Part shown: piece by piece, positions 1 to 64,000 of the stretch | Numbering within the stretch: the first letter of the stretch is position 1 | How the letters are laid out: each line of letters starts with the position of its first letter | Source of the DNA: Halobium salinum | GTDB lineage: Archaea; Halobacteriota; Halobacteria; Halobacteriales; Haloferacaceae | DNA: 64,000 nt | Direction of reading: 5' to 3' | Assembly: GCF_026586625.1 (NCBI RefSeq) | Contig: NZ_JAODIW010000010.1 | Coordinates: forward strand, 458,755 to 522,754 | Made by a program: the position numbers and the translations under genes | The notes under the pieces: generated by a model | Told to the model about the DNA's origin: nothing | Seen by the model: the letters and a program-made list of their open reading frames with translations, nothing else | Database searches by the model: none

Positions 1-15
1 GACCGCCATCAGTCG

Positions 16-38
16 GTCGGCGGTCGGGAAGCGCCGAC
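16..38 (-). terminator. hairpin downstream of coaBC
   Basis: A 7-bp perfect inverted repeat (16-22 pairs with 32-38, 9-base loop) lies about 40 bases beyond the coaBC stop codon. It could be a 3' end structure. There is no T-run, so a terminator role is inference. Confidence 0.3.
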
Positions 39-78
39 GAAACCCGCGTAGACCGCACACCGGGACCGAATCGGGGTC

Positions 79-1236
79 TCAACCCAGTTCGACCGCCAGC
101 TCCTCGGCCACCCGCCCACCGAGCGCCGCTTTCGACCCCTCGAACTCGCTCGTCGCTCCCGAGCGGACGACCAGCGCCCGGGTGCCGTCGTCGCCCATCA
201 CGGAGGCGTCGTTGGCGACGACGAACGCGAGTCCCACGCGGGACAGCAGTTCACGAGCTTTTCCGACCATCGCTTCGTCGTCGCCGCCGCTCTCGGCTTT
301 GAAGCCGACGATGGGGAGGTCGGGGCGGGCCTCCCGAATCGTGTCGACGAGCTTCGGGACGCGTTCGAGTTCGAGGGTGAGTCGGTCCTGTCCGGAGCGA
401 ATCTTCTCCGGGGCGGCCTCGACGGTGTAGTCGGAGATAGCCGCCGCCGAGACGAGCGCGTCGGCGCCGGCACAGGTCTCCTCGCAGGCGGCGAGCATCT
501 CGGCGGCGCTCTCGACTCGGCGGGTGTCCGCGTAGTGGACCGCCGGCCCGTCGTGGACCAGCACGACCTCGGCGCCGCGGACGTGACAGGCACGGGCGAC
601 GGCTCGGCCCGTCTTCCCCGACGCGCGGTTCGAGAGCGTGCGGATGGGGTCGATTCGCTCGCTCGTCGCGCCGCTGGTGACGACGACGCGCCTGCCCGCG
701 AGGGACTGCTCGGTCGTCGCGCGGGCGACGCCGGTGACGATGGCCGCCTCGGTCGCGATTTTGGCCTTCCCCTCCTCGATGCGCGGGTCGACGAAGTCGA
801 CCCCCCAGGACTCCACCGTCGCGATGGCCTCCGCGACGCCCGGGTGGTCGTACATCGGCTCGTGCATCGCCGGCGCGACGACGACTGGAATCCCGGCGCC
901 GAGGGCGGTGGTGGCGCAGGTCGTGACGGGCGTGTCGTCGACTGCGGCGGCGACCTTCCCGACGGTGTTGGCCGTGGCGGGGGCGAGCAGGAGCACGTCC
1001 GCCCACCCCTCCCGACCGCAGAGTTCGACGTGTTCGACGCGACCCGTTATCTCGGTGACCACGTCGTTCTCGGTGGCGAACTCGAGCGACCAGGGGTGGA
1101 CGATGCCCCGCGCGCTCCCGGTCATCACCGCGCGGACCGACGCCCCCTGCCGGCGGAGTTCGTGGGCCAGTTCGACGGTCTTCACCGCCGCGATGGAGCC
1201 GGAGACGCCGAGCGCGACGTTGACACCTTCGAGCAT
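79..1236 (-). CDS. coaBC: phosphopantothenoylcysteine decarboxylase / phosphopantothenate--cysteine ligase
   Basis: A 385-aa bifunctional CoA-synthesis enzyme. The C-terminal half joins 4'-phosphopantothenate to cysteine; the N-terminal FMN-dependent half decarboxylates the product to 4'-phosphopantetheine. Seen: a flavoprotein domain (residues ~1-175) with the catalytic-type His69 in VEHVEL, PATANTVGK (86-94) and the substrate-clamp segment APAMHEPM (121-128). That segment has His where the bacterial motif has Asn. The ligase domain starts near 181 (VVVTSGAT) and carries SAAAISDY and KIRSG. Length and domain order are normal for the family. It pairs functionally with pantoate kinase and phosphopantothenate synthetase at 32.7-35.7 kb. 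The ATG is the only sensible start; a TATA-like stretch lies near 1268-1276 on this strand. Confidence 0.95.
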   Translation of the reverse strand: MLEGVNVALGVSGSIAAVKTVELAHELRRQGASVRAVMTGSARGIVHPWSLEFATENDVVTEITGRVEHVELCGREGWADVLLLAPATANTVGKVAAAVDDTPVTTCATTALGAGIPVVVAPAMHEPMYDHPGVAEAIATVESWGVDFVDPRIEEGKAKIATEAAIVTGVARATTEQSLAGRRVVVTSGATSERIDPIRTLSNRASGKTGRAVARACHVRGAEVVLVHDGPAVHYADTRRVESAAEMLAACEETCAGADALVSAAAISDYTVEAAPEKIRSGQDRLTLELERVPKLVDTIREARPDLPIVGFKAESGGDDEAMVGKARELLSRVGLAFVVANDASVMGDDGTRALVVRSGATSEFEGSKAALGGRVAEELAVELG

Positions 1237-1328
1237 TGGTCTCTACCCGGGGTTGGGTTCGGTGTGGGTTAAAAGGGTACGTGTGTCGCACGGGGCGGTC
1301 GCTCCGTCGCCGACGACTTCGTCCCGCG

Positions 1329-2312
1329 CTACGCCCGTCGCTGTCGGGTCGTCTCGACCACGTCGACGTTCTCGTCGAAGACGAACGCCAGTTCGTCGCC
1401 GTCCTCGTGACGAAGCGTGGTCCGCACCCGGAGCGGGTCGGTCGAGACGACCGCGTGGTCGTAGTCCATTGACTCCTCGAGTTCCACGAGCCGTTCGAGC
1501 GGTACCTCGTCGGCTCCGAAGCCGCGCTCCAGACCGTGTTCGAGGGCGAAGGACTGGCCCGTCGGATGTGACGCGGCCGCGACGGTCGCGGGCCCTTGCA
1601 TCTCGTTCTTACAGACGGAGCACTCGAACCGCACCAGCACCCGACTCACGCGGCCACAGTTCGGACAGGCCCGGTCGCCGTCGCGGTGGTCGTCACACAC
1701 CTCGAACCGGGAGTCGACGACGCCGGAACACTCCGGACAGACGCCGGCGAGTCGCATGGCGTTTTTCTGGACCTCCTGCGTGCCGTTCGCGCGAACCACT
1801 TCCGCCGCCGTCCGTCCCGCGACTCCGGCCGGGTCGAAGTCCGTCTCCATCAGCGTTAGCTCCTCGCCGTCGGGGCCGCAGTCGGGACAGACCGCCCACA
1901 GCTTCCGGTCCTCGTAGTCGACGACCTCCGGGGAGCCACAGTGAGGACAGGGAATCTCCACGCCCTCGGTGTCGAGTTCGGGGTCGTCGACGCCGACGCC
2001 GGCGACGACGGCGCGGACGACCTTGTGGCCGGCGCCGTGGAGGGCGTACCCGGTGTCGGTCTCCTCGACGAACTCGCCCGTGACCTGTTCGAGGTGGTAG
2101 TTGAACCGCCCGCTGTCGGTGACGCCGACCCGCTCGCGCAGTTCGGTGAACGTGAGCCCGTCGTCGTCCGTGAACGGCTCGTACGCCTCCCACAGCGTCA
2201 ACAGAATCGTCAGCCGAATCTCGTTGCCCAGCTTCGCGAACGCGTCCGCCGCTCGCCCGCCGACGGTCTCGGTCGCCCGCTCCGGAGCCGACGTGGTCCC
2301 CTCTCTCTGCAT
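1329..2312 (-). CDS. winged-helix regulator with two zinc-ribbon segments
   Basis: A 327-aa predicted DNA-binding protein. The N-terminal third (NEIRLTILLTLWEAYEPFT, then FTELRERVGVTDSGRFNYHL) is an ArsR-type winged helix. The middle and C-terminal parts contain zinc-ribbon cysteine pairs (CPHC ... CPDC, then CPEC ... CPNC ... CSVC), a layout known in haloarchaeal regulators. I start it at the ATG at 2312 (MQREG) rather than 2339, because a TATA-like AACTTTG lies about 26 bases upstream of 2312. The ligand and targets cannot be read from the sequence. Confidence 0.8.
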   Translation of the reverse strand: MQREGTTSAPERATETVGGRAADAFAKLGNEIRLTILLTLWEAYEPFTDDDGLTFTELRERVGVTDSGRFNYHLEQVTGEFVEETDTGYALHGAGHKVVRAVVAGVGVDDPELDTEGVEIPCPHCGSPEVVDYEDRKLWAVCPDCGPDGEELTLMETDFDPAGVAGRTAAEVVRANGTQEVQKNAMRLAGVCPECSGVVDSRFEVCDDHRDGDRACPNCGRVSRVLVRFECSVCKNEMQGPATVAAASHPTGQSFALEHGLERGFGADEVPLERLVELEESMDYDHAVVSTDPLRVRTTLRHEDGDELAFVFDENVDVVETTRQRRA

Positions 2313-2394
2313 ACTTCGGCAATCGTGAGACCCGAACAAAGTTGGACGGGGTCGACGGCGACCGACAGGGCCGACCGGTCGGCCGTCGGCCTAC

Positions 2395-2715
2395 TCAGGC
2401 GAACACGGCGTACATGAACAGGAACCCGAAGTACAGCAGGACGAGCGCCCCGAGCGCGAGCAATCGGAACCGACGAATCTCGGCGCCTTCGCTCTCGTAG
2501 GCCTCGGCGAACGCCTCGCGCTCGGCCTCGTCGAGTCGGCCGTAGTGCTCGAGCCCTCGGTGTAGGACCAGATGCCGCTCCTCGGGGAACGGCTGGCCGC
2601 AGTGTTCACAGACGTGCGGGGTCGCGTCCGATGGTACGTCGACGGTCGGTTCGTCGCCGTCGGCGTCGTGGGGGCTCCAGGCGTCGTCCCGTCTCACCGA
2701 CTCGCTCCGACTCAT
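2395..2715 (-). CDS. C2H2 zinc-finger protein with one membrane span
   Basis: A 106-aa protein. After an acidic N-terminus there is one classical C2H2 finger: C36-x2-C39-x12-H52-x4-H57. A helix rich in Glu/Ala/Arg follows, then a single hydrophobic segment (~84-105) at the extreme C-terminus. The finger should face the cytoplasm if the tail is inserted C-terminally. The start codon overlaps the stop of the upstream polytopic membrane protein (ATGA), so the two are translated together and may act together. Function unknown. C2H2 fingers on a membrane anchor recur in haloarchaea but have no assigned role that I know of. Confidence 0.8.
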   Translation of the reverse strand: MSRSESVRRDDAWSPHDADGDEPTVDVPSDATPHVCEHCGQPFPEERHLVLHRGLEHYGRLDEAEREAFAEAYESEGAEIRRFRLLALGALVLLYFGFLFMYAVFA

Positions 2716-4190
2716 ACGCCGTACAACCCCCCGAGGAACGGCGGTTCCGCGTACGGCTGTGAGACGATCCAGAGGCTCGTCATCGTGTACAGCACCATCA
2801 CGAGCGTCACGCCGTACTGGCTCCGGACGGCCTGCATCCGCGAGGGGAAGACGTCGAACGCGGTGGCGTGGGCGACCCAGACGGCGACGAGGTGGCCGAC
2901 GAGGACGGCCGTGAGTTCGAGCCCGCCGAACCACGCCGGCAACCCGGCCAGGAGCGGCGGGTTCTGCGGCGGCGACAGCGGCGCGGCGGCGACCGAGAGT
3001 ACGGTCGGCGACAGCGTCAGCACGGTGGCGAGGTTGTGTGCGAGTTGGTACCCGGCGGCGATGGCCAGCAGCGAGGGGGCGAACCGTCTGGCGAGGTAGT
3101 CGCGGGTGAGGTAGGTGTCGCCGAAGCGCCGTGCGAGTTCGGCGGCACCGAAGTAGGCGACGAGGAAGCCCGCGTAGCCGACGAGGAAGACGAGGAGGTA
3201 GAGCAGGACCGCCGGGACGCCGGCACCGACGAGGACGCCCGCGATACCGGGGTTCCCGTCGGCACCGGCCCACAGCGGCGTCCCGACGAAGCCGTCGTAG
3301 GTCGTCACCCACAGGAGCGCGACGACGAAGGCGACTTCGGAGCGGTCGGTGACGAGGCGCGTCTCCGAGAGCGCCATGCCGGGGAGCCGGAACTCGACGC
3401 CGTCGTCGGTCCGACGGAAGGGGGCGACTCGGCCGTAGTACCGGAAGACGCGGGCGATGGGGTCGACCCGCTCGAACCAGGTGTCGACGCCGAAGACGGT
3501 CGTCCCGGCGAGCGTGGCGACCGTGTACCCCACGATGACCGCGGCAAGCAGGGACGGGGCGTCGGCGACTGGCGCCGTCACCTCTACCCAGATGAGCAGG
3601 AGCAGGGCGGCGACGCTCGGCCACGCGCCCCAACCGTCGGGGTAGTCGCGGTCGAGCGAGGGGAGGGGTTCGGCGAGCGTCCGCCAGGGGTTCAGCGTCG
3701 GCCACGTGTTCGCGACGAGGTACGTCGAGGCGACGTAGCCGCCCCACCAGAGGACCCAGACGACGAGGACCGCGAGGTTGCGGTAGGCGGTGTCCGGGCC
3801 GACGAAGCCGACGGCGACGGTGACCGCGAGGACGACCACCGAAAGGAGGCGGGCGACGAGCCGGACGGCCCGACCGGGGTCCGGGAGCAGGCCGCCCCAG
3901 TCGTGGACCGCGCGGACGAACCCGCGGTCGGTGACGAAGCTGGCGAGCAGGAAGGAGGCGCCGACGACGCCGCCGCCGGTCGAGAGAAAGAGCCAGGTCG
4001 GGACCGCGAGGCTGTCGCGGCTGGCGCCGCGGAGCGCCCCGCCGTGGGCGAGCGCCGGGCGGGCGAGCGCGAGGAGCGCGCTCGTGAGGAGGAGCGCGAG
4101 ACCCACCCGACGGAGTCCGCGGCCGAGTCGGCGTCGGGAGGGCCGGTCCGAGTCGGCGGTCGGAGGGCGACGACGGTGTCGACCGGTCAT
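2712..4190 (-). CDS. polytopic membrane protein, paralogue of the protein at 57.9-59.3 kb
   Basis: A 492-aa protein. It has an Arg-rich start, a signal-like segment ending in ALAHGG near residue 50, then about ten hydrophobic spans. The C-terminus (TLVMVLYTMTSLWIVSQP) matches the C-terminus of the 458-aa protein at 57926-59302 (LVVLMVGYTVLSLWIVSRP). The two also share GGYVASTYLVANTWPTLNPW-type segments and membrane histidines (QLAHNL; GHLVAVWVAHATA). Both copies sit beside respiratory or redox-assembly genes: coxC here, SCO/CcdA/TlpA there. A role in oxidase or electron-transport assembly is inference. It forms a coupled pair with the zinc-finger gene downstream and is divergent from coxC. 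Confidence 0.8.
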   Translation of the reverse strand: MTGRHRRRPPTADSDRPSRRRLGRGLRRVGLALLLTSALLALARPALAHGGALRGASRDSLAVPTWLFLSTGGGVVGASFLLASFVTDRGFVRAVHDWGGLLPDPGRAVRLVARLLSVVVLAVTVAVGFVGPDTAYRNLAVLVVWVLWWGGYVASTYLVANTWPTLNPWRTLAEPLPSLDRDYPDGWGAWPSVAALLLLIWVEVTAPVADAPSLLAAVIVGYTVATLAGTTVFGVDTWFERVDPIARVFRYYGRVAPFRRTDDGVEFRLPGMALSETRLVTDRSEVAFVVALLWVTTYDGFVGTPLWAGADGNPGIAGVLVGAGVPAVLLYLLVFLVGYAGFLVAYFGAAELARRFGDTYLTRDYLARRFAPSLLAIAAGYQLAHNLATVLTLSPTVLSVAAAPLSPPQNPPLLAGLPAWFGGLELTAVLVGHLVAVWVAHATAFDVFPSRMQAVRSQYGVTLVMVLYTMTSLWIVSQPYAEPPFLGGLYGV

Positions 4191-4337
4191 TATCGCGCGT
4201 AGGTGGCTCCGACGGGAGTAGCTTCCGAAATGGACCGAGGGGGCGACGGGGACGACCCCGGAACGGTCCGCCGCCCCTCGGTTCCGCCGCTGTCCCGCTT
4301 AGGTGGTTTTTTGGTAGTCGGACCGCAATCGCAGGAT

Positions 4338-5198
4338 ATGAGTACGGAAGAATCTCACGACGACCACGGCCACCACCTCCCGGCCGTGGAGGACTGGCCC
4401 CGCGGGTTCGGCGAGGCCAGCTGGTGGCCCATCGTCACCGCCCTCGGTGCCACGGGCATCTACGTGGGCGCCGCGCTGTTCATCATCGGCCGTGGCGAGA
4501 ACCCCATCGTCCCCTCAATTGCCGGTCCGGCGGTCGCCGTCGGCTCGGTGGGACTGTTCCTCGTCGGCCTCTACGGCTGGCTCTACCACGCCTTCGTCAA
4601 GGCGTTCTGGTCCGGCGACGCCCCCGGCCACGGCAACGGGCTCAAGTGGGGGATGGTCGCCTTCCTCGGCTCGGAGATGGGTACCTTCGGCGCCGGCTTC
4701 GGGTACTACTTCTACATCCGGGCGGGCGCGTGGCCGCCGAGCGAACTGCCGGGCCTGCTGAGTTCGCTCGTGCTCGTCAACACCGCCCTGCTGATAGCCT
4801 CCTCGTTCACGCTCCACTGGGCGCACATGAAGCTCCGCGAGGGCGACCGCGACAGCTTCGTCAAGGGGCTGTTCGCCACGCTCGTGCTCGGCACCGTGTT
4901 CATCGGCGGGCAGGTGCTCGAGTACTGGGAGTTCATCGAGGGCGAAGGGTTCACCCTCACCTCCGGCGTGTTCGCGTCGGCGTTCTACGGGCTGACGGGT
5001 CTGCACGGCCTCCACGTCTCGCTGGGCGCCGTGCTCCTGCTCATCGTGTTCGTCCGCGCACTGATGGGGCAGTACTCCGCGGACCGCGACGTCTCCGTCG
5101 AGACCGTCTCGATGTACTGGCACTTCGTCGACGCCGTCTGGATTTTCCTCGTCGTCGTGCTGTACGTCGGCGCGGTCGTCGGCGCGGCGCCGGCGTAA
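4338..5198 (+). CDS. coxC: cytochrome c oxidase subunit III
   Basis: A 286-aa heme-copper oxidase subunit III. Seen: about seven hydrophobic spans; the characteristic GSEMGTFGAGFGYYFYIR region (E in helix III); the ALLIASSFTLHWAHMKL segment; GGQVLEYWEF; FYGLTGLHGLHVSLGA; and the C-terminal SMYWHFVDAVWIFLVVVLY, all hallmarks of the family. The reading frame is open upstream to 4203, but the ATG at 4338 gives the usual N-terminus and is preceded by a T-rich stretch about 25 bases away. Other oxidase subunits are not in the window. The convergent neighbour is a CDGSH protein. Confidence 0.93.
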   Translation: MSTEESHDDHGHHLPAVEDWPRGFGEASWWPIVTALGATGIYVGAALFIIGRGENPIVPSIAGPAVAVGSVGLFLVGLYGWLYHAFVKAFWSGDAPGHGNGLKWGMVAFLGSEMGTFGAGFGYYFYIRAGAWPPSELPGLLSSLVLVNTALLIASSFTLHWAHMKLREGDRDSFVKGLFATLVLGTVFIGGQVLEYWEFIEGEGFTLTSGVFASAFYGLTGLHGLHVSLGAVLLLIVFVRALMGQYSADRDVSVETVSMYWHFVDAVWIFLVVVLYVGAVVGAAPA

Positions 5199-5214
5199 GC
5201 GGGCCGACCCCGGA

Positions 5215-5508
5215 CTACTCCTTCGACTCCTCCGACCCGTTCGGTCCCTCCGACTCCTTCGGCTCCTTCGACTCCGACCCCTCCGCCTCGACGTACTCGA
5301 TGGACGCCACCTCCCGACGCTCCCCGTCGACGTACTTGTACAGCCGACCCTCGGTCTCACCTTCGGTGGCGCGGTGGCTCCCGTCACAGAACGGCCGGTC
5401 GTCGCTCAGACCACAGCGACAGACCGCGATATCCCCCTTCTCGGGGTCGATGTCGCTCTCGTCCAGCCGAAGGGGGCCGTCCGCGGTGTGGGTGACCTCT
5501 CGCGTCAT
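5215..5508 (-). CDS. CDGSH iron-sulfur domain protein
   Basis: A 97-aa soluble protein with one CDGSH-type [2Fe-2S] site: C30-x-C32-x8-C41-D-G-S-H45, within the segment CRCGLSDDRPFCDGSH. The family binds a redox-active, acid-labile cluster with three Cys and one His. The last ~25 residues are a Glu/Ser/Lys-rich, probably disordered tail. It is convergent with coxC. A TATA-like CACTATAC on this strand about 25 bases before the ATG suggests its own leaderless promoter. Confidence 0.88.
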   Translation of the reverse strand: MTREVTHTADGPLRLDESDIDPEKGDIAVCRCGLSDDRPFCDGSHRATEGETEGRLYKYVDGERREVASIEYVEAEGSESKEPKESEGPNGSEESKE

Positions 5509-5603
5509 GATCGACCCCACGGTCTCCGGGCGGGTATAGTGTCGGCGTCCCTCTCGAAGCGGTGCCACCGGAGTCGAGCGGGCGAGACCGGTCGGCAGCC
5601 TCC

Positions 5604-5969
5604 CTATCGCTCCGCCGTTCCGACCGGGGGCGCGCCGAGGAAGCTCACCGCGAGCAGGACGAAGTAGGTGCACAGCCCGGCGAGCACCGCCGTCACTACC
5701 CACGTTCCGGCGGCAACGAGGAGCGCCACCCCGCCGACGAGCGCCAGCGCCGCCGCGCCGACCTGGACGACAGGTCGGTACCAGAGGCGGTGGGCGCGCT
5801 CGGGGAAGAGCAAGAAGGGGAGTTCGAGGGCGAGCGCGCCGGCGACGCCGACCGCGGCGGCGACCGGGTCGAGGAGTTCGGTGGGCTCGACGCCGAGGGC
5901 GAGGGCGGCGGCGAGGAGGCCGGCCGCGACGGTCGCCGCGAGGGCGGCGTCGCGGAGTCGGCGGTCCAT
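5604..5969 (-). CDS. small four-span membrane protein
   Basis: A 121-aa protein with four hydrophobic segments (about 8-27, 36-55, 66-86, 89-112) and few polar residues. No known family recognised. The frame is open to 6092, but the ATG at 5969 gives a sensible N-terminus (MDRRLRDAAL) ahead of the first span; the upstream extension is Arg/Pro-rich and looks untranslated. It is divergent from the K+ channel gene, and the 112-bp gap must hold both promoters. Confidence 0.65.
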   Translation of the reverse strand: MDRRLRDAALAATVAAGLLAAALALGVEPTELLDPVAAAVGVAGALALELPFLLFPERAHRLWYRPVVQVGAAALALVGGVALLVAAGTWVVTAVLAGLCTYFVLLAVSFLGAPPVGTAER

Positions 5970-6081
5970 GCCGGCCGTTACACCGCGGTCGGGTAGTCGT
6001 TTCCGGGAGCGTCTTCGGCCCCGCGCCGGACCCGGTGGGTACGACACCTTTACCGCACGCCCCTCCCAGGTCCGGACGTAA

Positions 6082-7710
6082 ATGTCGGACACGACGCGGC
6101 GCGCCGGGCTGTACGTCGCGCTCGCGCTCGGGGTGATGCTCGCGTACGCGTTCGTCTACCAGTGGGCGCTGGCGACGTTCGCCGGCGAGAGCATCTCGTA
6201 CATCATGGCGCTGCACTTGGTCGTGGAGACGTTCACGACGACGGGGTACGGCGAGCAGACCCAGTTCTGGGACCACCCGGCCCTGTTCCTCCTCAACATC
6301 GTGATGATGCTCACGGGAGTCGTGCTCATCTTCCTCACCCTGCCGCTGTTCATCGTCCCGCTCGTCGAGGAGACGCTGGCGACCGACCCGCCGGAGGCGG
6401 TCGACATGGCGGACCACGTCATCGTCTGTACCTTCACCCCGCGCGGGAGCGCGCTCGTCGCCGAACTCGACGCGATGGACCGGTCGTACGTCGTCGTCGA
6501 GAAGGACCGCGAACGCGCCCGAGAGCTGTACGAGGACGGGTACAGCGTCGTCCACGGCGACCCCGAGACTATCGAGACGCTCGAAAACGCGTCCGTGGGG
6601 GACGCCGTTGCGCTCGTCGCCGACGACACCGACGAGCGAAACGCGTCCATCGTGCTAGCCGCGAAAGAGTGTGCGAGTGACCTCCACGTGGTGAGTCTCA
6701 TCGAGGACGCCGACGTGGCGGACTACCACACGTACGCCGGCGCCGACAAGGTCGTCTCCCCCCGTCGCCTGCTCGGCGAGCGTCTCGCGGGCAAGGCGAC
6801 CACGGCCGTCGCCTCCTCGCTCGGCGACGCCGTGGAGATCGGCGACGACTTCGAAATCGCCGAGATGCTCGTCCACCGCGGGAGTCCGCTCATCGGCACC
6901 ACCATCGCCGACAGCGGTATCGCGGAGATGGTCGGCGCCAACGTCATCGGCGCGTGGTTCCGCGGGGAGTTCGTCTCTCCACCTGACCCAGGTGACACCA
7001 TCGACGAACACACCATCCTGCTCGTATCCGGTCGGGAGGCCCAACTCGACCGTCTGAAAGAGCTCACGCTCTCCGAGACCCGTCGCCGCCGGCGCGGCCG
7101 AGTCGTCGTCGCCGGCTACGGCGAGGTGGGCGAGACCGCCGCCGACGCGCTGTCGACCGCGGACGTTCCGGTCGTGGGCGTCGACTGGCAGGAGAAGGCC
7201 GGCGTCGACGTGGTCGGCGACGTGACCGACCGCGAGACGCTGGAAGAGGCCGGCGTCGACCGCGCACGCAGTATCATCGTCGCCCTCGCCGACGACACGA
7301 CGACCATCTTCACGACGCTCGTCGTCAAGCAGTTGGCTCCGGACGTGGAGGTCATCGCCCGCGCCAACGAACCGGAGAGCGTCGCGAAGCTCTACCGCGC
7401 CGGCGCCGAGTACGTCCTCGCGCTGGCCACCGTCTCGGGTCGGATGCTCGCCTCCAGCCTGCTCGACGAGGAGGTCATCACCCCCGACGCGCAGGTGGAG
7501 GTGGTCCGCACCGAGGCGCCGAACCTCGTCGGGCGGAGCCTCGCGGAGGCCGACGTACGCGCGCGGACGAACTGCACCGTCATCGCCGTCGAGCGGGACG
7601 ACGAGCTACTCACCGAGGTCGGGCCGGACTTCGTCGTCCGCGAGGGCGACTCGCTCATCGTCGCCGGCACGGACGGGGATATGAACCGGTTCAACGAGTT
7701 GGCGGGGTAG
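6082..7710 (+). CDS. two-span potassium channel with tandem RCK (TrkA-N/TrkA-C) domains
   Basis: A 542-aa Kch-like protein. Seen: hydrophobic span ~8-32, a pore helix with filter TTTGYGEQ (52-59), and span ~67-93. Two cytoplasmic RCK units follow. The second has a full nucleotide-binding loop, VVVAGYGEVG (341-350), plus a TrkA-C domain to the end. The first Rossmann segment has VIVCTFTPRG (113-122) instead of GxGxxG, so it may not bind nucleotide normally. K+ influx is central to salt-in osmoadaptation. TrkH at 52.8-54.3 kb is the other K+ system in the window. Confidence 0.9.
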   Translation: MSDTTRRAGLYVALALGVMLAYAFVYQWALATFAGESISYIMALHLVVETFTTTGYGEQTQFWDHPALFLLNIVMMLTGVVLIFLTLPLFIVPLVEETLATDPPEAVDMADHVIVCTFTPRGSALVAELDAMDRSYVVVEKDRERARELYEDGYSVVHGDPETIETLENASVGDAVALVADDTDERNASIVLAAKECASDLHVVSLIEDADVADYHTYAGADKVVSPRRLLGERLAGKATTAVASSLGDAVEIGDDFEIAEMLVHRGSPLIGTTIADSGIAEMVGANVIGAWFRGEFVSPPDPGDTIDEHTILLVSGREAQLDRLKELTLSETRRRRRGRVVVAGYGEVGETAADALSTADVPVVGVDWQEKAGVDVVGDVTDRETLEEAGVDRARSIIVALADDTTTIFTTLVVKQLAPDVEVIARANEPESVAKLYRAGAEYVLALATVSGRMLASSLLDEEVITPDAQVEVVRTEAPNLVGRSLAEADVRARTNCTVIAVERDDELLTEVGPDFVVREGDSLIVAGTDGDMNRFNELAG

Positions 7711-7790
7711 TGTCGAAATGGTGTTCGTGCTGCCTGTGTTCTCCGAGAGGTGTGTCCAGAAGACGGAGATTTCGTGTCCTACGGAAGCCC

Positions 7791-7878
7791 CCGGCCGCTC
7801 GCTGAGCGAGGCGACGCAAGGACCGCAGGGAGCGGAGCGACTGAGGACCGCAGCGAGCCGCAGCCAGCGAGCGGCCGG
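7791..7878. repeat. 14-bp inverted repeat enclosing GAGCGR-rich low-complexity DNA
   Basis: CCGGCCGCTCGCTG (7791-7804) is the exact reverse complement of 7865-7878. The 60 bases between are built from short GAGCG/GACCGCAG/GCGAC repeats. It sits in the 248-bp gap between the convergent K+ channel and DUF998 genes. No gene is credible here. A transcript of either strand would fold into a long imperfect hairpin, so a bidirectional terminator or a dispersed repeat are the obvious readings. Confidence 0.55.
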
Positions 7879-7958
7879 CCCCTTCCGAATTCCCACCCGA
7901 TGTCGGTTGCCTGCTCGGTCGCCACGGCGTGGACGACAGGTGTGTCTCCCAGCCGCCA

Positions 7959-8552
7959 TTACTCGGCGGTCGTCGCCGCCGTCTCCCGCTCCTTCCGCCC
8001 CCACAGCGCGATGGGACTCAGTAGCAGCACCCAGACGCCGAACAGCGCGGCGCCGACGATTTCGGGCACGGCGAGGCCGCCGGGGACGTAGCCGAGAATC
8101 CAACCGACCCAGACGACGACGTGGACGCCGGCCTGTCGGAGCGCGACGCTCCCCGTCGTCGTGTCCCGTCTCGCCAGTCCGTCGAGGACCATCGTCACGG
8201 TGAGGAGGAGGAAGAACGCGACGGCCACCGGGACGTGGAGCGGCTGGTCCGAGGGGAAGACGCCGACCAGACCCATGGCGACGGCGGCGAGCGCCAAGGA
8301 GGCGGCGGCGGCGCGTGAGAGCGGTTCGGGGTCGGCGTCCCACAGGACGGCGGTGTAGGGGAGCGCGAGCAGGCCGCCGACGACGAGGCCGCCGTTGAAC
8401 AGGAGCGCCGTCGCGGGCGCCACCCCGAGGTCCGAGAGGGCGCTCGACCCCCACGCGAACGTCGGGGAGACGAGGGTGGCGGCGAGGATGGCCGACAGCG
8501 TGACCAGCGGGGCGGCGAAGCCGGAGAGCAGGGCGGCGGCGTGTCGATGCAC
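7959..8552 (-). CDS. DUF998-type membrane protein
   Basis: A 197-aa protein with about six hydrophobic spans. The start (LLSGFAAPLVTLSAILAATL), FAWGSSALSDLGV and the FPSDQPLHVPVAVAFFLLL segment are typical of DUF998 membrane proteins, whose function is unknown. The gene is divergent from the large protein at 8646 and shares the 93-bp promoter region. A TATA-like stretch on this strand lies near 8576-8588. Confidence 0.82.
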   Translation of the reverse strand: MHRHAAALLSGFAAPLVTLSAILAATLVSPTFAWGSSALSDLGVAPATALLFNGGLVVGGLLALPYTAVLWDADPEPLSRAAAASLALAAVAMGLVGVFPSDQPLHVPVAVAFFLLLTVTMVLDGLARRDTTTGSVALRQAGVHVVVWVGWILGYVPGGLAVPEIVGAALFGVWVLLLSPIALWGRKERETAATTAE

Positions 8553-8612
8553 GGCCGAACCTCACGGGGCGTCGACACGTATCTTTCGTCTGACCCCCCT
8601 CCGCGTCGAAAC

Positions 8613-8620
8613 GTATTTGA
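8613..8620 (+). promoter_or_regulatory. TATA-like box for the 790-aa protein
   Basis: GTATTTGA is centred about 30 bases before the ATG at 8646, within a GC-rich region. This predicts a very short or absent 5' leader. Confidence 0.5.
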
Positions 8621-8645
8621 CTCGGTTGTCGACAAGTACGGTCAA

Positions 8646-11018
8646 ATGAGAGACCAGACAGAACAGGCGGTCACCGGGTGGGGCGGGGAGCCGTTCTCGG
8701 GGGGGTACGCCGGGCTCCACGAGCTCGCCGACCGCGAGTTCACCGGCGCCGTCTCCGCGGGAGCGACGTGGGCGTTCCTACTCAACGGGAAGGTCGTCAA
8801 GGTCGTCGACGGCACCATCGAGGCGTTCGAGGGCGCGAGCGGCACCGCCTACGCGGCGCCGGACCCGGCGCTCCCGCTCCTGTACGCGATGCAGGAGGAG
8901 GGCGGCGACGTGCGCGCACAGTACTACACGAACGACACGCCGCTGTCGGAGGTCGACGGGACGCTCTCCTCGGGCGGGTTCACCGGCTACATCGAGCTGT
9001 CCGAGAACGTCCTCTCGGGCGACTACTACGTCGTCTACTACGGCGGCAAGTCGATGAGCGTGGCCTACGTCGGCAACAGCCGGAACCTCGTCGCCGGCGA
9101 CGAGGCGTTCGAACGCGCCGACGACGAGGTCGGCATCTACGAGGTCCGCGAGGTGCCCATCAGCATCGTCGACGTCCCCGAACCCGAGGCTGACGCCGCA
9201 GGGGCCGCGGGGGCCGGGAGGACCGACCCGGCCGACGCGAGTGACCCGACAGACCCGACAGACACGACCGACGACGACTCGCCGACCGGTGCCGCCGGTA
9301 CCGCGGGTGCGGCGGGGGCGGCGGGCGGAGCCGGCGCCGGCGTCTCCTTCGACGGGGAGGAGGCGGGCGAGACCGACCCCGGAGAGGCCGACGCAGTCGG
9401 GGCGGGCGAGACGGCGGGCACGACCGACGCGGCCGACGCGGGCGGCCGTGACCCCCTCGCGAGCGAGGGAACCCCGTCCGACGGAGAGGACCCAGGGACG
9501 GGCGCCGAGAGCGACACCGCGACGGCGAGGTCCGGGGACGTCGAGTCGAGTCCCGGAGCGCCGGGCGAGACGCCGGCCGAACCGTCCGAGGCCGCCGACG
9601 CCGACTCGGCCGACGACACCACCCCCGCTGGCACGGGTGGGACCACCGGGACCGCGGGCGCGGCCGGTACGAGCGGGCCGGCCGATACGGCCGAGAGGAG
9701 CGCTTCGAGCGATGCGGCCGGCGGCCCCGGCGGCGCCGGTTCCGCCGGTCGAAACGGCGTCCGGACGCCGCCGGACGAGAACCCCTTCGCGGAGGAGGCG
9801 GAGTGGCGCGAGGCGACCTCCATCCCGGCGCTCGACCCGAAGGAGAGCGCGCCGCCGACGGACGCGTCGGAGTCGAGTGGTCGGAGCGGCGGAGCGGCCG
9901 CGAAGTCCCGCGACCCGCGCGGTGCATCCGACGCGCCGTCCGACGGCTCGTCGGGAGGGTCGTCCGCTACGCCCCCGTCCCCCGAGCGACGCGCCGCCGG
10001 TCGGGCGAGTCGGTCGCGCGCCGGGGCGGACGAGTCGACGGACGGCGAGGCGGCCGAACTCCGCGAACGCCTCGAGTCGGTCCGCGCCGAGCGCGACGAG
10101 GCCGAGCGCCTGCGAGAGGAGACCGCCGACGAGCGCGACCGCTACCGCGAGGAGGCGACGCGATTGGGCCAGCGCGTCGAGGAACTGGAGGCCGAGGTCG
10201 ACCGCCTCGAGGCCGAACTCGCCGACGCGCGGGCGGCGGGCGGAGCGGGCGGGGCGGCGGCTGGTGCGGCGGGCGGCGCCGCCGGCGGGGAGCCGATTCC
10301 GGCCGAGCGCGCGCTCCGCGAGACCAACCTCTTCATCCGGTACGACACGAAGAGCGGCGGGACCCTGGAGAAGGCGCACGCGGGCGACGCGACGCGCGAA
10401 GAGGTGAACGGGAACCTGCGCATCGAACACCACACCCGGTTCGACGCCGAGACGGCGACCGTCGACGGCCGACCGTTCGAGGCGTTCCTCCACGATACCA
10501 TCGAGTTCGGATTCGTCGACTGGGTCGTCGGTGACCTGCTGTACGAAATCGGCGAGACCGGCAACCAGAACGCGCTGGGTGACCTCTTCGACGCCATCCC
10601 GAAGGTCGACCGCGCGGAACTCGACGGCGAGGTCACCCTCAGCTACGAGGAGGAGGGCGAGGAACAGCGCGAGCGGGAGACGTTCGACGTGGTGTTCCGC
10701 GACCGGATGGGGAACCCGCTCCTCGTCGCCGACGTGAACGACTCGCGGGACCCGGCGACGGAGGAGATGATGGTGTCGCTCCTCGAACGCGCGAACCGTC
10801 TCAAGGAGTCGAGCGACACGCTCGGCGGCGCGTTCTCGGTGACGGCGAGCTACTTCGACCCGGGCGCTCTGGAGACGGCGACGGACGCCACGGGCGGCGG
10901 CCTGTTCAGCCGCGGGAAACAGCGGAGCTTCGTGCGACTGTCGCGAAAGCGCGGCTACCACCTCGGGCTCGTAGAGACCCGCGAGGGGAACTTCCACCTC
11001 AACGTGCCCGAACTCTGA
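8646..11018 (+). CDS. mosaic protein: conserved N-domain, low-complexity linker, coiled coil, conserved C-domain
   Basis: A 790-aa protein I cannot assign. Residues ~1-180 form a folded alpha/beta domain (TWAFLLNGKVVKVVDGTIEAF; TGYIELSENVLSGDYYVVYY). Residues ~180-465 are Ala/Gly/Thr/Asp/Pro low complexity. Residues ~466-532 are a heptad-rich coiled coil (ELRERLESVRAERDEAERL). A conserved domain runs from ~555 to the end (RALRETNLFIRYDTKSGG; NPLLVADVNDSRDPATEEMM). The C-domain has the beta-hairpin/acidic pattern seen in restriction-endonuclease folds, but no clear PD-ExK triad, so that is speculation. There is no signal or membrane span. The ATG at 8646 is preferred over the upstream ATG at 8541 because of the TATA-like box and the conserved-looking start. 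Confidence 0.75.
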   Translation: MRDQTEQAVTGWGGEPFSGGYAGLHELADREFTGAVSAGATWAFLLNGKVVKVVDGTIEAFEGASGTAYAAPDPALPLLYAMQEEGGDVRAQYYTNDTPLSEVDGTLSSGGFTGYIELSENVLSGDYYVVYYGGKSMSVAYVGNSRNLVAGDEAFERADDEVGIYEVREVPISIVDVPEPEADAAGAAGAGRTDPADASDPTDPTDTTDDDSPTGAAGTAGAAGAAGGAGAGVSFDGEEAGETDPGEADAVGAGETAGTTDAADAGGRDPLASEGTPSDGEDPGTGAESDTATARSGDVESSPGAPGETPAEPSEAADADSADDTTPAGTGGTTGTAGAAGTSGPADTAERSASSDAAGGPGGAGSAGRNGVRTPPDENPFAEEAEWREATSIPALDPKESAPPTDASESSGRSGGAAAKSRDPRGASDAPSDGSSGGSSATPPSPERRAAGRASRSRAGADESTDGEAAELRERLESVRAERDEAERLREETADERDRYREEATRLGQRVEELEAEVDRLEAELADARAAGGAGGAAAGAAGGAAGGEPIPAERALRETNLFIRYDTKSGGTLEKAHAGDATREEVNGNLRIEHHTRFDAETATVDGRPFEAFLHDTIEFGFVDWVVGDLLYEIGETGNQNALGDLFDAIPKVDRAELDGEVTLSYEEEGEEQRERETFDVVFRDRMGNPLLVADVNDSRDPATEEMMVSLLERANRLKESSDTLGGAFSVTASYFDPGALETATDATGGGLFSRGKQRSFVRLSRKRGYHLGLVETREGNFHLNVPEL

Positions 11019-11169
11019 GCGGGGCGGTCGCGACCGGTCGCCGCTGCTCGCCGACCCCGGTAGGCGGCTTCCGGGCTACCGACGTAACTGGCTACTGGCT
11101 CTCCGGACGGCGACCGCATCGGCTCGGGGCGGAAACGAGGGCGAAAACGACTACTTCGGTCGAACGGGG

Positions 11170-11475
11170 TTAGGACTCGATTTCCGCCGCGTCGTCGATC
11201 CGCATCGAGGAGAGTTTCTCGTTGATGTCGTCGAGTTTTCCGTCGAGCTCCTCGACGAACTCGCTCGTGCGCTCGGTCGTAATAGCGCCCTGACTGGACG
11301 GCTCGATGAGGTTCTCCTCTTCGAGCACGCGCAGGGAGTAGCGCACCTTGTGGTGCGGGTAGCCAGTCTCGTTCGACATCTTCACGATACCGATGGGTTC
11401 GTTCTCGATGACCATCTTCAGCACCTGCAAGTGGCGTTCGAGCATATCCACTTCCTTCTCGAGTCGGTCAATCAT
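11170..11475 (-). CDS. small winged-helix DNA-binding protein
   Basis: A 101-aa protein. An N-terminal amphipathic helix (MIDRLEKEVDMLERHLQVL) leads into a winged helix-turn-helix (PIGIVKMSNETGYPHHKVRY, then SLRVLEEENLI) and a C-terminal helical tail. This is a one-domain archaeal regulator type that probably dimerises through its helices. It is divergent from purA, and its own promoter is a strong CCTTTAAAAA on this strand (11501-11510). Targets unknown; purA is an obvious candidate by position only. Confidence 0.8.
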   Translation of the reverse strand: MIDRLEKEVDMLERHLQVLKMVIENEPIGIVKMSNETGYPHHKVRYSLRVLEEENLIEPSSQGAITTERTSEFVEELDGKLDDINEKLSSMRIDDAAEIES

Positions 11476-11500
11476 GCCATTTGTTACCTTGTGTCCGGAG

Positions 11501-11510
11501 TTTTTAAAGG
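11501..11510 (-). promoter_or_regulatory. TATA box of the small winged-helix gene
   Basis: TTTTTAAAGG on the + strand reads CCTTTAAAAA on the gene strand and is centred 30 bases before its ATG. This is a good archaeal TATA box and predicts a leader of at most a few bases. Confidence 0.65.
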
Positions 11511-11656
11511 TTGCTGTCCGCCGAGGAGAGGTGACCGCCCGCTATCGATTCGCCACTTCGTCGTGAGGGTAGTTATCAATTCGGGTTTCGGACCGTCGTC
11601 CCGACCGGGGAACGTCGTCCGGGCTGATGCACGGAACTGGGTACCCTCGTCGATTC

Positions 11657-11682
11657 GATATATCACATGGGCACGCCCGTGT
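11657..11682 (+). promoter_or_regulatory. purA promoter candidate: palindromic TATA plus 18-bp dyad
   Basis: GATATATC (11657-11664), an AT-rich palindrome, is followed at once by ACATGGGC-AC-GCCCGTGT (11665-11682), an 8+8 dyad with one G.T pair. Transcription from this box would start near 11686 and give a leader of about 57 bases before the purA ATG. The dyad then lies between TATA and start site, where a bound repressor would block initiation. A promoter role is likely; the operator role is inference. Confidence 0.5.
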
Positions 11683-11742
11683 ACATCTCGTCGGCCGCGA
11701 CCGTAACCGGTTTCACCCGGCGCTCGGAACGACCCCCCGGAC

Positions 11743-13077
11743 ATGACCGTAACAATCGTCGGGTCCCAACTCGGCGACGAGGGCAAGGGTGCCCTCGTCG
11801 ACCTGTGGGGTGGGGACGCCGACGTCGTCGTCCGGTACCAGGGCGGCGACAACGCAGGCCACACCGTGGTCGAGGGTGGCGAGGAGTACAAGCTGTCGCT
11901 GGTGCCGAGCGGCGCCGTCCGCGACAAGGTGGGCGTGCTCGGTAACGGCTGCGTCGTCAACCCGCGGACACTGTTCGACGAACTGGAGGCGCTCCGCGAG
12001 CGCGGCCTCGACCCCGACGTGCGCGTCGCGAAGCGCGCCCACGTCATCCTCCCGTACCACCGCCGCCTCGACGGTATCGAGGAGGAGGCGAAGGCCGACT
12101 CGGGTGTGAAGGTCGGCACCACCGGGCGCGGCATCGGCCCGACCTACGAGGACAAGGCTGGGCGCCGCGGCGTGCGCGTCGGCGACCTCCTCGACGAGGA
12201 CGTGCTCAGAGAGCGCCTCGAGTACGCCGTCTCCCAGAAGCGAGCCATCATCGAGGACGTGTACGGGCTGGAGGCCGGCGAGGAGTGCGACGTGGACGCC
12301 CTCCACGAGGAGTTCGCCGAAATCGGCCGCCGGCTCGAAGAGGAGGGGATGGTCGTCGACTGCGGGGACTTCCTCCACCGCCGTCGCGAGGCGGGCGACT
12401 CGCTCATGTTCGAGGGCGCACAGGGGACGCTCATCGACGTCGACCACGGCAACTACCCCTACGTCACCTCCTCGAACCCGACCGCCGGCGCCGCCGCGGT
12501 CGGCTCGGGCGTCGGTCCGACGGTCGTCGGGAGGGGCGAGGTCGTCGGTATCGTGAAGGCGTACCTCTCCCGTGTCGGCGAGGGACCGCTCCCCACGGAA
12601 CTCGACGGCGACGACCGCGAGGAGGAGCTCGCCGACTTCATCCGCGAGAAGGGTGGCGAGTTCGGTACCGTCACCGGTCGCCCGCGTCGCATCGGCTGGC
12701 TCGACGCCCCGATGCTGCGCCACGCCGCCCGCACGAGCGGGTTCACCGGCGTCGCCGTCAACCACCTCGACGTACTCGCCGACCTGGAGGAGCTGTTCGT
12801 CGCCGACACCTACGAGCTCGACGGCGAGGAGGTCGAGACCATCCCCGCCACCACCGAGGAGTGGGCGCGCTGTGAGCCCGTCCTTCGCGAGTTCGACACG
12901 TGGTCCGAGGTCGACTGGAGCGAGGTCGCCGAGTCGGGGTACGACGCGCTCCCCGAGGCCGCCAAAGAGTATCTCGACTACGTCAGCGACGTGGTCGACG
13001 CCCCCGTCTACGCCGTCGGCGTCGGCCCCGACCGCGAGCAGACGGTCCACGTCGAGAACCCGTTCGACCGGTCCTGA
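11743..13077 (+). CDS. purA: adenylosuccinate synthetase
   Basis: A 444-aa enzyme of the AMP branch: IMP + aspartate + GTP to adenylosuccinate. Seen: the GTP-binding start IVGSQLGDEGKGALVDLWG with the catalytic Asp, VVRYQGGDNAGHTVV, GTTGRGIGPTYEDKAGRRG, FEGAQGTLIDVDHGNYPYVT and a C-terminal TGRPRRIGWLD. Length is normal. The ATG is followed directly by the conserved start, so there is no ambiguity. Confidence 0.97.
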   Translation: MTVTIVGSQLGDEGKGALVDLWGGDADVVVRYQGGDNAGHTVVEGGEEYKLSLVPSGAVRDKVGVLGNGCVVNPRTLFDELEALRERGLDPDVRVAKRAHVILPYHRRLDGIEEEAKADSGVKVGTTGRGIGPTYEDKAGRRGVRVGDLLDEDVLRERLEYAVSQKRAIIEDVYGLEAGEECDVDALHEEFAEIGRRLEEEGMVVDCGDFLHRRREAGDSLMFEGAQGTLIDVDHGNYPYVTSSNPTAGAAAVGSGVGPTVVGRGEVVGIVKAYLSRVGEGPLPTELDGDDREEELADFIREKGGEFGTVTGRPRRIGWLDAPMLRHAARTSGFTGVAVNHLDVLADLEELFVADTYELDGEEVETIPATTEEWARCEPVLREFDTWSEVDWSEVAESGYDALPEAAKEYLDYVSDVVDAPVYAVGVGPDREQTVHVENPFDRS

Positions 13078-13104
13078 ACCGGCCCCCGAACGACACCCTT
13101 TTTT
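13068..13104 (+). terminator. hairpin and T-run after purA
   Basis: CCGGT-CCTGA-ACCGG (13068-13082) overlaps the purA stop codon and is followed 17 bases later by six Ts (13099-13104). A stem plus T-run fits a haloarchaeal terminator. The same T-run lies about 28 bases before the ATG of the next small gene and could serve as its TATA-like box. Confidence 0.5.
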
Positions 13105-13128
13105 CTCCCCGTCCGGCGCGTTCACCCG

Positions 13129-13335
13129 ATGGAGCCGTTGCTCGCCCTCCTCGGCGTGAACCTCGTCGTCCTCGGCGCCTACGTGAGCGCCTACTCGGAG
13201 TCGATACTGGAGCGACGGTACGCGCGGCATCCGAGCGGCGCGGGGCCGACGCCGACTGCCATCCGCGGGACCCGCGCGGCGGGGGTGGGACTGCTGGTCG
13301 TCGGTGCGGCGCTCGTCGTCGTCGGACTGTGGTGA
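13129..13335 (+). CDS. 68-aa membrane protein
   Basis: A short protein with two hydrophobic segments (4-20 and 48-67) separated by an Arg/Ser/Pro-containing loop. The regular hydrophobic pattern, the ATG spaced ~28 bases after a T-run and the GC-rich third codon positions support it as real. No family recognised. It lies directly downstream of purA on the same strand. Confidence 0.55.
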   Translation: MEPLLALLGVNLVVLGAYVSAYSESILERRYARHPSGAGPTPTAIRGTRAAGVGLLVVGAALVVVGLW

Positions 13336-13432
13336 GTTCGGTGCCGACAGCCGTCCGAACCGGCGCCGTCGCTCTCCACTCCGTCTGCAAGTTCGGACGA
13401 AAGCGGCGGCCCTCGGAGGACGCGGAGTCGGT

Positions 13433-14776
13433 TCAGACCAGCGAGCGGCCGTCGAAGTCCGTCCGCGCGTAGTCGACCTCCATCAGGTCGAGGATGGTGG
13501 GCGCGATGTCGAGGAGGTCGGCGTCGCCGATGGTCGCCCCCGGGTCGTCGATGAACAGCGAGGCGTTGTCGAAGCTGTGCATCCCGTTGCGCGGGCCGAC
13601 GGAGAACACGTCGCCGTGTTCCTTGAAGCCGGCTTTGAGGTCGAACCCGTGGGCGGGGATGGCGACGAGGTCCGGCGCGATGTCGTCGTGGTCGCCGCGG
13701 AACGCCTCCTCCTTCTCGACGACGCGGTCGATGACCTGCTCGCCGTCCGGACCCTCGAGCGCGAGGATGTCCTCTTTGAGTTCGTCACGCACCCGTTCGT
13801 ACTCGTCCTGCGGGACGCTCCCGCGGGGTTCGCGCCCCTCGAGGTTGACGTAGAATCGTCCGGGGATGAGCGAGTACGCGCGGGCGTCGTCGTCGATGTC
13901 TTCGAGGCTCTCGTGGTCGTCGGTGCGGTAGGAGAGCCACCCCTCCTGCTCGAGCCACGCGTTGAGGTGGACCTCGTAGTCCTCGGAGGTGAACCCGTGG
14001 TCGGAGGCGACGACTAGCGTCACGTCCTCGGGCAGGGCGTCCCGAATCTTCCCGACGTACTCGTCGACCTTCCGGTAGAACTCCATGAACAGCTCCTTGT
14101 TCGCCTCGTCGCGCTCGTAGTCCCGGAAGAGGAAGTGGTTCACCCGGTCGGTCGTCATGAAGACGCCGAAGAAGAGGTCCCAGTCGTCCTGCTCGATGTA
14201 GTGGCTGAACGCCTCGTAGCGCTTGTCGAGCGTCTCGTGGGCGTCCTCCATAAACTCGGACTTGTCCTCCTGGTGGCCGAGTTTCGCGTTGGTGTCGATG
14301 CGGTAGTCGATGGACTCGAGGTAGTCGCGCAGTTCGTCGGGGTAGGCGGCCTTGTCGACGCCGGGCGAGAGGAACCCGCTGACCATGCGCTGGACGTTGC
14401 GCTGGGGCGGGAACGTGACGGGGACGTTCATCACCGTCGCGTCCATCCCGTTCTCGCCGACGCGGTCCCAGACGCGTGTGGCCTGTACGTCCCGACCCAT
14501 CGGCACGTAGGTGTCGTAGGAGCCGACCTCGCGGTCCTGGAAGCCGTAGACGCCGGTCTCACCGGGGTTGACGCCGGTGGTGAGCGACGGCCAGCAGGCG
14601 GAGGACTCCGGCGGCACGATGCTGTCGATGGGGCCGGCGGTCCCCTCGTCGGCGAGGGCGGCGAAGTTCGGGAACTCCTCCCGGTTGTCCTTGAGCAGCG
14701 TGAACGGAACCCCGTCGATTCCGATGAAGGCGACCCGGGGGTTGTCGTCGCCCCGGAGTCGGTCGAACAGTCCCAT
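13433..14776 (-). CDS. alkaline-phosphatase superfamily phosphodiesterase/phosphatase
   Basis: A 447-aa protein of the type I phosphodiesterase/nucleotide pyrophosphatase group. Metal-binding elements seen: VAFIGIDGVPFTLL near the start, SSACWPSLTTGVNPGETGVY (nucleophile region), TTDRVNHFLFRDY, VVASDHGFTSEDYEVHLN, and a final H in RNGMHSFDNASLFIDD. No signal peptide, so it should act in the cytoplasm. Substrate unknown. I start at the ATG at 14776 (MGLFDRL), since the residues upstream look untranslated. Archaeal members include cofactor-independent phosphoglycerate mutase relatives, but this sequence is closer to nucleotide pyrophosphatases. Confidence 0.85.
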   Translation of the reverse strand: MGLFDRLRGDDNPRVAFIGIDGVPFTLLKDNREEFPNFAALADEGTAGPIDSIVPPESSACWPSLTTGVNPGETGVYGFQDREVGSYDTYVPMGRDVQATRVWDRVGENGMDATVMNVPVTFPPQRNVQRMVSGFLSPGVDKAAYPDELRDYLESIDYRIDTNAKLGHQEDKSEFMEDAHETLDKRYEAFSHYIEQDDWDLFFGVFMTTDRVNHFLFRDYERDEANKELFMEFYRKVDEYVGKIRDALPEDVTLVVASDHGFTSEDYEVHLNAWLEQEGWLSYRTDDHESLEDIDDDARAYSLIPGRFYVNLEGREPRGSVPQDEYERVRDELKEDILALEGPDGEQVIDRVVEKEEAFRGDHDDIAPDLVAIPAHGFDLKAGFKEHGDVFSVGPRNGMHSFDNASLFIDDPGATIGDADLLDIAPTILDLMEVDYARTDFDGRSLV

Positions 14777-15771
14777 ACCCCCGCCTACCGCCGGTTCGCA
14801 TAAAGGATTGTCCATAGCCGCAGTCGCCTGCCCTCGGTTCTCGGTGGTTCCCGTCGACCGGGACGGCTCGCGGGGCTACCGTGGTCCGCTGGACTGCGGT
14901 CCCGGTGGGGTTCGGTTCCGAGCGGTGTGGTCCCGGCGGAGTCGGAGGCCGCACGGGACGGTCCGGGACACACAGAACTGGATGGCGGCGGAGCTCGGAT
15001 GGTGTCGAATCGGCGGGACAGGTCGACGCGAGGGAGTCGGCGTCCCGTCGGTGCCGACGAGCGCCGGAGGGATTTCCGCGGATACCAAACTGTTTGGGAA
15101 CTGCCTATACCATCTACCCGCGGCTACCGATAGATGCGGCTCGCTCCCATTTGCGGAGGCGAGTCGCGTCGACAACTGGCATTCCGGCGAACGCCCGCGC
15201 CCTCCAGCGCGGGCGGTTCCGCCAGGTCAGTGTCGTTCCCTCCCGATGTGTCGCAGTTCGCGTGCCATGTGTACTGCGACGTCGCTGCCATGCCCATACC
15301 GTTTCTCGAGGCCGGTCACGGGAACCCCCTCCCGTGCCGTGCCCGCCTTCGTCCGTCGAGCGTGCCGTATCCGTTCTGAGACCGCGACTGCGGGATGCCG
15401 TCGTCAGTAGCGACGAACCGACGAGTGACCCGTCTCGAGCGGGGTCCTCCGAGGCCGGCGACCGCGGAGTCCGGCGTGTCGCCGGCCCGGGTCGGGGTCG
15501 GTCGTGGGGTCGTCGCGGTGAGTCGGCCGTAGTCGAGTGCCAGCGTGTGTCCGTGTCGTCGAACACGGACGGATTCACCTACCAGTTCGGATACTATAAC
15601 CGCCACCGGAAGTTGCGGCCGTTTCGGACCGTTTCGAGCGTTGTAGAACTGTTTTCCCGGACCGAACACACCGACTACTGTCAGAAGTGACGAGATTAAT
15701 CGCCCCCGACCGCCACGAGTCATACACGTTAAATGGGTCCTCGCCGTCACTCCGGACGGTGAAGGCAACCC
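14777..15771. other. ~1-kb stretch without a credible gene
   Basis: All frames here give only Arg/Ser/Pro-rich translations without domains, on both strands. Features seen: a 13-bp palindrome CCAAACTGTTTGG (15085-15097); a long GC hairpin (15184-15225, listed separately); a TATA-like ACTATAAC near 15592; and CGTTAAAT near 15727 that probably belongs to the next gene. The stretch is long for a genome whose other gaps are mostly under 300 bases. An RNA gene or a decayed gene is possible. Confidence 0.6.
15184..15225. other. long GC-rich stem-loop in the 1-kb gap
   Basis: CGCCCGCGC (15192-15200) pairs perfectly with 15207-15215 across a six-base loop. The pairing continues outward with GGCGAA against TT-C-GCC, interrupted by single unpaired bases, for about 15 pairs in total. 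It is not next to a gene end, so it is not an obvious terminator. It may be part of an untranslated RNA. Confidence 0.45.
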
Positions 15772-16482
15772 ATGGGTGACCTGCCGGACGACTTCGACTG
15801 TACCATCACCAACTGGGACTACATCTACGACCTCTGCCGCGGCGTCAGCAACCAGGTGAAGGGGTCGGAGTTCGAACCGGACGTGGTCGTCGCGCTCGCG
15901 CGCGGGGGCTGGTTCGCCGGTCGGTGTCTCTGTGACTTCCTCGGGCTGGACGACCTCACGAGCCTGAAGATGGAACACTACGTCGGGACGGCCCAGAAGT
16001 CCGACGAGCCGGAGGTCCGCTATCCGATGCCGGAGGGGAGCGTCAAGGGCAAGGACGTGCTCATCATCGACGACATCGCCGACACCGGCGGCTCCATCAA
16101 GCGCGCCGACGAGTACGTGCGCGAGCGCGACGCCGGCGAGGTCCGGACGGCCACCCTCCAGCTCCTCCAGACTAGCGAGTTTGAACCCGACTACGTCGGC
16201 GAGCGCCTCGAGGAGTGGACCTGGATGGTGTACCCCTGGAACTTCATCGAGGACATGCTCGACCTCATCTCCAGCGCGATGGAGCGTGCGGAGACGGACC
16301 GGTTCACGAAGGAGGAGGTGCGCCACTACCTGTCGACGTTCCACAACGTGGACCGCATCGAGATGGAGATCGCCCAACCCAACCGGCTGGGGGAGGTGCT
16401 CGGCGAGATGGAACGCCGGGGGGTCGTCGAACGCGTCGACGGCGACGCGTGGCGCCTCGTCGAGGACCGGCCGGACGCGTAA
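15772..16482 (+). CDS. purine-type phosphoribosyltransferase with C-terminal helical extension
   Basis: A 236-aa type I phosphoribosyltransferase. The PRPP-binding motif VLIIDDIADTGGS (96-108) and VVVALARGGWFAG (38-50) are clear. The family transfers ribose-5-phosphate from PRPP to a nucleobase, most likely xanthine, guanine or hypoxanthine. After residue ~165 there is an extension (RFTKEEVRHYLSTFHNVDRI, then GEVLGEMERRGVVERVDGDAW) that resembles a winged helix. A regulatory DNA-binding role is possible but unproven. ATG with GGTGAAGG about 10 bases upstream, a Shine-Dalgarno-like site; TATA-like CGTTAAAT near 15727. Confidence 0.82.
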   Translation: MGDLPDDFDCTITNWDYIYDLCRGVSNQVKGSEFEPDVVVALARGGWFAGRCLCDFLGLDDLTSLKMEHYVGTAQKSDEPEVRYPMPEGSVKGKDVLIIDDIADTGGSIKRADEYVRERDAGEVRTATLQLLQTSEFEPDYVGERLEEWTWMVYPWNFIEDMLDLISSAMERAETDRFTKEEVRHYLSTFHNVDRIEMEIAQPNRLGEVLGEMERRGVVERVDGDAWRLVEDRPDA

Positions 16483-16512
16483 GCGCCCTCCGTCTCCGAG
16501 TTCACGATTCGA

Positions 16513-17463
16513 GTGTCCGACCTGTTCTCGGTCTTCGCGACCGCCATCCTCCCCATCGTCGCCATCGCCGGCGTCGGCTACCTGCTGGGCCGCCGCGCCG
16601 ACGTCGACCCCGGGCCGCTGAACACCGTCACCGTCTACGTCCTCGCGCCCGCGCTCGTCCTCCACAGCCTCGCGACCACCGACCTGGCTGGCGGCGCGCT
16701 CGCCCGCATCGGCGGGGGCGTCGTCGCCTACTCGGTTCTGATGCTCGGACTCGCCGAAGCCGTGGGCCGGTTGCGTGGCGAGACCGCGCCCCTGCTCGGC
16801 GCGTTCACGCTGTCGAGTACGTTCCCCAACGCCGGCAACTTCGGCATCCCCGTCTCGGCGTTCGCCTTCGGCGCCGTCGGGCGGTCGACGGCGGTGGTCT
16901 ACATCGCCGTCGAGGCCATGGTGATGTACACGGTCGGCGTCGTCGTCGCCTCCCGCGGCCGTGGCAGCCGGTTCGACGGCGTCGGGCAGGCGCTGCGGGT
17001 ACCGCTCGTCTACGCGGTCGCCGCGGCGCTGCTCGCCCGATATCTGGGCGTCGTCCCCCCGGTGGATTCGGCGGCGATGTCGACCCTCAAACTCGTCGGC
17101 GACGCCTCCATCCCCGTGATGCTCCTCATCCTCGGACTCCAACTCGCCCGCCGTGAGTCGGGCACCACGCTTCGGAGCGCCGTCCCCGCGAGCGTCCTCA
17201 AACTCGGCGTCGCCCCCGTCGTCGCGGTCGGCATCGCGCTCGCGCTCGGCTTCGAGAACGCCGACGTGGCGCGGGTGTTCGTCCTCGAGTGTGCGATGCC
17301 GGCGGCGGTCACGCCGCTCGTGCTGGTCGCCGAGTTCTCCCCCGACGGGACCGACGGTCGGGTCGCCGAATACGTCAGCACGGTGGTGCTCGTCACGACG
17401 CTCGCGAGCGTCCCGCTACTGACGGGGCTCATCGTGTTCCTGCAGGCCGGAGTCGTGTTCTGA
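16513..17463 (+). CDS. AEC-family (auxin efflux carrier type) transporter
   Basis: A 316-aa permease with about ten hydrophobic spans arranged as two halves. The start (LFSVFATAILPIVAIAGVGY), TLSSTFPNAGNFGIPVSAF (the Asn/Gly-rich crossover) and LECAMPAAVTPLVLVAEFSPD near the C-terminus are characteristic of the AEC family, which exports or imports organic acids and similar anions. Start is GTG. It follows the phosphoribosyltransferase on the same strand by 30 bases. Substrate unknown. Confidence 0.87.
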   Translation: MSDLFSVFATAILPIVAIAGVGYLLGRRADVDPGPLNTVTVYVLAPALVLHSLATTDLAGGALARIGGGVVAYSVLMLGLAEAVGRLRGETAPLLGAFTLSSTFPNAGNFGIPVSAFAFGAVGRSTAVVYIAVEAMVMYTVGVVVASRGRGSRFDGVGQALRVPLVYAVAAALLARYLGVVPPVDSAAMSTLKLVGDASIPVMLLILGLQLARRESGTTLRSAVPASVLKLGVAPVVAVGIALALGFENADVARVFVLECAMPAAVTPLVLVAEFSPDGTDGRVAEYVSTVVLVTTLASVPLLTGLIVFLQAGVVF

Positions 17464-17480
17464 GGACGTTCCCCTCGCCG

Positions 17481-17509
17481 GTCGCCGGCCCCGGTTCGGG
17501 GTCGGCGAC
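17481..17509 (+). terminator. 13-bp hairpin after the AEC transporter
   Basis: GTCGCCGGCCCCG (17481-17493) pairs with CGGGGTCGGCGAC (17497-17509) over a GTT triloop, with one G.T wobble. It begins 18 bases after the AEC stop codon in a convergent intergenic region, as expected of an intrinsic-type 3' end. There is no T-run. Confidence 0.55.
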
Positions 17510-17563
17510 GGGGCCGTGGGACGACTCGACGCCGTGACGTAGCCTCCTGGGAGTCGCCACACT

Positions 17564-17693
17564 ACCGCGTCAGCGAGTCGGCCGCGCACGAATGCGCGCT
17601 CGTCGTTGCGCTCAGTCCCGGTGGTCGTCTACATCACCGCGTCAGCGAGTGCCGAGCAGACGGGACTGCTCGGCGTCGTTGCGCTCAGTCGTC
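17564..17693 (-). repeat. two tandem hairpin repeats at the MATE stop codon (same family as 43451-43760)
   Basis: Read on the MATE strand, the first unit opens with the gene's last codons and stop (GACGACTGAG) and continues GCGCAACGACG. A hairpin follows (GCCGAGCA/TGCTCGGC, 17651-17658 with 17667-17674), then ACTCGCTGACGCGGTG. The second unit repeats CTGAGCGCAACGACG, a CGCGCA-TTCG-TGCGCG hairpin (17583-17598) and CTCGCTGACGCGGT. Flanks are conserved; stems differ but remain paired. Confidence 0.8.
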
Positions 17694-19175
17694 GTCGGTC
17701 ACCGCCGCACCTTCCGACCCGGACCCTGCCTCCGGCCCGGACGACTCCGAGGGTGCCGCCTCCGACCCGCCGGGGCCGCCCGGGCCGTCGTCGACGACGG
17801 CCTCCTTCCACGTGCCGCGGGTGAACCAGGCGAGCGCCGCCAGCGCGGCGACCACGTCCGCGGCGGCGACGCCGACCCAGATACCGGTCGCGCCCATGTC
17901 GAGGAGGAACGCGAACGCGTAGGTCAGCGGCACCCGCAGACCGGCGAACGTCAGCAGCGAGAACGCCAGCGCGGTACGGGTGTTACCGGCCCCGCGGAAC
18001 GCGCCGAGCACGACGTGTCGGGTCCCCATGAACGCGAACATCACCGTCGAGATGCGGAGGTAACTCCGAGCGTAGCCGAGAGTGGCCTCCGCGGCCGGCG
18101 TGTCCGGGGGGAGAAACACCGTGACGATGGGGTCGGGAAACAGCGCGACCACGACGGCGACGACGACCATCACCCCGACGACGAGTTTCACCGCGAGGTA
18201 CGTCGCGCGCTCGGCGCGGTCCGGCCGGTCGGCGCCGAGGTTCTGGCCGACGACGGTGTCGACGGCCTGGCCCAGCCCGATGGCGGGGAGGAAGACGAGC
18301 GAGATGAGCCGGTTGCCGAGGCCGTAGGCGGCGACGACCGCCGGCGGGAACGACGCGACGAGTACCGTCATCACAACCAGCGCGAGCGACGTGGTCGACT
18401 GCTCGATGGCCGTCGGGACGCCGAGGTCGACGATGTCCTTGACCTGCTCGTAGCGCGGGCGCAGATGCTCCCGCCGGATGTCGGGGCCGACGCCCGTCCC
18501 GAACAGGACGTAGAACCCGAGAACCGTGGCGACGAAGCGCGCGAAGATGGTGGCGTACGCGGCGCCGACTATCTCCAGGCGCGGGAACGGGCCGACACCG
18601 AAGATGAGCAGCGGGTCGAGGACGACGTTCACCGCGACGGACACCATCATGATGCGCATCGGCGTCCGCGTGTTGCCGTACCCGCGCATGAGCGAGACGA
18701 ACACGAAGAACCCGAAGAGCGCGGGCGTCCCGAGCATGAACACCTCCATATAGTCGGTCGCCATCGGGACGAGCACCGCACCCGTCTCCGCGTCGGTCGG
18801 CAGCAGGGAGAGCAAGGGGTCGGTCAGAAAGTACCCGAGGAGCGCGAGCCCTATCGACACCAGGCCCACGAAGGAGATGGTCTGCCCGGCCACGAGGCCT
18901 GCGGCCGTGTCGCCGCCGGCCCCGCGGTGCTGGGCGACGAGGATGGCCCCCGCCGCGGTGAACCCGCCGCCGACCGAGATGAGAAAGAAGATGAGCGGAA
19001 AGGCGAGCGAGATGGCGCCGACCGCGGTCGCGGAGAGCCGACCCAGCCAGAACGTGTCGGCCAGGTTGTAGGCGACCTGCAGCAGCTGGATGACCACCAT
19101 CGGCCACGCCAGCCGGACCATGGGTCCGACCAGGTCACCTTCCGTCAACTCGTTGTCGGCGACGCTCGAAGACAC
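17685..19175 (-). CDS. MATE-family efflux transporter
   Basis: A 496-aa antiporter with twelve hydrophobic spans in two repeated halves (LVRLAWPMVVIQLLQVAYN ... ATAVGAISLAFPLIFFLISV; second half from PTAIEQSTTSLALVVM). Family members expel cationic drugs or toxins against Na+ or H+. The start is GTG at 19175, supported by a TATA-like CTTGAAATA on this strand about 27 bases upstream. The last ~35 residues are an acidic Ser/Pro/Gly tail. The stop codon lies inside the first copy of an unusual tandem hairpin repeat. Confidence 0.92.
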   Translation of the reverse strand: MSSSVADNELTEGDLVGPMVRLAWPMVVIQLLQVAYNLADTFWLGRLSATAVGAISLAFPLIFFLISVGGGFTAAGAILVAQHRGAGGDTAAGLVAGQTISFVGLVSIGLALLGYFLTDPLLSLLPTDAETGAVLVPMATDYMEVFMLGTPALFGFFVFVSLMRGYGNTRTPMRIMMVSVAVNVVLDPLLIFGVGPFPRLEIVGAAYATIFARFVATVLGFYVLFGTGVGPDIRREHLRPRYEQVKDIVDLGVPTAIEQSTTSLALVVMTVLVASFPPAVVAAYGLGNRLISLVFLPAIGLGQAVDTVVGQNLGADRPDRAERATYLAVKLVVGVMVVVAVVVALFPDPIVTVFLPPDTPAAEATLGYARSYLRISTVMFAFMGTRHVVLGAFRGAGNTRTALAFSLLTFAGLRVPLTYAFAFLLDMGATGIWVGVAAADVVAALAALAWFTRGTWKEAVVDDGPGGPGGSEAAPSESSGPEAGSGSEGAAVTDDD

Positions 19176-19197
19176 TCTCGAATCGACGGACTCCCCC

Positions 19198-19206
19198 TAT
19201 TTCAAG
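19198..19206 (-). promoter_or_regulatory. TATA-like box of the MATE gene
   Basis: TATTTCAAG on the + strand reads CTTGAAATA on the gene strand, centred 27 bases before the GTG. This supports the GTG as the real start. Confidence 0.55.
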
Positions 19207-19276
19207 GCTCCCGACCCGTGTTATCGGGGTGCGTGGGGCCGGCGCGGATTGGGTCGGAGGCCGACCGCCAACGGTC

Positions 19277-19402
19277 CTACCTCGCGTCCTCCGGTACGGT
19301 CACGTACTCGCCACAGCCCGGACAGGCCACCTTCGGGCCGTCGGGGTCGTTCAGCGTGAAGGACTCCCCGCAGGTGTCACAGGTGAGTTCGGCGTCCGTC
19401 AT
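19277..19402 (-). CDS. 41-aa zinc-ribbon protein
   Basis: A tiny protein made of one zinc ribbon: C8-x2-C11 and C27-x2-C30 (CDTCGESF ... VACPGCGEYV). Micro-proteins of this kind are common in haloarchaea, and several affect growth or biofilm formation, but this one cannot be assigned. The ATG at 19402 follows in frame after an unlikely Arg/Gly-rich extension. It is divergent from mtnP. Confidence 0.72.
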   Translation of the reverse strand: MTDAELTCDTCGESFTLNDPDGPKVACPGCGEYVTVPEDAR

Positions 19403-19483
19403 CGACGGAGGGGTTCGGGGCTCGTGCGGGTAACGCTGTGGGCCGTCCCCCGCTGTTGCGCGTCCACCGCCCCGCCTCGAACG

Positions 19484-19504
19484 ACCACCCTTTACGTGGG
19501 TGGT
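19484..19504 (+). promoter_or_regulatory. mtnP promoter inside a 7+7 dyad
   Basis: ACCACCC (19484-19490) and GGGTGGT (19498-19504) are exact inverted repeats flanking TTTACGT, which is the TATA-like element 27 bases before the mtnP ATG. A dyad centred on the TATA box suggests an operator; no binding protein can be named. Confidence 0.5.
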
Positions 19505-19520
19505 CCGCGCACACCCCACC

Positions 19521-20384
19521 ATGACAGTCGGCTTCATCGGCGGGAGCGGCATCTACGAGGCGCTCCCCCTGAACGACACGCGCGAGGAGACCGTCGAGAC
19601 CCCCTACGGCGAGCCGTCGGCGCCGGTCACCGTCGGCGAGTTCGGCGACACCGGCGTCAAGGTCGCCTTCCTCCCCCGTCACGGGCCGAAACACGAGAAG
19701 TCGCCGACGCACCTCCCCTACCGCGCGAACATCTACGCGCTGAAAGAACTCGGCGTCGAGCGCATCCTCGCCTCGAACGCGGTCGGGAGTCTCCGCGAGG
19801 ACCTCCCGCCGCAGACGCTCGTCGTCCCGGACGGGATATTCGACCGGACCAAGCATCGACAGTCGACGTTCTTCGGCGACGGCGTCGTCGTCCACATGCC
19901 CATCACGGAGCCGTACTGCCCGCACATGGTCGAGCACCTCCACGAGTCGGCCGGGGAGGCCACCGACGCCGAGACCGAGAAGGGCGGCACCTACGTCTGC
20001 ATCGAGGGGCCGCAGTACTCGACGCGCGCCGAAAGCGAGTTCTATCGCGCGCAGGGGTGGGACGTGGTCGGCATGACCGCGGTTCCGGAGGCCAAACTCG
20101 CCCGCGAGGCGGAGATGTGCTACGCCACCGTCGCCGGCGTCACCGACTACGACGTGTGGAAGGAGGACAGTGAAGTGACCCTCGCCGAAGTGCTCGAGAA
20201 CGCCGCCGAGAACGAGACCGCCATCAAGGAGACCGTCGAGCACGCGATTCGGACCCTCCCGGACGAACGCGACTGCGACTGCGGGCACGCTCTCGAAGGA
20301 ACGGTCAACACCCCCGCCGAAGCCATCGACGCCGAGGTCCGCGAGCGCGTCGACCCGCTCGTCGGTCAGTACCTCGACGGCTGA
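19521..20384 (+). CDS. mtnP: S-methyl-5'-thioadenosine phosphorylase family protein
   Basis: A 287-aa purine nucleoside phosphorylase of the MTAP group. It cleaves methylthioadenosine, the by-product of polyamine and related synthesis, into adenine and methylthioribose-1-phosphate. Seen: phosphate loop GFIGGSGIYEALPL at the start, RHGPKHEKSPTHLPYRANIY, CIEGPQYSTRAESEFYR and GMTAVPEAKLAREAEMCYA. Archaeal members can also accept 6-oxopurine nucleosides, so exact specificity is open. The C-terminus carries a CDCGHAL segment. The ATG at 19521 fits the conserved N-terminus; the frame is open a little further upstream. Confidence 0.9.
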   Translation: MTVGFIGGSGIYEALPLNDTREETVETPYGEPSAPVTVGEFGDTGVKVAFLPRHGPKHEKSPTHLPYRANIYALKELGVERILASNAVGSLREDLPPQTLVVPDGIFDRTKHRQSTFFGDGVVVHMPITEPYCPHMVEHLHESAGEATDAETEKGGTYVCIEGPQYSTRAESEFYRAQGWDVVGMTAVPEAKLAREAEMCYATVAGVTDYDVWKEDSEVTLAEVLENAAENETAIKETVEHAIRTLPDERDCDCGHALEGTVNTPAEAIDAEVRERVDPLVGQYLDG

Positions 20385-20405
20385 CCGGTCGCCGACCGTC
20401 GGGAC

Positions 20406-20424
20406 TCGGCTCCGGAAAAGCCGA
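20406..20424 (+). terminator. short hairpin after mtnP
   Basis: TCGGCT (20406-20411) pairs with AGCCGA (20419-20424) around CCGGAAA, 21 bases after the stop codon. A plausible weak 3' end structure. Confidence 0.35.
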
Positions 20425-20507
20425 ACCGTCACCTTCCGAGCGCTCGAAACCTGGTCGATGTGTCCGGCCGGAACTATCCGCTAGTTGAACTGTGCGATTC
20501 CGAAACA

Positions 20508-20515
20508 TTATATAC
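20508..20515 (+). promoter_or_regulatory. TATA box of the 273-aa gene
   Basis: TTATATAC, preceded by CGAAACA as a BRE-like element, is centred 26 bases before the ATG at 20538. It predicts a leaderless mRNA and fixes the start. Confidence 0.7.
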
Positions 20516-20537
20516 GTCTACGGAGAACACTCCCCCG

Positions 20538-21359
20538 ATGGAAGGAGACGTTCGGACGCTGGAGCGCCGCCTCCACGCCCTGAAGCGCAGGGGCGCCAAC
20601 GTGCTCCTCGTCGGTGTGCCGGAGGTCGACGCGGCCTGCGGCCGACTCTTGGGGAGCGACGACGAGGACCGTCGCCGCCTGTTCGTCCTCGGAGACGGAG
20701 CGACGACGACGCCCGCATCGCGCGCCGACCAGTGGGGCCGCGACCCGATGTCCGTCGGCGTCGTCGAGGTCCCCTCCGAGGGGACGCGCTCGGCGGCCGC
20801 GAGCCGACCAATCGGCGACGGCGGCCCCGCACCCGACGGACCCGACGAGGGGGTCGACGACGCGCCCGACCGGAGCGACGCCGCCGGCTCCGACGCCGCT
20901 CCCGACGCTCCTCGCGGGCCGGTCGAGCCGGTCGGGCCCGCCACCGGACCGGCGAACGCGTCGGTCCCTTGGGCCCGCGAGAGCGAGACGCCGTGGTACA
21001 GTCGGACCGAACCGGGCGACCTCACGGCCGCCGCCCGCCACGTCCACGTCCACCTCTCGCGCTTCGAGGTGGCGGACCCCGAGCCGAGCGAGGTCAGAGT
21101 CTGTCTCGACCCGCTCGACGGACTCGCGGCCGGAGCCGACCCCGCGGCGGTCCGTCGATTTCTGCAGGTCGTCACCGACCGCGTACGGATGTCCCGCGGG
21201 ATGGCCCACTACCACCTCCCCGCGGCCGCCGACGGCTTCCGCGAGGACGTCACATCGCTGTTCGACGCCACGGTCGAGACGCAGTCGATCGACGGCGACC
21301 CCTACCAGCGGTGGACGCTCCACTCGGAGGAGCTGAAGACCGACTGGCTCCCGCTGTAG
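20538..21359 (+). CDS. haloarchaeal protein with degenerate P-loop-like segment (paralogue at 47.4 kb)
   Basis: A 273-aa protein. The N-terminus (LKRRGANVLLVGVPEVDAAC) resembles the first strand and loop of RecA/KaiC-type NTPases but lacks the Walker-A Gly-Lys-Thr/Ser. A Pro/Asp/Gly-rich linker (~80-155) separates it from a conserved C-terminal part (SEVRVCLDPLDGLAAGADPAAVRRFLQVV; MAHYHLPA). The 267-aa protein at 47448-48251 has the same architecture and matching segments (ELRLCVDSLDALFAGHTP; MAHCHLSA). This looks like one of the short members of a large haloarchaeal family of inactive NTPase-like proteins. Function unknown. Confidence 0.72.
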   Translation: MEGDVRTLERRLHALKRRGANVLLVGVPEVDAACGRLLGSDDEDRRRLFVLGDGATTTPASRADQWGRDPMSVGVVEVPSEGTRSAAASRPIGDGGPAPDGPDEGVDDAPDRSDAAGSDAAPDAPRGPVEPVGPATGPANASVPWARESETPWYSRTEPGDLTAAARHVHVHLSRFEVADPEPSEVRVCLDPLDGLAAGADPAAVRRFLQVVTDRVRMSRGMAHYHLPAAADGFREDVTSLFDATVETQSIDGDPYQRWTLHSEELKTDWLPL

Positions 21360-21480
21360 ACCGCCACGCCCGACCGACGGCCGTCTCCAGGTAGCTCTAT
21401 TCCTGACCCACGACCGTCTCCGGGACGGCGAAACCCGAACCGAAGAGCTCCGGCACCGTCACGCCGGCTCGACCCCGGCG

Positions 21481-22593
21481 TCAGTCGGCGACCGCTTCCT
21501 CGCCGGCCGTCGGCGCCGAGGGGTTCCGAATCCAGAGGTCGCCGAACACCTCGTCCTGCCTGAGTTCGACGTAGCCGCGGTGGGCGAGAAAGAGCAACGC
21601 GAGAAACGTCTGGAAGGTGTGGCCGCCGGCGTCGCGAACCTCGGCGAACAGTACCTCCTCGCGGCCGGCGTCGTACTGCTCGTTCAGGACGCGGTTCACC
21701 TCCTCGATGGTCGTCTCGATGTGCTCGTCGTGGGTCGTCCCCGTCACGTCCGCCTCGGAGGGCTCCTCGTCCCGTCGCAGGTCGTCCGCCGAGTGGTAGT
21801 CCAGCGTCTGCGTGCCGCGGCTGTAGCCGCGGGGGGAGCCGCTCGTGTCGTACTCGCGGGACTCCTTCCACCACGTGTCGCGCTCCGCGTCGCGGAGTTC
21901 GCGGACGAGTTCGTCCAGCGTCTCCGGCGAGCCGCGGGCGCGCTTGCGTTCGAGTCGGCGGTCCATCTCGGCCTCGAGGGCGTCGACGGGGTCGAACCCC
22001 GAGGGACCGTCGTCCGGCGGCGCCTCGCCACCCTCCATCGCCATCTCCCACGGCTCCATCTCGGCTTCTTCGGGCTCCTCCGGCGCGAGCAGTTCGTCGC
22101 TCTTCATCCGGAGCAGGACGCTCGCGTAGAACAGCGCCCGCCCCGACGTTCTGAGGTCCGTCGCGTCGAGCCGTTCGAGGAAGGCGTCGGTGACGGCGAC
22201 GATGTCGATGTCCCACGGTTCGATGCGGCCCTCCTTCGCCAGCCCGACGAGCAGCTCGACGGGTTCGACCTCGTCGTCGCCGGCGTCCTCGGGCACGTCC
22301 TCCGGCATGCCGGCGAGGTCCAGCCCGGCGGCTTCGGCCTCGCTGAACGCTTCGGGACCGGCGTCACCGGCCGTATTGGGGCGGGCGTCGTCGTTCGCCC
22401 CGGAGTCGCTCGTCTCGGTCTTCGTCACGGCGTCTCCCCCGCCGTCGCCGCCGGAGGGGAATGCCGCCCCCTCGTCCGACTCGGCGTCCCCGGCTCCGTC
22501 CCCCTCGCGGTCGCTGACGAGGTTCAGCGAGGGTTCCCACTCGTCGTCGGCGTCGGCGTTCTCACCGACACCCTCGTCACCGTCCTCAGTCAT
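21481..22593 (-). CDS. scpA: segregation and condensation protein A (kleisin)
   Basis: A 370-aa kleisin that bridges the SMC heads in the archaeal condensin. After ~110 acidic, low-complexity residues comes the ScpA N-domain (PVELLVGLAKEGRIEPWDID, FLERLDATDLRTSGRALFY, then LLRMKSDELLAP), an acidic linker, and a C-terminal winged helix (VLFAEVRDAGGHTFQTFLAL). The ATG overlaps the end of smc by eight bases, so the pair is translationally coupled. The 110-residue acidic extension is longer than in bacterial ScpA. No scpB is visible. Confidence 0.9.
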   Translation of the reverse strand: MTEDGDEGVGENADADDEWEPSLNLVSDREGDGAGDAESDEGAAFPSGGDGGGDAVTKTETSDSGANDDARPNTAGDAGPEAFSEAEAAGLDLAGMPEDVPEDAGDDEVEPVELLVGLAKEGRIEPWDIDIVAVTDAFLERLDATDLRTSGRALFYASVLLRMKSDELLAPEEPEEAEMEPWEMAMEGGEAPPDDGPSGFDPVDALEAEMDRRLERKRARGSPETLDELVRELRDAERDTWWKESREYDTSGSPRGYSRGTQTLDYHSADDLRRDEEPSEADVTGTTHDEHIETTIEEVNRVLNEQYDAGREEVLFAEVRDAGGHTFQTFLALLFLAHRGYVELRQDEVFGDLWIRNPSAPTAGEEAVAD

Positions 22594-25500
22594 CCGCGCT
22601 CACCTCGGGCTCCTCCGCGCCCTCCGGGTCGTCGCCCAGACGAATCCCGGTCACGGCGGAGACGTTGTCGCCCTGCATCGTCACGCCGATGGCGCGCTCG
22701 GAGCGCTCGAGTAGCGCCGAGCGGTGGGAGACGACGACGAACTGCGCCCGCCCGGCGAGGTCGTCGACCATCTCGCCGACGCGCTCCGCGTTCGCGGCGT
22801 CGAGGAAGGCGTCCACCTCGTCCAGCGCGTAGAACGGCGCCGGGTTGTGCCGCTGGATGGCGAACACGAACGCCAGCGCGGTGAGGGACTTCTCCCCGCC
22901 GCTCATCGCGTCGAGGCGCTGGACCGGCTTGTCGCCGGGCTGGGCCTTCATCGTCAGCCCGCCCTCGAAGGGGTCGTCCTCGTCTTCGAGGACGAGTTCA
23001 CCCGACCCGTTCGACAGGCGCTCGAAGATGTCGACGAAGTGGTCGTTGATGGCTTCGTAGGAGTCCATGAACGTCCGCTTCTTCTGGGACTCGTACTGGT
23101 CGATGCGCTCCGTGATGCCGTCGCGCTCTTCGACCAGTACGTCGCGGCGCTCCTGCAGGTCCGCGAGGTCCGCGCTCACGTCGTCGTACTCGTCGATGGC
23201 GAGCATGTTGACCGGCTCGAGCGCCTCCATCTCCTCGGTGAGTCGCTCGACCGTGCGCTCGACTTCGTCGTGGGAGGGGACGTCCTCGGGGTCGTAGTCG
23301 CCGACCTCGGCCTCGAGTTCGTCTATCTCCCACTCCAGGCGCTCGACGGAGTTTCGCAGCCCGGAGAGGGCGTTCTCCACGCGCGAGACGGCGTCCTTCT
23401 TCTCGTCGCGCTCCTCCTTGGCCTCGCGCAGGCGACCCTGGAGTTCCTCGCGCTCGGCCTTGAGGTCCTCGAGTTCTTCTTCGAGTTCGGCGACGGCCGC
23501 GTGTTTCTCCTCGAGGGTCGCCTCCTTCTCCTCGATGCGCGCCTCGAACTCGGCGATGTCCTCCTCGGCCTCCGCCTTGCGGTTCTGGGCGGTCTCGACC
23601 GTGTCGTGGAGGTCGTCGACGTTGTCCTCGGCGTACTGCTTCTCCAGTTGGAGCTCGTTGAGCCGGCCGTCGAGCTCGTCCATCCGGTCCTCCAGTTCGT
23701 CGATGTCGCCGCGAATCTCGTCGGCTTCGCTGGTGAGTTCGGGAATCTTCGAGTCCGCGAGTTCCCCCTCGAGGTCGTCGATGTCGGCCTCCACGTCGAC
23801 TATCTTGGACTCCTTCTCGGCGATGGCCTCGTCGAGCCCCGTCATCTCCGCGTCGACGGACTCCCGTTCGTTCTGGAGCTCCTCGATGCGCGCTTCGAGC
23901 TCCGCGATTTCGTCCTCCGCCTCGTCACGCTTCTCCTGGGCGCGCTCGATGTCGGTCTCGATGCCGCGCACCTTCTCGGTCGCGTCGGACTGCCGGTCGC
24001 GCACGTCGTCTATCTTCGACTCCACCTCGTCGACCTGTGACTGGAGGGTCTGGCGGCGGTCCTCCAGTTCCGAGAGCTCCTCGGCGATTCGCTCCAGCCG
24101 ACCCTTCCCGGACTTCGAGAAGGAGTACCGGGAGCCGCCGCCGGAGCCGCCGGTCATGGCGCCGGACTTCTCGACGAGGTCGCCGTCGAGGGTGACCATC
24201 CGGTAGCTCCCCATCAGGCTCCGCGCCGTCTCCATGTCCTCGACCACCAGTGTCGAGCCGAGCACGTACGAGAAGATGGACTCGTACTGCGCATCGTAGT
24301 CGACGAGGTTGCGCGCGAAGTCGACGACGCCGGGCTTGTTCGGCTTCCGGGGGAGGCTCCGGTCGTCCATCTTCGTGATGGGGAGGAACGTCGCTCGACC
24401 GGCGTTGCGTGACTTGAGGTAGTCGATACACCGGGAGCCGACGCTGTCGTCGTCGACGACGACGTTCGCCAGCCGACCGCCCGCGGCGGTCTCACACGCC
24501 TCGGCGTACTCGGGGACGACCCCGCCGAGTTGCCCGACGGCGCCGTGAACGCCGTCGAGCCCGCCGTTCAGGACCGTCGTCACCGCACGCGGCCACGAGT
24601 TGTCGCCGCGCTTGCCCGCCGCCGATTCGAGTTCGGCGTACTGGGACTGTTTCCGGCGAATCTGCTCGTCGACCTCCTTCAGTTCGGACTTGTACTCCCG
24701 GCGCTCGTCGCGCAGGTCGTTGATGGCCGATTGGACCTTCGACTTGTTCTTCTCGGCCTTGTCGAGTTCGCTGTGGAGGTCCGAGACGCGCTTCTCCAGT
24801 TCGGGGATGCGCTCTTTCGCCTCGGCGATGGCGTCGCGCGTCTCGCTGATCTCGTTCGACCGGCGGCGGGCGTCGTCGAGCAGGCGGTCCTTCTCGCGCT
24901 GGAGGTCGTTCTTCTCGGTCTTGAGCGCCTCCAGTTCTTCTTTCTTCTCGGCGAGGTCGGCTTTCAGCTCGTCGAACTCGGTGTCGACGCTGTCGATTTC
25001 GGCCTCGACCTCCTTCAGGTCGGTCTCCTTCGAGGCGATGTCGCTCTTGACCGAGGCCTTCTCGACCTTCACCGAGCGAATCTCGCCTTCGTACTCCTCG
25101 ATCTGCTCGTCCTTGCGGTCGATCTCGACGAACGCCTGTCGGCGCTCGTTCTCGGCGTCGTCGATGCGCTCGCGGGCGGTCTCGATTTTCCCTTCGAGCC
25201 GGGAGACGTCGCCCTTGACGGACTCTATCTCGCTCTTGATTCTGAGCTGTTCGTCCTCGCCCTTGCGCTCGATGTCGCGGTTGAGCGCCTCGAGTTCGTC
25301 GTCGAGGCGGGTGACGCGACCCTGCTTCTCGTCGAGTTCGGACTGCAGTTCTTCGAGGTCTGCCTCCCGGGACGCGACCTTCTCCCGGGTGCGTTCGAGG
25401 TCCTCGCGCTTGTCCTCGAGTTCGGCGGCCTTGAGGTACCCCTCGTACTCCTCTCGCTCCTCGCGGAGGGACTTGTACTCGAGTGCCGTCTCGCGCTCGT

Positions 25501-26179
25501 CCTCGAGTTGGCCGAGGCGCTCCTCTTTCTCCTCGATGCGGAGGTCGGCCTCGTCGATGCGCTCTTCGACCGTCTCCAACTCTTCGAAGGCGGCCTCCTT
25601 CTTCGCGTCGAACTCGGCGACGCCGGCGATTTCGTCGATGATACCCCGGCGCTCGTAGGGGGTCATCTGGATGATTTCGGTCACGTCGCCCTGCATGACG
25701 ACGTTGTACCCCTCCGGCGTCACCCCGGCCTGTGCGAGCAGGTCCTGGATGTCGGAGAGGTTCACCGAACGTTCGTTGAGGTAGTAGTAGGAGTAGTAGT
25801 TGTCCTCGGTTTCCTTCACCCGGCGCGTGATGGTGATTTCGTCCACGTCGCCGACGTTCTCGGTGCCGGCGGCGTTGACCACCTGCGTCCGGTCCAAGGT
25901 GGCGTCGGCGTTGTCGAGGACGACCGTCACCTCGGCCTCGCGGGTGTCGGGCGCGGACGCGCCGTCCTCGTGGCCGGGGTTGTAGATGAGGTCGGTCAGT
26001 TTCTCCGCGCGGATGCCCCGGGTGCGGGCGAGGCCGAGTGCGAACAGCACGCCGTCGATGATGTTGCTCTTCCCCGACCCGTTGGGCCCGGTGACGACCG
26101 TGAAATCCTCGTAGAACGGGATTCGGGTCTTTCGCCCGAAGCTCTTGAAGTTGTCGAGAACTAGCTCTTTGATGTGCAT
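22586..26179 (-). CDS. smc: chromosome segregation SMC ATPase
   Basis: A 1197-aa SMC protein, normal length. The N-head carries Walker A GPNGSGKSN (31-39). The coiled coils run about 170-510 and 650-1010. The hinge lies at about 530-640 (LDGVHGAVGQLGGVVPEYAE; ANVVVDDDSVGSRCIDYL). The C-head has signature LDAMSGGEKSLTALAF and Walker B FYALDEVDAFLD. It works with ScpA, encoded immediately downstream with an eight-base overlap, to compact and segregate the chromosome. The start is the ATG at 26179 (MHIKELVLDNFKSFG). The leader between this start and the upstream coiled-coil gene is made of three consecutive hairpins. Confidence 0.97.
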   Translation of the reverse strand: MHIKELVLDNFKSFGRKTRIPFYEDFTVVTGPNGSGKSNIIDGVLFALGLARTRGIRAEKLTDLIYNPGHEDGASAPDTREAEVTVVLDNADATLDRTQVVNAAGTENVGDVDEITITRRVKETEDNYYSYYYLNERSVNLSDIQDLLAQAGVTPEGYNVVMQGDVTEIIQMTPYERRGIIDEIAGVAEFDAKKEAAFEELETVEERIDEADLRIEEKEERLGQLEDERETALEYKSLREEREEYEGYLKAAELEDKREDLERTREKVASREADLEELQSELDEKQGRVTRLDDELEALNRDIERKGEDEQLRIKSEIESVKGDVSRLEGKIETARERIDDAENERRQAFVEIDRKDEQIEEYEGEIRSVKVEKASVKSDIASKETDLKEVEAEIDSVDTEFDELKADLAEKKEELEALKTEKNDLQREKDRLLDDARRRSNEISETRDAIAEAKERIPELEKRVSDLHSELDKAEKNKSKVQSAINDLRDERREYKSELKEVDEQIRRKQSQYAELESAAGKRGDNSWPRAVTTVLNGGLDGVHGAVGQLGGVVPEYAEACETAAGGRLANVVVDDDSVGSRCIDYLKSRNAGRATFLPITKMDDRSLPRKPNKPGVVDFARNLVDYDAQYESIFSYVLGSTLVVEDMETARSLMGSYRMVTLDGDLVEKSGAMTGGSGGGSRYSFSKSGKGRLERIAEELSELEDRRQTLQSQVDEVESKIDDVRDRQSDATEKVRGIETDIERAQEKRDEAEDEIAELEARIEELQNERESVDAEMTGLDEAIAEKESKIVDVEADIDDLEGELADSKIPELTSEADEIRGDIDELEDRMDELDGRLNELQLEKQYAEDNVDDLHDTVETAQNRKAEAEEDIAEFEARIEEKEATLEEKHAAVAELEEELEDLKAEREELQGRLREAKEERDEKKDAVSRVENALSGLRNSVERLEWEIDELEAEVGDYDPEDVPSHDEVERTVERLTEEMEALEPVNMLAIDEYDDVSADLADLQERRDVLVEERDGITERIDQYESQKKRTFMDSYEAINDHFVDIFERLSNGSGELVLEDEDDPFEGGLTMKAQPGDKPVQRLDAMSGGEKSLTALAFVFAIQRHNPAPFYALDEVDAFLDAANAERVGEMVDDLAGRAQFVVVSHRSALLERSERAIGVTMQGDNVSAVTGIRLGDDPEGAEEPEVSADD

Positions 26180-26193
26180 TGGTTGTCTCAGTC

Positions 26194-26258
26194 GGCCTCC
26201 TGCCGGAGGCCTCGATGAACGCAGTTCATCTGTGCTCGCGGTGAGAGGAGTCGCGAGC
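26194..26258 (-). promoter_or_regulatory. three consecutive perfect stem-loops in front of smc
   Basis: Three perfect 7-bp inverted repeats stand side by side. 26194-26200 pairs with 26205-26211 (TGCC loop); 26214-26220 with 26224-26230 (GCA loop); 26234-26240 with 26252-26258 (11-base loop). Together they fill the gap from the stop codon of the upstream gene to 14 bases before the smc ATG. They may act as a terminator, attenuator or mRNA-processing element that sets smc expression. Confidence 0.6.
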
Positions 26259-26576
26259 TTACGCGACGATGATGTCGCTGCCGTCGGACTCGGACTCGGA
26301 CTCCGTCTCGTCGTTCGACCCCTCGCTCTCCTCGGCTTTAGACCCGTCGCTCGCGGGTTCGCCGTCGACGACCTCGCTCCCCACGTCGGGGGTGGTCTCG
26401 TCCTCGGCCGACCGGTTCGCACCAGGGCTCGACGGGGCCGTCTCGACGTCGACCTCGACCTGCGATTCGAGTTGGCGGACGCGTTCTTTGGTCTCGACCA
26501 GCTCCTCGGTGAGCCCGTCGACCGCCGCTTGTAGCTCCGACACTTTGGCTTCGAGTTCCTCCACCCTGTTGCTCAT
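26259..26576 (-). CDS. small acidic coiled-coil protein upstream of smc
   Basis: A 105-aa protein. Residues 1-42 form a clean heptad coiled coil (MSNRVEELEAKVSELQAAVD, then GLTEELVETKERVRQLESQ). The rest is a highly acidic, Ser/Glu/Asp-rich tail ending SDIIVA. It should form a parallel bundle with disordered tails. The position, on the same strand directly before smc and scpA, suggests a condensin-associated role, but only by context. The ATG at 26576 is supported by CCTTTATGAA on this strand about 27 bases upstream. Confidence 0.72.
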   Translation of the reverse strand: MSNRVEELEAKVSELQAAVDGLTEELVETKERVRQLESQVEVDVETAPSSPGANRSAEDETTPDVGSEVVDGEPASDGSKAEESEGSNDETESESESDGSDIIVA

Positions 26577-26598
26577 GGCACTAACCCCCGTCTGTGAG

Positions 26599-26608
26599 TT
26601 CATAAAGG
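26599..26608 (-). promoter_or_regulatory. TATA box of the coiled-coil/smc/scpA operon
   Basis: TTCATAAAGG on the + strand reads CCTTTATGAA on the gene strand, centred about 27 bases before the ATG at 26576. This is the only obvious promoter upstream of the three-gene run. Confidence 0.6.
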
Positions 26609-26711
26609 TACGTCAGACGTTAAGTGTGCGACGGCGACTGAAACGGCGTTCGGGCGGGCCGCGCGAGACGGCGCTGGCTCGCGGGTTCGAGTCCGCCGTC
26701 CGCCGACCCCG

Positions 26712-27884
26712 CTATTCGGTGGGGACGTCGTCCTGGTCGCGCGGGTTCGTCCCCACGTCCTCGGCCAGGTCGACCCCCTGTGTCAGCGGCCGCCCGTGGA
26801 CCAGTTCCGGGAGGACGATGCGGACCGCCTCCAGCATCACGATGAAGACGATGGGCAGGAGGAAGAACCCGTACCAGCCGAGCAGGATGGGTCCGAGGAT
26901 GTAGCCGAACATCAGGAGAAGCATGTCGAGCTGTCGGCCCGTGACGTACGGCTGGATGAGCGCCTGCGGGGCGAGGTCGAGGAGGACGACGTAGGCGACG
27001 AGCGCGCCGGCGACGAAGAGGAGCCCCCCGCTCCCGCCGCCGCTCCCCAGCGTCTGGTAGGCGAGGGAGGCGACGACCGGGAGGTACACCACCTTGCCGA
27101 CCACGACCGGGATGAGGCTCGCGACGCCCGTCAGGAAGGCGAGGACGAACAGCATCGGGACGGCCACCCCCTCCGGCGCGAGGAGGTTCGTCGCCCCGTA
27201 GGCGACCGCCGCGATGACCGTCATCACGAGGACGAACAGGAGGTTGCCGAAGAAGACGGACTCGAGGTCCTGGTCGACGGCGACCGCGTAGGCGTACGCC
27301 GTGCTGTCGCGCCCCCCGAACAGTTCGACCAGCGCGTCGGAGAGGCCCGACTCGCGGACGAGCAGCGCGTACGAGATGACGACCGAGAGCGCCAGCAACA
27401 GCAGCGTGCCGAACACCGCCGACGCCGCAGCGCCCCCCGTCTGAAGTAGCGAGCGCGCCGACTGACCCGGCTGACTGACGAGGCCCCTCGGGTTCTGGAG
27501 GAGGGTCAGCAGCCGCTCGCGCTGCCCGCTGGGAAGCGACCCGAAGCCGAAGTACTGCTGGAGAAGTTTGACCAGCCCGGTGGACTCGAGCAACAGCCCC
27601 TGTGCCTGCTGGACCAGTTGGAACCCCGCGTACAACGACAGGCCGACGATGGGGACGACGACGAGCGAGACGGTCACCCCGGCGGCGATGCGGTCCGAGT
27701 CGACGACCTCACCGAGTCGACGGAAGACGGGGCGAGTCGCGTAGTAGCCGAAGACGCCGAGGACGAGCATCCCGACGAAGGAGTAGGCGATGTAGGCGGC
27801 TGCCGCCCCGAGGACGGCGACGAACAGCCACCAGGCGAGTCGACCCCGGTTCTCGAAGGGGTCGATGTCGGCGTCTGAGAACAT
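26712..27884 (-). CDS. AI-2E family transporter (permease)
   Basis: A 390-aa permease with about eight spans. Seen: an early pair of spans, a long soluble segment (~95-150), TLLLLALSVVISYALLVRES, then the conserved C-terminal half with LFVLAFLTGVASLIPVVVGK, DLAPQALIQPYVTGRQLDML and MFGYILGPILLGWYGFFLLP. The family includes Na+/H+ antiporters and TqsA-like exporters, so the AI-2 name says little about its substrate. ATG start; the gene stands alone on this strand. Confidence 0.88.
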   Translation of the reverse strand: MFSDADIDPFENRGRLAWWLFVAVLGAAAAYIAYSFVGMLVLGVFGYYATRPVFRRLGEVVDSDRIAAGVTVSLVVVPIVGLSLYAGFQLVQQAQGLLLESTGLVKLLQQYFGFGSLPSGQRERLLTLLQNPRGLVSQPGQSARSLLQTGGAAASAVFGTLLLLALSVVISYALLVRESGLSDALVELFGGRDSTAYAYAVAVDQDLESVFFGNLLFVLVMTVIAAVAYGATNLLAPEGVAVPMLFVLAFLTGVASLIPVVVGKVVYLPVVASLAYQTLGSGGGSGGLLFVAGALVAYVVLLDLAPQALIQPYVTGRQLDMLLLMFGYILGPILLGWYGFFLLPIVFIVMLEAVRIVLPELVHGRPLTQGVDLAEDVGTNPRDQDDVPTE

Positions 27885-27962
27885 TCTTACTCGAGGGGTA
27901 CGCCCGTCCCCCGCGAAACGGTTGTGGCCTCCCGCGCCGGACGGGCGTCCGCCGGTCGACCG

Positions 27963-28568
27963 TCACAGCGGCAGGTCGGCGTCGGGGTCGACGACGCGGT
28001 CGACCTCCGCGGGCATCCGCCAGTCGGTCGTCAACTCGAGCAGTTGGACGAGCATCCGGGCCGTCGCCCCCCAGACGGTGTAGCCGTCGACGTGGAAGAA
28101 GTGGAGGCGGACCTCCCCGTAGTGGGGATGGTCCCGATGCTCGGACTCGTAGTTCTCGCGGTCGACGAGGTCGGCGACCGCGAGCACGGCGATTTCGGCG
28201 ACCTCCCGCTCGTCGGGAGTGTACTCGCGGTCCGGAATCCGCGCGACGAACGGGCGGACGGAGTAGTCGGTGACGGTCGCGATATCGTCGAGGCGGCCGA
28301 CCACGTCGGCCTCCGTCGGGAGGAGGCCGATCTCCTCTTCGGCCTCGCGCAGGGCGGTCGCCAGGAGGTCGTCGTCGCTTGGCTCCCGGCCGCCCCCTGG
28401 AAACGCCATCTGGCCGGGGTGCTGGCCCAGGTGGTCCGCGCGCTTGGTAAAGAGGACGTGCGGCTCGTCGTCCCGGTCGAGCACCGGCGCGACGACCGCC
28501 GCCTGTCGCTCGGCGTCGTCGACCGAGGCCGGCCGGTGTGCTCGCACGCCCGCTAAGTCCATACTCAC
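27963..28568 (-). CDS. Nudix hydrolase, CoA-pyrophosphatase type
   Basis: A 201-aa Nudix hydrolase. The Nudix box is intact (58-82: GGGREPSDDDLLATAL followed by REAEEEIGL) and preceded by the GQHPGQMAFPGG element typical of CoA diphosphatases. Such enzymes cleave CoA and derivatives to phosphopantetheine and 3',5'-ADP. The GTG start at 28568 overlaps the stop of the upstream gene (GTGA); an ATG two codons in is also possible. Last gene of a three-gene operon. Confidence 0.88.
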   Translation of the reverse strand: MSMDLAGVRAHRPASVDDAERQAAVVAPVLDRDDEPHVLFTKRADHLGQHPGQMAFPGGGREPSDDDLLATALREAEEEIGLLPTEADVVGRLDDIATVTDYSVRPFVARIPDREYTPDEREVAEIAVLAVADLVDRENYESEHRDHPHYGEVRLHFFHVDGYTVWGATARMLVQLLELTTDWRMPAEVDRVVDPDADLPL

Positions 28569-29125
28569 TCCAGTTCCCCCTCGCTCTTAGCTTCGAGGGC
28601 TTCGAGGGCTTCGTCCAGAGTCTCCCGGGCCGCAGTCGCCTCCACCGGCGCCCACGCCTCGACGTCGTAGGCCACGTCGAGCAGGCGCTCGAGCCGGCGA
28701 CCGTCGGCCTCGTCGTCGCTCACCGCCGCCTCTGCGTCGCGCACCAACCTGTCGGCCGCCCGCTCCCCGACGACCGCTCGGTCGACCGTCCGCTCGGGCA
28801 CGTCGAGAATGAGCGGGAGGTCCTCGGCGTTCTCGGGGAGGACGGGGAACGCGACCGGGCCGACGGCCAGGAGTGTGGCGCCGTCCGGCGCGCCGGCGAC
28901 CCCGTCTTCGGGCTCGAACTCCACGAGGTAGTACCGCTCCACGGCGTCGTCGACGGCTGCCGCGAGCGCTTCGGTGTCGGCGTCCGCCCCCTGTTTGAAC
29001 GCAAGTTCGTCGAGCGCGCGTTCGAGTTCCGCGCGGGTGAGCGCCCCGAAGAGGTCGACGACGCCGGCGAGTTCGTCGTACGTCTCCTCGGGTACGTCGG
29101 TATCTCTCTCGGCTCTGTCCCCCAT
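28565..29125 (-). CDS. conserved haloarchaeal acidic protein
   Basis: A 186-aa acidic protein of unknown function. It is mostly helical by sequence: ETYDELAGVVDLFGALTRAE, then ERALDELAFKQG near the N-terminus, with a central beta segment (YYLVEFEPEDGV; LLAVGPVAFPVLPENAEDLP). No motif recognised. Its ATG overlaps the stop of the glycosyltransferase gene by one base (TGATG), and its own stop overlaps the Nudix start, so the three genes form a tightly coupled operon. Confidence 0.75.
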   Translation of the reverse strand: MGDRAERDTDVPEETYDELAGVVDLFGALTRAELERALDELAFKQGADADTEALAAAVDDAVERYYLVEFEPEDGVAGAPDGATLLAVGPVAFPVLPENAEDLPLILDVPERTVDRAVVGERAADRLVRDAEAAVSDDEADGRRLERLLDVAYDVEAWAPVEATAARETLDEALEALEAKSEGELE

Positions 29126-30234
29126 CAGCACACCTCCGCGAGGTCGTCGGTCGCGGCCGCGACCACCGCCTCGGCGTCGAACGGTGCGTCGGTCCACGCC
29201 GGCAGGCGCGTATCCTCGCCGGGCGGGGAGATCGCCTCGGCGTACTGTTCGACCTGTTCGCGCTCGCCGGCGCGGTCGTAGTCGAGGGCGTTGAACGCCG
29301 CGTCGGCCGCGTACGAGTCGACGAGCCCCCGGGCAGTCGTCAGGTACCGGTCGCCCAGCGTGTCGTAGTCGGGGGCGACGCCGGCGCCCTCAACGGTCCG
29401 GAGGAGCGCCTCGCCGACGGCCTCGCTCATGTCCGAGAGCCCCGTCGGCCCCCCGACGGCGCGGTGGTCGTGCTCGTAGCGCCCGAGGTCGACCTGCGCC
29501 GACCCCTCGACGCCGGCGACCCGGAAGGCGTCGGCGAGGGTGCCCACCTCCAGCCCCCACGAGCGCTCGATGCGCAGTTCGGCGGCGAGGTCCGCGGTGG
29601 CGGCGAACTCCCCTGCCAGCGCGTACCTGAACGAGTCGAGGTAGTCGACCACTGGCGCGTGGTGGGCGTCGGCGAGCGCCCGGACGAGCGGGACGTAGAA
29701 CAGCCGGAAGAGCCGGCCGTACAGCCGGCCGTTCTCGACGCGGGCGTAGTACCCCTTCGAGAACTCGTGGCCGCGGGAGAGCGGGAAGAGGAGGCGGGGG
29801 ACGTAGTCGGCGCGGTACGACCGGGTGTCGGCATCGTGACACACCACGTATCTCTGGTCGCCCGCGAGGGCGTGCCCCAGTGCGAGCCACACGTCCCGAC
29901 CTTTTCCTCGTGCGCCGCCGAGACCGTGGTCTGCGAGCAGCGCCGCCACGTGCGGGCCGTCACACCACAGCACGTCGAGGTCGAGGTCGAACTCGGCGAG
30001 CCAGTCGCGAAACGGGCCGGCTCGCTCGGCCGGCGCCCGGAGCGGGACGACGACCCGCGCGGGGTCGACGCGTTCGAGTTCGGCGAGCACGCGCTCGGCG
30101 GCGAGACCGGCGTACTCCCGCTCGGTCATAGGGACGACGACGACCGTGTCGTCGGTGGGGGCGTCGAGTCCTCCGGGCTCCCGGACGAGCCCGAGGTCGT
30201 GGAGCGTGGTGATTCGCTCCTGCACGTACTCCAT
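29125..30234 (-). CDS. GT81-like glycosyltransferase (glucosyl-3-phosphoglycerate synthase type)
   Basis: A 369-aa GT-A fold enzyme. The metal/nucleotide-sugar motif DAD (134-136, in VVCHDADTRSY) is clear, followed by PLSRGHEFSKGYYARVENGR and RIERSWGLEVGTLADAFRV. Related enzymes make glucosyl- or mannosyl-3-phosphoglycerate, precursors of the compatible solute glucosylglycerate. The true acceptor here is not known. The start is the ATG at 30234; the open frame upstream covers a 24-bp repeat and is not believed coding. First gene of the operon. Confidence 0.82.
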   Translation of the reverse strand: MEYVQERITTLHDLGLVREPGGLDAPTDDTVVVVPMTEREYAGLAAERVLAELERVDPARVVVPLRAPAERAGPFRDWLAEFDLDLDVLWCDGPHVAALLADHGLGGARGKGRDVWLALGHALAGDQRYVVCHDADTRSYRADYVPRLLFPLSRGHEFSKGYYARVENGRLYGRLFRLFYVPLVRALADAHHAPVVDYLDSFRYALAGEFAATADLAAELRIERSWGLEVGTLADAFRVAGVEGSAQVDLGRYEHDHRAVGGPTGLSDMSEAVGEALLRTVEGAGVAPDYDTLGDRYLTTARGLVDSYAADAAFNALDYDRAGEREQVEQYAEAISPPGEDTRLPAWTDAPFDAEAVVAAATDDLAEVC

Positions 30235-30326
30235 TAGCCGGGGTTCGGGAGTGGTGGGGTAAAGACGTGACGGAGACGGGTGTGTTCGGGAGTTCGCGGT
30301 CGGGACGGGTGACCGGCTCTCCAGTG

Positions 30327-30422
30327 GCTCTCGAAGCCGGTTCGTCGGAGACTCTCGAAGTCGGTTCGTCGGTGGCACTCGGACCCGACGCGTCGCAGAC
30401 TCTCGAAAACCACCGAGCGCTC
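30327..30422. repeat. 24-bp imperfect tandem repeat
   Basis: Units at 30327-30350 and 30351-30374 match at 21 of 24 bases (CTCTCGAAGYCGGTTCGTCGG core). A third unit (30375-30398) and part of a fourth are weaker. It lies in the 262-bp gap between the MFS gene end and the glycosyltransferase start. All open frames through it are low complexity, so I treat it as non-coding. Confidence 0.65.
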
Positions 30423-30496
30423 GGGGTGCTCGTCGGCGTCGACAACTCGAGGGAGAGTCCTTCCGGAGGGGGCCGTGAGCAGCTACCGACGGTGGG

Positions 30497-31681
30497 TCAC
30501 GAGGGTAGGCGACCGAGCCGATACAGCCCGCCGAGCACGACGACCACCGCCACCAGCCCGAGCGCGAACACGAAGAAGAGCGCGTCGTACGCGACCCCGG
30601 ACTCCGCCAGCGCCCCGACGGCCGACGACCCGGTCGACTGGAGTACCATCATCCCGAAGCTGTACACCGAGTAGGCGCTCCCGCGGTGGTGGTCCGGGAG
30701 CGTATCGAGCAGATAGGTGTCCATCGCCGGGAAGAGGCTGTGGATGACGTACCCCACGGCGGCGGTGACGACGAGCACGGCGGCGACCCCCTCGACGTAC
30801 GTCAGGGCGAGGAGACAGGCGGCGAAGGAGCCGACGACGCCGAGGATATACGGCACGAGCGGGAAGCGGTCGGCGAGTCGGCCCGAGAGGAAGAACGCGG
30901 GGACGCCGGCGGCGAACACGACCGTGATTGCGGTGCCGGCCGCCGAGGGGGAGAGCCCCTTCGCCCGCATGTATAGTTCGTAGAAGTTGAACAGCCCCTG
31001 CCAGACGAACCCCGTCAGCCCGAGGATGACGATGCCGGTGAGCACGACCCGCCACTGCGCCCGGGCGGCGGCGAGGAGGTCGCGGTCGGCGCTTCCGGCC
31101 GCCGGGAGGTCGGCCCCCCGGGCGGTCAGGGTGAGCGCGACGGTGACGACCGCGCCGGCGACGCCGACGGCGACGAACGCGAGTCGCCAGTCGTACACCA
31201 CGGCCAGCGCGACGAACGGGGCGGCGACGACCGCGGCGACCTGGCTCGCGGTGCCGTGAATTCCCATCGCCCGGCCGACCCGCTCGGGGTACAACTCGCT
31301 GATGAGCGGGTTGGCGGCGACGAAGTACGCCCCGGAGGCGAGTCCCATACACAGCGCGCCGGCGCCGAGGACGACCACCGACTCCGCGGTGGCGGTGAAC
31401 AGCGAGGCGGCGGTGAGCACGACGCCGGTGGCGAGGACGACCCGGTGTCGGGGGACGCGCGTGAGGAGCCAGCCGGTCGGCACCCGGGGGAGCGCGCTGC
31501 CGACCCAGACCAGCGTGACGAGCAGGCCGGCGGTGGCCTCGCCGACGCCGAACACGCCGATGAACTCGTCGAGGAGGGGAGCGAACATCACCCGGGCGAG
31601 GTTCACCAGCAGCACCAGCGAACAGAGCGTCCCGAACAGCCGGCCACGTGACACGGCTCTCGGTTCCCGGTCGGCCGGCAC
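30497..31681 (-). CDS. major facilitator superfamily transporter
   Basis: A 394-aa permease with twelve spans in two halves. The GWLLTRVPRHRVVLATGVV segment (loop 2-3) and the first-span MFAPLLDEFIGVFGVGEATA are typical of MFS drug/metabolite permeases. GTG start at 31681; a second possible start lies a few codons inside. Substrate unknown. It is divergent from the zinc-ribbon gene at 31769. Confidence 0.88.
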   Translation of the reverse strand: MPADREPRAVSRGRLFGTLCSLVLLVNLARVMFAPLLDEFIGVFGVGEATAGLLVTLVWVGSALPRVPTGWLLTRVPRHRVVLATGVVLTAASLFTATAESVVVLGAGALCMGLASGAYFVAANPLISELYPERVGRAMGIHGTASQVAAVVAAPFVALAVVYDWRLAFVAVGVAGAVVTVALTLTARGADLPAAGSADRDLLAAARAQWRVVLTGIVILGLTGFVWQGLFNFYELYMRAKGLSPSAAGTAITVVFAAGVPAFFLSGRLADRFPLVPYILGVVGSFAACLLALTYVEGVAAVLVVTAAVGYVIHSLFPAMDTYLLDTLPDHHRGSAYSVYSFGMMVLQSTGSSAVGALAESGVAYDALFFVFALGLVAVVVVLGGLYRLGRLPS

Positions 31682-31737
31682 AAGCCTTCCGACCCGGCGC
31701 CGGGGTGTGGACCGGTGTCACCCCACCCATCCCATTG

Positions 31738-31745
31738 TTTATAAC
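31738..31745 (+). promoter_or_regulatory. TATA box of the 56-aa zinc-ribbon gene
   Basis: TTTATAAC is centred 27 bases before the ATG at 31769. A near-ideal archaeal TATA box, implying a leaderless mRNA. Confidence 0.7.
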
Positions 31746-31768
31746 CCCTCCTGCCAAAGCCGCCGCGT

Positions 31769-31939
31769 ATGAAATCGACGCGCAAGGGGCTCCGGAAGGG
31801 GGAGTTGGAGAAGGACACCTACGAGCGGCTCAACTGCGCCGACTGTGGGAAGCCCTTGAAGACGACCGACGACCCGGACGAGGTGTTCACCGTGCGCACC
31901 TGCCCGGACTGTGGCGCCGAGTGGAAGGAGCTTCGCTGA
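31769..31939 (+). CDS. small zinc-ribbon protein (HVO_0758-like)
   Basis: A 56-aa protein too short to show in most gene lists. It has a basic start (MKSTRKGLRKGELEKDTYER), then zinc ligands C23-x2-C26 and C45-x2-C48 (CADCGKPL ... TCPDCGAEW). The sequence pattern matches a conserved haloarchaeal micro-protein family that I recall as HVO_0758. A strong TATA box and a clear stop support it. Molecular function unknown. Confidence 0.85.
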   Translation: MKSTRKGLRKGELEKDTYERLNCADCGKPLKTTDDPDEVFTVRTCPDCGAEWKELR

Positions 31940-32037
31940 AGGCGGCGTCGAGCCGCGCCGAGCCGTCGACGGAAAGCGGCAACTCGGGCACCGAAACGGC
32001 CACGCCGCTTATTCTCGCGTACCCGTAACCCTCGAAC

Positions 32038-32661
32038 GTGACGACCCTCAACGAGCACGTGCTGAACGAGGCGGGCGAGCGCCAGGACCGACTCACTATC
32101 GGCCAACTCGTGACGCTCATCGAGCGCCACGACGGCGAAGGCGGGCCGGGCGTGACCCGTGACCGAATCATGGCCTACGCGGAGGAGCTGAGCGGCCGCG
32201 GCGGGCCGGTGAACCCGGACAAGGTCGAGACCGCCATCGACGAACGACTCGCCGAGGACGACTCCCTCTCGGGACCCGTCGGCTGGACGGGGTCGGCCAG
32301 TCTCTTCGGCGTCGACGACGGCCGCGTGAGCACCTTCCCCCCGAGTTGGCACGAAGCGTTCTCCGACCACAGCCCGAGCGTCCGAGACATCGTCGAGTTC
32401 GCGCTCCGAGACCCCGACTCGGACGGCAACGACAACGGCGGCGCCGGCTCCGACGAGGCGGCGGGCGGTCCGGCAGGCGTCCCCCGGCAGGTCGTGCTCA
32501 ACGCGGCGACCCTCTTCGGCGGGATGGAGTGGTCGACGGCGCAGGGCGAACTCGAGGAGCTCCGCGGCGAGGGCGTCGTCGTCGAGGACCTCGACCAGCA
32601 TCCCAACCCGAACGTCCGCCTCGCAGAGGACGACGGGGCGTCGAACCACGCACAGGAGTAG
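32038..32661 (+). CDS. conserved haloarchaeal protein with PPSWH motif
   Basis: A 207-aa acidic protein. The N-terminal half is helical (NEHVLNEAGERQDRLTIGQL) and leads to a STFPPSWHEAFSDHSPSVRD segment. The 176-aa protein at 38771 has the matching SAYPPSWHARYAERNSIADL at the corresponding place, so the two are distant paralogues. The second half has a Gly/Asp-rich insert, then a helix-turn-helix-like stretch (VVLNAATLFGGMEWSTAQGE). Start is GTG at 32038; the first in-frame ATG would remove 43 residues. Function unknown. Confidence 0.7.
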   Translation: MTTLNEHVLNEAGERQDRLTIGQLVTLIERHDGEGGPGVTRDRIMAYAEELSGRGGPVNPDKVETAIDERLAEDDSLSGPVGWTGSASLFGVDDGRVSTFPPSWHEAFSDHSPSVRDIVEFALRDPDSDGNDNGGAGSDEAAGGPAGVPRQVVLNAATLFGGMEWSTAQGELEELRGEGVVVEDLDQHPNPNVRLAEDDGASNHAQE

Positions 32662-32722
32662 GGCGGCCGTCCGGTCGGAGCCGGCGATTCGACGACCCTC
32701 CGACGCCGACCCGAGATAACAA

Positions 32723-32730
32723 CCGTTAAT
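32723..32730 (+). promoter_or_regulatory. TATA-like box of the pantoate kinase gene
   Basis: CGTTAATC is centred 28 bases before the ATG at 32755; it is the likely promoter of the CoA gene run that follows. Confidence 0.55.
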
Positions 32731-32754
32731 CACCCCTGCCGTCTCCATCCGACG

Positions 32755-33594
32755 ATGACCGAGGCGGCGACCGCGTTCGTACCGGGACACGTGACCGGTT
32801 TCTTCAGCGCCCACCCAGACGAGGACCCGACAGTCGCCGGCTCCCGCGGCGCCGGCCTCACCCTCACCGACGGCGTGACCGTCACGGTGCGGCGGGCCGA
32901 CGGGGACGCCGACGCTCCCGTCGTCCGACTCGGCGGGTCGGCGGCCGACATCGACCCCGTCGACCGCGTCCTCGACACCCTCCGGGCGCCGGCCCGCGTC
33001 GAGGCCGAGACCGACCTCCCGCTGGGCGCCGGCTTCGGCGTCTCCGGGGCCGCGGCGCTCGGCACGGCGTTCGCCGCCAACGCCGTCTTCGACCGCGGGC
33101 TCTCCGAGAACGAACTCGTCACGGTCGCCCACGGCGCCGAGGTCCTCTCGGGGACCGGTCTCGGCGACGTGGTCGCGCAGGCGCGGGGGGGCATCCCCAT
33201 CCGGCTCGAACCCGGCGCACCCGAACACGGGAAGCTGGACGGCATCCCGGCCCGCGCCCGGGTGGAGTACGTCACGTTCGGCGAACTCTCGACGGCGGAC
33301 GTCCTCGCCGGCGACACCGAGACCCTGTCGACGGCGGGCAGAGAGGCGCTCTCGACGCTCGTCGGGGACCCCACGCTTCCGACGTTTATGCGGGCTTCAC
33401 GAACGTTCGCCCGCGAGGCGGACCTCCTCACCGAGCAGGTGACGGAGGCGATTCGCGACGTGAGCGACGCCGGCGGCGAGGCGTCGATGGGGATGCTCGG
33501 CGAGACGGTGTTCGCAGTCGGGACGGGACTCACCGACGCGGGATACGACCCGACGGTGTGTGCGACACACCCGGCCGGAGCGACGCTCCGGTAA
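32755..33594 (+). CDS. pantoate kinase (GHMP family)
   Basis: A 279-aa GHMP kinase. It phosphorylates pantoate with ATP, the first step of the archaeal route to 4'-phosphopantothenate. Seen: FVPGHVTGFFSAH at the start and the GHMP phosphate loop LPLGAGFGVSGAAALGTAFA (88-107), followed by SGTGLGDVVAQARGGIPIRL. The next gene but one is phosphopantothenate synthetase, which uses its product, and coaBC takes over after that. This context makes the assignment firm against mevalonate-type GHMP kinases. Confidence 0.93.
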   Translation: MTEAATAFVPGHVTGFFSAHPDEDPTVAGSRGAGLTLTDGVTVTVRRADGDADAPVVRLGGSAADIDPVDRVLDTLRAPARVEAETDLPLGAGFGVSGAAALGTAFAANAVFDRGLSENELVTVAHGAEVLSGTGLGDVVAQARGGIPIRLEPGAPEHGKLDGIPARARVEYVTFGELSTADVLAGDTETLSTAGREALSTLVGDPTLPTFMRASRTFAREADLLTEQVTEAIRDVSDAGGEASMGMLGETVFAVGTGLTDAGYDPTVCATHPAGATLR

Positions 33595-33598
33595 CACG

Positions 33599-34846
33599 GT
33601 GAGGGGGACCCGGACCACGGGGGTCGCGCGGGCGTTCCGCATCGGGGACGGCGACGGCGGTGGCTCCGGACAGGGAAGCGTCGTCCTCCGGTACTACTGT
33701 TACATGGCGACCTCGACGCTGGGGTTTCTCATCCCGGTCTGGGTCGTCCTGCTCGACGAGGCCCGCGGCTTCTCCTACACCCAGATTCAGCTCCTCGACG
33801 GCGCCTTCTTCGCCACCCTCCTGCTGGCCGAACTCCCGACGGGGTACGTCGGCGACCGTCTCGGCCGGCGGAACGCCCTCGTCCTCAGCTCGGTCGGCGT
33901 GGGTCTCGCCGCGGCGGTCTTCGGCCTCGTCGAGTCGTTCCCGGCCTTTTTCGCCGTCTACGTCCTCTGGGGGGTCGCCCAGACGTTCAGAACGGGAAAC
34001 GACAGCGCGTGGCTCTACGACACGCTCGCCGGCTACGGCGAGGTCGGGACGTTCACCCGCGTCCGGGGCCGGGGGCTCGCGGTCCTCCTCGGTACCAACG
34101 CGGCCACCGCCGTCGCCGGCGGCTACCTCTACGGGCTCGACCCGCGCTACCCCTTTCTCGCTACGGGGCTGGTGAACCTCGCCGGCGTCCCCGTCCTCCT
34201 CTCGCTCCCCGAGTCCCCCGTCGCCGACGGCGACCGGTTCACGCTGGGCGACGCACGACGGGCGCTCTCGGGACTGCTGGCTCCGGGACTTCGGTGGTTC
34301 GTCGCCTACGCCGCGCTGTTCTACTCGCTGGGGTGGGCCGCCGACGTGTTCATCCAGCCCATCGGGTTGGCCGCCGGCCTCGACGCGGTCGACCTCGGCT
34401 ACCTGTACGCCCTGCTCATCGGCGCCTCGGCGGTCGCGAGCACGTACGCCGACGCCGTCGCGAGGCGGGTCGGCGTCGGCCGACTCCTCCGCCTCTCGCC
34501 GCTGCTGCTCGGCGCCGCCCTGCTCGCGCTCCCGCTGCTCCCGGTCGCGGCCGTCGGCGTCTTCCTCCTCCAGCGGGTCGTGCTCAACGCCACCGCGCCG
34601 GTCGCGGAGACGTACCTCAACGACCGGGTCGCCTCGCTGGGGCGCGCGACGGTCGTCTCCGGCTTCTCGATGGCGCTCTCGGCGGTGTCCATCCCGGTGA
34701 AGCTCGCGAGCGGCCCGCTCGCCGACGCCACCTCGCCGACTCTCACCGTCGCCGCCTTCGGCGGGGCGCTGCTCGTCGGCTGTGCGCTCCTCGTCGTCGT
34801 CGTCCGGCCGATGGCCGACGCGGACAGCCCGACGCCGGCGGACTGA
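33599..34846 (+). CDS. MFS transporter embedded in the CoA gene run
   Basis: A 415-aa permease with about twelve spans. Seen: TGYVGDRLGRRNALVLSSVG (MFS loop 2-3 motif), GNDSAWLYDTLAGYGEVGTF and a repeated C-terminal half. The GTG start at 33599 is four bases after the stop of pantoate kinase, and phosphopantothenate synthetase begins 67 bases after its end. An ORF from an upstream ATG at 33560 overlaps pantoate kinase and is less likely. Position suggests uptake of pantoate, pantothenate or beta-alanine, but this is inference only; it could be an unrelated drug permease. Confidence 0.83.
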   Translation: MRGTRTTGVARAFRIGDGDGGGSGQGSVVLRYYCYMATSTLGFLIPVWVVLLDEARGFSYTQIQLLDGAFFATLLLAELPTGYVGDRLGRRNALVLSSVGVGLAAAVFGLVESFPAFFAVYVLWGVAQTFRTGNDSAWLYDTLAGYGEVGTFTRVRGRGLAVLLGTNAATAVAGGYLYGLDPRYPFLATGLVNLAGVPVLLSLPESPVADGDRFTLGDARRALSGLLAPGLRWFVAYAALFYSLGWAADVFIQPIGLAAGLDAVDLGYLYALLIGASAVASTYADAVARRVGVGRLLRLSPLLLGAALLALPLLPVAAVGVFLLQRVVLNATAPVAETYLNDRVASLGRATVVSGFSMALSAVSIPVKLASGPLADATSPTLTVAAFGGALLVGCALLVVVVRPMADADSPTPAD

Positions 34847-34913
34847 GGAGGTCGCCGAGCGGAACGCACGGAGAACCGTCGCGCTTTTGGCCCGAGGCGG
34901 CCGTCTTCGGGCC

Positions 34914-35672
34914 ATGAGCGACCACGTCGACGTCCCCGAGGACCACCCGCGGCACGACTCGTTGCTGACGCGCCACCGCATCGAGGACGGAGTGGACCGG
35001 GGTATCACCAGCCGACAGGGGCTCATCGCGCAGGGTCGAGGGGAGGCGTACGACTACCTGCTCGGCGAGCGCACTATCCCCTCCGCCGACGAAGCCGAGC
35101 GCGCCGCCGCCGCACAGCTCCTGCTGGCCGACCACCCCGTGCTCTCGGTGAACGGCAACGTCGCCGCGCTCGTCCCCGAGGAGATGGTCGAACTCGCCGA
35201 GGTCGTGGGTGCGGAGCTCGAAGTGAACCTCTTCAACCGCACCGAAGAACGGGTGGCCGCAATCGCGGAGTACCTCCACGAACACGGCGCGGGCGAGGTG
35301 AAGGGCCTCCGGGCGGACGGACGGATTCCGGGACTCTCCCACGAGCGTGCGAAGGTCGATTCGGACGGTATCGGCGACGCCGACGTAGTGCTCGTCCCGC
35401 TGGAGGACGGCGACCGCGCCGAGGCGCTCGCGGCGACCGGCAAAGTCGAAATCGTCATCGACCTCAACCCGCTGTCGCGCTCGGCGCAGTCCGCGGCCAT
35501 CCCGGTCGTCGACAACATCGTCCGCGCCGTACCGAACATCACCCGCCACGCCCGCGAGTTGGCCGACGCGCCGCGGGACGAGTTGGAGGCCATCGTCGCC
35601 GACTTCGACAGAGAGGCGGCGCTCGCCGCGGCGGAGCGGGCGATTCGGACGGGCGGGGACGGCGAGGAGTAG
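34914..35672 (+). CDS. 4-phosphopantoate--beta-alanine ligase (phosphopantothenate synthetase)
   Basis: A 252-aa archaeal enzyme that joins 4-phosphopantoate and beta-alanine using ATP; it replaces bacterial PanC/CoaA. Seen: HPRHDSLLTRHRIEDGVDRG and ITSRQGLIAQGRGEAYDYLL at the start, ALLVPEEMVELA-like helix, EVNLFNRTEERVAAIAEYLH and VIDLNPLSRSAQSA(A)IPVVDNI near the end, all hallmarks of the family. ATG at 34914; the frame is open further upstream inside the MFS gene, which I reject. It works after pantoate kinase. Confidence 0.95.
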   Translation: MSDHVDVPEDHPRHDSLLTRHRIEDGVDRGITSRQGLIAQGRGEAYDYLLGERTIPSADEAERAAAAQLLLADHPVLSVNGNVAALVPEEMVELAEVVGAELEVNLFNRTEERVAAIAEYLHEHGAGEVKGLRADGRIPGLSHERAKVDSDGIGDADVVLVPLEDGDRAEALAATGKVEIVIDLNPLSRSAQSAAIPVVDNIVRAVPNITRHARELADAPRDELEAIVADFDREAALAAAERAIRTGGDGEE

Positions 35673-35702
35673 AGGCGGAGTCGAACTCGGACCTCCGACG
35701 TC

Positions 35703-36155
35703 TCAGGCCTCGGCGGGGTCGACCGCGACGGTCGCCCCCGAGACGACGCGGGTGAGTCGGTTCCGCGCGTCGTCGCCGATGATTTCGAGCTCAGGGCTGT
35801 CGACGACGGAGAGCGTGGCCGCCGGGTCGACGGCTGTCACCACGACACCCGCCTCGTCCTCGCGAACGGCGACGGCACACGCCAGCAGCGCGCCGAGGTC
35901 GGGGTCGACGGCCAGCGCCTCGGCGACCGTCTCCGGCATACACGCGCCGATGACGGTGTAGCGTCCGAGCCCGTCGTCGCCGACCGTCCCGCGGACCGCC
36001 GCCTGGAGGTCGGTCTCGAACAGCAGTTCGAACCCCTGGGCGTCGAGGGCGTCCCTGACGAGGCCGAGGGTCTCCTCGAAGCCGAACGGCGAGCGTTCCG
36101 AGATGGTGTAGGTGACGGGGTGTTCCACGGGGAGTGGAACGCGCGCTCGGAGCAT
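35703..36155 (-). CDS. DUF302 domain protein
   Basis: A 150-aa protein. The N-terminal two thirds match the DUF302 pattern (FGFEETLGLVRDALDAQGFE, then LLFETD; RYTVIGACMPETVAEAL; GALLACAVAVREDEAGV). The family binds unknown ligands and is often found with thiol or metal redox genes. The C-terminal 40 residues are extra. The ATG at 36155 lies 17 bases after the stop of the molybdopterin enzyme, so the two are likely cotranscribed. Function unknown. Confidence 0.82.
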   Translation of the reverse strand: MLRARVPLPVEHPVTYTISERSPFGFEETLGLVRDALDAQGFELLFETDLQAAVRGTVGDDGLGRYTVIGACMPETVAEALAVDPDLGALLACAVAVREDEAGVVVTAVDPAATLSVVDSPELEIIGDDARNRLTRVVSGATVAVDPAEA

Positions 36156-36172
36156 CAATGCGCGCCTCGGAC

Positions 36173-37435
36173 TCAGTCGAACCCCGAAATCAGCGTGACG
36201 AGCCACTGCGCCGGGTCGCGTCGCTCGCGGAGTTCGACGCGGTCGACCCACTTCACCCACTGGAAGCCGCGTCGACCGGGGGCGACGAGCCGGAGCGGGG
36301 CGCCGTGGCCGTGGCTCAGGTCGTCGCCGGCGACGCCCGTCGCGAGCAGGAACTCCCGCGCCTCGGAGACCGGGAAGCTCCAGCGGTACCCCGTCACCGA
36401 GACGACCCGAACGTAGCGCGCGTCGTCGCCGACGCCGGCGGCGTCGAGCAGGTCGCCCAGTCGGACGCCGCGCCAGTCCTGCACCGTGTACCAGCCGGAG
36501 GTGCAGTCGAGGAGGGCGCGCAGTTCTGTTTCGCCGTCGTCGCCGGTGGCGTCGGTCGCGTCGTCGCTGGTGGCGTCGGTCGCGTCGCCGTCGCCGGTGG
36601 CGTCACCATCCTCGGGAGCGACGCCCGTGAGCGCCGCGTACGACAGGTCGAGCGACTCGTCGACCAGCCCGTCCACCCGGAGCCGCCACGCGTCGCGGTC
36701 CACCGGGTCGGGGTCGTCGGCGACCCAACTGGTCACGGGGAACTCGCCGTCGGTGCGGCCGTCGGCGCCGTCGACCCCCTCCGAATCGAGGTCGACCGGC
36801 TTCGACCCGGTGAACCGGCGGGTCGTCCCGGCCGTGTCGAGCAGGTCGTTGACGACCGACTGCGAGCGCCACAGGACGGCGCCGCCGACGAGGACGCCGG
36901 CGTAGCGCAGCGCGTCGCGTCGCCCCTGCACGTCCGAGCGGCGAGGGCGGCGCATCCCCGGGAGCGACCGCCGGGAGAGGAGGTGGAGGGCGAGCAGGGG
37001 GACGAGCAGGAGGCCGAAGAGGACGTGGACGTTCATGAGCCCCCAGTACGCGAGGTCCACGTCGGCGCCGAGCACCCACGCGACGCCGGTCGCCAGCGCG
37101 GCGACGGCGACGACCGCCAGCGCGACCGAGAGCCCCGTCGCGCGGGTCCACAGCCGCGAGTCGGTCACGCGGCGGCGGACCCGATACAGCTTCAGCGCGA
37201 GGAAGAAGACGAGCGCGAACCCCGCCACGCCGTGGGCCCAGAAGACGACCGCGCCGGAGGGTCGCCCGACGGTGAAGGAGAGGAGGCCGGAGCCGACCTG
37301 GAACGCGACGAGTACGAGGAGCGTCCAGTCGACGAGCCGGGCCGACGGCTCGGCGCGGCGCAGGCCACGGCGGAGGGCGCGACGGAGTTCGGACCCGTTG
37401 CTCACGGGGACCCGTAGCGACCGGAGCCGCATCAA
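36173..37435 (-). CDS. molybdopterin oxidoreductase (sulfite-oxidase fold) fused to a four-span membrane domain
   Basis: A 420-aa protein. Residues ~34-150 form four spans with paired histidines (FWAHGVAGFALVFFLALKLY; NVHVLFGLLLVPLLALHLL) like a cytochrome b561/MsrQ heme domain. The rest is a sulfite-oxidase-type molybdopterin domain: VTSWVADDPDPVDRDAWRLR, Mo-ligand Cys ~312 in LLDCTSGWYTVQDWRGVRLG, and LSHGHGAPLRLVAPGRRGFQ. This joins in one chain what MsrP and MsrQ do as two. A Gly/Asp/Ala/Thr repeat (DATDATSDDATDATGDD) is inserted just before the Cys segment. Likely an electron-transfer oxidoreductase outside the membrane; substrate unknown. Confidence 0.83.
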   Translation of the reverse strand: MMRLRSLRVPVSNGSELRRALRRGLRRAEPSARLVDWTLLVLVAFQVGSGLLSFTVGRPSGAVVFWAHGVAGFALVFFLALKLYRVRRRVTDSRLWTRATGLSVALAVVAVAALATGVAWVLGADVDLAYWGLMNVHVLFGLLLVPLLALHLLSRRSLPGMRRPRRSDVQGRRDALRYAGVLVGGAVLWRSQSVVNDLLDTAGTTRRFTGSKPVDLDSEGVDGADGRTDGEFPVTSWVADDPDPVDRDAWRLRVDGLVDESLDLSYAALTGVAPEDGDATGDGDATDATSDDATDATGDDGETELRALLDCTSGWYTVQDWRGVRLGDLLDAAGVGDDARYVRVVSVTGYRWSFPVSEAREFLLATGVAGDDLSHGHGAPLRLVAPGRRGFQWVKWVDRVELRERRDPAQWLVTLISGFD

Positions 37436-37468
37436 CCCGTCGCGGGAGGGGCGGCGCCCCTCGGGCGT

Positions 37469-38635
37469 TCAGAACGCCGAGAGCGCCCGTTCGAGGCGGT
37501 CGAACCCCACCTCCAGCCGGTCCAGCCCGTTGGCGAAGCTCAGGCGGTGCCAGCCGGCGCCGGCCTCGCCGAAGGCGCTCCCGGGCGCGAGGACGACGCC
37601 GTGCTCGCGCAGGAGCCGTTCCGCCACCGCCACGTCGTCGCCGGGGAGGTCGAGTTCGAGGAAGGCGTAGAACGCCCCGTCGGGCCTGGGACACCGGACG
37701 CCGTCGACCCCGGCCGCCCGCTCGACCACGTAGTCGCGCCGCTCCTCGAATCGGTCGCGCATCTCCCGGACCGGCTCCTGGGGCCCCGTCAGCGCCGCGA
37801 GCGCGGCGTACTGAGACGGGGTCGCCGTACAGGAGGTGACGGCCTCGCGCACCTTCGTCACCGCGTCCGCGAGCCACCGTGGGCCGGCGAGCCAGCCGAC
37901 GCGCCAGCCGGTCATGGCGTACGTCTTCGAGCAGGAGCCGACGGTGACGACGTGCTCCGGGTGGTCGGTCAGCGCCGCGGTGCCGACGAACTCGCGGTCG
38001 TAGACCAGGCCGCCGTACACCTCGTCGGCGACGACGACGGCGTCGTGGTCGGCGGCGGCCTCCACCACGGCCCGAACCGCGTCGGGGTCGTGGACCCGGC
38101 CCGTCGGATTCGAGGGCGAACAGAGCATCACCGCGGCCGTGTCGGGACCCATCGCTTCGACGACCCGGTCGGCGTCGAGTTCGAACCCCGTCGACGCCGG
38201 CATCGGCACCTCGACGGCTCGGCCCGCCACGAGGTCGGTCTGCTGGAAGTAGTTGGTGTAGGTCGGCGTCGGCAGCAGGTACTCCTCGTCGGTGCCGACC
38301 GTCGCGAGCGCGACGAGGTACGTCGCCTCCATCGCGCCGTTGGTGACGACGACGCCCTCGGGCGGAACCTCGGTGCCGGACTCCCGCGCCGTCGCCTCGC
38401 TGACGGCCTCGCGCAGGGGGCGGATGCCGGCGTTCGGCGTGTAGTGGGTTCTCCCCGACCGTGCGGCCTCGTGTGCCGCCTCGACGACGTGCTCGGGCGT
38501 GTCGAAGTCCGGTTCGCCCACTTCGAGTCGAACCAGGTCTCGGCCCTCGGCCGCGGCCGCCTCGGCGAGGTCGAACATCGACCGGATGGGCGAAGGCTCG
38601 ACGGCCCGAACCCGGTCCGTGAGGAGGTGTCGCAT
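37469..38635 (-). CDS. class I/II pyridoxal-phosphate aminotransferase
   Basis: A 388-aa fold-type I aminotransferase of the aspartate/alanine group. Seen: LVRLEVGEPDFDTPEHVVEA, GRTHYTPNAGIRPLREAV, ATYLVALATVGTDEEYLLPT, MLCSPSNPTGRVHDPDAVRA, VVVADEVYGGLVYD and the PLP lysine near 236 in TVGSCSKTYAMTGWRVGW. Substrate not defined by sequence alone; aspartate or aromatic amino acids are usual. ATG at 38635 (MRHLLTDRV). It is divergent from the PPSWH gene. Confidence 0.92.
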   Translation of the reverse strand: MRHLLTDRVRAVEPSPIRSMFDLAEAAAAEGRDLVRLEVGEPDFDTPEHVVEAAHEAARSGRTHYTPNAGIRPLREAVSEATARESGTEVPPEGVVVTNGAMEATYLVALATVGTDEEYLLPTPTYTNYFQQTDLVAGRAVEVPMPASTGFELDADRVVEAMGPDTAAVMLCSPSNPTGRVHDPDAVRAVVEAAADHDAVVVADEVYGGLVYDREFVGTAALTDHPEHVVTVGSCSKTYAMTGWRVGWLAGPRWLADAVTKVREAVTSCTATPSQYAALAALTGPQEPVREMRDRFEERRDYVVERAAGVDGVRCPRPDGAFYAFLELDLPGDDVAVAERLLREHGVVLAPGSAFGEAGAGWHRLSFANGLDRLEVGFDRLERALSAF

Positions 38636-38770
38636 ACCCGGTGCTCGGCGCGTCGGTACAAAAACGGTCGCCCCGCGTGCACGTCTTCGTCCGGTTTCGA
38701 CGGCGCCCTCGGGTTCCGTGGCCCTCGTCGCTGGCGCACTTATGTCCGTGGAGGCCGTATGTGATGTGTT

Positions 38771-39301
38771 ATGTCTGCACACGAACGAGCGGAGGTGGTC
38801 GTCGACGACGACGTGCTCCACGAACTACGGGAGCACGAACGCTGGCACGGGCCGCGGATGATTCGCACCATCGAGCGCCACCACCCCGAACACCGACCGG
38901 GCATCCCCGTCGCGCTGTTCGACGCCTACGCCGAGCGGCTGGGCTACGACGTCGAGGCGTCCGAGGCCGACGTGCTCGCGAAGGCCGTCGACGAGACCGA
39001 ATGGGTCGGCGAGGACGTGTACTACCGCGTCGGCGACGACAGCGAGAACCTGAGCGCCTACCCGCCGAGTTGGCACGCCCGGTACGCCGAGCGGAACTCC
39101 ATCGCGGACCTCGTCCGCGAGATGGGAACCCAACTCGGACGCGCGTGGGTCGGCCGGCGGGAGCTCACGCTGGCGCTCGAATCGGTCGCCGGCGTCGACC
39201 CCCGGACGGCCACCGCGATGGTACTCGACGCCGGACAGCGAGGGGAAATCGCCGTCCAGCCGAGGCAGAACCCCGAGAGCCTGGTCTTCCTCAAGGGGTG
39301 A
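38771..39301 (+). CDS. conserved haloarchaeal protein with PPSWH motif (second copy)
   Basis: A 176-aa acidic protein. Its central segment LSAYPPSWHARYAERNSIAD matches TFPPSWHEAFSDHSPSVRD of the protein at 32038-32661; the surrounding helical pattern is also similar. The N-terminus is highly charged (AEVVVDDDVLHELREHERWH). The C-terminus looks like a small winged-helix-type tail (ELTLALESVAGVDPRTATAM). ACTTATGT about 29 bases upstream is TATA-like, fixing the ATG. Function unknown. Confidence 0.75.
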   Translation: MSAHERAEVVVDDDVLHELREHERWHGPRMIRTIERHHPEHRPGIPVALFDAYAERLGYDVEASEADVLAKAVDETEWVGEDVYYRVGDDSENLSAYPPSWHARYAERNSIADLVREMGTQLGRAWVGRRELTLALESVAGVDPRTATAMVLDAGQRGEIAVQPRQNPESLVFLKG

Positions 39302-39313
39302 GTCCGCGCGGGA

Positions 39314-40285
39314 CTAGTTCCCGTCGTCGGTCTCCGCACCGCCGGCCTCGTCCTCCTCGGCTTCTTCGTCGGCTCCGGCTTCAGTTTCCGACTCCTCGGG
39401 GTCGTCCGACCCGGACTCGTCGTCCGCGCCCGCGCTCGCGTCCGAGCCGTCGGCGACTTCTTCGACGACCTCGGCCTCGGCGACGATTTCGCCCGGCTCG
39501 GCCTCCTCGCCGGACACGTCGTCGACGGTCTCGACCTCCTCCTCGACGTCGGTGTCGACAGCGTCGCCTTCGGACTCCGCATCCGTGTCGTCGTCCGTCG
39601 CCGACTCGCCGCCGCTCCCGTCCTCGTCCGGCGTCGCCGAGTCCTCGCGTGCCTCGGTCGTCACGGTCGGGGTGTCGGCGTCCACGTCGGCGACGGCCGA
39701 CCCGTCCTCGTCGTCGGCTCCGCCCGCGTAGCTCGGGTTGTCCTCCTCGAGGAGCGGGTCGTCGAGTGACTCCCGGTCCGACCGAGCGCGGGTCACGAGC
39801 ACGTAGCCGACGGCGGCGACCGCGGCGACGAGCGCGACCCGTGGGAGGGTCAGGAGGCCCGAACCCGACGTGGCGTCGTCGTCGGTCACGTCGGTGTCGG
39901 CGGCCGAGTCCACGTCGCCGTCGAGGACGTCGAAGTGGGACTCCGAGTCGGCGTCGTCACCGTCGTCGGCACCGGAATCGGCGTCACCGTCACCGTTCGA
40001 ACCGTCGGCGTCACCGAACACCGAGAACGCCCCGTCACCGGCGGCGTTCGCGGCGTCGGTGCTCGCCTCTCCGTCGCTCGTGTCACGTCGGTCGAGCAGG
40101 TAGAGCGCGGCGAACGTCGCGGCGGAGCGCAGGTGCCGTTCGAGCGCCTCGCGGTCGTTTCGGCGGTAGGCGTCGACCGCGCCGACGACGTCCTGTCCGG
40201 CGTCGGCGAGGCCGTCGGGGCCGCCGGTCTCGGTGCCCTTCGGTCCGACGCGTTCGATGGTCTCTTTGAGGAACTCCTCTCTCAT
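39314..40285 (-). CDS. acidic single-span membrane protein
   Basis: A 323-aa protein. The N-terminal ~70 residues are a folded, helical segment (GQDVVGAVDAYRRNDREALE; RHLRSAATFAALYLLDRR). An Asp/Ser/Gly linker follows, then one hydrophobic span (~150-170, LPRVALVAAVAAVGYVLVT) and a ~150-residue tail of extreme acidity (Glu/Asp/Ala/Ser). Either end could face outside. No family recognised. ATG at 40285 (MREEFLKETI). It is convergent with the PPSWH gene with a 12-bp gap. Confidence 0.68.
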   Translation of the reverse strand: MREEFLKETIERVGPKGTETGGPDGLADAGQDVVGAVDAYRRNDREALERHLRSAATFAALYLLDRRDTSDGEASTDAANAAGDGAFSVFGDADGSNGDGDADSGADDGDDADSESHFDVLDGDVDSAADTDVTDDDATSGSGLLTLPRVALVAAVAAVGYVLVTRARSDRESLDDPLLEEDNPSYAGGADDEDGSAVADVDADTPTVTTEAREDSATPDEDGSGGESATDDDTDAESEGDAVDTDVEEEVETVDDVSGEEAEPGEIVAEAEVVEEVADGSDASAGADDESGSDDPEESETEAGADEEAEEDEAGGAETDDGN

Positions 40286-40370
40286 CGTGGTGCCGACTTC
40301 GGCCGCCGGCACGCCAAGCGTTGGGGCCGAACCGGCGGTCCGAGTGGAGGTCGAGACGGGCAGCCGCCCG

Positions 40371-41351
40371 CTACTCGAACAGCGCCTCGGGCGGCCCGCC
40401 CGGGAGCCGGTCGCGGTCGTGGTCCTCGGCGAAGTCGATGTCGGGACCGACCGGCACCAGTCGCTTCGGGTTCACGTCTCCGTGGCTCTCGTAGTAGTGG
40501 TGGACGATGTGGTCGACGTTGACGGTCTTGGCGATTCCGGGGAGCTGGTACAGCTCCTTCGTGTAGTTCCAGAGGTTCGGGTACTCGTGGATGGCCCGTC
40601 GGTTACACTTGAAGTGGGTGTGGTACACGTGGTCGAAGCGGACGAGCGTGGCGAACATCGCGAGGTCGGCCTCGGTGAGGACGTCGCCGGCGAGGTATCG
40701 CTGGTCGCCGAGGACGGACTCCCAGTGGTCGAGCGCGTCGAACAGTTCCGAGACGGCCTCGTCGTACGCCTCCTGTGTTCCGGCGAACCCGGCGCGGTAG
40801 ACGCCGTTGTTGATGGGGTCGTAGATGTCGTCGATGATGCGGTCGACCTCGTCCTCGTACCCCTCGGGGTAGAGGTCCACGTCGTGCTCGGCGAGGTCGC
40901 CGAACTCGGTGTCGAGCATCCGCATTATCTCCTCGCTCTCGTTGTTGACGACGGTCTCCGCCTCGCGGTCCCAGAGGACGGGGACCGTCACGCGCCCGGT
41001 GAACTCCGGGTCGGCCTTCGTGTAGATGTCGCGGAGGAACTCCTTCCCGTACAGCGGGTCCGGGTACGACTCCGAGAACTCCCAGCCGTCGTCGATGCGC
41101 ACGGGCTCGACGATGGAGAGCGAAATCGCGTCCTCCAACCCTTTCAGCGCCCGCGTCATCGCCGCGCGGTGGGCCCACGGACACGCCCGCGAGATGTAGA
41201 GGTGGTACCGGCCCGCCTCGGGCGGGAACTCGGCGCCGTCCTCGTCGCGAATCCGGTCGCGGAAGGCGGTCTCCTGCCGGTCGAACTCGCCGTCGTCGTC
41301 GGTCGACTCGTAGGCGTCGGTTCGCCACTCGCCGTCGACGAGCATGTTCAT
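40371..41351 (-). CDS. glutathione S-transferase, Xi class (glutathionyl-hydroquinone reductase type)
   Basis: A 326-aa protein. The thioredoxin-fold domain carries the Xi-class active site SRACPWAHR (Cys57-Pro-Trp), and the helical domain contains ADLAMFATLVRFDHVYHTHF with KCNRRAIHEYPNLWNYTKEL, all family hallmarks. Such enzymes remove the thiol from glutathionyl-hydroquinones. Haloarchaea use gamma-glutamylcysteine instead of glutathione, so the thiol is probably different. Start MNM at 41351. Confidence 0.9.
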   Translation of the reverse strand: MNMLVDGEWRTDAYESTDDDGEFDRQETAFRDRIRDEDGAEFPPEAGRYHLYISRACPWAHRAAMTRALKGLEDAISLSIVEPVRIDDGWEFSESYPDPLYGKEFLRDIYTKADPEFTGRVTVPVLWDREAETVVNNESEEIMRMLDTEFGDLAEHDVDLYPEGYEDEVDRIIDDIYDPINNGVYRAGFAGTQEAYDEAVSELFDALDHWESVLGDQRYLAGDVLTEADLAMFATLVRFDHVYHTHFKCNRRAIHEYPNLWNYTKELYQLPGIAKTVNVDHIVHHYYESHGDVNPKRLVPVGPDIDFAEDHDRDRLPGGPPEALFE

Positions 41352-41530
41352 CGGGCCACCTCGGCGGTCGCCGGCGGGAGGAACGAATCGGTTACTGTCA
41401 CGCCCGCGGATACGGGCGAGACGGGCAAAAGGGTTCGTCGCCCGGCCGTCCCTGCCGCCAGTCCGCGGGGCGGTCGGACCCGACTGTGGCGTCACGGTCG
41501 ACACGCCCCGACGAGACCGATGTTGCAAGA

Positions 41531-41537
41531 CTTAACA
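41531..41537 (+). promoter_or_regulatory. TATA-like box of the DHH gene
   Basis: CTTAACA is centred 27 bases before the ATG at 41561 and selects that start over the in-frame ATG at 41486. Confidence 0.55.
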
Positions 41538-41560
41538 CCGGTCACCCGCTTACTCCAGCC

Positions 41561-43459
41561 ATGACCAGCGAGCACGCCGGGGATTCCGGCTCCGGGTCGG
41601 ATTCTCGACCCGTCGTCTACGACCTCGCGCCCGACTGTACCGTCGCGGACGTCGAGGTCGGTCAGCTGTATCACGCCGTCGTGAACGGCGTCGTGAACTA
41701 CGGCGTCTTCGTCGACATCTCCGACTCCGTCTCCGGGCTCGTTCACGAGTCCAACCTCGACAACGACTACTCGGTCGGCGACAAGTTCGTCGTTGAACTG
41801 GAGGAGGTCCGCGAGGACGGCGACCTCGCCTTCGCCGAGGCGACCCCCGAGAACTACCGCACCGAGACCGTCGACCACGTCCCCGACCTCACCGAGGTCC
41901 AGTCGCTCCGGACGGGCGACTCGGTCACCGTCGAAGGGTCGGTCTCGCAGATAAAACAGACCGGCGGCCCGACCATCTTCCACATCAGCGACGAGACCGG
42001 CATCGTCGCCGCCGCTTCCTTCGCCGAGGCCGGCGTCCGCGCCCACCCCCGCGTCGAGGTCGGCGACATCGTCCGCGTGAAGGGGAGCGTCGAGAAGCAC
42101 AACGGCGCCCTCCAGCTCGAAGTGGAGGACATGCGGCTCCTCGAGGACGACGTCGCCGCCGAGGCCCGCGAGCGCATCGAGGCCGCCCGCGACGAGCGCG
42201 CCGAGCCCCACGACCCCGAACCGCTCGTCGAGTGGGAGGCCTTCGAGAAGCTCCGGGGCGACCTCCGCGAACTCGCCCGCCTGCTCCGTCGCACGGTGCT
42301 CGACGGCCGCCCCATCCGGGTCCGACACCACGCCGACGGCGACGGGATGTGCGCCTCGATTCCGGTCCAGCACGCCCTGGAGAACTTCATCCGCGAGGTC
42401 CACACCGACGCCGACGCGCCGCGACACCTGTTCAAGCGCCTGCCGAGTAAGGCGCCCTTCTACGAGATGGAGGACGTGACCCGCGACCTCAACTTCGCGC
42501 TGGAGGGTCGCGCCCGCCACGGCCAGAAGCTCCCCTTCCTGCTGATGCTCGACAACGGGTCCACCGAGGAGGACGTGCCGGCCTACCGGAACCTCGCCCA
42601 CTACGACATCCCAATCGCGGTCGTCGACCACCACCACCCCGACCCCGAGGCCGTCGAGGACCTGCTCGACGCCCACGTCAACCCGTACCTCTACGACGAG
42701 GATTACCGCATCACGACCGGGATGATGTGCGTCGAACTGGCGCGGATGATCGACCCCTCCATCACCGACGAGGTGCGCCACGTCCCGGCCGTCGCCGGCC
42801 TCTCCGACCGCTCGAAGGCCGAGGTGATGGACGACTACGTCGCCCTCGCCGAGGCCGAAGGGTACGACCAGGACCACCTGGGGGACGTGGGCGAGGCGCT
42901 CGACTACGCCGCCCACTGGCTGCGCTTCTCCAGCGGCGAGACGGTCGTCGACGACGTGCTCGACGTCGGGACCGACGAGGACCGCCACGAGGAACTCGTC
43001 CAGTTCATGGCCGACCGCGCCGAGCGCGACGTGGAGAAGCAGCTAGACGCCGTCGAACCCCACGTCGAACACGAGCGGCTCTCCTCGGACGCCCACCTCT
43101 ACACCATCGACGTCGACCAGTTCGCCCACCGCTTCACCTACCCCGCGCCGGGGAAGACGACCGGTCAGCTCCACGACCGGAAGGTCCAGGAGACGGGCGA
43201 CCCGGTCATCACCATCGGCTACGGGCCGGACTTCGCCGTCCTCCGTTCCGACGGCGTCCGCCTCGACATCCCGCAGATGGTCGCCGAACTCGACGAGGAG
43301 GTCGTCGGCGGCGGCGTCTCCGGCGGCGGCCACCTCGTCGTCGGCTCCATCAAGTTCGTGAAGGGGATGCGCGAGGAGGTCATCGACTCCCTCGTCGAGA
43401 AGATGGCCGACGCCGACATCGACGAGGACCTGTCGAGCGCGGCGCCGCTGGACGACTGA
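41561..43459 (+). CDS. RecJ-like DHH/DHHA1 phosphoesterase with two OB-type domains
   Basis: A 632-aa protein. Order: S1-like OB domain (~25-95, GQLYHAVVNGVVNYGVFVDI), a second nucleic-acid-binding OB domain (~115-205, SVTVEGSVSQIKQTGGPTIF), DHH domain (RHHADGDGMCASI near 257; FLLMLDNGSTEEDV; VVDHHHPD near 357), and DHHA1 with the GGGH motif (VSGGGHLVVGSIKFVKG, ~586-602). The family hydrolyses single-stranded DNA/RNA 5'-3'; archaeal members take part in replication and repair. The gene ends APLDD-stop, and those last codons begin a tandem hairpin repeat array. Confidence 0.9.
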   Translation: MTSEHAGDSGSGSDSRPVVYDLAPDCTVADVEVGQLYHAVVNGVVNYGVFVDISDSVSGLVHESNLDNDYSVGDKFVVELEEVREDGDLAFAEATPENYRTETVDHVPDLTEVQSLRTGDSVTVEGSVSQIKQTGGPTIFHISDETGIVAAASFAEAGVRAHPRVEVGDIVRVKGSVEKHNGALQLEVEDMRLLEDDVAAEARERIEAARDERAEPHDPEPLVEWEAFEKLRGDLRELARLLRRTVLDGRPIRVRHHADGDGMCASIPVQHALENFIREVHTDADAPRHLFKRLPSKAPFYEMEDVTRDLNFALEGRARHGQKLPFLLMLDNGSTEEDVPAYRNLAHYDIPIAVVDHHHPDPEAVEDLLDAHVNPYLYDEDYRITTGMMCVELARMIDPSITDEVRHVPAVAGLSDRSKAEVMDDYVALAEAEGYDQDHLGDVGEALDYAAHWLRFSSGETVVDDVLDVGTDEDRHEELVQFMADRAERDVEKQLDAVEPHVEHERLSSDAHLYTIDVDQFAHRFTYPAPGKTTGQLHDRKVQETGDPVITIGYGPDFAVLRSDGVRLDIPQMVAELDEEVVGGGVSGGGHLVVGSIKFVKGMREEVIDSLVEKMADADIDEDLSSAAPLDD

Positions 43460-43760
43460 GCGCAACGACGGGCGCCGTTTCATCGGCGCCCACCTCGCTG
43501 ACGCGGAGGTGTTGGACGACTGAGCGCCACGACGCGGGCGGCTTGTCCGCCCGCGACTCGCTGACGCGGTGGTGTGACGACTAAGCGACGACGCCGAGCC
43601 GTCTTATCGGCTCGGCAATCGCTGACGCGGTGGTGTGACGATTGAGCGCAACGACGGCCGGAGTCTATCTCCGGCCGACTCGCTGACGCGGTGGTGTTGG
43701 ACGACTGAGCGCCACGACGGGGCGCCGTTTTCTCGGCGCCCAACTCGCCGACGCGCCGAT
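43451..43760 (+). repeat. five tandem ~62-bp hairpin repeats with varying, compensated stems
   Basis: Units begin at 43451, 43515, 43576, 43637 and 43700. Each has a left flank GACGACTGAGCGCAACGACG (small changes), an 8-9 bp stem-loop and a right flank CTCGCTGACGCGGTGGTGT. Stems (left arm/right arm): 43470-43477/43484-43491; 43533-43541/43547-43555; 43593-43601/43608-43616; 43655-43663/43669-43677; 43720-43727/43734-43741. Four different stem sequences, all perfectly paired; loops are T-rich. The first unit contains the DHH gene's stop codon. The array fills the gap to the convergent phospholipase-like gene. Confidence 0.85.
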
Positions 43761-43784
43761 GTGGACGACTACGACGGGCCGAAC

Positions 43785-45584
43785 TCAGTTCTCGCCATCT
43801 CCGTCGTCGTCCTCGACACCGTCGCGGAAGTCGAACCCGCCGCCTTCGCCGACACCCCCGGAGTCACCATCGACCTCGGCGTCGACGACCCCCGCACCCT
43901 CGACGCCGTCCGCCGCGCCGACGAACGACACGCGCCGCCGGGCGACGACAATCGCGCCGCCCGCGGCGACGACGAGCGCGACGAGTGTCCCGACGGGAAC
44001 GCCTCCGTCCTCGCCACCCTGCCAATCACCCTCGAACACGGAGCGGTAGTACTCGGCCGCGGCCTCGCTCCGCAGTGCGACGGCCACCTCGCGGTTCTCG
44101 GTCGCGGAGTTTTCGTTCCAGTTGAGCGAGCCGACGACGACCGTGTCGTCGGCGACGACACCCTTCGCGTGAATCTTCTCGAATCGGTCGGTCGGCTCTG
44201 CGACGCGGACTTCGAGAGGGATGCCCTCGCGCTCCGCCCGGCCGTTCAGTCGGTCGGCGAGCCGGCGGTTGTCGTCGACGACGTACCACGCTCGCGAGAG
44301 GAGGATTCGTACGTCGACACCGCGCCGGGCGGCCCGCACGCAGGCCCGGAGCATCGCCTGTTCGGGACCGCCGACGGTGGGCTGAACCACCACCACGCGG
44401 TCGTCGGCCCGCTCGACGACGTCGACGACGGCCGATTCGGCGTTCCCCGGGGCGGTCAGGAGCCGGGCCGCTTCGACCCGAACCCTCCGTGGCTCGGCCC
44501 GCCCCGAGAACGAGCCGTTCGCCGGCGTCGACGCCTCGAACGCTCGGCCCTCGCGATAGCGCTCCCACGCGACCGCGCCCGTCCCGTTCGCGTCGGCACG
44601 GAACAACGCCGCCAGTTCGGTCGCCGCTCGCTCGCCGTCGAGACGGACGCCCCAACCGCGGCTGCTTCGACCCCCGGTGCCGGCGGGCTTCCAGTTCTCG
44701 GTGAGGACGAGCGCCCGGTCGTCGACGACGGCGTACTTCGGATGGTGGAAGGCGAACCGTTCGGGGGCGCGTCCGAGCACACGGACCTCGACACCGGCGG
44801 CGGCGAGGCGGTCGAGCAGGTGGGCCTCCCGTCGCGGGAGTCCGCCGACCGGGTCGGCTTCGAGGAGCACCCTGACTCGGACGCCGCGTTCGGCGGCGGC
44901 GACGAGCGCCTCGCTCACCCGGGAGGAGGCGAGGGTGTACCCGCCGAGCAGGAGTCGCTCGTCCGCGCTCCGCAGTGTCGAAATCGCGACTTCGGGGGAG
45001 TCGGGGAGGACGAACGCCGTCGCGTTCGGAGCGCCGAGGTCGACCGGCTCGCGAGGGGTGTAGCCGACCGGGCGCCACGGCGGCGTCGCGTTTCGGTGCC
45101 AGCGCTCGCCCTCGGGCGCCGCCTCGTAGACGACGCTGTCGACGGGTCGGCTCCCGCGCCGGAGTTCGAGCCGCTCGCCGCCGTTTGCGAGGCCGAAGCC
45201 CGCCGGCGCCGTGTGGACGCGTCCAGCCGCAGTCCGGTTTCGGAGGACGTCCGGGTCGGTTCCGACGACCACCCGCCCCGAGCGGTTCGCGAGTCGGACG
45301 ACCGTCTCGCCGTCGCTGACCGACCAGTTTCCGGCGCCCGGGAGGACGAGCGTCACCGACTCGCCGCGGTCGCCGTCGGCGACGGGGTTCGGGTACACGG
45401 CCACGATTCGTGCCGTCCCGTTCGGGGTCGTCCCGTTCGCAGTCGACCCCTCCACAGTCGTCCCGTCGGTCGCGGTCCCGTCGGTCGTTGCCCCACCGGC
45501 TGCGACCCCGTCGGCGACGGGAACCGCGGCGACGACGAGGAGCGCGGCCAGGATGGCGACGAGGGCGGGACGGATGGTCGACAC
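43785..45584 (-). CDS. secreted phospholipase D-like protein with lamin-tail-like domain
   Basis: A 599-aa exported protein. Signal peptide ~1-29; a Thr/Gly-rich spacer; a beta-rich domain ~60-160 resembling a lamin-tail fold (VVRLANRSGRVVVGTDPDVL); two HKD sites, HPKYAVVDD (~280) and HAKGVVADD (~471), the latter followed by GSLNWNENSATENREVAVA. One C-terminal span (~530-550), then an acidic tail. The PLD superfamily includes nucleases and phospholipases; lamin-tail plus HKD fits a surface nuclease best, but that is inference. Convergent with the DHH gene. Confidence 0.85.
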   Translation of the reverse strand: MSTIRPALVAILAALLVVAAVPVADGVAAGGATTDGTATDGTTVEGSTANGTTPNGTARIVAVYPNPVADGDRGESVTLVLPGAGNWSVSDGETVVRLANRSGRVVVGTDPDVLRNRTAAGRVHTAPAGFGLANGGERLELRRGSRPVDSVVYEAAPEGERWHRNATPPWRPVGYTPREPVDLGAPNATAFVLPDSPEVAISTLRSADERLLLGGYTLASSRVSEALVAAAERGVRVRVLLEADPVGGLPRREAHLLDRLAAAGVEVRVLGRAPERFAFHHPKYAVVDDRALVLTENWKPAGTGGRSSRGWGVRLDGERAATELAALFRADANGTGAVAWERYREGRAFEASTPANGSFSGRAEPRRVRVEAARLLTAPGNAESAVVDVVERADDRVVVVQPTVGGPEQAMLRACVRAARRGVDVRILLSRAWYVVDDNRRLADRLNGRAEREGIPLEVRVAEPTDRFEKIHAKGVVADDTVVVGSLNWNENSATENREVAVALRSEAAAEYYRSVFEGDWQGGEDGGVPVGTLVALVVAAGGAIVVARRRVSFVGAADGVEGAGVVDAEVDGDSGGVGEGGGFDFRDGVEDDDGDGEN

Positions 45585-45704
45585 AGGAACGGCTGGTCCC
45601 GTCCCCGCACTTCAACCCTCGGCCGGGTGCGTGTCGCTACCGAGGGTGTCGACGGTCTGAGAAACACGAGAACGTGTGTGAAGGCGGAACGCCGCGGGTG
45701 CCGC

Positions 45705-47048
45705 TCAGTCGGCCGTGCCCGAGCGCGTCGTCCCGAGGGCGTCGTTCGCCCGGCTGGCCTCGTCCTGTACGAGGAACGACCGGTCGTCGCTGTGTTCCGC
45801 GGCCGCTTCGAGTGCGTCCTCGGTGCCGATCTGGCGGAGCGCCCACGCGGCGCTGGCGCGTGCGGAGTCGTCCCCGTCGTTCTCCAGCACGTCCACCAAC
45901 GGTTTCACGGCGCGGGTGTCGCCCAGCAGGCCGAGCGCGCGGGCGGCGTGGGGCCGGACGATGTGGTTGTCCATCTCCAGTTTGTCCGCGAGCGGCTGGG
46001 TCGCTCGCTCGTCGCCGATCTCGCCGAGCGCGCGGAAGGTGACCTTCTGGAGACCGGGGTCCTTATCGGAGTCGACGTACTCGACGAGCGTCTCGACGGC
46101 ATCTTCGGCGCCCGAACCCATCTTCCCGAGCGCCTTGATGGCGGGTTTGTCGCGCTTCTGGGCGCGCTGGTGCATGGCGTCGAAGGCGCGGGCGTCACCC
46201 ATCCGGATGAGCGCCTCCATGCAGTGTTCCTCCATGAACTCGGAGCCGAGGGTGTCGAGGGCGAGCAGCACCATCTCGACGTTGCCGCGCTGTTCGTGCT
46301 CTTTCAGCGCCGACCACTCGACCGGGTAGTCCTTGTAGTGACCGAGCACGTCGTAGAACCCCTCGTAGGCGAGCTGTTCGCGAATCTCGAGGTCGTCGAA
46401 CGCCTGAGCGTCGTCGACACCGGTCGAGAGTTCGTCGGTCGCTTCGAGCAGGGTTGCGATGGTCTCTTCGTCCTCGTCGGCATCGAGGGCGGCGTTCTCG
46501 ACCGCATCGGCGCTCTCGTCCAGCGCGGCGGCCGCGGCGTCGCTCGACTCCCCGTCGACCGACACGCTCGAACCGAACGCCTCGTTCAGCGTCCCGACGA
46601 ACGACTCGACCGCCTCGACGACCTCGCGCTCGCCCTGTTCGGTCCAGCGCGTCTCCTCGACGGTGCTCTTGGCGTCCTCGATTTCGCTCACGACGTCCTC
46701 CGCGTAGGGGCCGCGCTGGTCCTCGAGTTCGTCGCGGAGCGCCGAGAGCTGGGTCTCCAGCTCCTCCTGCGGGTCGTCGGCGTCCTCGTCGTCCTCGTCC
46801 GGCTCGGGGAGGTCAGCCTCCTCGATGTCCGCCTCGATGGCGTCGAGACTCGCCTCCACCTCGTCGAGGTCGGACTCGGTGTCGGCGGCGTCGAGCTGGT
46901 CCTCGGCGGCTTCGAGGCGCGCCTGCAGGCTCTCCTGGGTGAGGTCGCCCGTCTCGCTCGGGTCGACCGATGGCTCCGAGGCCTCCTCGGGCGACTCGTC
47001 GGCGTCCGTCGTCGGCTCCTCGTCGGAGCCGTCGTCCCCGTCAGTCAT
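45705..47048 (-). CDS. HEAT-repeat protein with acidic coiled-coil N-terminus
   Basis: A 447-aa protein. The first ~110 residues are acidic and coiled-coil-like (SLQARLEAAEDQLDAADTES; DLDEVEASLDAIEADIEEAD). A middle helical part follows (~115-270). The last ~180 residues are HEAT/PBS-type repeats (EALIRMGDARAFDAMHQRAQ; ATQPLADKLEMDNHIVRPHA, then ARALGLLGDTRAVKPLVDVL). HEAT arrays are protein-protein scaffolds. The partner is not indicated by the neighbours. ATG start; 399-bp gap upstream. Confidence 0.83.
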   Translation of the reverse strand: MTDGDDGSDEEPTTDADESPEEASEPSVDPSETGDLTQESLQARLEAAEDQLDAADTESDLDEVEASLDAIEADIEEADLPEPDEDDEDADDPQEELETQLSALRDELEDQRGPYAEDVVSEIEDAKSTVEETRWTEQGEREVVEAVESFVGTLNEAFGSSVSVDGESSDAAAAALDESADAVENAALDADEDEETIATLLEATDELSTGVDDAQAFDDLEIREQLAYEGFYDVLGHYKDYPVEWSALKEHEQRGNVEMVLLALDTLGSEFMEEHCMEALIRMGDARAFDAMHQRAQKRDKPAIKALGKMGSGAEDAVETLVEYVDSDKDPGLQKVTFRALGEIGDERATQPLADKLEMDNHIVRPHAARALGLLGDTRAVKPLVDVLENDGDDSARASAAWALRQIGTEDALEAAAEHSDDRSFLVQDEASRANDALGTTRSGTAD

Positions 47049-47447
47049 ATGCCTGAACTCCGGCCGACGGTGAAAAGAGCGTTTCCCTTCTCCCCTCGGC
47101 GGTCCCCAGGTGGCGACCCGGGTCTCCGATTCGGTGACCCCGCTCCGTTCCCGGCCGCACGGCCGTCGCTCGGAGACGTTCTGTGCCGCGAATAACGGGT
47201 GACCGCGCCTTCACGGACGGGGCCCATGACTTCCCCGCCTTACACGCCACGTCGACGGCCGAGGGCCTCGCGGCGTCTCTCCGAGCCGCGACCGTGTCGC
47301 CGAGTGCGGTCCCCACACGCCGACTGTTTGGTGTATGCCAACAGTCAGCACGACATGTACGCTCTTCGACTACTTGCATCTATCGCCGACCGGCAGACGA
47401 CACCGCTCGAACGACCCGGTTAGACGTCCGAACGCGCGTGGACTCGC
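47049..47447. other. 399-bp gap with one clear hairpin
   Basis: No credible gene. The only open frame of note (47041-47379, minus strand) gives an Arg/Thr/Ala-rich peptide without domain and overlaps the start of the HEAT gene. The one ordered element is a stem-loop at 47322-47346, listed separately. Confidence 0.6.
47322..47346. other. 9-bp stem-loop
   Basis: GACTGTT-T-GG (47322-47331) pairs with CCAACAGTC (47338-47346) around TGTATG, with one bulged T. It is AT-richer than its surroundings. As DNA it could be an operator; as RNA, a hairpin in the leader of the HEAT gene or the 3' end of the gene beyond. Confidence 0.45.
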
Positions 47448-48251
47448 TCAGAGCGCCAGCCACTCGCTCTCGACGTCGGGCCGTCGGAGCGTCCAGCGGT
47501 GCTCCGGCTCGCCGTCCGGCCCCCGTCTGAGCTCGATTACCGCGTCGAAGGCGGGTTCGAGCCGGCGACACACCGGGTCGGAGCGGTCCGCCGAGAGGTG
47601 GCAGTGAGCCATTCCGGAGACGGCACGAACGCGGTTGCCGACGACGGACACGAACCGCTTGACCGCTCCCGGGGTGTGGCCGGCGAACAGGGCGTCGAGC
47701 GAGTCGACGCAGAGACGAAGCTCTCCGGACTCGAGCCCGCCTGCCCGGCGTTCGATACTCTCGACCTCCCCACCGAGAACCCCCGCGACCGCACCGAGGC
47801 GCTCGCCCGAGACGGACCGGCGCGACCCGCCGGTCGACGCTTCGGCGTCGTCGGCGGTGTCGTTGGCGTCGTAGACGTCGGTATCGGGGTCCGTCACCCC
47901 CGGCTCCGTCGGCCCCGCCGACGCGGGCCTCCCCGAGTCCGGCGACAGCGGCGACGCTGTCGTCCCCGAGCACGTCGAGCTCACCTCCCGCGTCGCGGCC
48001 GACGGCGAGACGACCCGGACCGTCGAGGCGGTCGTCGGCCCCCGCCCCAGCGTCGGGTCGACCGCCGCGCCGTCGGTGAGGACGAACACCCGACGCCGAG
48101 GCTCGACGGTCCCGTCGCCGAGTAGTCGACGGCTGGCGGCACGGCGGAGCGAAGGCGACGGGGGGCCGAGGAGGAGCATGTTACTCCCCCGCCGCTTGAG
48201 CCGGGTGAGGGCTCGGGCGAACGACCTCTCGGCCGCATCGGGAGACGGCAT
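47448..48251 (-). CDS. haloarchaeal protein with degenerate P-loop-like segment (paralogue at 20.5 kb)
   Basis: A 267-aa protein with the same architecture as that at 20538-21359: an N-terminal LKRRGSNMLLLGPPSPSLRR strand-loop without the Walker-A Lys, a Ser/Thr/Asp-rich linker (~85-155), and a conserved C-terminal part (GELRLCVDSLDALFAGHTPG; AVKRFVSVVGNRVRAVSGMA). It ends with VESEWLAL, comparable to LKTDWLPL in the paralogue. ATG at 48251, with ACTTATTG on this strand about 31 bases upstream. Function unknown. Confidence 0.72.
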   Translation of the reverse strand: MPSPDAAERSFARALTRLKRRGSNMLLLGPPSPSLRRAASRRLLGDGTVEPRRRVFVLTDGAAVDPTLGRGPTTASTVRVVSPSAATREVSSTCSGTTASPLSPDSGRPASAGPTEPGVTDPDTDVYDANDTADDAEASTGGSRRSVSGERLGAVAGVLGGEVESIERRAGGLESGELRLCVDSLDALFAGHTPGAVKRFVSVVGNRVRAVSGMAHCHLSADRSDPVCRRLEPAFDAVIELRRGPDGEPEHRWTLRRPDVESEWLAL

Positions 48252-48322
48252 TGTTTTCGCGTTCTTCGACGTAGCACTCAATAAGTGTTGTGGGCCTGAC
48301 TCGATACTTCCGCCGGGTCGAA

Positions 48323-48330
48323 GCGTTAAG
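48323..48330 (+). promoter_or_regulatory. TATA-like box of the 318-aa gene
   Basis: GCGTTAAG is centred 28 bases before the ATG at 48355; together with CAATAAGT (48279-48286) for the opposite gene it makes this a two-way promoter region. Confidence 0.5.
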
Positions 48331-48354
48331 CGGCGGCGGGCCGAACGTGGGGAC

Positions 48355-49311
48355 ATGAGCCCCCCCGACGACCGCGACCGAGACCGCGACCGCCGACGCG
48401 GTCGACGCCGCGACGACCGCGACGACCTCGACGAACGCCTCTCACAGTTGGAGTCGACGCTCCGCGACCTCCAGTCGAGCCTCGACCGGCCGTCTCGCCG
48501 GTTCCGGCCGCCGACGCCGCGCGAGGTGCTCCGCTTCACCGAGGAGTACACCATCCCGACGGTCATCGCCATCCTGGAGGCGAACATCCGCGCGCTCGAA
48601 CTCCTCCAGCGGGTCCTGCGCCTCGCAGAGCCCGCCCGCGCCGCCGGCGCCGAGTCGAGTGCGGCGCGCGAGCGGGCCGACGCCGTCCGGCGCGAGGCGT
48701 CCGAAGGGTTGAGCGACGCGCTCTCGGAGCTCCGAACGGCCCTCTCGGAGGCCGACCTCCCCGAGGACCCCGAGTCGCGCTCCATCGTCGAGGACGCCCG
48801 CGAGCTGAGCGCCGAAATCGAACGCCGTATCGACGAGAGCCGCGGCGGCCGGTCCCGCCAGTCCCGACGGACTCGGCGCGCTTCGGACGCCGACTGGAGC
48901 CGTTCGGGTTCGGCTCGGGACCGCGGTGGACGCGACCGGCGAGACGGACGTGACGGACGGGGCGGGCGCGACGGACGAGGTGGACGCGACGACGGTCCGG
49001 TCACCATCGAAGTGACCGACGAGGGCGACGGCTCGGCTCGCGACCGCGAGCACGAGACCGGGCGGGACGCGGACGTACCGGCGTCGGAACGAGGCGACCG
49101 GGACGACGGAGCCGACGACGCCGACCGCCCGGCCGACGAGAGCGAACTGGGCGACGCGGGCGTCGACGTGGAGTCCGAACTCCAGTCAATCAAAGAGGAG
49201 CTGGCCGACGAGCGCGGACGGTCCGAGCAGGCCGACGGCGGCACGGAGTCGGCGGACGGCGCCGACGACGCGGCCGGAGACGGTCGAGACTCGGCGGACG
49301 ACCGTTCCTGA
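48355..49311 (+). CDS. haloarchaeal protein with charged N-terminus and RGG-like repeats
   Basis: A 318-aa protein. It starts with an Arg/Asp-alternating stretch (DRDRDRDRRRGRRRDDRDD). A conserved helical core follows (~24-160: RFRPPTPREVLRFTEEYTIP, then TVIAILEANIRALELLQRVL). Next comes a Gly/Arg/Asp repeat (RDGRGGRDGRGGRDD, ~200-220) resembling RGG boxes, then an acidic tail with a short coiled coil (VESELQSIKEELADERGR). The core is widely conserved-looking, while both ends are probably disordered. Nucleic-acid binding is a guess from the RGG-like part. Confidence 0.75.
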   Translation: MSPPDDRDRDRDRRRGRRRDDRDDLDERLSQLESTLRDLQSSLDRPSRRFRPPTPREVLRFTEEYTIPTVIAILEANIRALELLQRVLRLAEPARAAGAESSAARERADAVRREASEGLSDALSELRTALSEADLPEDPESRSIVEDARELSAEIERRIDESRGGRSRQSRRTRRASDADWSRSGSARDRGGRDRRDGRDGRGGRDGRGGRDDGPVTIEVTDEGDGSARDREHETGRDADVPASERGDRDDGADDADRPADESELGDAGVDVESELQSIKEELADERGRSEQADGGTESADGADDAAGDGRDSADDRS

Positions 49312-49332
49312 CGAGGGAGCCGCCGAGGGGGT

Positions 49333-49443
49333 TCAGCAGCAGCCGACCCCGAGACAGCACGAACAGCACGGACGACACTGGACGAGTTCGTTCGACTCCA
49401 CGAGGCTCGCGCGACGGTCACAGCAGTTCGTCTTCTCGGACAT
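49333..49443 (-). CDS. 36-aa cysteine-rich mini-protein
   Basis: A very short ORF with nine cysteines in 36 residues: CC at 7-8, then CRPCCSCCLGVGCC (23-36), ending directly at the TGA stop. The N-terminal half (MSEKTN, RRASLVESNELVQ) is polar. The cysteine density cannot be a composition accident in Asp/Ala-rich haloarchaeal DNA, and the ATG-to-stop frame is clean. It is divergent from an HxlR regulator whose tail is also cysteine-rich. A metal- or redox-buffering peptide (metallothionein-like) is the simplest idea; a modified peptide is another. Both are inference. Confidence 0.62.
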   Translation of the reverse strand: MSEKTNCCDRRASLVESNELVQCRPCCSCCLGVGCC

Positions 49444-49526
49444 GCGAGTCGGGCTACGGCCCGCAGTGCCGTAACTCGGTCAGTGGACGAGTGTATCGGT
49501 GGTTTCGGACAGGAAATCACCCGCCC

Positions 49527-49536
49527 GGATTTAGGA
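49527..49536 (+). promoter_or_regulatory. TATA-like box of the HxlR gene
   Basis: GGATTTAGGA is centred about 27 bases before the ATG at 49559, giving a leaderless mRNA. Confidence 0.5.
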
Positions 49537-49558
49537 TGCTCGCCGGCTACTGGAGGGT

Positions 49559-49993
49559 ATGGACCACAAGTGCGGGCGAGAAGCGCCCGACGGAGCGCCC
49601 GACGACGCGACCGACTGGCACCGGGTCTGGGACGGTCTCGGCGACGCGCTCGGGGGGAAGTGGGCATTCCACGTCCTGCGGGCGCTCGACGAGGGGGACG
49701 CCGGGTTCAACGAACTCCGCCGTCGCGTTGGGGGAATCACGGCGAAGACGCTCTCCGCTCGCCTGCGCGAGCTCCGCTGTCGGGGGTTCGTGACGCGGTC
49801 GGTCGAGGCGACGGCGCCACCGTCGACGAGCTACGCGCTCACCGACCCGGGTCGGGAGTTCGTCGGCGCCCTGCGCGGGCTGGAACGGGCCGCGGCGTCC
49901 GTCAACTGCGACTGTGACTGCTGTGCCGACGAGTCGGCGTGCCGGGTCGTGACCGTCGACGCCGGTCGCCCCGCGGCGATGTGGGACTGTTGA
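49559..49993 (+). CDS. HxlR-family transcriptional regulator with cysteine-rich tail
   Basis: A 144-aa winged-helix regulator: GGKWAFHVLRALDEGDAGFN, then ELRRRVGGITAKTLSARLRE, is the HxlR core. It has eight cysteines: C5, C74 and a tail cluster C117, C119, C121, C122, C128 (NCDCDCCADESAC) plus the last residue, C144. Typical HxlR proteins have one or two, used to sense electrophiles or disulfide stress. The tail suggests metal or redox sensing. The divergent cysteine-rich mini-protein is a natural target gene. Confidence 0.87.
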   Translation: MDHKCGREAPDGAPDDATDWHRVWDGLGDALGGKWAFHVLRALDEGDAGFNELRRRVGGITAKTLSARLRELRCRGFVTRSVEATAPPSTSYALTDPGREFVGALRGLERAAASVNCDCDCCADESACRVVTVDAGRPAAMWDC

Positions 49994-50015
49994 GCGCGCG
50001 CCGCACTCTCGGCGA

Positions 50016-50411
50016 CTACTCGACCGACCGGAACCGGTAGCCGTCCCACTCCTGGCTCTCGGGTTCGCGGATGCCGGCGCCGGGGTCGCGTAGCTCTTCG
50101 GCGTACACCGGCTCGACGGTGTCGCCGATGGCGACGTCGTCGGTCGTCAGTTGCCCGATGGCGCGCACCGGCTCGCCGTCTACGTCGAACTCGACGATGG
50201 CCAGCGAGTTGGGCTGGCGGACGCCCGGCGGCGTCGCCGTCGACGTGGTCCACGTGACGACCTCGGCCTCGTACTCGCTCAGGTCGACCGTCTCGACCGG
50301 CTCCTCCCCGCCGGGGCCGATGGGGTGGGCCGGGTAGGTGATGCTCCCGTCGGGGTAGCGTGCGGCGTCCATGGATGGCTCTCGGTCGTTCGCGTCCGTA
50401 CTCTCGCTCAT
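50016..50411 (-). CDS. OB-fold (DUF35-type) acyl-CoA-binding partner of thiolase, lacking zinc-ribbon cysteines
   Basis: A 131-aa protein. The OB-fold part (GQLTTDDVAIGDTVEPVYAE; WDGYRFRSVE at the end) matches the DUF35 partner that channels acyl-CoA between archaeal thiolase and HMG-CoA synthase. Normal partners start with a rubredoxin-like Cys4 zinc ribbon; this one contains no cysteine at all. Its ATG overlaps the thiolase stop (ATGA), so the two proteins are coupled and probably form a complex. Confidence 0.8.
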   Translation of the reverse strand: MSESTDANDREPSMDAARYPDGSITYPAHPIGPGGEEPVETVDLSEYEAEVVTWTTSTATPPGVRQPNSLAIVEFDVDGEPVRAIGQLTTDDVAIGDTVEPVYAEELRDPGAGIREPESQEWDGYRFRSVE

Positions 50412-51568
50412 GCGGTCTCACGCTCCAGAATCGTCGTCGTCACGCAGTTGCCGAACCCGCCGACGTTGCAGGCGAGACCCACGTCGGCATCGACCTGTCG
50501 TTTCCCGGCGCCTCCGAGCACCTGCTGGTAGATTTCGTACGCCTGCGCGACCCCGCTGGCGCCGAGAGGGTGGCCCTTCGACTTCAGGCCGCCCGAGGTG
50601 TTGATGGGGAGTTCGCCGTCGCGGTCGGTCTTTCCGGCGTCGACGGCCTTCCACCCCTCGCCCTTCTCGAAGAAGCCGAGGTCCTCGCTCTGGAGGAACT
50701 CGAGGATGGTGAACATGTCGTGGAGTTCGGCCACGTCGACGTCCTCGGGGCCGAGGCCGGCCATCTCGTAGGCGATGTCGCTGGACTCGACGACGCCGCG
50801 CATCGTCGTCGGGTCGGCGCGTTCGTGGACGACGTGGGTGTCGGTCGCTCCGCCGATGCCGGAGACGACGGCGTACTCGTCGGTGTACTCCTTCGCGACC
50901 GACTCGGGACAGAACATCAGCGCGGCGCTCCCGTCGGTGATGGGACAGAAGTCGTACAGGCGGAGCGGGTCGGCGACGATGGGTGACTCCATCACGGTGT
51001 CGAGGTCGACCTCCTTGCGGAACTGTGCGTGCGGATTGTCGACGCCGTTCTGGTGGTTCTTCACGGCGACGCGGGCCAGCGACTCACGCGGCGCGTCGTA
51101 CGTCGAAAGGTAGAGGCGCGCGGTGAGACCGGCGAAGGAGGGGAGAGTGACGCCGTGTTTGTACTCCACCGGGTGGGTGAGCGAAGCGATGACGTCGGTC
51201 GCCTCCGCGGTCGAGCGGTGGGTCATCTTCTCCCCGCCGACGAGCATCGTCATGTCGCTGGCCCCGCTCGCGACGGACTGCCACGCGGCGTAGATGCCGG
51301 CGCCGCCCGACGAACTGGTCTGGTCGATGCGGGCGGTGTACGCCGGCATGCAGGCGAGGTCGTGCGCGAGCGCGTTGGGGACGCCCGTCTGCCCCTCGAA
51401 CTCGCCGCTCGCCATGTTCGAGACGTAGAGGTGCTCGACCGCGTCCGGGTGGACGCCGGCGTCGTCGAGACAGGCCTCGCCGGCCTCGGCGAGGAGGTCA
51501 CGAACCCACTCGCCCTCGCGTTGCCCGAACTGCGTCATCGACGCGCCGATACAGGCTACTCGTTCCAT
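50408..51568 (-). CDS. thiolase-family protein (acetyl-CoA acetyltransferase type)
   Basis: A 386-aa thiolase-superfamily protein of the archaeal/SCP2 type. The catalytic His region KSKGHPLGASG and the C-terminal CNVGGFGNCVTTTIL are present. The position of the acylated nucleophile, normally Cys in a CASG-type motif, reads DQTSSSGGAG, so residue 85 is Ser. It may therefore act as a non-standard thiolase or as a partner subunit. Translational coupling with the DUF35-type gene matches the archaeal thiolase complexes of isoprenoid or fatty-acid metabolism. Confidence 0.87.
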   Translation of the reverse strand: MERVACIGASMTQFGQREGEWVRDLLAEAGEACLDDAGVHPDAVEHLYVSNMASGEFEGQTGVPNALAHDLACMPAYTARIDQTSSSGGAGIYAAWQSVASGASDMTMLVGGEKMTHRSTAEATDVIASLTHPVEYKHGVTLPSFAGLTARLYLSTYDAPRESLARVAVKNHQNGVDNPHAQFRKEVDLDTVMESPIVADPLRLYDFCPITDGSAALMFCPESVAKEYTDEYAVVSGIGGATDTHVVHERADPTTMRGVVESSDIAYEMAGLGPEDVDVAELHDMFTILEFLQSEDLGFFEKGEGWKAVDAGKTDRDGELPINTSGGLKSKGHPLGASGVAQAYEIYQQVLGGAGKRQVDADVGLACNVGGFGNCVTTTILERETA

Positions 51569-51670
51569 GTCTGTCCCGAGACGCGCGCGCCACCCGCTTA
51601 CCGTTTTTCCCTCCCGCAGGTGGTGTCGGCCACGCTCGGGGGGATTCTGGACCCCTGGACAATCTCGGAC

Positions 51671-51678
51671 TATTTAAC
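51671..51678 (+). promoter_or_regulatory. TATA box of the 138-aa membrane protein gene
   Basis: TATTTAAC is centred about 28 bases before the ATG at 51703; strong match to a haloarchaeal TATA box. Confidence 0.62.
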
Positions 51679-51702
51679 CCGTCGGGCTCCCGACACCCGA
51701 AT

Positions 51703-52119
51703 ATGAACGCAGAAGACGTCGCACCCTACGCCGGTGTCGGCGCCTGTCTCGCCCTGCTGGCCGCGTTCGCGGCCCCGTACCTGCTGGTGACCAGCCCGGA
51801 GGCACCGCTCACCGCCTACTACGGCGCGGGACCCATCGGCGCGAACGCGGTCGCCTTCTTCTCGCTCGTCGCCGTCGTCGTCTTTCTCGCGGGTCGGCGC
51901 GGCCGGACGGAGCCGGACCTCGCCGCCGGCATCGCCCTCGTGCTCGGGGTGGCGACCCTACTGGTCGCGCTCGTGTGGGCCCTGTCGGTCGACGAGACCG
52001 TCCTGTTCAGCTTCCCCGCGTCGGCGTCGTGGATCGAGTTCCACCCGTGGGTCGTCGTCGGCGTCTCGGCGCTCGTCCCCGCCGCGGCCGGAGTGTACGC
52101 CCGAGCGGTGCTGAACTGA
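51703..52119 (+). CDS. four-span membrane protein
   Basis: A 138-aa protein with four hydrophobic spans (about 9-31, 45-64, 73-93, 112-135). The first loop carries TSPEAPLTAYYGAGPIGANA. No family recognised. Strong TATA-like box and ATG start. It lies between thiolase (divergent) and the SRP RNA gene. Confidence 0.72.
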   Translation: MNAEDVAPYAGVGACLALLAAFAAPYLLVTSPEAPLTAYYGAGPIGANAVAFFSLVAVVVFLAGRRGRTEPDLAAGIALVLGVATLLVALVWALSVDETVLFSFPASASWIEFHPWVVVGVSALVPAAAGVYARAVLN

Positions 52120-52212
52120 CCGCCGGGGGAGCGGCACCCCCGGCGAACCGACAACGAACCGACGGACGGCGGCGCGGCGGTCGGCGGCGACACCGCCGCC
52201 GAGTCGAAAAGC

Positions 52213-52219
52213 CCTTAAG
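52213..52219 (+). promoter_or_regulatory. promoter of the SRP RNA gene
   Basis: CCTTAAG in the sequence GCCCTTAAGTCGAA is centred 26 bases before the predicted 5' end at about 52242, as expected for an archaeal stable-RNA promoter. Confidence 0.6.
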
Positions 52220-52241
52220 TCGAACGCTAGTAGGTTGTGGT

Positions 52242-52549
52242 GGACTAGGTCGGGCAGTTAGGCCCTGCTCCTCGCCCCCAATAGAGTCTTCAGGGGGGGC
52301 CGAAACCCGGGTTCGTCCGGTCAGACCGGCACGGGCCCCGGGAGCCAACGTAGAAACCTCGTCCTGCGGGGACAGCGGCTCGGGCGTGATCGTCCGCAGG
52401 GACGTCCCACGTCCGTTAATCGGGCGGTACTCCGTCAGGCGCGGAAGCGAGCAGCGGACCGTCGGACGCCCGTCGCTCGCAGGATCGCGGGGTGGAGGAG
52501 GCAACCGGGAACACCCGTGCCGGAACGCCTGGCAACCCCGGCCCGTCCG
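52242..52549 (+). ncRNA. ffs: signal recognition particle (7S) RNA
   Basis: The region reads as haloarchaeal 7S RNA of the usual ~305 bases. The Alu-domain start AGGTCGGGCAGTTAGGCCC lies at about 52247-52265. The S-domain helix 8 is explicit: GTCAGG, a GGAA tetraloop stem CGCGGAAGCG, then AGCAGCGGACC (52434-52460), the SRP54-binding symmetric and asymmetric loops. GGAC...GGGC near the 5' end can pair with GCCCGTCC near 52541-52548 to close the molecule. Exact ends are estimates to within about 5 bases. Confidence 0.9.
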
Positions 52550-52828
52550 TCATTCATACCGCATTCACCCCTTCCCCGCCGAGCGGCGCATCACCCCGCT
52601 CGACGGCGAACGCTGGACCAAAATGCCGGCAACTCCGCCCTCGCCGTCGACAACTCGAGCTTCGCGTCGGTCGTCTCACTCGCCAGGGAGGAGCTACGTT
52701 CGACTGAACAGCCGAGGTAGGGTGGGCTCCGGGAGAAGCCGGGGATTTCCGGAGGCTACTAGTTTATCGTTCGGTTCCGGGTCCACACCGTCCGTTCTAG
52801 GCCCACCAGAGTGCGAACCAGCGAACAC
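52550..52828. other. gap between SRP RNA and trkH
   Basis: No credible ORF. A 6-bp hairpin (52581-52586 with 52596-52601) could end the SRP transcript. The remainder, including a TA-richer stretch near 52760, has no feature I can name. Confidence 0.4.
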
Positions 52829-54325
52829 TCACGACCGCCAGTACGACGGCGTCAGCAACACGAGGACGGGGATAATCTCGATGCGTCCGACCCACATCAG
52901 AAACGTCATCAGGAGCTTCGTCGACGCCGGGAACGGCTCGTAACTGGCGAAGGGACCGGCGATGCCGAAGGCGGGGCCGACGTTGAAGAACGTCGACGCG
53001 GCGGCGCTCATGGCCTCGAACTCGGTCACCGGCACGCCCGCCCGGGAGCCGTTGACGACGACGACCACCGTCGCGAGGATGAAGATGACGAGGCTCACGA
53101 GCGTGTACGCGTAGATGTCACGAACGGTCCCCTCGTCGACCGCCCGGCCGCTCAGTCGTACCGGCCGGACGGCGCTGGGGTTCGCTGCGGTGAAGAGGTC
53201 GCGCCGGAACGCCTTCAGTACGACCAGCCAGCGCAACGTCTTGATAGAGCAGGTGGTGCTGCCGGCCATCCCGCCGATGAACATGCAGACGAACAGCAGG
53301 TGTTTCGCGCCGGACGACCAGAGGTCGAAGTCCGTGCTCGCGTAGCCGGTCGTCGTGACGATGGAGACCACCTGGAACAGCGCGTGGCGCACCGTCTCCT
53401 CGATGCCGGAGTGCGGGCCGCCGTCGAGGAACAGGACGGTCGCGACGGCCGCAGTGAAGAAGCCCAGCGCGCCGAGGTAGAACCGGAACTCGCCGCTCTC
53501 GCGCAGGCGGTCGAACTCCCCGAGCGAGACGAAGTAGATGAGGATGAAACTCGTCGCGCCGATTACCATGAACGGGATGACGGCCCACTGGACCGCCGGC
53601 GAGAACGCCGCGAGACTCTCGGGGCGGGGGGAGTAGCCCGCCGTCGAGATGGTCGTGAACGCGTGCGCGACGGCGTCGTAGAGCGTCATCTCGGGGGCGA
53701 GCCCAACGAGGTGGAGGCCGTAGAGGGTGCCGACCTGCAGCAGCGTCAGGGCGATGTAGATGCGCCAGAGGAGCCCCGCCGTCTCCGAGATTTTCGGCGT
53801 GAGCTTCCGCACGTCGCGGGTCTGGCTCTCGGTCTCCATCAACTGGGCGCCACCGACGGAGAGCTGTGTGAGCACCGCCGTCGCGAGCACGAGGATGCCG
53901 AGGCCGCCGAGCCACTGGAGGGTCGCCCGCCACAGCAACACGGCCCGCGAGTGGATTCCGAAGTCGAGCACGACGGTCGCGCCGGTGGTCGTGACGCCGC
54001 TCATGCTCTCGAAGAGGGCGTTCACCGGGTCCGCGAGCGCCCCTTCGCCGGCGACGACGAACGGCACCGCGCCCACGACCGCGATGCTCAGCCAGGTCGT
54101 GGCGACCATGAGGAACGCCTCGCGGGTCTGCAGGTCGCGCCGGTCGGTCAGCGCCTCCAGTCCGAGTCCGACGAGCACGGTTGCCGCCATCGGCACGAGA
54201 AACGGCGAGACGGGCGTCCCGTCGACGAGAGCCACGACGAGCGGAAGCACGAGCGGGAGCCACAGCCATCTGAGGATGGTCCCGAGAAGCGCGAGACTCA
54301 CTCGCCAGTCGACGCGAACTCTCAT
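52829..54325 (-). CDS. trkH: TrkH-type potassium uptake permease
   Basis: A 498-aa K+ transporter of the Trk/Ktr family with four M1-P-M2-like repeats. Seen: FESMSGVTTTGATV (first filter), HAFTTISTAGYSPR (second), ALFQVVSIVTTTGYASTDFD (third) and SAAASTFFNVGPAFG (fourth), plus GGMAGSTTCSIKTLRWLVVL. It imports K+ for salt-in osmoadaptation and needs a TrkA partner, not adjacent here. ATG at 54325. The C-terminal end is shared with no other gene. Confidence 0.94.
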   Translation of the reverse strand: MRVRVDWRVSLALLGTILRWLWLPLVLPLVVALVDGTPVSPFLVPMAATVLVGLGLEALTDRRDLQTREAFLMVATTWLSIAVVGAVPFVVAGEGALADPVNALFESMSGVTTTGATVVLDFGIHSRAVLLWRATLQWLGGLGILVLATAVLTQLSVGGAQLMETESQTRDVRKLTPKISETAGLLWRIYIALTLLQVGTLYGLHLVGLAPEMTLYDAVAHAFTTISTAGYSPRPESLAAFSPAVQWAVIPFMVIGATSFILIYFVSLGEFDRLRESGEFRFYLGALGFFTAAVATVLFLDGGPHSGIEETVRHALFQVVSIVTTTGYASTDFDLWSSGAKHLLFVCMFIGGMAGSTTCSIKTLRWLVVLKAFRRDLFTAANPSAVRPVRLSGRAVDEGTVRDIYAYTLVSLVIFILATVVVVVNGSRAGVPVTEFEAMSAAASTFFNVGPAFGIAGPFASYEPFPASTKLLMTFLMWVGRIEIIPVLVLLTPSYWRS

Positions 54326-54439
54326 GTGGTCGCCGCACTGTCGGCGTCGGGGTCGGCGACGGACCGGACTCCGGCTCGCTCGCTCGGCTCCCCCTTCGAA
54401 TCGGTCATCATCGCTACACCACGGTGGGTGCCTACAAAA

Positions 54440-54641
54440 ACGACGGCCCCTCCGGTCCGCCCTCGTCTATTCTTCACTCGCGCTCCCTGCTCCCGGCTCG
54501 CTGGCGCTCGCCGGAACCACGGTCACCGACGCCCTCTGGTCTCGGCTCACGTTCGTTCGCCGGGACCTCCGTCGTTGCCACTCCCTGCTCCCGGCTCGCT
54601 GACGCTCGCCGGGACCGACAGGCACGACACCCTCCGGTCCT
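54440..54641. repeat. ~98-bp tandem duplication in the trkH upstream region
   Basis: CTCCCTGCTCCCGGCTCGCT-GRCGCTCGCCGGRACC occurs at 54483-54518 and 54581-54616 (34 of 36 identical). A degenerate third copy lies at about 54538-54566. GACGSCCYCYGGTC boxes recur at about 54440, 54528 and 54627. The CCGGC...GCCGG arms in each copy can form a hairpin. It fills most of the 326-bp gap between trkH and the next gene, which holds no ORF of note. Confidence 0.65.
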
Positions 54642-54651
54642 AACCCCGCCT

Positions 54652-54921
54652 ATGAGCGAGGCCAGCGCCGGCGACGTCACCGCCCGCTACCACGAGACCG
54701 ACGAGGAGCGCGTCCTCGAGTTCGAACGCGACGGCCGGACCGCCGCGGTCGCCCAGAACGTCGAGGGGTACGCGATGCTGAAAGTCCGTCCGACGGCCGA
54801 CGGGGACGAACTCGAACGCTACTACGGGTTCGACATGGCGCTCGACCACGCCGCGGAGCTACTCGGCGTCTCCCCGCGCGACCTCCCGGTGCCGGACGAG
54901 GCGGCGGACATGGGAATGTAG
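54652..54921 (+). CDS. small conserved acidic protein
   Basis: An 89-aa protein. Beta-strand pattern in the middle (RVLEFERDGRTAAVAQNVEG, then YAMLKVRPTADGDELERYYG) and a C-terminal helix (ALDHAAELLGVSPRDLPVPD). No family named with confidence. The ATG at 54652 is preferred, since the upstream open frame runs through the repeat. TCCTAACC lies close upstream (~15 bases). Confidence 0.7.
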   Translation: MSEASAGDVTARYHETDEERVLEFERDGRTAAVAQNVEGYAMLKVRPTADGDELERYYGFDMALDHAAELLGVSPRDLPVPDEAADMGM

Positions 54922-54996
54922 GCGGACTGCGCCGTCGACACTCCCGGACACGAGCGCGGTCCGACGCATCCCCGTTTTCGCCGTACCGTCCGCTCC

Positions 54997-55566
54997 TCAC
55001 TCCTCGTCCGCCGGCGGCTCCAACAGCCCGTCCACGAGCCGCGTGAACCGGTCGACGAACCGTTCGGGGAGCGAGGGCGAGACGGCCGCCAGTAGGTCGA
55101 GCGTCGCCTCGGGTCGGGCGAGCACGAGCGTCACCCGGCCGCGGTCGTCGCGCTCCTTCTCGACCACGTCGCACTCGACGAGGTGGCCGAGGTGCCACTC
55201 CAGCGTGCTCCGGGCGATTCCGAGCTCCTCTGCGACGGCCGCCGGGGCGGAGGGACCGTGCTCGAGCAGATATCTGAGGACGTCTCGGCTCGTCTCCCGG
55301 CGGACGAGCGCGAGGGCGCCGCGCTCCCACTCGTCGAACGTCGGCGGGTAGTAGTGGGTCCGGCCGTACCGCTCCTCGGCGAGGAGCGATGCGCCCTCAC
55401 CGTGACTACCGACGCTCGCCGTCGACGCGGAAGGGCCGTCGAGAAGCCGGTAGAGGTGGTGCTGGACCTGCCCGGGCGCGAGGTCGAGCGCCCGAACGAG
55501 TTCGTTGAAATGGACGCCCGGGTTCCGACGGACGTGCTCCTCGATGCGCCCGCGTACCTCGCTCAC
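54997..55566 (-). CDS. two-domain winged-helix transcriptional regulator
   Basis: A 189-aa regulator. It has an N-terminal winged helix (RIEEHVRRNPGVHFNELVRA, then LDLAPGQVQHHLYRL) and a second one (RDVLRYLLEHGPSAPAAVAE, then ELGIARSTLEWHLGHLVECD). This tandem layout is common in haloarchaeal ArsR/MarR-like regulators. Ligand and targets unknown; the upstream co-oriented membrane protein gene, 40 bases away, is a likely operon mate. Confidence 0.85.
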   Translation of the reverse strand: MSEVRGRIEEHVRRNPGVHFNELVRALDLAPGQVQHHLYRLLDGPSASTASVGSHGEGASLLAEERYGRTHYYPPTFDEWERGALALVRRETSRDVLRYLLEHGPSAPAAVAEELGIARSTLEWHLGHLVECDVVEKERDDRGRVTLVLARPEATLDLLAAVSPSLPERFVDRFTRLVDGLLEPPADEE

Positions 55567-55606
55567 GGGCGCACCTCGCTTACCTGGGCCTCGTCGCGAG
55601 CGCGGA

Positions 55607-55942
55607 TCACCGCGGCGCCTCCCGGCCGCGCTCGACCTGTCGAGCGTAGTAGACGGCCGCGATGACCAGCGCCGCCATCACCACGTCGAGTCCGTGTTCG
55701 AGGGTGTGGTGGGACTCCCAGGGAATCACCCCGCCGAGGGTGAGCGCGGCGACGCCGCTCCGGGCGAGCAGGGTCGACAGCGCGAGCGCGACGAGCAGGT
55801 ACGAGCGCGACCCGCGCTGGAGCCACGCGGCGACGCCGAGACCGGCGACGACGACGGCGCCGACGCCGCCGAGGGTGAGCGCGGCGAGCAGCGGGAGGTT
55901 CGCCGTCGCCGCGGCGTGACAGGGAATCAGCACTCCGGGCAT
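55607..55942 (-). CDS. small membrane protein cotranscribed with the two-domain regulator
   Basis: A 111-aa protein with three hydrophobic spans (about 14-42, 49-70, 85-103). HAAATANLPLLAALTLGGVG and PWESHHTLEHGLDVVMAALV contain several histidines that face the membrane surface. No family recognised. It precedes the wHTH regulator by 40 bases. A signal-sensing membrane partner for that regulator is a reasonable inference. TATA-like GGCTTTGG about 28 bases before the ATG at 55942. Confidence 0.72.
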   Translation of the reverse strand: MPGVLIPCHAAATANLPLLAALTLGGVGAVVVAGLGVAAWLQRGSRSYLLVALALSTLLARSGVAALTLGGVIPWESHHTLEHGLDVVMAALVIAAVYYARQVERGREAPR

Positions 55943-56006
55943 GGGTCGAGGTACGGGCGACCGGCCCAAAGCCTCCTCGATTCTTGCCGGGCCGTCTGCG
56001 GTCGGA

Positions 56007-57257
56007 TTACGACCGGTAGTCGAGCGCGACGACCCGCCCGTCGCTGTACATGACGAACACCTCCCGGTCGCCGTCGCCGTCCACGTCCGCGAACACCGGG
56101 TGCGTGTAGACGGGCTGGTCCCGCGAGTACGTCGTCCGCACCGTGCCGTCCGGGTCGAGCACGGTCACCGTCCCGTCGTTGCTCGCGACGACGAGTTCCG
56201 GCCCGGGGTCACCGCCACCTACTCCACCGTCCACGTCGCCGAGCACGGGCGGCGGCATCATCTGCAGGCCCTCGGCGACGGGCGTCGCCCACTCCGTCTC
56301 CCCCGTCGTCGCGTCGAGCGCACGGACCGTCCCGTCTCGGGTCCCGACGTACAGTTCGACCGCCCCGTCACCGTCGCCGTCGCCGGCGTCGTGTACGGCC
56401 GGGAACCGACCAACCTCGCGTCTCCACTCCGTCTCGCCGGACGCGCCGTCGACGGCGACGACCTCGCCGCGGGTGAACGCCGCGAACACCTCGACCGCGG
56501 GGTCCCCGTCGGCGTCGGCGGTCGTGACCCACGCCGCGAGGCGGTCGTCGGTCGGATGCTCCCACTCGACCTCGCCGTCGGGTCCGAGGAGGACGAGCGC
56601 ACGGTCGCCGGCGACGAGGGTCTCTCGTGTGCCGTCCGCGTCGAAGTCCGCGACAGTCGGCGCCGTCTCGACGTGTTGGTCCGTGTCGACGCGCCAGCGC
56701 TCCGTCCCGTCGGGTCCGAGGACGAACGTCACGCCCGCCACGTCGGTGACGACGATTTCCTCCCCCCCACCGGGTGTCACGTCGGCGACGACGGGCGCCG
56801 AGTAACCGTACCGGGAGAGGGGAAAGGAGAACTCCCGGTCGCCGGTCTCTGGGTCGTAGGCGACGAGTTCCTCGGTGGTCGAGGCGGCGAGCACCTCGTG
56901 TACGCCGTCGTCGTCGTAGTCGGCGACGGTCGGGTCCGCGACGGCGTGGATGGTGCAGTTCGCGTCCGGGACCGGCGCCCGCCACCGTTCGGTACCGTCG
57001 TCCGCGCCGTAGGCGACCAGCGCACACTCGGTCTGTCCGCGGCTCCCGCTCACCGGCGCGAAGACGGTGCCGTTCGCGACCGCCGGTTCGTGGTGGTTGC
57101 CGCCGGCCTCGGTACCGGGGTCGCTCACCCACCGCTCGACGAGCCGTCCCTCGTCGCCGATACCGCCCACGCCGCCGAGCCCGCCGACGGCGAGGGCACC
57201 GACCCCGACGAGGACGGTGACGATGGCGACGACGGCGACGGCGGTGGCCGCTCGCAT
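56007..57257 (-). CDS. membrane-anchored FG-GAP/VCBS-type beta-propeller, paralogue 1
   Basis: A 416-aa protein. One N-terminal anchor span (~4-26), then about seven propeller blades with calcium-type DxDxDG loops (VADYDDDGVHEV; VADFDADGTRET; FADVDGDGDREV) and PQQ-like strands (GETEWRREV). It shares with the protein at 59384 a fixed set of residues: N54-H55-H56, C78, and C101-x2-H104, with C-to-C spacing of 23 in both. The two Cys could form a disulfide or, with the His, a metal site. It should face outside the membrane. TATA-like element ~27 bases before the ATG at 57257. Function unknown. Confidence 0.82.
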   Translation of the reverse strand: MRAATAVAVVAIVTVLVGVGALAVGGLGGVGGIGDEGRLVERWVSDPGTEAGGNHHEPAVANGTVFAPVSGSRGQTECALVAYGADDGTERWRAPVPDANCTIHAVADPTVADYDDDGVHEVLAASTTEELVAYDPETGDREFSFPLSRYGYSAPVVADVTPGGGEEIVVTDVAGVTFVLGPDGTERWRVDTDQHVETAPTVADFDADGTRETLVAGDRALVLLGPDGEVEWEHPTDDRLAAWVTTADADGDPAVEVFAAFTRGEVVAVDGASGETEWRREVGRFPAVHDAGDGDGDGAVELYVGTRDGTVRALDATTGETEWATPVAEGLQMMPPPVLGDVDGGVGGGDPGPELVVASNDGTVTVLDPDGTVRTTYSRDQPVYTHPVFADVDGDGDREVFVMYSDGRVVALDYRS

Positions 57258-57353
57258 GGTCGAGGTCGGGTGCGCCGACGCAAAAACGGTGCGTTCCGCC
57301 CGTGACCGAACGCGGACCGGGCGAGACAGCCTCATCCCCACTCGCGGTAACTA

Positions 57354-57899
57354 GTGGCATGGGTCTGGGGTCGACACCGGGTGGCGGAGCGGCGAGGAGC
57401 GTGTCGGTCCGTGGTTGAAGCGTCGGGAGCCGCTCCGGCGTCGGAGCGGCCGCGGCCGCCGGCGACGACCGTCGCCGCGGTGACCGACCGATTCGTCCAC
57501 GCGGTCGAACTCGCGGCCGCGGCGCTGTTCGCCCTGTTGTTCGCGGTCGGCGTCCTCGACCTCGCGCTCGCCATCGTGGGGTCGGTCCGGCGGGGCACCA
57601 TCACCGACCCGCTCGTCGTCATCGGGTTCATCGACACCGGCCTGCTGTTGCTCATCATCGTCGAGGTGTACCAGACGGTCGTCGCCTACACGCAAGAGCG
57701 CGACACCCGTCAAATCGTCCGACTCGTCATCTACACCGGCGTCATCGCGATGGTCCGGAAAGCGATAATCTTCCGGACCGGCGAGTACGCCACCCCGGGC
57801 GACGCGCTGTTGGCGGCGGTCGCCTACGCCGTCATCATCGCTGGATTGGTCGCCCTGTTGTTCGTCGAGCGCGTGTCCGACTCGACGCCGGCGGACTGA
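57354..57899 (+). CDS. PsiE-family phosphate-starvation-inducible membrane protein
   Basis: Up to 181 aa, with four spans: VELAAAALFALLFAVGVLDL, GFIDTGLLLLIIVEVYQTVV, LVIYTGVIAMVRKAIIF and LAAVAYAVIIAGLVALLFVE. VRKAIIF and the charged loop TQERDTRQIVRL match PsiE-type proteins. The start is uncertain: GTG at 57354, 57411 or 57480 are all in frame, and the N-terminal ~40 residues of the longest form are Arg/Ala-rich and may not be translated. Function of the family is unclear. Confidence 0.75.
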   Translation: MAWVWGRHRVAERRGACRSVVEASGAAPASERPRPPATTVAAVTDRFVHAVELAAAALFALLFAVGVLDLALAIVGSVRRGTITDPLVVIGFIDTGLLLLIIVEVYQTVVAYTQERDTRQIVRLVIYTGVIAMVRKAIIFRTGEYATPGDALLAAVAYAVIIAGLVALLFVERVSDSTPAD

Positions 57900-57925
57900 G
57901 TCGTCGGTGGACCGAGTCGCCCGCG

Positions 57926-59302
57926 TCACGCCGCGACCGGTCGCGAGACTATCCACAGCGAGAGCACGGTGTACCCGACCATCAGCACGACGAGCGGGGC
58001 GTGTGCGACGAGCGCCCGTCGGTCGGCCCCCACCCGACGCTCGACGGCTTCGTGGGCGGCGACGACGGCGACGACGTGACCGGCCACGACGAGTGCGACC
58101 TGCGAGGCCCAGAACGCGGGCAGCGAGAGGAAAAAGAGCGGGTCGACCGTCCCGAGGCCGAGCGCTCGCGGAAGCTGTCCCAGGTAGGTCAGCACGTAGC
58201 TGTAGGTGTGTGCCACCTCGTACGCGGCGGCGATGGGGACCACCGACGCCGCGAGCGTCGTCGCCGGGTGGTCGAACCCGCCCGCACGGCCCGCGAGGCG
58301 GGCGACGGCGACGAACGTGAGCAGGAAGCCCCCCAGCCCGAGCGCGAACAGGGCGACGCTGACGCTCGGGCCGACGCCGAGCGCCCGCCGGGTCGCGAAG
58401 AACAGCGACTGGTACGCCGTCGACTCGGCGAACCCGTCGAAGCTGACGGTGTACACCGCGGCGACGACGAACGCGGCCGTCGCGGGGGTCACCCGGTCGA
58501 GACAGCCCTGCCAGGGGACACGAGCGTCGACCGTCCACCCGCCGTCGTCGGTCCGGGAGATGGTAATCGGGGCGACGCGTCCGAGCAGGCGGTACAACAC
58601 GGCCAGCGGGTCGGCGCGCTCGAACCACTCGCGGCCGAACGCGACCCCGCCGAGCAGGGTGACGAGGACGTAGCCCACGACCACGGCGGCGGTGAGCCGC
58701 GGGCGCGCCGGGACGACGGTGAGGTTCTCCACGACGCCGACGAGGACGACGAAGCCGACGACGGCGGGCCACTCGGCGAGGCGCTCGGGGTACGGGGTGA
58801 AGCGGAGTTCCTCGCCCTCCAGCCACGCCAGTCCCTCGTACAGCGTCCGGGCCGGCGAGAGCGTCCGCCAGGGGCTGCCGACGAGCACCGAAACCAGTCC
58901 GAGACCCTTCAGCCAGAGCGGCCAGACGACCAACGTCGCGGCGTTCGCCAGCGGCGCGCGCGGCCCGAAGACGCCGTCGAGGACCGCGGCGCCGACGACG
59001 AGCAGGAACCAGACGCGAGCGACGAGACGAAGCGGGCGGGCGACGTCGGCCGGGACGGACAGCAGTCGTCGGCGCCAGGTCGGGGCGTCGCCGACGCGCC
59101 CGAGCAGGAGCGCCGTCGTCGCCACCGTCGCCCCGGCACCGGCGAAGAGGAGGGAGAGCGGGAGCGGCGCGTCGAAGCGCGTCCCCACCTGGTGGGCCGC
59201 GGCCGACCCGGCGAGCGCGGCGAGGAGGACCGACGCGAAGAGGGCCGTCAGGAGACGGGCCGACGCGAGGTGTCGACCCACCCGCCGACGGAGGCTGTCC
59301 AT
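57926..59302 (-). CDS. polytopic membrane protein, paralogue of 2712-4190
   Basis: A 458-aa protein with about ten spans and a signal-like start ending in AAAHQVG. Paralogous to the 492-aa protein at 2712-4190: similar size, similar Trp/Pro loop (ATLVVWPLWLKGLGLVSVLV, GSPWRTLSPARTLYEGL) and matching C-termini (VGYTVLSLWIVSRP). Membrane histidines (EVAHTYSYV; VVAGHVVAVVAAHEAVE) could bind heme or copper. It is encoded between the two FG-GAP paralogues and beside SCO, CcdA and TlpA genes. Oxidase or cytochrome assembly is a context inference. It has its own TATA-like element about 28 bases upstream. Confidence 0.82.
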   Translation of the reverse strand: MDSLRRRVGRHLASARLLTALFASVLLAALAGSAAAHQVGTRFDAPLPLSLLFAGAGATVATTALLLGRVGDAPTWRRRLLSVPADVARPLRLVARVWFLLVVGAAVLDGVFGPRAPLANAATLVVWPLWLKGLGLVSVLVGSPWRTLSPARTLYEGLAWLEGEELRFTPYPERLAEWPAVVGFVVLVGVVENLTVVPARPRLTAAVVVGYVLVTLLGGVAFGREWFERADPLAVLYRLLGRVAPITISRTDDGGWTVDARVPWQGCLDRVTPATAAFVVAAVYTVSFDGFAESTAYQSLFFATRRALGVGPSVSVALFALGLGGFLLTFVAVARLAGRAGGFDHPATTLAASVVPIAAAYEVAHTYSYVLTYLGQLPRALGLGTVDPLFFLSLPAFWASQVALVVAGHVVAVVAAHEAVERRVGADRRALVAHAPLVVLMVGYTVLSLWIVSRPVAA

Positions 59303-59383
59303 ACCCGCTCTTGCCGGTTCCGGGTGAAAACGCGGTCGGTTCGGGCTCGCGGTGACATCGTGGGCTCTCCTCTCGTCACCGCG

Positions 59384-60646
59384 TCACGACTCGTAGTCGA
59401 GCGCGACGACCCGGCCGTCGCCGTAGCGCACCAGCACCTCGTCGCCCCCGTCGCCGTCGAGGTCGGCGAGCGTCGGGTGGGTCCACACCAGCGAGTCGCG
59501 TTCGTAGGTCGCGAGCGTCGAGCCGTCGGCCGGGTCCAGGACGTGGACCGACCCGCCGTTCGTGGGGGCGACGAGTTCCGGCTCCCCGTCCCCGTCGAGG
59601 TCGCCCAGCGCCGGTGGCGGGGCGGCGCTCGTCGTCTCCGTCGAGACGGTCGCCTCCCACTCGCGCTCGCCGGTCGCGGCGTCGTAGGCGACGACGCGGC
59701 CGTCGTTGAACGCGACGTAGAGTTCGTTCGCCCCGTCGTCGTCACCGTCGCGGACCGCGCCGACGGCCGGATTGGCCTCGGGCTCGCGCTCCCACCGCAC
59801 CGACCCGTCCGCGGCGTCGACTGCGGCGAGGTGGCGAACGCCGGCGGCGAACGCGACCGTCCCGGACTCCGTCTCCGCGACGGTCATCGTTGCGGCCGGA
59901 GCCGACGTCGACCACTCGACGTAGCCCGCCGAGTCGAGCAGGGCGACGCGCTTCCCGGTGCCGACGAGCACCTCCGGCTCCCCGTCGCCGTCGGTGTCCC
60001 CGACGTGCGGGGCCGCGTACGCCGACTCGTCCAGACCGCTCCGCCACAGCACCGTCTCCCCGTTCGCGGCCGTGACGGCTCCGCCGATGTCGAGCGCGAC
60101 GAGTTCCGGGCCGGCCTCGGGAGTCAGGTTCGCGACCGTCGGGGGGGCGTACCCGTACGAGGCGAGGGGGACGCGGTACGCCTCCGAACCGTCGGTGTCG
60201 TAGACGACGACGGCGTCCTGGGTGGTGCCGACGGCGACCTCCGACTCGCCGTCGCCGTCGGCGTCCGCGACCGTCGGCGCGGTGAGCGCGTGGCTGAAGC
60301 AGTGTTCCGGCGGGACCGACGCGCGCCAGTCGACCGCGCCGCTCGCGGGGTCGAGCCGGACGAGCGAGCAGGCGTCTGCGGCGGGGAGTCCCGACCCGGG
60401 CTTCGGAATCGCGACGGGGGCGACGACGACGCGGCCCTCGGGGCCGACGCCGACGGCGTGGTGGTTCGTCTGCGTGTCGCGGGCGGTGTCGCTCACCCAG
60501 CGTTCGGTGAGCGTCCCGCCGGCGTCGAGTCCGGGAATCCCGCCGACCCCGCCGACCCACCCGACACCCCCCGCGAGCGCGACGGCGCCGACACCGGCGA
60601 GCGCGACGACCAGGAGGGCGACCGCGACCGACGTTCGCGTCCGCAC
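59384..60646 (-). CDS. membrane-anchored FG-GAP/VCBS-type beta-propeller, paralogue 2
   Basis: A 420-aa protein with an N-terminal anchor (~5-35) and about seven propeller blades (DADGDGESEV; DTDGDGEPEV; DLDGDGEPEL; DLDGDGGDEV). It shares N61-H62-H63, C93 and C116-x2-H119 with paralogue 1, C-to-C spacing 23. It ends VVALDYES, nearly identical to VVALDYRS in paralogue 1. The GTG start at 60646 abuts the CcdA stop codon (TGAGTG), so it is the last gene of the SCO-TlpA-CcdA operon. Confidence 0.85.
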   Translation of the reverse strand: MRTRTSVAVALLVVALAGVGAVALAGGVGWVGGVGGIPGLDAGGTLTERWVSDTARDTQTNHHAVGVGPEGRVVVAPVAIPKPGSGLPAADACSLVRLDPASGAVDWRASVPPEHCFSHALTAPTVADADGDGESEVAVGTTQDAVVVYDTDGSEAYRVPLASYGYAPPTVANLTPEAGPELVALDIGGAVTAANGETVLWRSGLDESAYAAPHVGDTDGDGEPEVLVGTGKRVALLDSAGYVEWSTSAPAATMTVAETESGTVAFAAGVRHLAAVDAADGSVRWEREPEANPAVGAVRDGDDDGANELYVAFNDGRVVAYDAATGEREWEATVSTETTSAAPPPALGDLDGDGEPELVAPTNGGSVHVLDPADGSTLATYERDSLVWTHPTLADLDGDGGDEVLVRYGDGRVVALDYES

Positions 60647-61342
60647 TCAGACACCCCCCGTCGCCGGGAGCGCCACGACCCCGAGAAAACGCAGTGCGAT
60701 GACGACCTGCCAGAGGCCGGCCAGCGCCATCACCCCGCCGGCGAGGCGCTGGACCGACCCCACGTGGCCGCTCAGGTCGCGGAGGACGTCGCTCCCGCTG
60801 GCGGCGAGGAGCGTCACGCCGAGCAGGGGCGCCGCCGCGCTGACCGCATAGACCGCGAGCGTCGCGACCCCGGCGGCGGCCGGGAGGACGGCGGCCCGCG
60901 AGAGGACGCCGAGCACGAGCGGGACGACACAGCCGGCGGCGGCGGCGGCGTACACGCCGCCGAACAGCGCGAAACCGGCGACGCTCCGCCGCCGGGCCGG
61001 GAGCCGGAGGTGGAGCGTCGGCGCCCGGCCGAGGAGGACGGCGACGCCGACGGCGAAGAGGAGGAGGCCGACGACCGGTTCGAACAGGGCGAGTCGTTCG
61101 GCCAGCGGGCGACCGGCCACGAGCACCGCCCCGCCGACGGCGCCGAGGACGACGAGCGCGCCGACGGTCGCCGCCACCCCCCGGAGGAGCGCGCCCCGGA
61201 GGGTCGCCTCCTCCTGTGTGAGGTAGTAGCCGACGTAGCCGGGGAGGAGCGGGTACGCACAGGGGGCGAAGAAGGTCGCGAGTCCCGTCGCGACCGCGAG
61301 CGAGAGCGTGCCGGCGGGGGGAAGCTGGGAGAGCTGGAGCAT
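60647..61342 (-). CDS. ccdA: CcdA-type thiol:disulfide transporter
   Basis: A 231-aa membrane protein with six spans. The two redox cysteines are present: C28 in FFAPCAYPLLPGYVGYY and C138 in AAGCVVPLVLG. CcdA carries reducing equivalents from cytoplasmic thioredoxin to extracytoplasmic proteins, supporting cytochrome c or copper-site assembly. It starts six bases after the end of the TlpA-like gene, its probable electron acceptor. Confidence 0.92.
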   Translation of the reverse strand: MLQLSQLPPAGTLSLAVATGLATFFAPCAYPLLPGYVGYYLTQEEATLRGALLRGVAATVGALVVLGAVGGAVLVAGRPLAERLALFEPVVGLLLFAVGVAVLLGRAPTLHLRLPARRRSVAGFALFGGVYAAAAAGCVVPLVLGVLSRAAVLPAAAGVATLAVYAVSAAAPLLGVTLLAASGSDVLRDLSGHVGSVQRLAGGVMALAGLWQVVIALRFLGVVALPATGGV

Positions 61343-61348
61343 CGGGCG

Positions 61349-61870
61349 CTACCCGTCGAGGGCGCCCTCGAGCGCCCGGCGAATCGAGGCCTCGCTCGCG
61401 AGGCCGCCGTGGCGCCACGTGATTCGGCCGTCGGCGTCGGCAACGACGAGGTACGGGATGCCGCCGGCGCCGAGCGCCTCCTGCAGTCTCGACTCGGGGT
61501 CGGCGCCGAGCGTCCAGTTCCCCTCGTGGCCGACCCACCACTCGCGGAGGTCGTCGCGGGTGAACCCGTTGCCGAATCGCTCGTTGGTGACGGAGACGAA
61601 CCGCACCCGGTCGCCGAACGCCTCGTGGATCGAGACGAGCGAGTTCATCTGGGCCTCGCAGGGGGCACACCACGTCGCGAACAGGTCGACCAGCGTGACC
61701 TCGCCGGGGACGGGGACGGCCTGCTCGCCCGCGGTCGACCCCCGGGCGTCGACGGTCTCGACGGTCGTCGTCGGAGTGGCGCCCGGGAGGCCGTTCGTCG
61801 CGACCCACGCGCCGCCGCCGACGACGCCGGCGCCGGCGACCCCCGCGAGGAACGTGCGTCTATCGGTCAC
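61349..61870 (-). CDS. TlpA/ResA-like thiol-disulfide oxidoreductase, Tat-exported
   Basis: A 173-aa protein. The N-terminus TDRRTFLAGVAGAGVVGGG is a twin-arginine signal/anchor. The thioredoxin fold has the active site WCAPC (C68, C71), then GIPYLVVADADGRITWRH with the cis-Pro. It reduces disulfides outside the membrane using electrons from CcdA. GTG start 13 bases after the SCO stop. Confidence 0.91.
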   Translation of the reverse strand: MTDRRTFLAGVAGAGVVGGGAWVATNGLPGATPTTTVETVDARGSTAGEQAVPVPGEVTLVDLFATWCAPCEAQMNSLVSIHEAFGDRVRFVSVTNERFGNGFTRDDLREWWVGHEGNWTLGADPESRLQEALGAGGIPYLVVADADGRITWRHGGLASEASIRRALEGALDG

Positions 61871-61883
61871 GTGTCGGACACCC

Positions 61884-62555
61884 TCACTTCCGCAGTTTCG
61901 CGAGGTCCTCGACGAACGTCGTCGGGTTCGGACTCGGACCGGTGTACGCCCGCTCGACGTACCCCTCGCCGTTGACGAGGAGGACGAGCGCGAGGTGGTT
62001 GTACATGTAGTTCCCGTCCTCCGCCGGCTGTTTCTCGAAGCCGATGCCGAAGTTCCCGTTTATCTTCTCCTCCGCCGCGGCGACGCTCTCGGGGCGGAGG
62101 AACCGCCAGTCGCCGGCGTCGAGGGAGACGTTCATCTTCTCGGCGTACGCGCGGAACCGCTCGCCGTCGTCGCGCTCGGGGTCGAAGGTGACGGGGAGGA
62201 AGCGCACCGCGTCGGCGTACCCCTCGTTGACGGCGTCGGTCTGGACGTTCCGGAGGGCGCCGATGAGGCCCGGACAGACCGTCATGCAGTTCGTGAAGAA
62301 GAACGTCACGAACGTCGGTCGGCCGGTGTCCGCGAGGCTCACCGCCTCGCCCGCGAGCGGGTTCTGGAAGCGCACGTCCGGCATCTCCTCACCCCACGTC
62401 GGGTACGGGTAGTCGCCGTCGGCGCCGGGACCCGAGGGTTTCCCGAGCGTCGTGTTCGGGTTCCCGCCGAAGGTGCCGACACAGCCCGCGAGGCCGGCGA
62501 GGCCGCCCGCCGCGCCCGTCGCGCCGACCGACCGGAGGAAGCGTCGTCGTCTCAT
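61884..62555 (-). CDS. SCO1/SenC-type copper chaperone lipoprotein
   Basis: A 223-aa protein. Tat signal RRRRFLRSVG followed by lipobox LAGC (C25). Copper ligands: C90-x3-C94 (NCMTVCPG) and H186 (YMYNHLALV). SCO proteins deliver copper to the CuA site of cytochrome oxidase or act as thiol reductants. First gene of the SCO-TlpA-CcdA-propeller operon; a TATA-like CTTTCACC lies about 25 bases upstream of the ATG. Confidence 0.93.
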   Translation of the reverse strand: MRRRRFLRSVGATGAAGGLAGLAGCVGTFGGNPNTTLGKPSGPGADGDYPYPTWGEEMPDVRFQNPLAGEAVSLADTGRPTFVTFFFTNCMTVCPGLIGALRNVQTDAVNEGYADAVRFLPVTFDPERDDGERFRAYAEKMNVSLDAGDWRFLRPESVAAAEEKINGNFGIGFEKQPAEDGNYMYNHLALVLLVNGEGYVERAYTGPSPNPTTFVEDLAKLRK

Positions 62556-62732
62556 TGGCGGTACTTGGCAGTCGTCGGTGAAAGGGGGATTGGTTCGGTT
62601 CCCGAACGACGGGGGCCGGTCGTCGCCGGGGGAGCGGGACGCATCGCTGGAGCCGTCGGCTGCGACGGAGAAAACTTCCCCGCGGTCGTGCGGTCGGGAC
62701 GCCTGCTCGGCGCTGTCGGGGAGTCCGCCCGG

Positions 62733-63383
62733 CTACAGTGCGTTCTCGATGGCCTCTTCGATGGGCGGGTAGAACGACTGCGCGCCGGAGAAGTCCACCT
62801 GTTCGCCGTCGACGAAGATGGCGGGGGTCCCCTGCACGCCGCGGTTCACGCCGCGCTGGCGGTCCTGCTCCAGCACCGGCCGGTAGGTGTCGTACTGGGC
62901 GTCGCCGACGATGGCACAGCGGTCGGCGCCGACCTGCTCTGCGAGGTCGCCGACAAGTTTCATCGTGTACTTGTCCTGATTCTCGAACAGCAGCGTGGAC
63001 ATCTCGAAGAACGCCTCGTCGTCCATCGAATCCTGCACTCCGCGGGCGGCGCTGGCGGCCCCCCACGACCACTTCTCGCTCACCGGGATGGGGAAGTCGT
63101 GGTGCTCGTAGGTCACGTCGCCGGAGGCGACGTAGTTCTCCTCGATTTTCGGGAGCGCCTCGACCGTGAACGTCCGACAGTGCGGACAGGCGTAGTCGGA
63201 CCACACCTTCACCATCACGTCGCCGTCGCCCATCGCCGGGACGGGCAACGAGTTCACCGGGGGCTCTTCCTGCGGGTCGCAGTTCCCGGCACCGCCGCCG
63301 CCGAGAGAACCGAGACAGCCCGCGAGACCGATGGTGGAGGCACCGCCGACCGTCGCGAGGAGACTCCGTCGGGTCGTGTCCAT
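62733..63383 (-). CDS. DsbA-family thioredoxin lipoprotein, Tat-exported
   Basis: A 216-aa protein. Tat-type start TTRRSLLATVGG and lipobox LAGC (C23). DsbA fold with active site C66-P-H-C69 (DYACPHCRTFTVEALPKIEE) and a late GTPAIFVDGEQV (cis-Pro). The family oxidises or isomerises disulfides in exported proteins. 177 bases separate it from the SCO gene, which could allow its own promoter. The ATG at 63383 is preferred to the longer ORF. Confidence 0.9.
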   Translation of the reverse strand: MDTTRRSLLATVGGASTIGLAGCLGSLGGGGAGNCDPQEEPPVNSLPVPAMGDGDVMVKVWSDYACPHCRTFTVEALPKIEENYVASGDVTYEHHDFPIPVSEKWSWGAASAARGVQDSMDDEAFFEMSTLLFENQDKYTMKLVGDLAEQVGADRCAIVGDAQYDTYRPVLEQDRQRGVNRGVQGTPAIFVDGEQVDFSGAQSFYPPIEEAIENAL

Positions 63384-63435
63384 GTCAGGTGGGTAGGCGC
63401 GACCGTATTTAGGTCCACGGAACGGAGTGTGAACT

Positions 63436-63843
63436 ATGCCAACAGTGACCTTCCGGGGCCGAGACGTAGCGTGTCCCGACGGCGCAGTCCTGCGCGACGC
63501 CCTCCTCGACGCCGGCCTCTCGCCACACAACGGCCGCGCCGCCGCCCTGAACTGCCGGGGGCACGGCACCTGTGGCACCTGTGCCGTCGCGCTCTCGACC
63601 CCCGACGGAGACGACCCCGTCGACGCCGGTGCGGTTGACGACCCGAGCGCTCGGGAGCGCGCCCGACTCTCCTTCCCGCCGCACTCGCCCGAGTCCGGAC
63701 TCCGCCTCTCCTGTCAGGTACGGGTCCGCGGCGACCTCGTCGTCCGGAAGTACGGCGGGTTCTGGGGCCAGGACGTGCCCGAGGGTGGGGCCGACCGCGG
63801 CGCGTCCGAGGACGGAGCGAGGAGCGACGCCGACGGGGACTGA
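63436..63843 (+). CDS. 2Fe-2S ferredoxin-domain protein
   Basis: A 135-aa protein. Plant-type [2Fe-2S] ligands: C40-x5-C46-x2-C49 (NCRGHGTCGTC) and C93 (LRLSCQV). The last ~35 residues are an acidic tail. Ferredoxins of this kind pass electrons to reductases or oxygenases. ATG start; divergent from the DsbA-like gene. Confidence 0.9.
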   Translation: MPTVTFRGRDVACPDGAVLRDALLDAGLSPHNGRAAALNCRGHGTCGTCAVALSTPDGDDPVDAGAVDDPSARERARLSFPPHSPESGLRLSCQVRVRGDLVVRKYGGFWGQDVPEGGADRGASEDGARSDADGD

Positions 63844-63864
63844 GCGCACCGCGAACCACCGGCC

Positions 63865-63870
63865 TTTTAT
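63865..63870 (+). promoter_or_regulatory. TATA box of the last gene
   Basis: TTTTAT is centred about 27 bases before the ATG at 63894, giving a leaderless mRNA. Confidence 0.55.
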
Positions 63871-63893
63871 CCGGAGAGAGCGGAGCGGGAGCC

Positions 63894-64000
63894 ATGAGCT
63901 TCGAGAAAGACGACAAGGTCGTCCTCTCCGACAAGCACAGCGAGTACGACGGCGAGACGGGCACCATCACGCAGGTGATGGAGACGATGTTCGGCGACCC
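63894..64000 (+). CDS. small conserved haloarchaeal protein, cut by the window end
   Basis: Only the first ~35 residues are present: MSFEKDDKVVLSDKHSEYDG, then ETGTITQVMETMFGD. The KDDKVVLSD...YDGETGTITQV pattern resembles a small SH3-like/KOW-like beta barrel that recurs in haloarchaea. The stop codon is outside the window. Function unknown. Confidence 0.72.
   Translation, partial: MSFEKDDKVVLSDKHSEYDGETGTITQVMETMFGD

Follow-up and report, generated by a model that had tools for sequence, protein, structure and literature searches.

Why does a tandem array of hairpins whose stems differ from one unit to the next, with every stem still paired, lie directly on the stop codon of a gene? The question is posed by a 61-bp-period array at 43449–43770 of a 64,000-nucleotide stretch of the Halobium salinum genome (here called the window), the only array called at that place by TRF and repeat search. 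Its host gene (41486–43459, plus strand) is a 657-aa ORF for a RecJ-like/DHH protein with an N-terminal OB fold, and the C-terminus of this protein, ...LDD*, agrees with that of relatives that do not carry the array. Our initial annotation had described five units of about 62 bp that begin at the RecJ-like stop, with near-invariant flanks around four distinct, perfectly self-complementary stems, and each of these points held. Specifically, there are five units of 61–63 nt on the plus strand (43451–43762; starts at 43451, 43515, 43576, 43637 and 43700), with nearly fixed flanks and varying inner stems that are all perfectly paired; four kinds of stem occur among five units because units 1 and 5 have a common one, GGGCGCCG/CGGCGCCC. 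The spacing of the units is 61–65 nt, and thus the reading frame is not kept. Unit 1 (43451–43512; inner hairpin at about 43470–43491) contains the TGA, at 43457–43459, with which the RecJ-like ORF ends. A copy of the gene end, TTGGACGACTGA, precedes unit 2 (43515–43575; inner hairpin at about 43533–43555), which is followed by unit 3 (43576–43636; about 43593–43616) and unit 4 (43637–43697; about 43655–43677); a second gene-end copy precedes unit 5 (43700–43762; about 43720–43741), and a terminal copy, GGACGACTA, closes the array at 43763–43771. In folding, the array is more stable than shuffled sequence (z = -4.1), and its units contain two further helices, outer and middle, besides the inner stem, which the initial annotation had not noticed.

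Examination of the whole genome shows that these units belong to a dispersed family. A covariance model made from 43 units (R1), run in a search that scores a limited number of candidates per genome, finds approximately 75–77 units at E<1e-4; they make up about 40 arrays, each with 1 to 5 units. The right flank occurs 29 times in the 4.46-Mb genome when at most one mismatch is allowed. Almost all of the arrays (37–38 of about 40) overlap or adjoin the end of an unrelated gene, where genes were called as composition-filtered ORFs and most hosts have Pfam support. The hosts include an SRP54-type GTPase, the glutamate synthase GltB, a LeuA-type synthase, MatE, MscS and BCCT proteins, sugar and ion transporters, AFOR, a nitroreductase and others. 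In nearly all arrays the upstream ORF on the same strand stops exactly at the first unit's TGA, and the remaining arrays open with a variant unit, either B (GACTAGCCCGGAGCGACC...GTCGCGGAGGTGC) or C (TGACGCGGTCGC...CACCGCGGCAG), likewise at the stop. The window holds a second member, two units on the minus strand (17559–17693) at the stop of a MatE transporter gene (ORF 17685–19175, minus). Many arrays lie between convergent genes and many others upstream of a co-directional gene. There are two clear exceptions to the stop-codon placement, namely an array that is antisense between genes (L068) and a minus-strand copy in L073; in addition, the unit of L213 begins within the last codons, and the element of L027 sits at a TAG that lacks GACGACT. 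This dispersed repeat appears to be a REP-like family, not described before, of DNA hairpins that spread with the ends of genes as their target. Literature searches, restricted to open-licence papers, returned no description of the family, in keeping with the initial annotation, which knew of no described haloarchaeal element of this form, and Rfam gave no match near its gathering threshold.

At four loci (L029, L021, L034 and L020), type B is regularly joined to type A through an invariant junction, GGTGCGACTGAGCG; each pair seems to travel as one composite of two hairpins, and a gene-end copy follows the pair but does not separate its members. Separately, a 49-bp tandem repeat of 2.7 copies at 54483–54616 of the window contains CTCGCTGACGC, and the model search places no family member there.

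The units share a three-part fold, as predicted by RNAalifold from the 43 units: an outer helix that begins straight after the TGA (0–6 nt past the stop), a 3-bp middle helix, and the inner stem. The inner stem takes 46 different 7-nt sequences among 74 units. Of its pairs, 95% are Watson-Crick; all seven of the pairs tested show changes on both sides, and 92.8% of cells are paired versus 74.5% in shuffles, a signal that is lost when the register is slid. The middle helix covaries as well, from CGA/TCG to CGC/GCG and CGG/CCG. The loops, first described as T-rich, do contain T, but are better defined than that; they fit a conserved YYYRT in both of the lineages in which the family occurs. The alignment of copies therefore contains the covariation that the initial annotation had expected from a structure with compensatory changes inside fixed flanks, and a second genus has the same fold with other compensatory changes.

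Perfect stems could in principle arise with no selection on the fold, if template switching between the two arms mends any mismatch, so that stems would remain perfect as they drift, within arrays that are passive tandem repeats. The predominance of Watson-Crick pairs and the equal numbers of the two wobble classes would suit such a process, as would the unrelated gene-end tandem duplications that are present in other haloarchaea. However, correction between arms would not by itself keep the YYYRT loop class, the unpaired internal segments and the feet, all of which are kept in two genera, and the dispersal of units and the copying between loci require another process; we consider this explanation improbable.

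How the arrays are built can be read from the similarity of their units and from what lies between them. Units are hardly more alike within an array (69%) than between arrays (66%), and of 52 pairs of units with identical stems only 3 lie within one array; at the same time, two units in unrelated genes, DJ-1/PfpI (L009) and a Na/Ca exchanger (L031), have cores that are 98% identical. Simple in-place tandem duplication, which would give similar neighbours, was therefore rejected, and the observed pattern is the one predicted by insertion of foreign units together with duplication of the target. Consistent with this, the segment that follows a unit fits the end of its own gene better than the ends at other loci (7.03 versus 6.28, sd 0.16; 0 of 20000 permutations), a likeness that goes beyond the motif common to all loci, although the copies vary in length and many are imperfect; examples are found at L027 (TACGCGTAG), L040 (AGTACGG), L032 (GACGAGGACTGAGC) and L213. 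The DD* ending is rare in the window, where 3 of the 48 genes have it, yet arrays usually show it. For RecJ and GltB, relatives without arrays end at the same position, so that both the stop and the DD* ending are native there; together these points argue for GACGACT as a preferred target.

We propose that the array is a member of an archaeal family of REP-like mobile hairpins, dispersed structured DNA elements with a mode of action like that of REP/BIME or MITE repeats, and we hold this to be the somewhat likelier account of the locus. Of the suggestions in the initial annotation, a mobile repeat of the REP type and a mechanism that copies different hairpins into a fixed frame are the best fit to copies that are scattered, neighbours that are heterologous and gene-end duplications that are specific to each locus. 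A single element of about 50 nt comprises a GCG foot, the middle helix, a freely varying inner stem, the YYYRT loop, the return strands and a GG-N-GGTGT tail. In the mechanism that we envisage, it would enter at gene ends, preferably at GACGACT just ahead of a TGA, TAG or TAA stop, and its insertion would copy the local gene end onto its far side. This duplication would restore the target and allow other, different units to insert alongside, producing arrays of unlike hairpins. Pairing would be kept because recognition or copying acts on the hairpin itself, by way of its foot and loop, leaving the letters of the stem free provided that they pair. The inserted hairpins are probably transcribed as 3′-UTRs, in which they may influence mRNA ends, perhaps as an exaptation; such a secondary role is possible.

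Comparison with known systems is made here at the level of mechanism, which is REP- and MITE-like; we do not claim membership in either class. Like the GTAG- and CGTC-tagged REP/BIME elements (PMC3733652), the units are short dispersed palindromes with 8–9 bp stems and small loops, located at gene 3′-ends and often clustered, and the count of about 77 units in about 40 arrays agrees with the many clustered extragenic palindromes of those families. In contrast to them, neither an unpaired GTAG nor an unpaired CGTC tag (PMC3733652) is found at the 5′-end of the stem when the alignment is read on both strands, and the stem is not conserved by family, even allowing for subsets with different stems; its sequence is unconstrained and changes from one neighbour to the next, between fixed flanks. 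Further differences are the gene-end copy between units, which includes the stop, the strictly head-to-tail arrays, and the archaeal host. A Y1/RAYT transposase is also missing: Y1_Tnp (PF01797) has no match in this genome, whereas control genomes matched. We therefore rejected RAYT/IS200 as the mobiliser; CGTC REPs, too, have no known dedicated transposase (PMC3733652). MITEs resemble the family in being non-autonomous, short, structured and multi-copy; their ends, too, are short and complementary, and a duplication flanks them. Here, however, the complementary ends amount to only the 4–5 bp of the outer helix, the search for an autonomous partner, made with PF01797 alone, returned no parent element, and the locus-specific duplication, though significant, is an imperfect copy of a gene end of variable length, with insertion centred on stop codons. 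We put forward only tentatively the further idea of a new class of archaeal site-directed mobile hairpins that would be recognised by foot and loop only, duplicate the gene end when they insert at stop codons, build arrays of unlike hairpins, and rely on an enzyme unrelated to Y1 transposases.

Among the sampled genomes, and within the limited number of candidates scored in each, credible relatives occur only in one other genus of the same family, in all three of its sampled species, where arrays lie at the fumC and gltB stops in 3/3 species and at suhB in 2/3. In the present genome, too, arrays stand at fumC (one weak unit) and at gltB, and about twenty other genera have no family arrays at fumC, gltB or recJ. 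The units of the second genus fold alike and have the same loop class, and their outer helices covary (GCGAC/GTCGC, GCGGC/GCCGC and ACGAC/GTCGT). A model made solely from them (R2) finds 46 places in the present genome; thus both sets of units are one family. Outside these two lineages, a search with the right flank in 60 relatives gave four stray matches, the exact right flank in GTDB r220 and IMG/VR gave only stray matches in unrelated bacteria and none in viral contigs, and matches of R1 in other genera (E ~1e-4) were taken as chance; those inspected, from the 60 relatives and from R1, lay inside genes. The initial annotation had reasoned that copies confined to close relatives would count against its reading, and this proved partly so, the copies being limited to this genome and one related genus. 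The retention of fumC and gltB arrays over genus-level divergence implies that something keeps the pairing, either selection or renewal; with pairing intact across two genera, it also fits selection for a host function. Three members in the second genus (L207, L210 and L212) are intergenic, between co-directional genes and antisense to them; together with L068, and with L213 starting inside the last codons, they led us to reject a strict dependence on stop codons. L210 and L212, which come from two species, seem to occupy orthologous sites. In the last two units of the fumC array of one genome (L154, G067), the inner hairpin has been lost but the outer GCGGC/GCCGC helix remains, as does the linker.

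REP-like elements are known chiefly in bacteria, and their stems bear the sequence of the family. Here, in an archaeon and at stop codons, the structure is kept but the sequence of the stem is not, and the flanks record each presumed insertion. Two questions can thereby be put to the test: what copies a hairpin when its sequence scarcely matters, and, in archaea, does structure placed right after a stop codon affect termination or the 3′-ends of mRNAs? With their free sequence, the stems also amount to a natural covariation experiment in which selection on a DNA hairpin can be weighed against selection on an RNA hairpin.

The initial annotation had offered a multi-hairpin 3′-end or an mRNA stabiliser as alternatives, that is, hairpins right after the stop that guard or set the 3′-end or modulate termination or ribosome release, with compensatory changes holding an RNA fold. 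Most arrays are indeed sense-oriented and touch the stop codon, and the helix covariation, the conserved loop and the retention at fumC and gltB across genera are what such selection would leave. Precedents exist: in E. coli, REPs that lie no more than 15 nt from a stop, near enough to meet the terminating ribosome, down-regulate translation (PMC12306157), and a hairpin placed in a Haloferax reporter ended 59% of transcripts (PMC7237163). In the present family the outer helix starts 0–6 nt after the stop. However, G-U is the main intermediate of compensatory change in RNA terminators, whose stems likewise change and remain paired (PMC5381666), and here G-U mismatches do not outnumber A-C mismatches to any clear degree (14 versus 13 when both arms are scored neutrally; at internal positions 9 versus 11 in this genome and 4 versus 2 in the second genus). 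The antisense intergenic arrays (L068, L207, L210 and L212) show that an mRNA 3′-end is not the only possible location of the element, and no U-tract stands behind the hairpins. Selected mRNA structure is thus not specifically favoured; because the mismatch numbers are small, selection at the RNA level is weakened and no more, and we regard it as a possible but rather doubtful primary explanation. A narrower version, intrinsic-type transcription terminators multiplied at gene ends, would account for tandem GC-rich hairpins that often lie between convergent genes. Archaeal terminators end in a T-stretch (PMC7237163), whereas these hairpins are followed by GG-N-GGTGT and the gene-end copy; many arrays stand upstream of a co-directional gene, and terminators do not require sequence-specific flanks, which are conserved here together with the loop; this version is very unlikely.

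Unrelated tandem duplications of the last codons and the stop were also seen in other genera, at fumC (L177, G015), gltB (L233, G010) and recJ (L131, G002), with units of 37, about 15 and 40 nt, respectively. Duplicated stop-codon regions may thus be a wider haloarchaeal habit. At L177, each unit has a short hairpin, ACGGA...TCCGT, directly after the TGA.

Follow-up and report, generated by a model that had tools for sequence, protein, structure and literature searches.

A small cysteine-rich protein gene paired with an HxlR-family regulator in haloarchaea: a candidate metallothionein-like module

In the window (the whole stretch of 64,000 nucleotides of Halobium salinum DNA analyzed here), an open reading frame for a tiny cysteine-rich peptide lies divergent from a gene for an HxlR-family regulator that itself ends in a cysteine-rich tail. 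Is this a real gene pair and, if so, what might its two products do? The sequence-only reading had proposed a metal- or thiol-stress module made of a sensor and a small binding peptide. The arrangement recalls smtB and smtA, which are divergent and have their operator region in common. The features of the locus are as follows.

48355-49308: DUF7547 protein (PF24414), whose gene ends at 49311, a neighbor convergent with the mini-ORF
49333-49443, minus strand: cysteine-rich mini-protein gene, 36 aa (from the ORF list, uniqueness in the window, conserved partners and dN/dS)
49471-49476, minus strand: site of the TATA-like box of the mini gene, at -33 to -28 relative to the start
49498-49521, no strand: shared palindromic candidate operator, GGTGGTTTC-ggacag-GAAATCACC (conserved position; 0/300 shuffles)
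49530-49535, plus strand: TATA-like TTTAGG, about 29 nt 5' of the HxlR start (relatives have a box like it after the operator)
49559-49993, plus strand: HxlR-family winged-helix regulator with a six-Cys tail (PF01638; AlphaFold2)

The window peptide, MSEKTNCCDRRASLVESNELVQCRPCCSCCLGVGCC, contains 9 Cys in 36 aa, and its reading frame at 49333-49443 on the minus strand is free of stop codons and frameshifts, which bears out the earlier description of an intact nine-cysteine mini-ORF. With the cut-off set at six or more Cys making up at least 15% of 20-110 aa, no second ORF like it occurs in the 64 kb. When the intergenic sequence was dinucleotide-shuffled 5000 times, no shuffle gave an ORF with nine or more Cys and at least 20% Cys, and one gave an ORF with six or more Cys and at least 15%, so the mini-ORF goes beyond chance, and its conservation in relatives confirms this. 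Used as the sole query, the mini-protein gave no convincing match among 98 relatives (the best had E 0.039), which is unsurprising for a cysteine-rich sequence of 36 aa, and the search was therefore anchored on the regulator. In a sample of 392 genomes of the order, for which all counts are lower bounds, close homologs of the window HxlR occurred in 46 at E ≤ 1e-20, a minority of haloarchaea. We retrieved and oriented 40 HxlR loci for neighborhood comparison and found a divergent cysteine-rich mini-ORF just upstream of HxlR in 20 genomes besides the window. No fewer than five haloarchaeal families are represented: besides Haloferacaceae (with Haloprofundus marisrubri and Halogranum rubrum) there are Halorussus, Haladaptatus and three or more other families. 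Elsewhere in 236 kb of flanking DNA only seven ORFs passed the cut-off, namely five tails of Rdx genes, one HxlR tail and one unrelated false positive. Searches of the Halorussus family and of family f5 returned no additional mini loci.

Close pairs of mini-proteins gave dN/dS values of 0.21, 0.18 and 0.12 within one genus and 0.19 and 0.11 within another, with weaker values in two of the seven pairs (0.64 and 0.53). Nearly every Cys was retained in these pairs while other residues differed. This pattern of substitution indicates that the mini-proteins are under purifying selection and that the window ORF is a real gene. Between genera there is almost no alignable sequence, and no other genome reaches E 0.03, so common descent of the mini-proteins rests on position, promoter and composition. 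The sequence-only reading had named absence of the mini-ORF from relatives that keep HxlR as the observation that would speak against it; within the mini-bearing HxlR clades we found a single such loss, in G033, which retains HxlR and the operator. At least one lineage thus manages without the peptide. In the G033 HxlR (L148) the DNA-binding region also has an in-frame insertion of 15 aa; the operator and a DUF7547-like neighbor are still present, and this is a decaying or repurposed locus. The paired arrangement itself is conserved in the 20 other genomes and the peptide gene is under selection, as would be anticipated for the module originally suggested. The mini gene of the window forms a monocistronic unit facing the convergent DUF7547 gene; DUF7547 (PF24414) is kept as a neighbor of the module in several Haloferacaceae.

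The two start codons are separated by 115 bp, and the palindrome between them reads in full GGTGGTTTCggacagGAAATCACC (consensus GGYGGTTTC-N6-GAAACCRCC). It is the window's only match with up to three mismatches (0.03 expected) and the only site with up to one mismatch in the whole genome, so no wider regulon is claimed. The core was present with two or fewer mismatches at 16 of the 21 mini loci, where 0-1 of 300 shuffles were as good, and its distance to the mini start was 55-58 nt in 14 loci (57 in the window). It was absent from four mini loci (G380, G039, G381 and G308). By position this matches the smtB-smtA type of arrangement, in which two divergent genes share a palindromic site in the gap that separates them; here the site would be a putative operator. 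A TATA-like box at -33 to -28 is what a leaderless haloarchaeal transcript needs. The box of the mini gene is degenerate in the window and reads TTTATC or ATATAT in relatives, and columns -31 to -29 are conserved among 17 mini promoters; from this spacing the mini gene appears to be leaderless. The same promoter geometry set the start codons of the G035 and G258 mini-proteins to GTG, the rejected ATG lying inside the TATA box. Three tail-less HxlR paralogs (L124, L125 and L127) have another intergenic palindrome, GGTGGTACC-N6-GGTACCACC, which is probably the operator of another class of regulator. A sigma-70 and terminator scan found none, as expected for an archaeon. Taken as a real gene pair with a common operator, the locus leaves us with almost no doubt.

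The window regulator matched PF01638 with E 4.6e-18 (65.3 bits against a curated cut-off of 20.8), and its tail, NCDCDCCADESAC...WDC, holds six Cys, so that the HxlR regulator with a cysteine-rich tail was correctly recognized from the start. Profile matches in the PDB included HxlR (1e-15) and YodB (2e-15) as well as the YybR/HypR structures. The regulator did not qualify as an ArsR/SmtB-type protein (15.3 bits against 55 for NCBIfam HTH_metalloreg). In the AlphaFold2 model the winged-helix core has pLDDT above 90 and residues 124-144 fall below 50; this part of the tail is predicted to be disordered. An alignment of 13 sequences of the regulator clade showed conserved Cys at C74, C128 and C144 and no Cys column N-terminal of W24, that is, before the first core helix. 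Bacterial HxlR/DUF24 members have a conserved N-terminal Cys, and the window protein, which lacks it, was not assigned to the one-Cys/two-Cys class of HxlR/DUF24 redox sensors.

Cysteine tails and partners go together. In the Cys-tail groups every one of the 37 regulators has 3-6 tail Cys (4-6 with a mini-protein, 3-5 with DUF2703, 3 with Rdx and 5 in G033), whereas the 8 others have 0-1. Regulators with such tails nearly always stand opposite a thiol-rich partner, which is a mini-protein, a thioredoxin-like DUF2703 protein or Rdx within an ArsD-ArsA arsenic operon, and the tail-less paralogs are without one. The regulator tree groups the partner types, with 5 label changes for the mini-proteins against 15 in shuffles although several deep forks are weakly supported, and partner and regulator therefore largely travel together.

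In Halorussus and Haladaptatus a CDF cation-efflux gene follows on the same strand 52-77 nt past the mini stop at 7/7 loci, which probably represents one evolutionary event since these loci form one clade. By eye, the CDF proteins carry NxxxD in TM2 and DxxxD in TM5, motifs that do not point to one metal, and no NCBIfam equivalog matched at cut-off. We also considered a CDF gene under the same operator in the window genome and rejected it: the ortholog (71% identical) lies elsewhere, and its 3.6-kb locus has no good operator match.

The sister clades have other neighbors. The Rdx-group HxlR ends an ArsD-ArsA-HcsL-Rdx cluster, and the palindrome was not found at the Rdx loci. In Halomicrobium katesii (L065:2369-6369) and Halorientalis salina (L060:2366-6363) this arsenic cluster comprises ArsD, ArsA_halo, HcsL (halo-CC-star), an Rdx/SelW-like protein with the tail CDCDPSEL...DCSPGCC, a 90-aa Cys-containing ORF and, last, the sister Cys-tail HxlR, which may be an unrecognised arsenic regulator. 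Another sister group is divergent from DUF2703 genes whose products have a cysteine-rich C terminus (L066, L067, L068, L069, L070, L071, L072, L074, L123, L154 and L155), often with the same palindrome or a variant of it. DUF2703 proteins are thioredoxin-like (PMC3091736), and the DUF2703 gene of a Rhodococcus ars cluster is induced by arsenate (PMC6514093).

The mini-proteins range from 27 to 78 aa with 8-17 Cys. Together the 21 sequences (914 residues) are 24.6% Cys and contain no Trp, 10 Phe/Tyr and 5 His; the window peptide has no aromatic residues, and its Cys lie in CC, CxC and CxxC runs. These are the hallmarks of metallothioneins: very small size, 15-35% Cys, few or no aromatics, and CC, CxC and CxxC motifs. 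No Pfam or NCBIfam model or PDB chain tested matched the mini-proteins, and none placed them in a metallothionein sequence family. The specific pattern CC...CxxCCxCC put forward in the sequence-only reading is not what is conserved; what is kept is the number of Cys, the CC doublets and the C-terminal Cys. Most mini-proteins start with MSE, MSD, MSN or MAE followed directly by Cys, with no signal sequence evident by eye. Their Cys codons are divided roughly equally between TGC and TGT, which is uninformative because the HxlR genes show the same balance. The Halorussus amylolyticus mini-protein (L141, G097) has reached 61 aa and 17 Cys with repeated CC-Gly/Asn-rich units, which suggests growth by internal repeats.

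We consider it reasonably probable that the locus has a metal(loid)-responsive, metallothionein-like function. The idea of a sensor plus a binding peptide thus becomes the leading hypothesis, now with the added observation that tail Cys co-occur with CDF efflux, an ArsD-ArsA operon and DUF2703. The locus would then be a two-gene divergent module for thiol-metal homeostasis. An HxlR dimer would bind the palindrome. Because the site immediately precedes the HxlR TATA box, the dimer would repress its own gene; with the site some 24 bp ahead of the mini TATA box, it would also control the mini gene, by repression or activation. Binding of a thiophilic metal or metalloid by the tail Cys and the conserved C74 would alter DNA binding, and the mini gene would be released or activated. 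The leaderless peptide might chelate and buffer the ion in the manner of a metallothionein, and in Halorussus and Haladaptatus the CDF pump of the same operon might export it. Zn/Cd is our first guess for the ion because of the CDF partner, a tentative one that we would sooner expect to fail than to hold; As(III)/Sb(III), Cu(I) and Hg(II) are also candidates in view of the sister HxlR clade found in an arsenic operon.

The best-surviving alternative, which we regard as unlikely, is a thiol redox module: disulfide or electrophile stress would be sensed by the HxlR tail, with the peptide serving as a sacrificial thiol buffer alongside gamma-glutamylcysteine. Bacterial YodB and HypR sense such stress via cysteines, and the window regulator matches the YodB and YybR/HypR structures; its best NCBIfam matches, both below cut-off, are the redox regulators RrpB and RrpA. 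The sister partners DUF2703 and Rdx have thioredoxin-like folds, and haloarchaea use gamma-Glu-Cys (PMC3600143). However, CDF metal efflux in the mini operon and ArsD/ArsA beside the sister HxlR point to metals, and a 30-aa peptide would be a poor bulk redox buffer. We prefer metals over pure redox sensing because thiols abound in each of the three partner types, two of which touch metal(loid) handling. A second and less probable alternative is a small regulator or metallochaperone, where the peptide, as a ligand in a feedback loop and not a sink, would exchange metal with the HxlR tail or with the CDF pump. The tail and the peptide are both Cys-dense and co-inherited, and an operon with CDF would suit such an exchange, but the mini-proteins have no conserved interaction motif, and their spread of 27-78 aa and 8-17 Cys fits a sink better than a docking partner. 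It is very improbable that the peptide is a secreted cysteine-rich or ribosomally made modified product (RiPP or halocin-like) under HxlR: a short, fast-varying sequence with a cysteine-rich C terminus would fit, but we found no maturation enzyme, the nearest flanking genes scanned being housekeeping, unknown or CDF, and most mini-proteins are without an evident signal sequence. A Cys-codon leader peptide (attenuator) or non-coding feature in place of a protein gene is scarcely credible, for although the short ORF lies upstream of CDF in one clade, the window gene is monocistronic and convergent with DUF7547, dN/dS is well below 1 in most pairs, and Cys are kept across gaps and lengths.

The metallothionein-like reading has parallels in cyanobacterial smtB-smtA and AzuR-NmtA, the latter control being the topic of PMC8790569: here too a small cysteine-rich peptide would stand under a winged-helix regulator. 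The locus differs in being archaeal, in its operator and in its regulator, which is HxlR-family and not ArsR/SmtB, and the mini-proteins, which contain almost no His, abound in CC doublets and were matched by none of the family models tested. With the HxlR/DUF24 thiol regulators (YodB, HypR/YybR, QsrR and HxlR) the window protein shares the winged-helix family, a putative palindromic operator and predicted autoregulation, and thiol-based sensing is plausible. Its Cys, unlike those of the bacterial members, are at C74 and in a long C-terminal tail predicted to be disordered. A literature search joining the HxlR family with metals and arsenic found nothing. The NCBIfam halo-CC-star proteins HcsS and HcsL (NF041415, NF041416) are likewise small haloarchaeal proteins with a CC end, and HcsL is present in the ars operon of the sister HxlR clade. 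In contrast to the mini-proteins, HcsS carries four Cys in its 55 aa and HcsL none besides the final CC, and each has long stretches free of Cys; membership was rejected, as eight mini-proteins gave no NCBIfam model match at E up to 10. The C(P)XCG zinc-finger micro-proteins of Haloferax also contain several Cys, and the majority bind zinc (PMC11241148). The window peptide resembles them as a haloarchaeal micro-protein with several Cys and was not placed in that class, which has two C(P)XCG motifs, because it contains no such motif. DUF2703 (PF10865) shares the cysteine-rich end and, judging from position and operator, control by a sister HxlR, but is a folded thioredoxin-like domain and not a short peptide.

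A review of haloarchaeal metal resistance treats metallothioneins as no more than a general mechanism, none were found in a cadmium study of Thermococcus gammatolerans, and metallothioneins are hardly described in archaea. That the mini-proteins form an archaeal metallothionein family unknown to date, too short and variable for gene callers and homology searches, with each member under a new class of metal sensor, an HxlR with a disordered Cys tail that reads thiophilic metals, is a serious possibility to which we give slightly less than even weight. The mini gene is tiny and overlooked. A gene of under 40 aa with almost no alignable sequence could be traced here through promoter geometry and regulator linkage, and a conserved candidate metallothionein family with its own regulator and operator can be tested in tractable haloarchaea. 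HxlR proteins are known for sensing electrophiles and aldehydes; if the proposal is true, the family would gain a metal-sensing branch.
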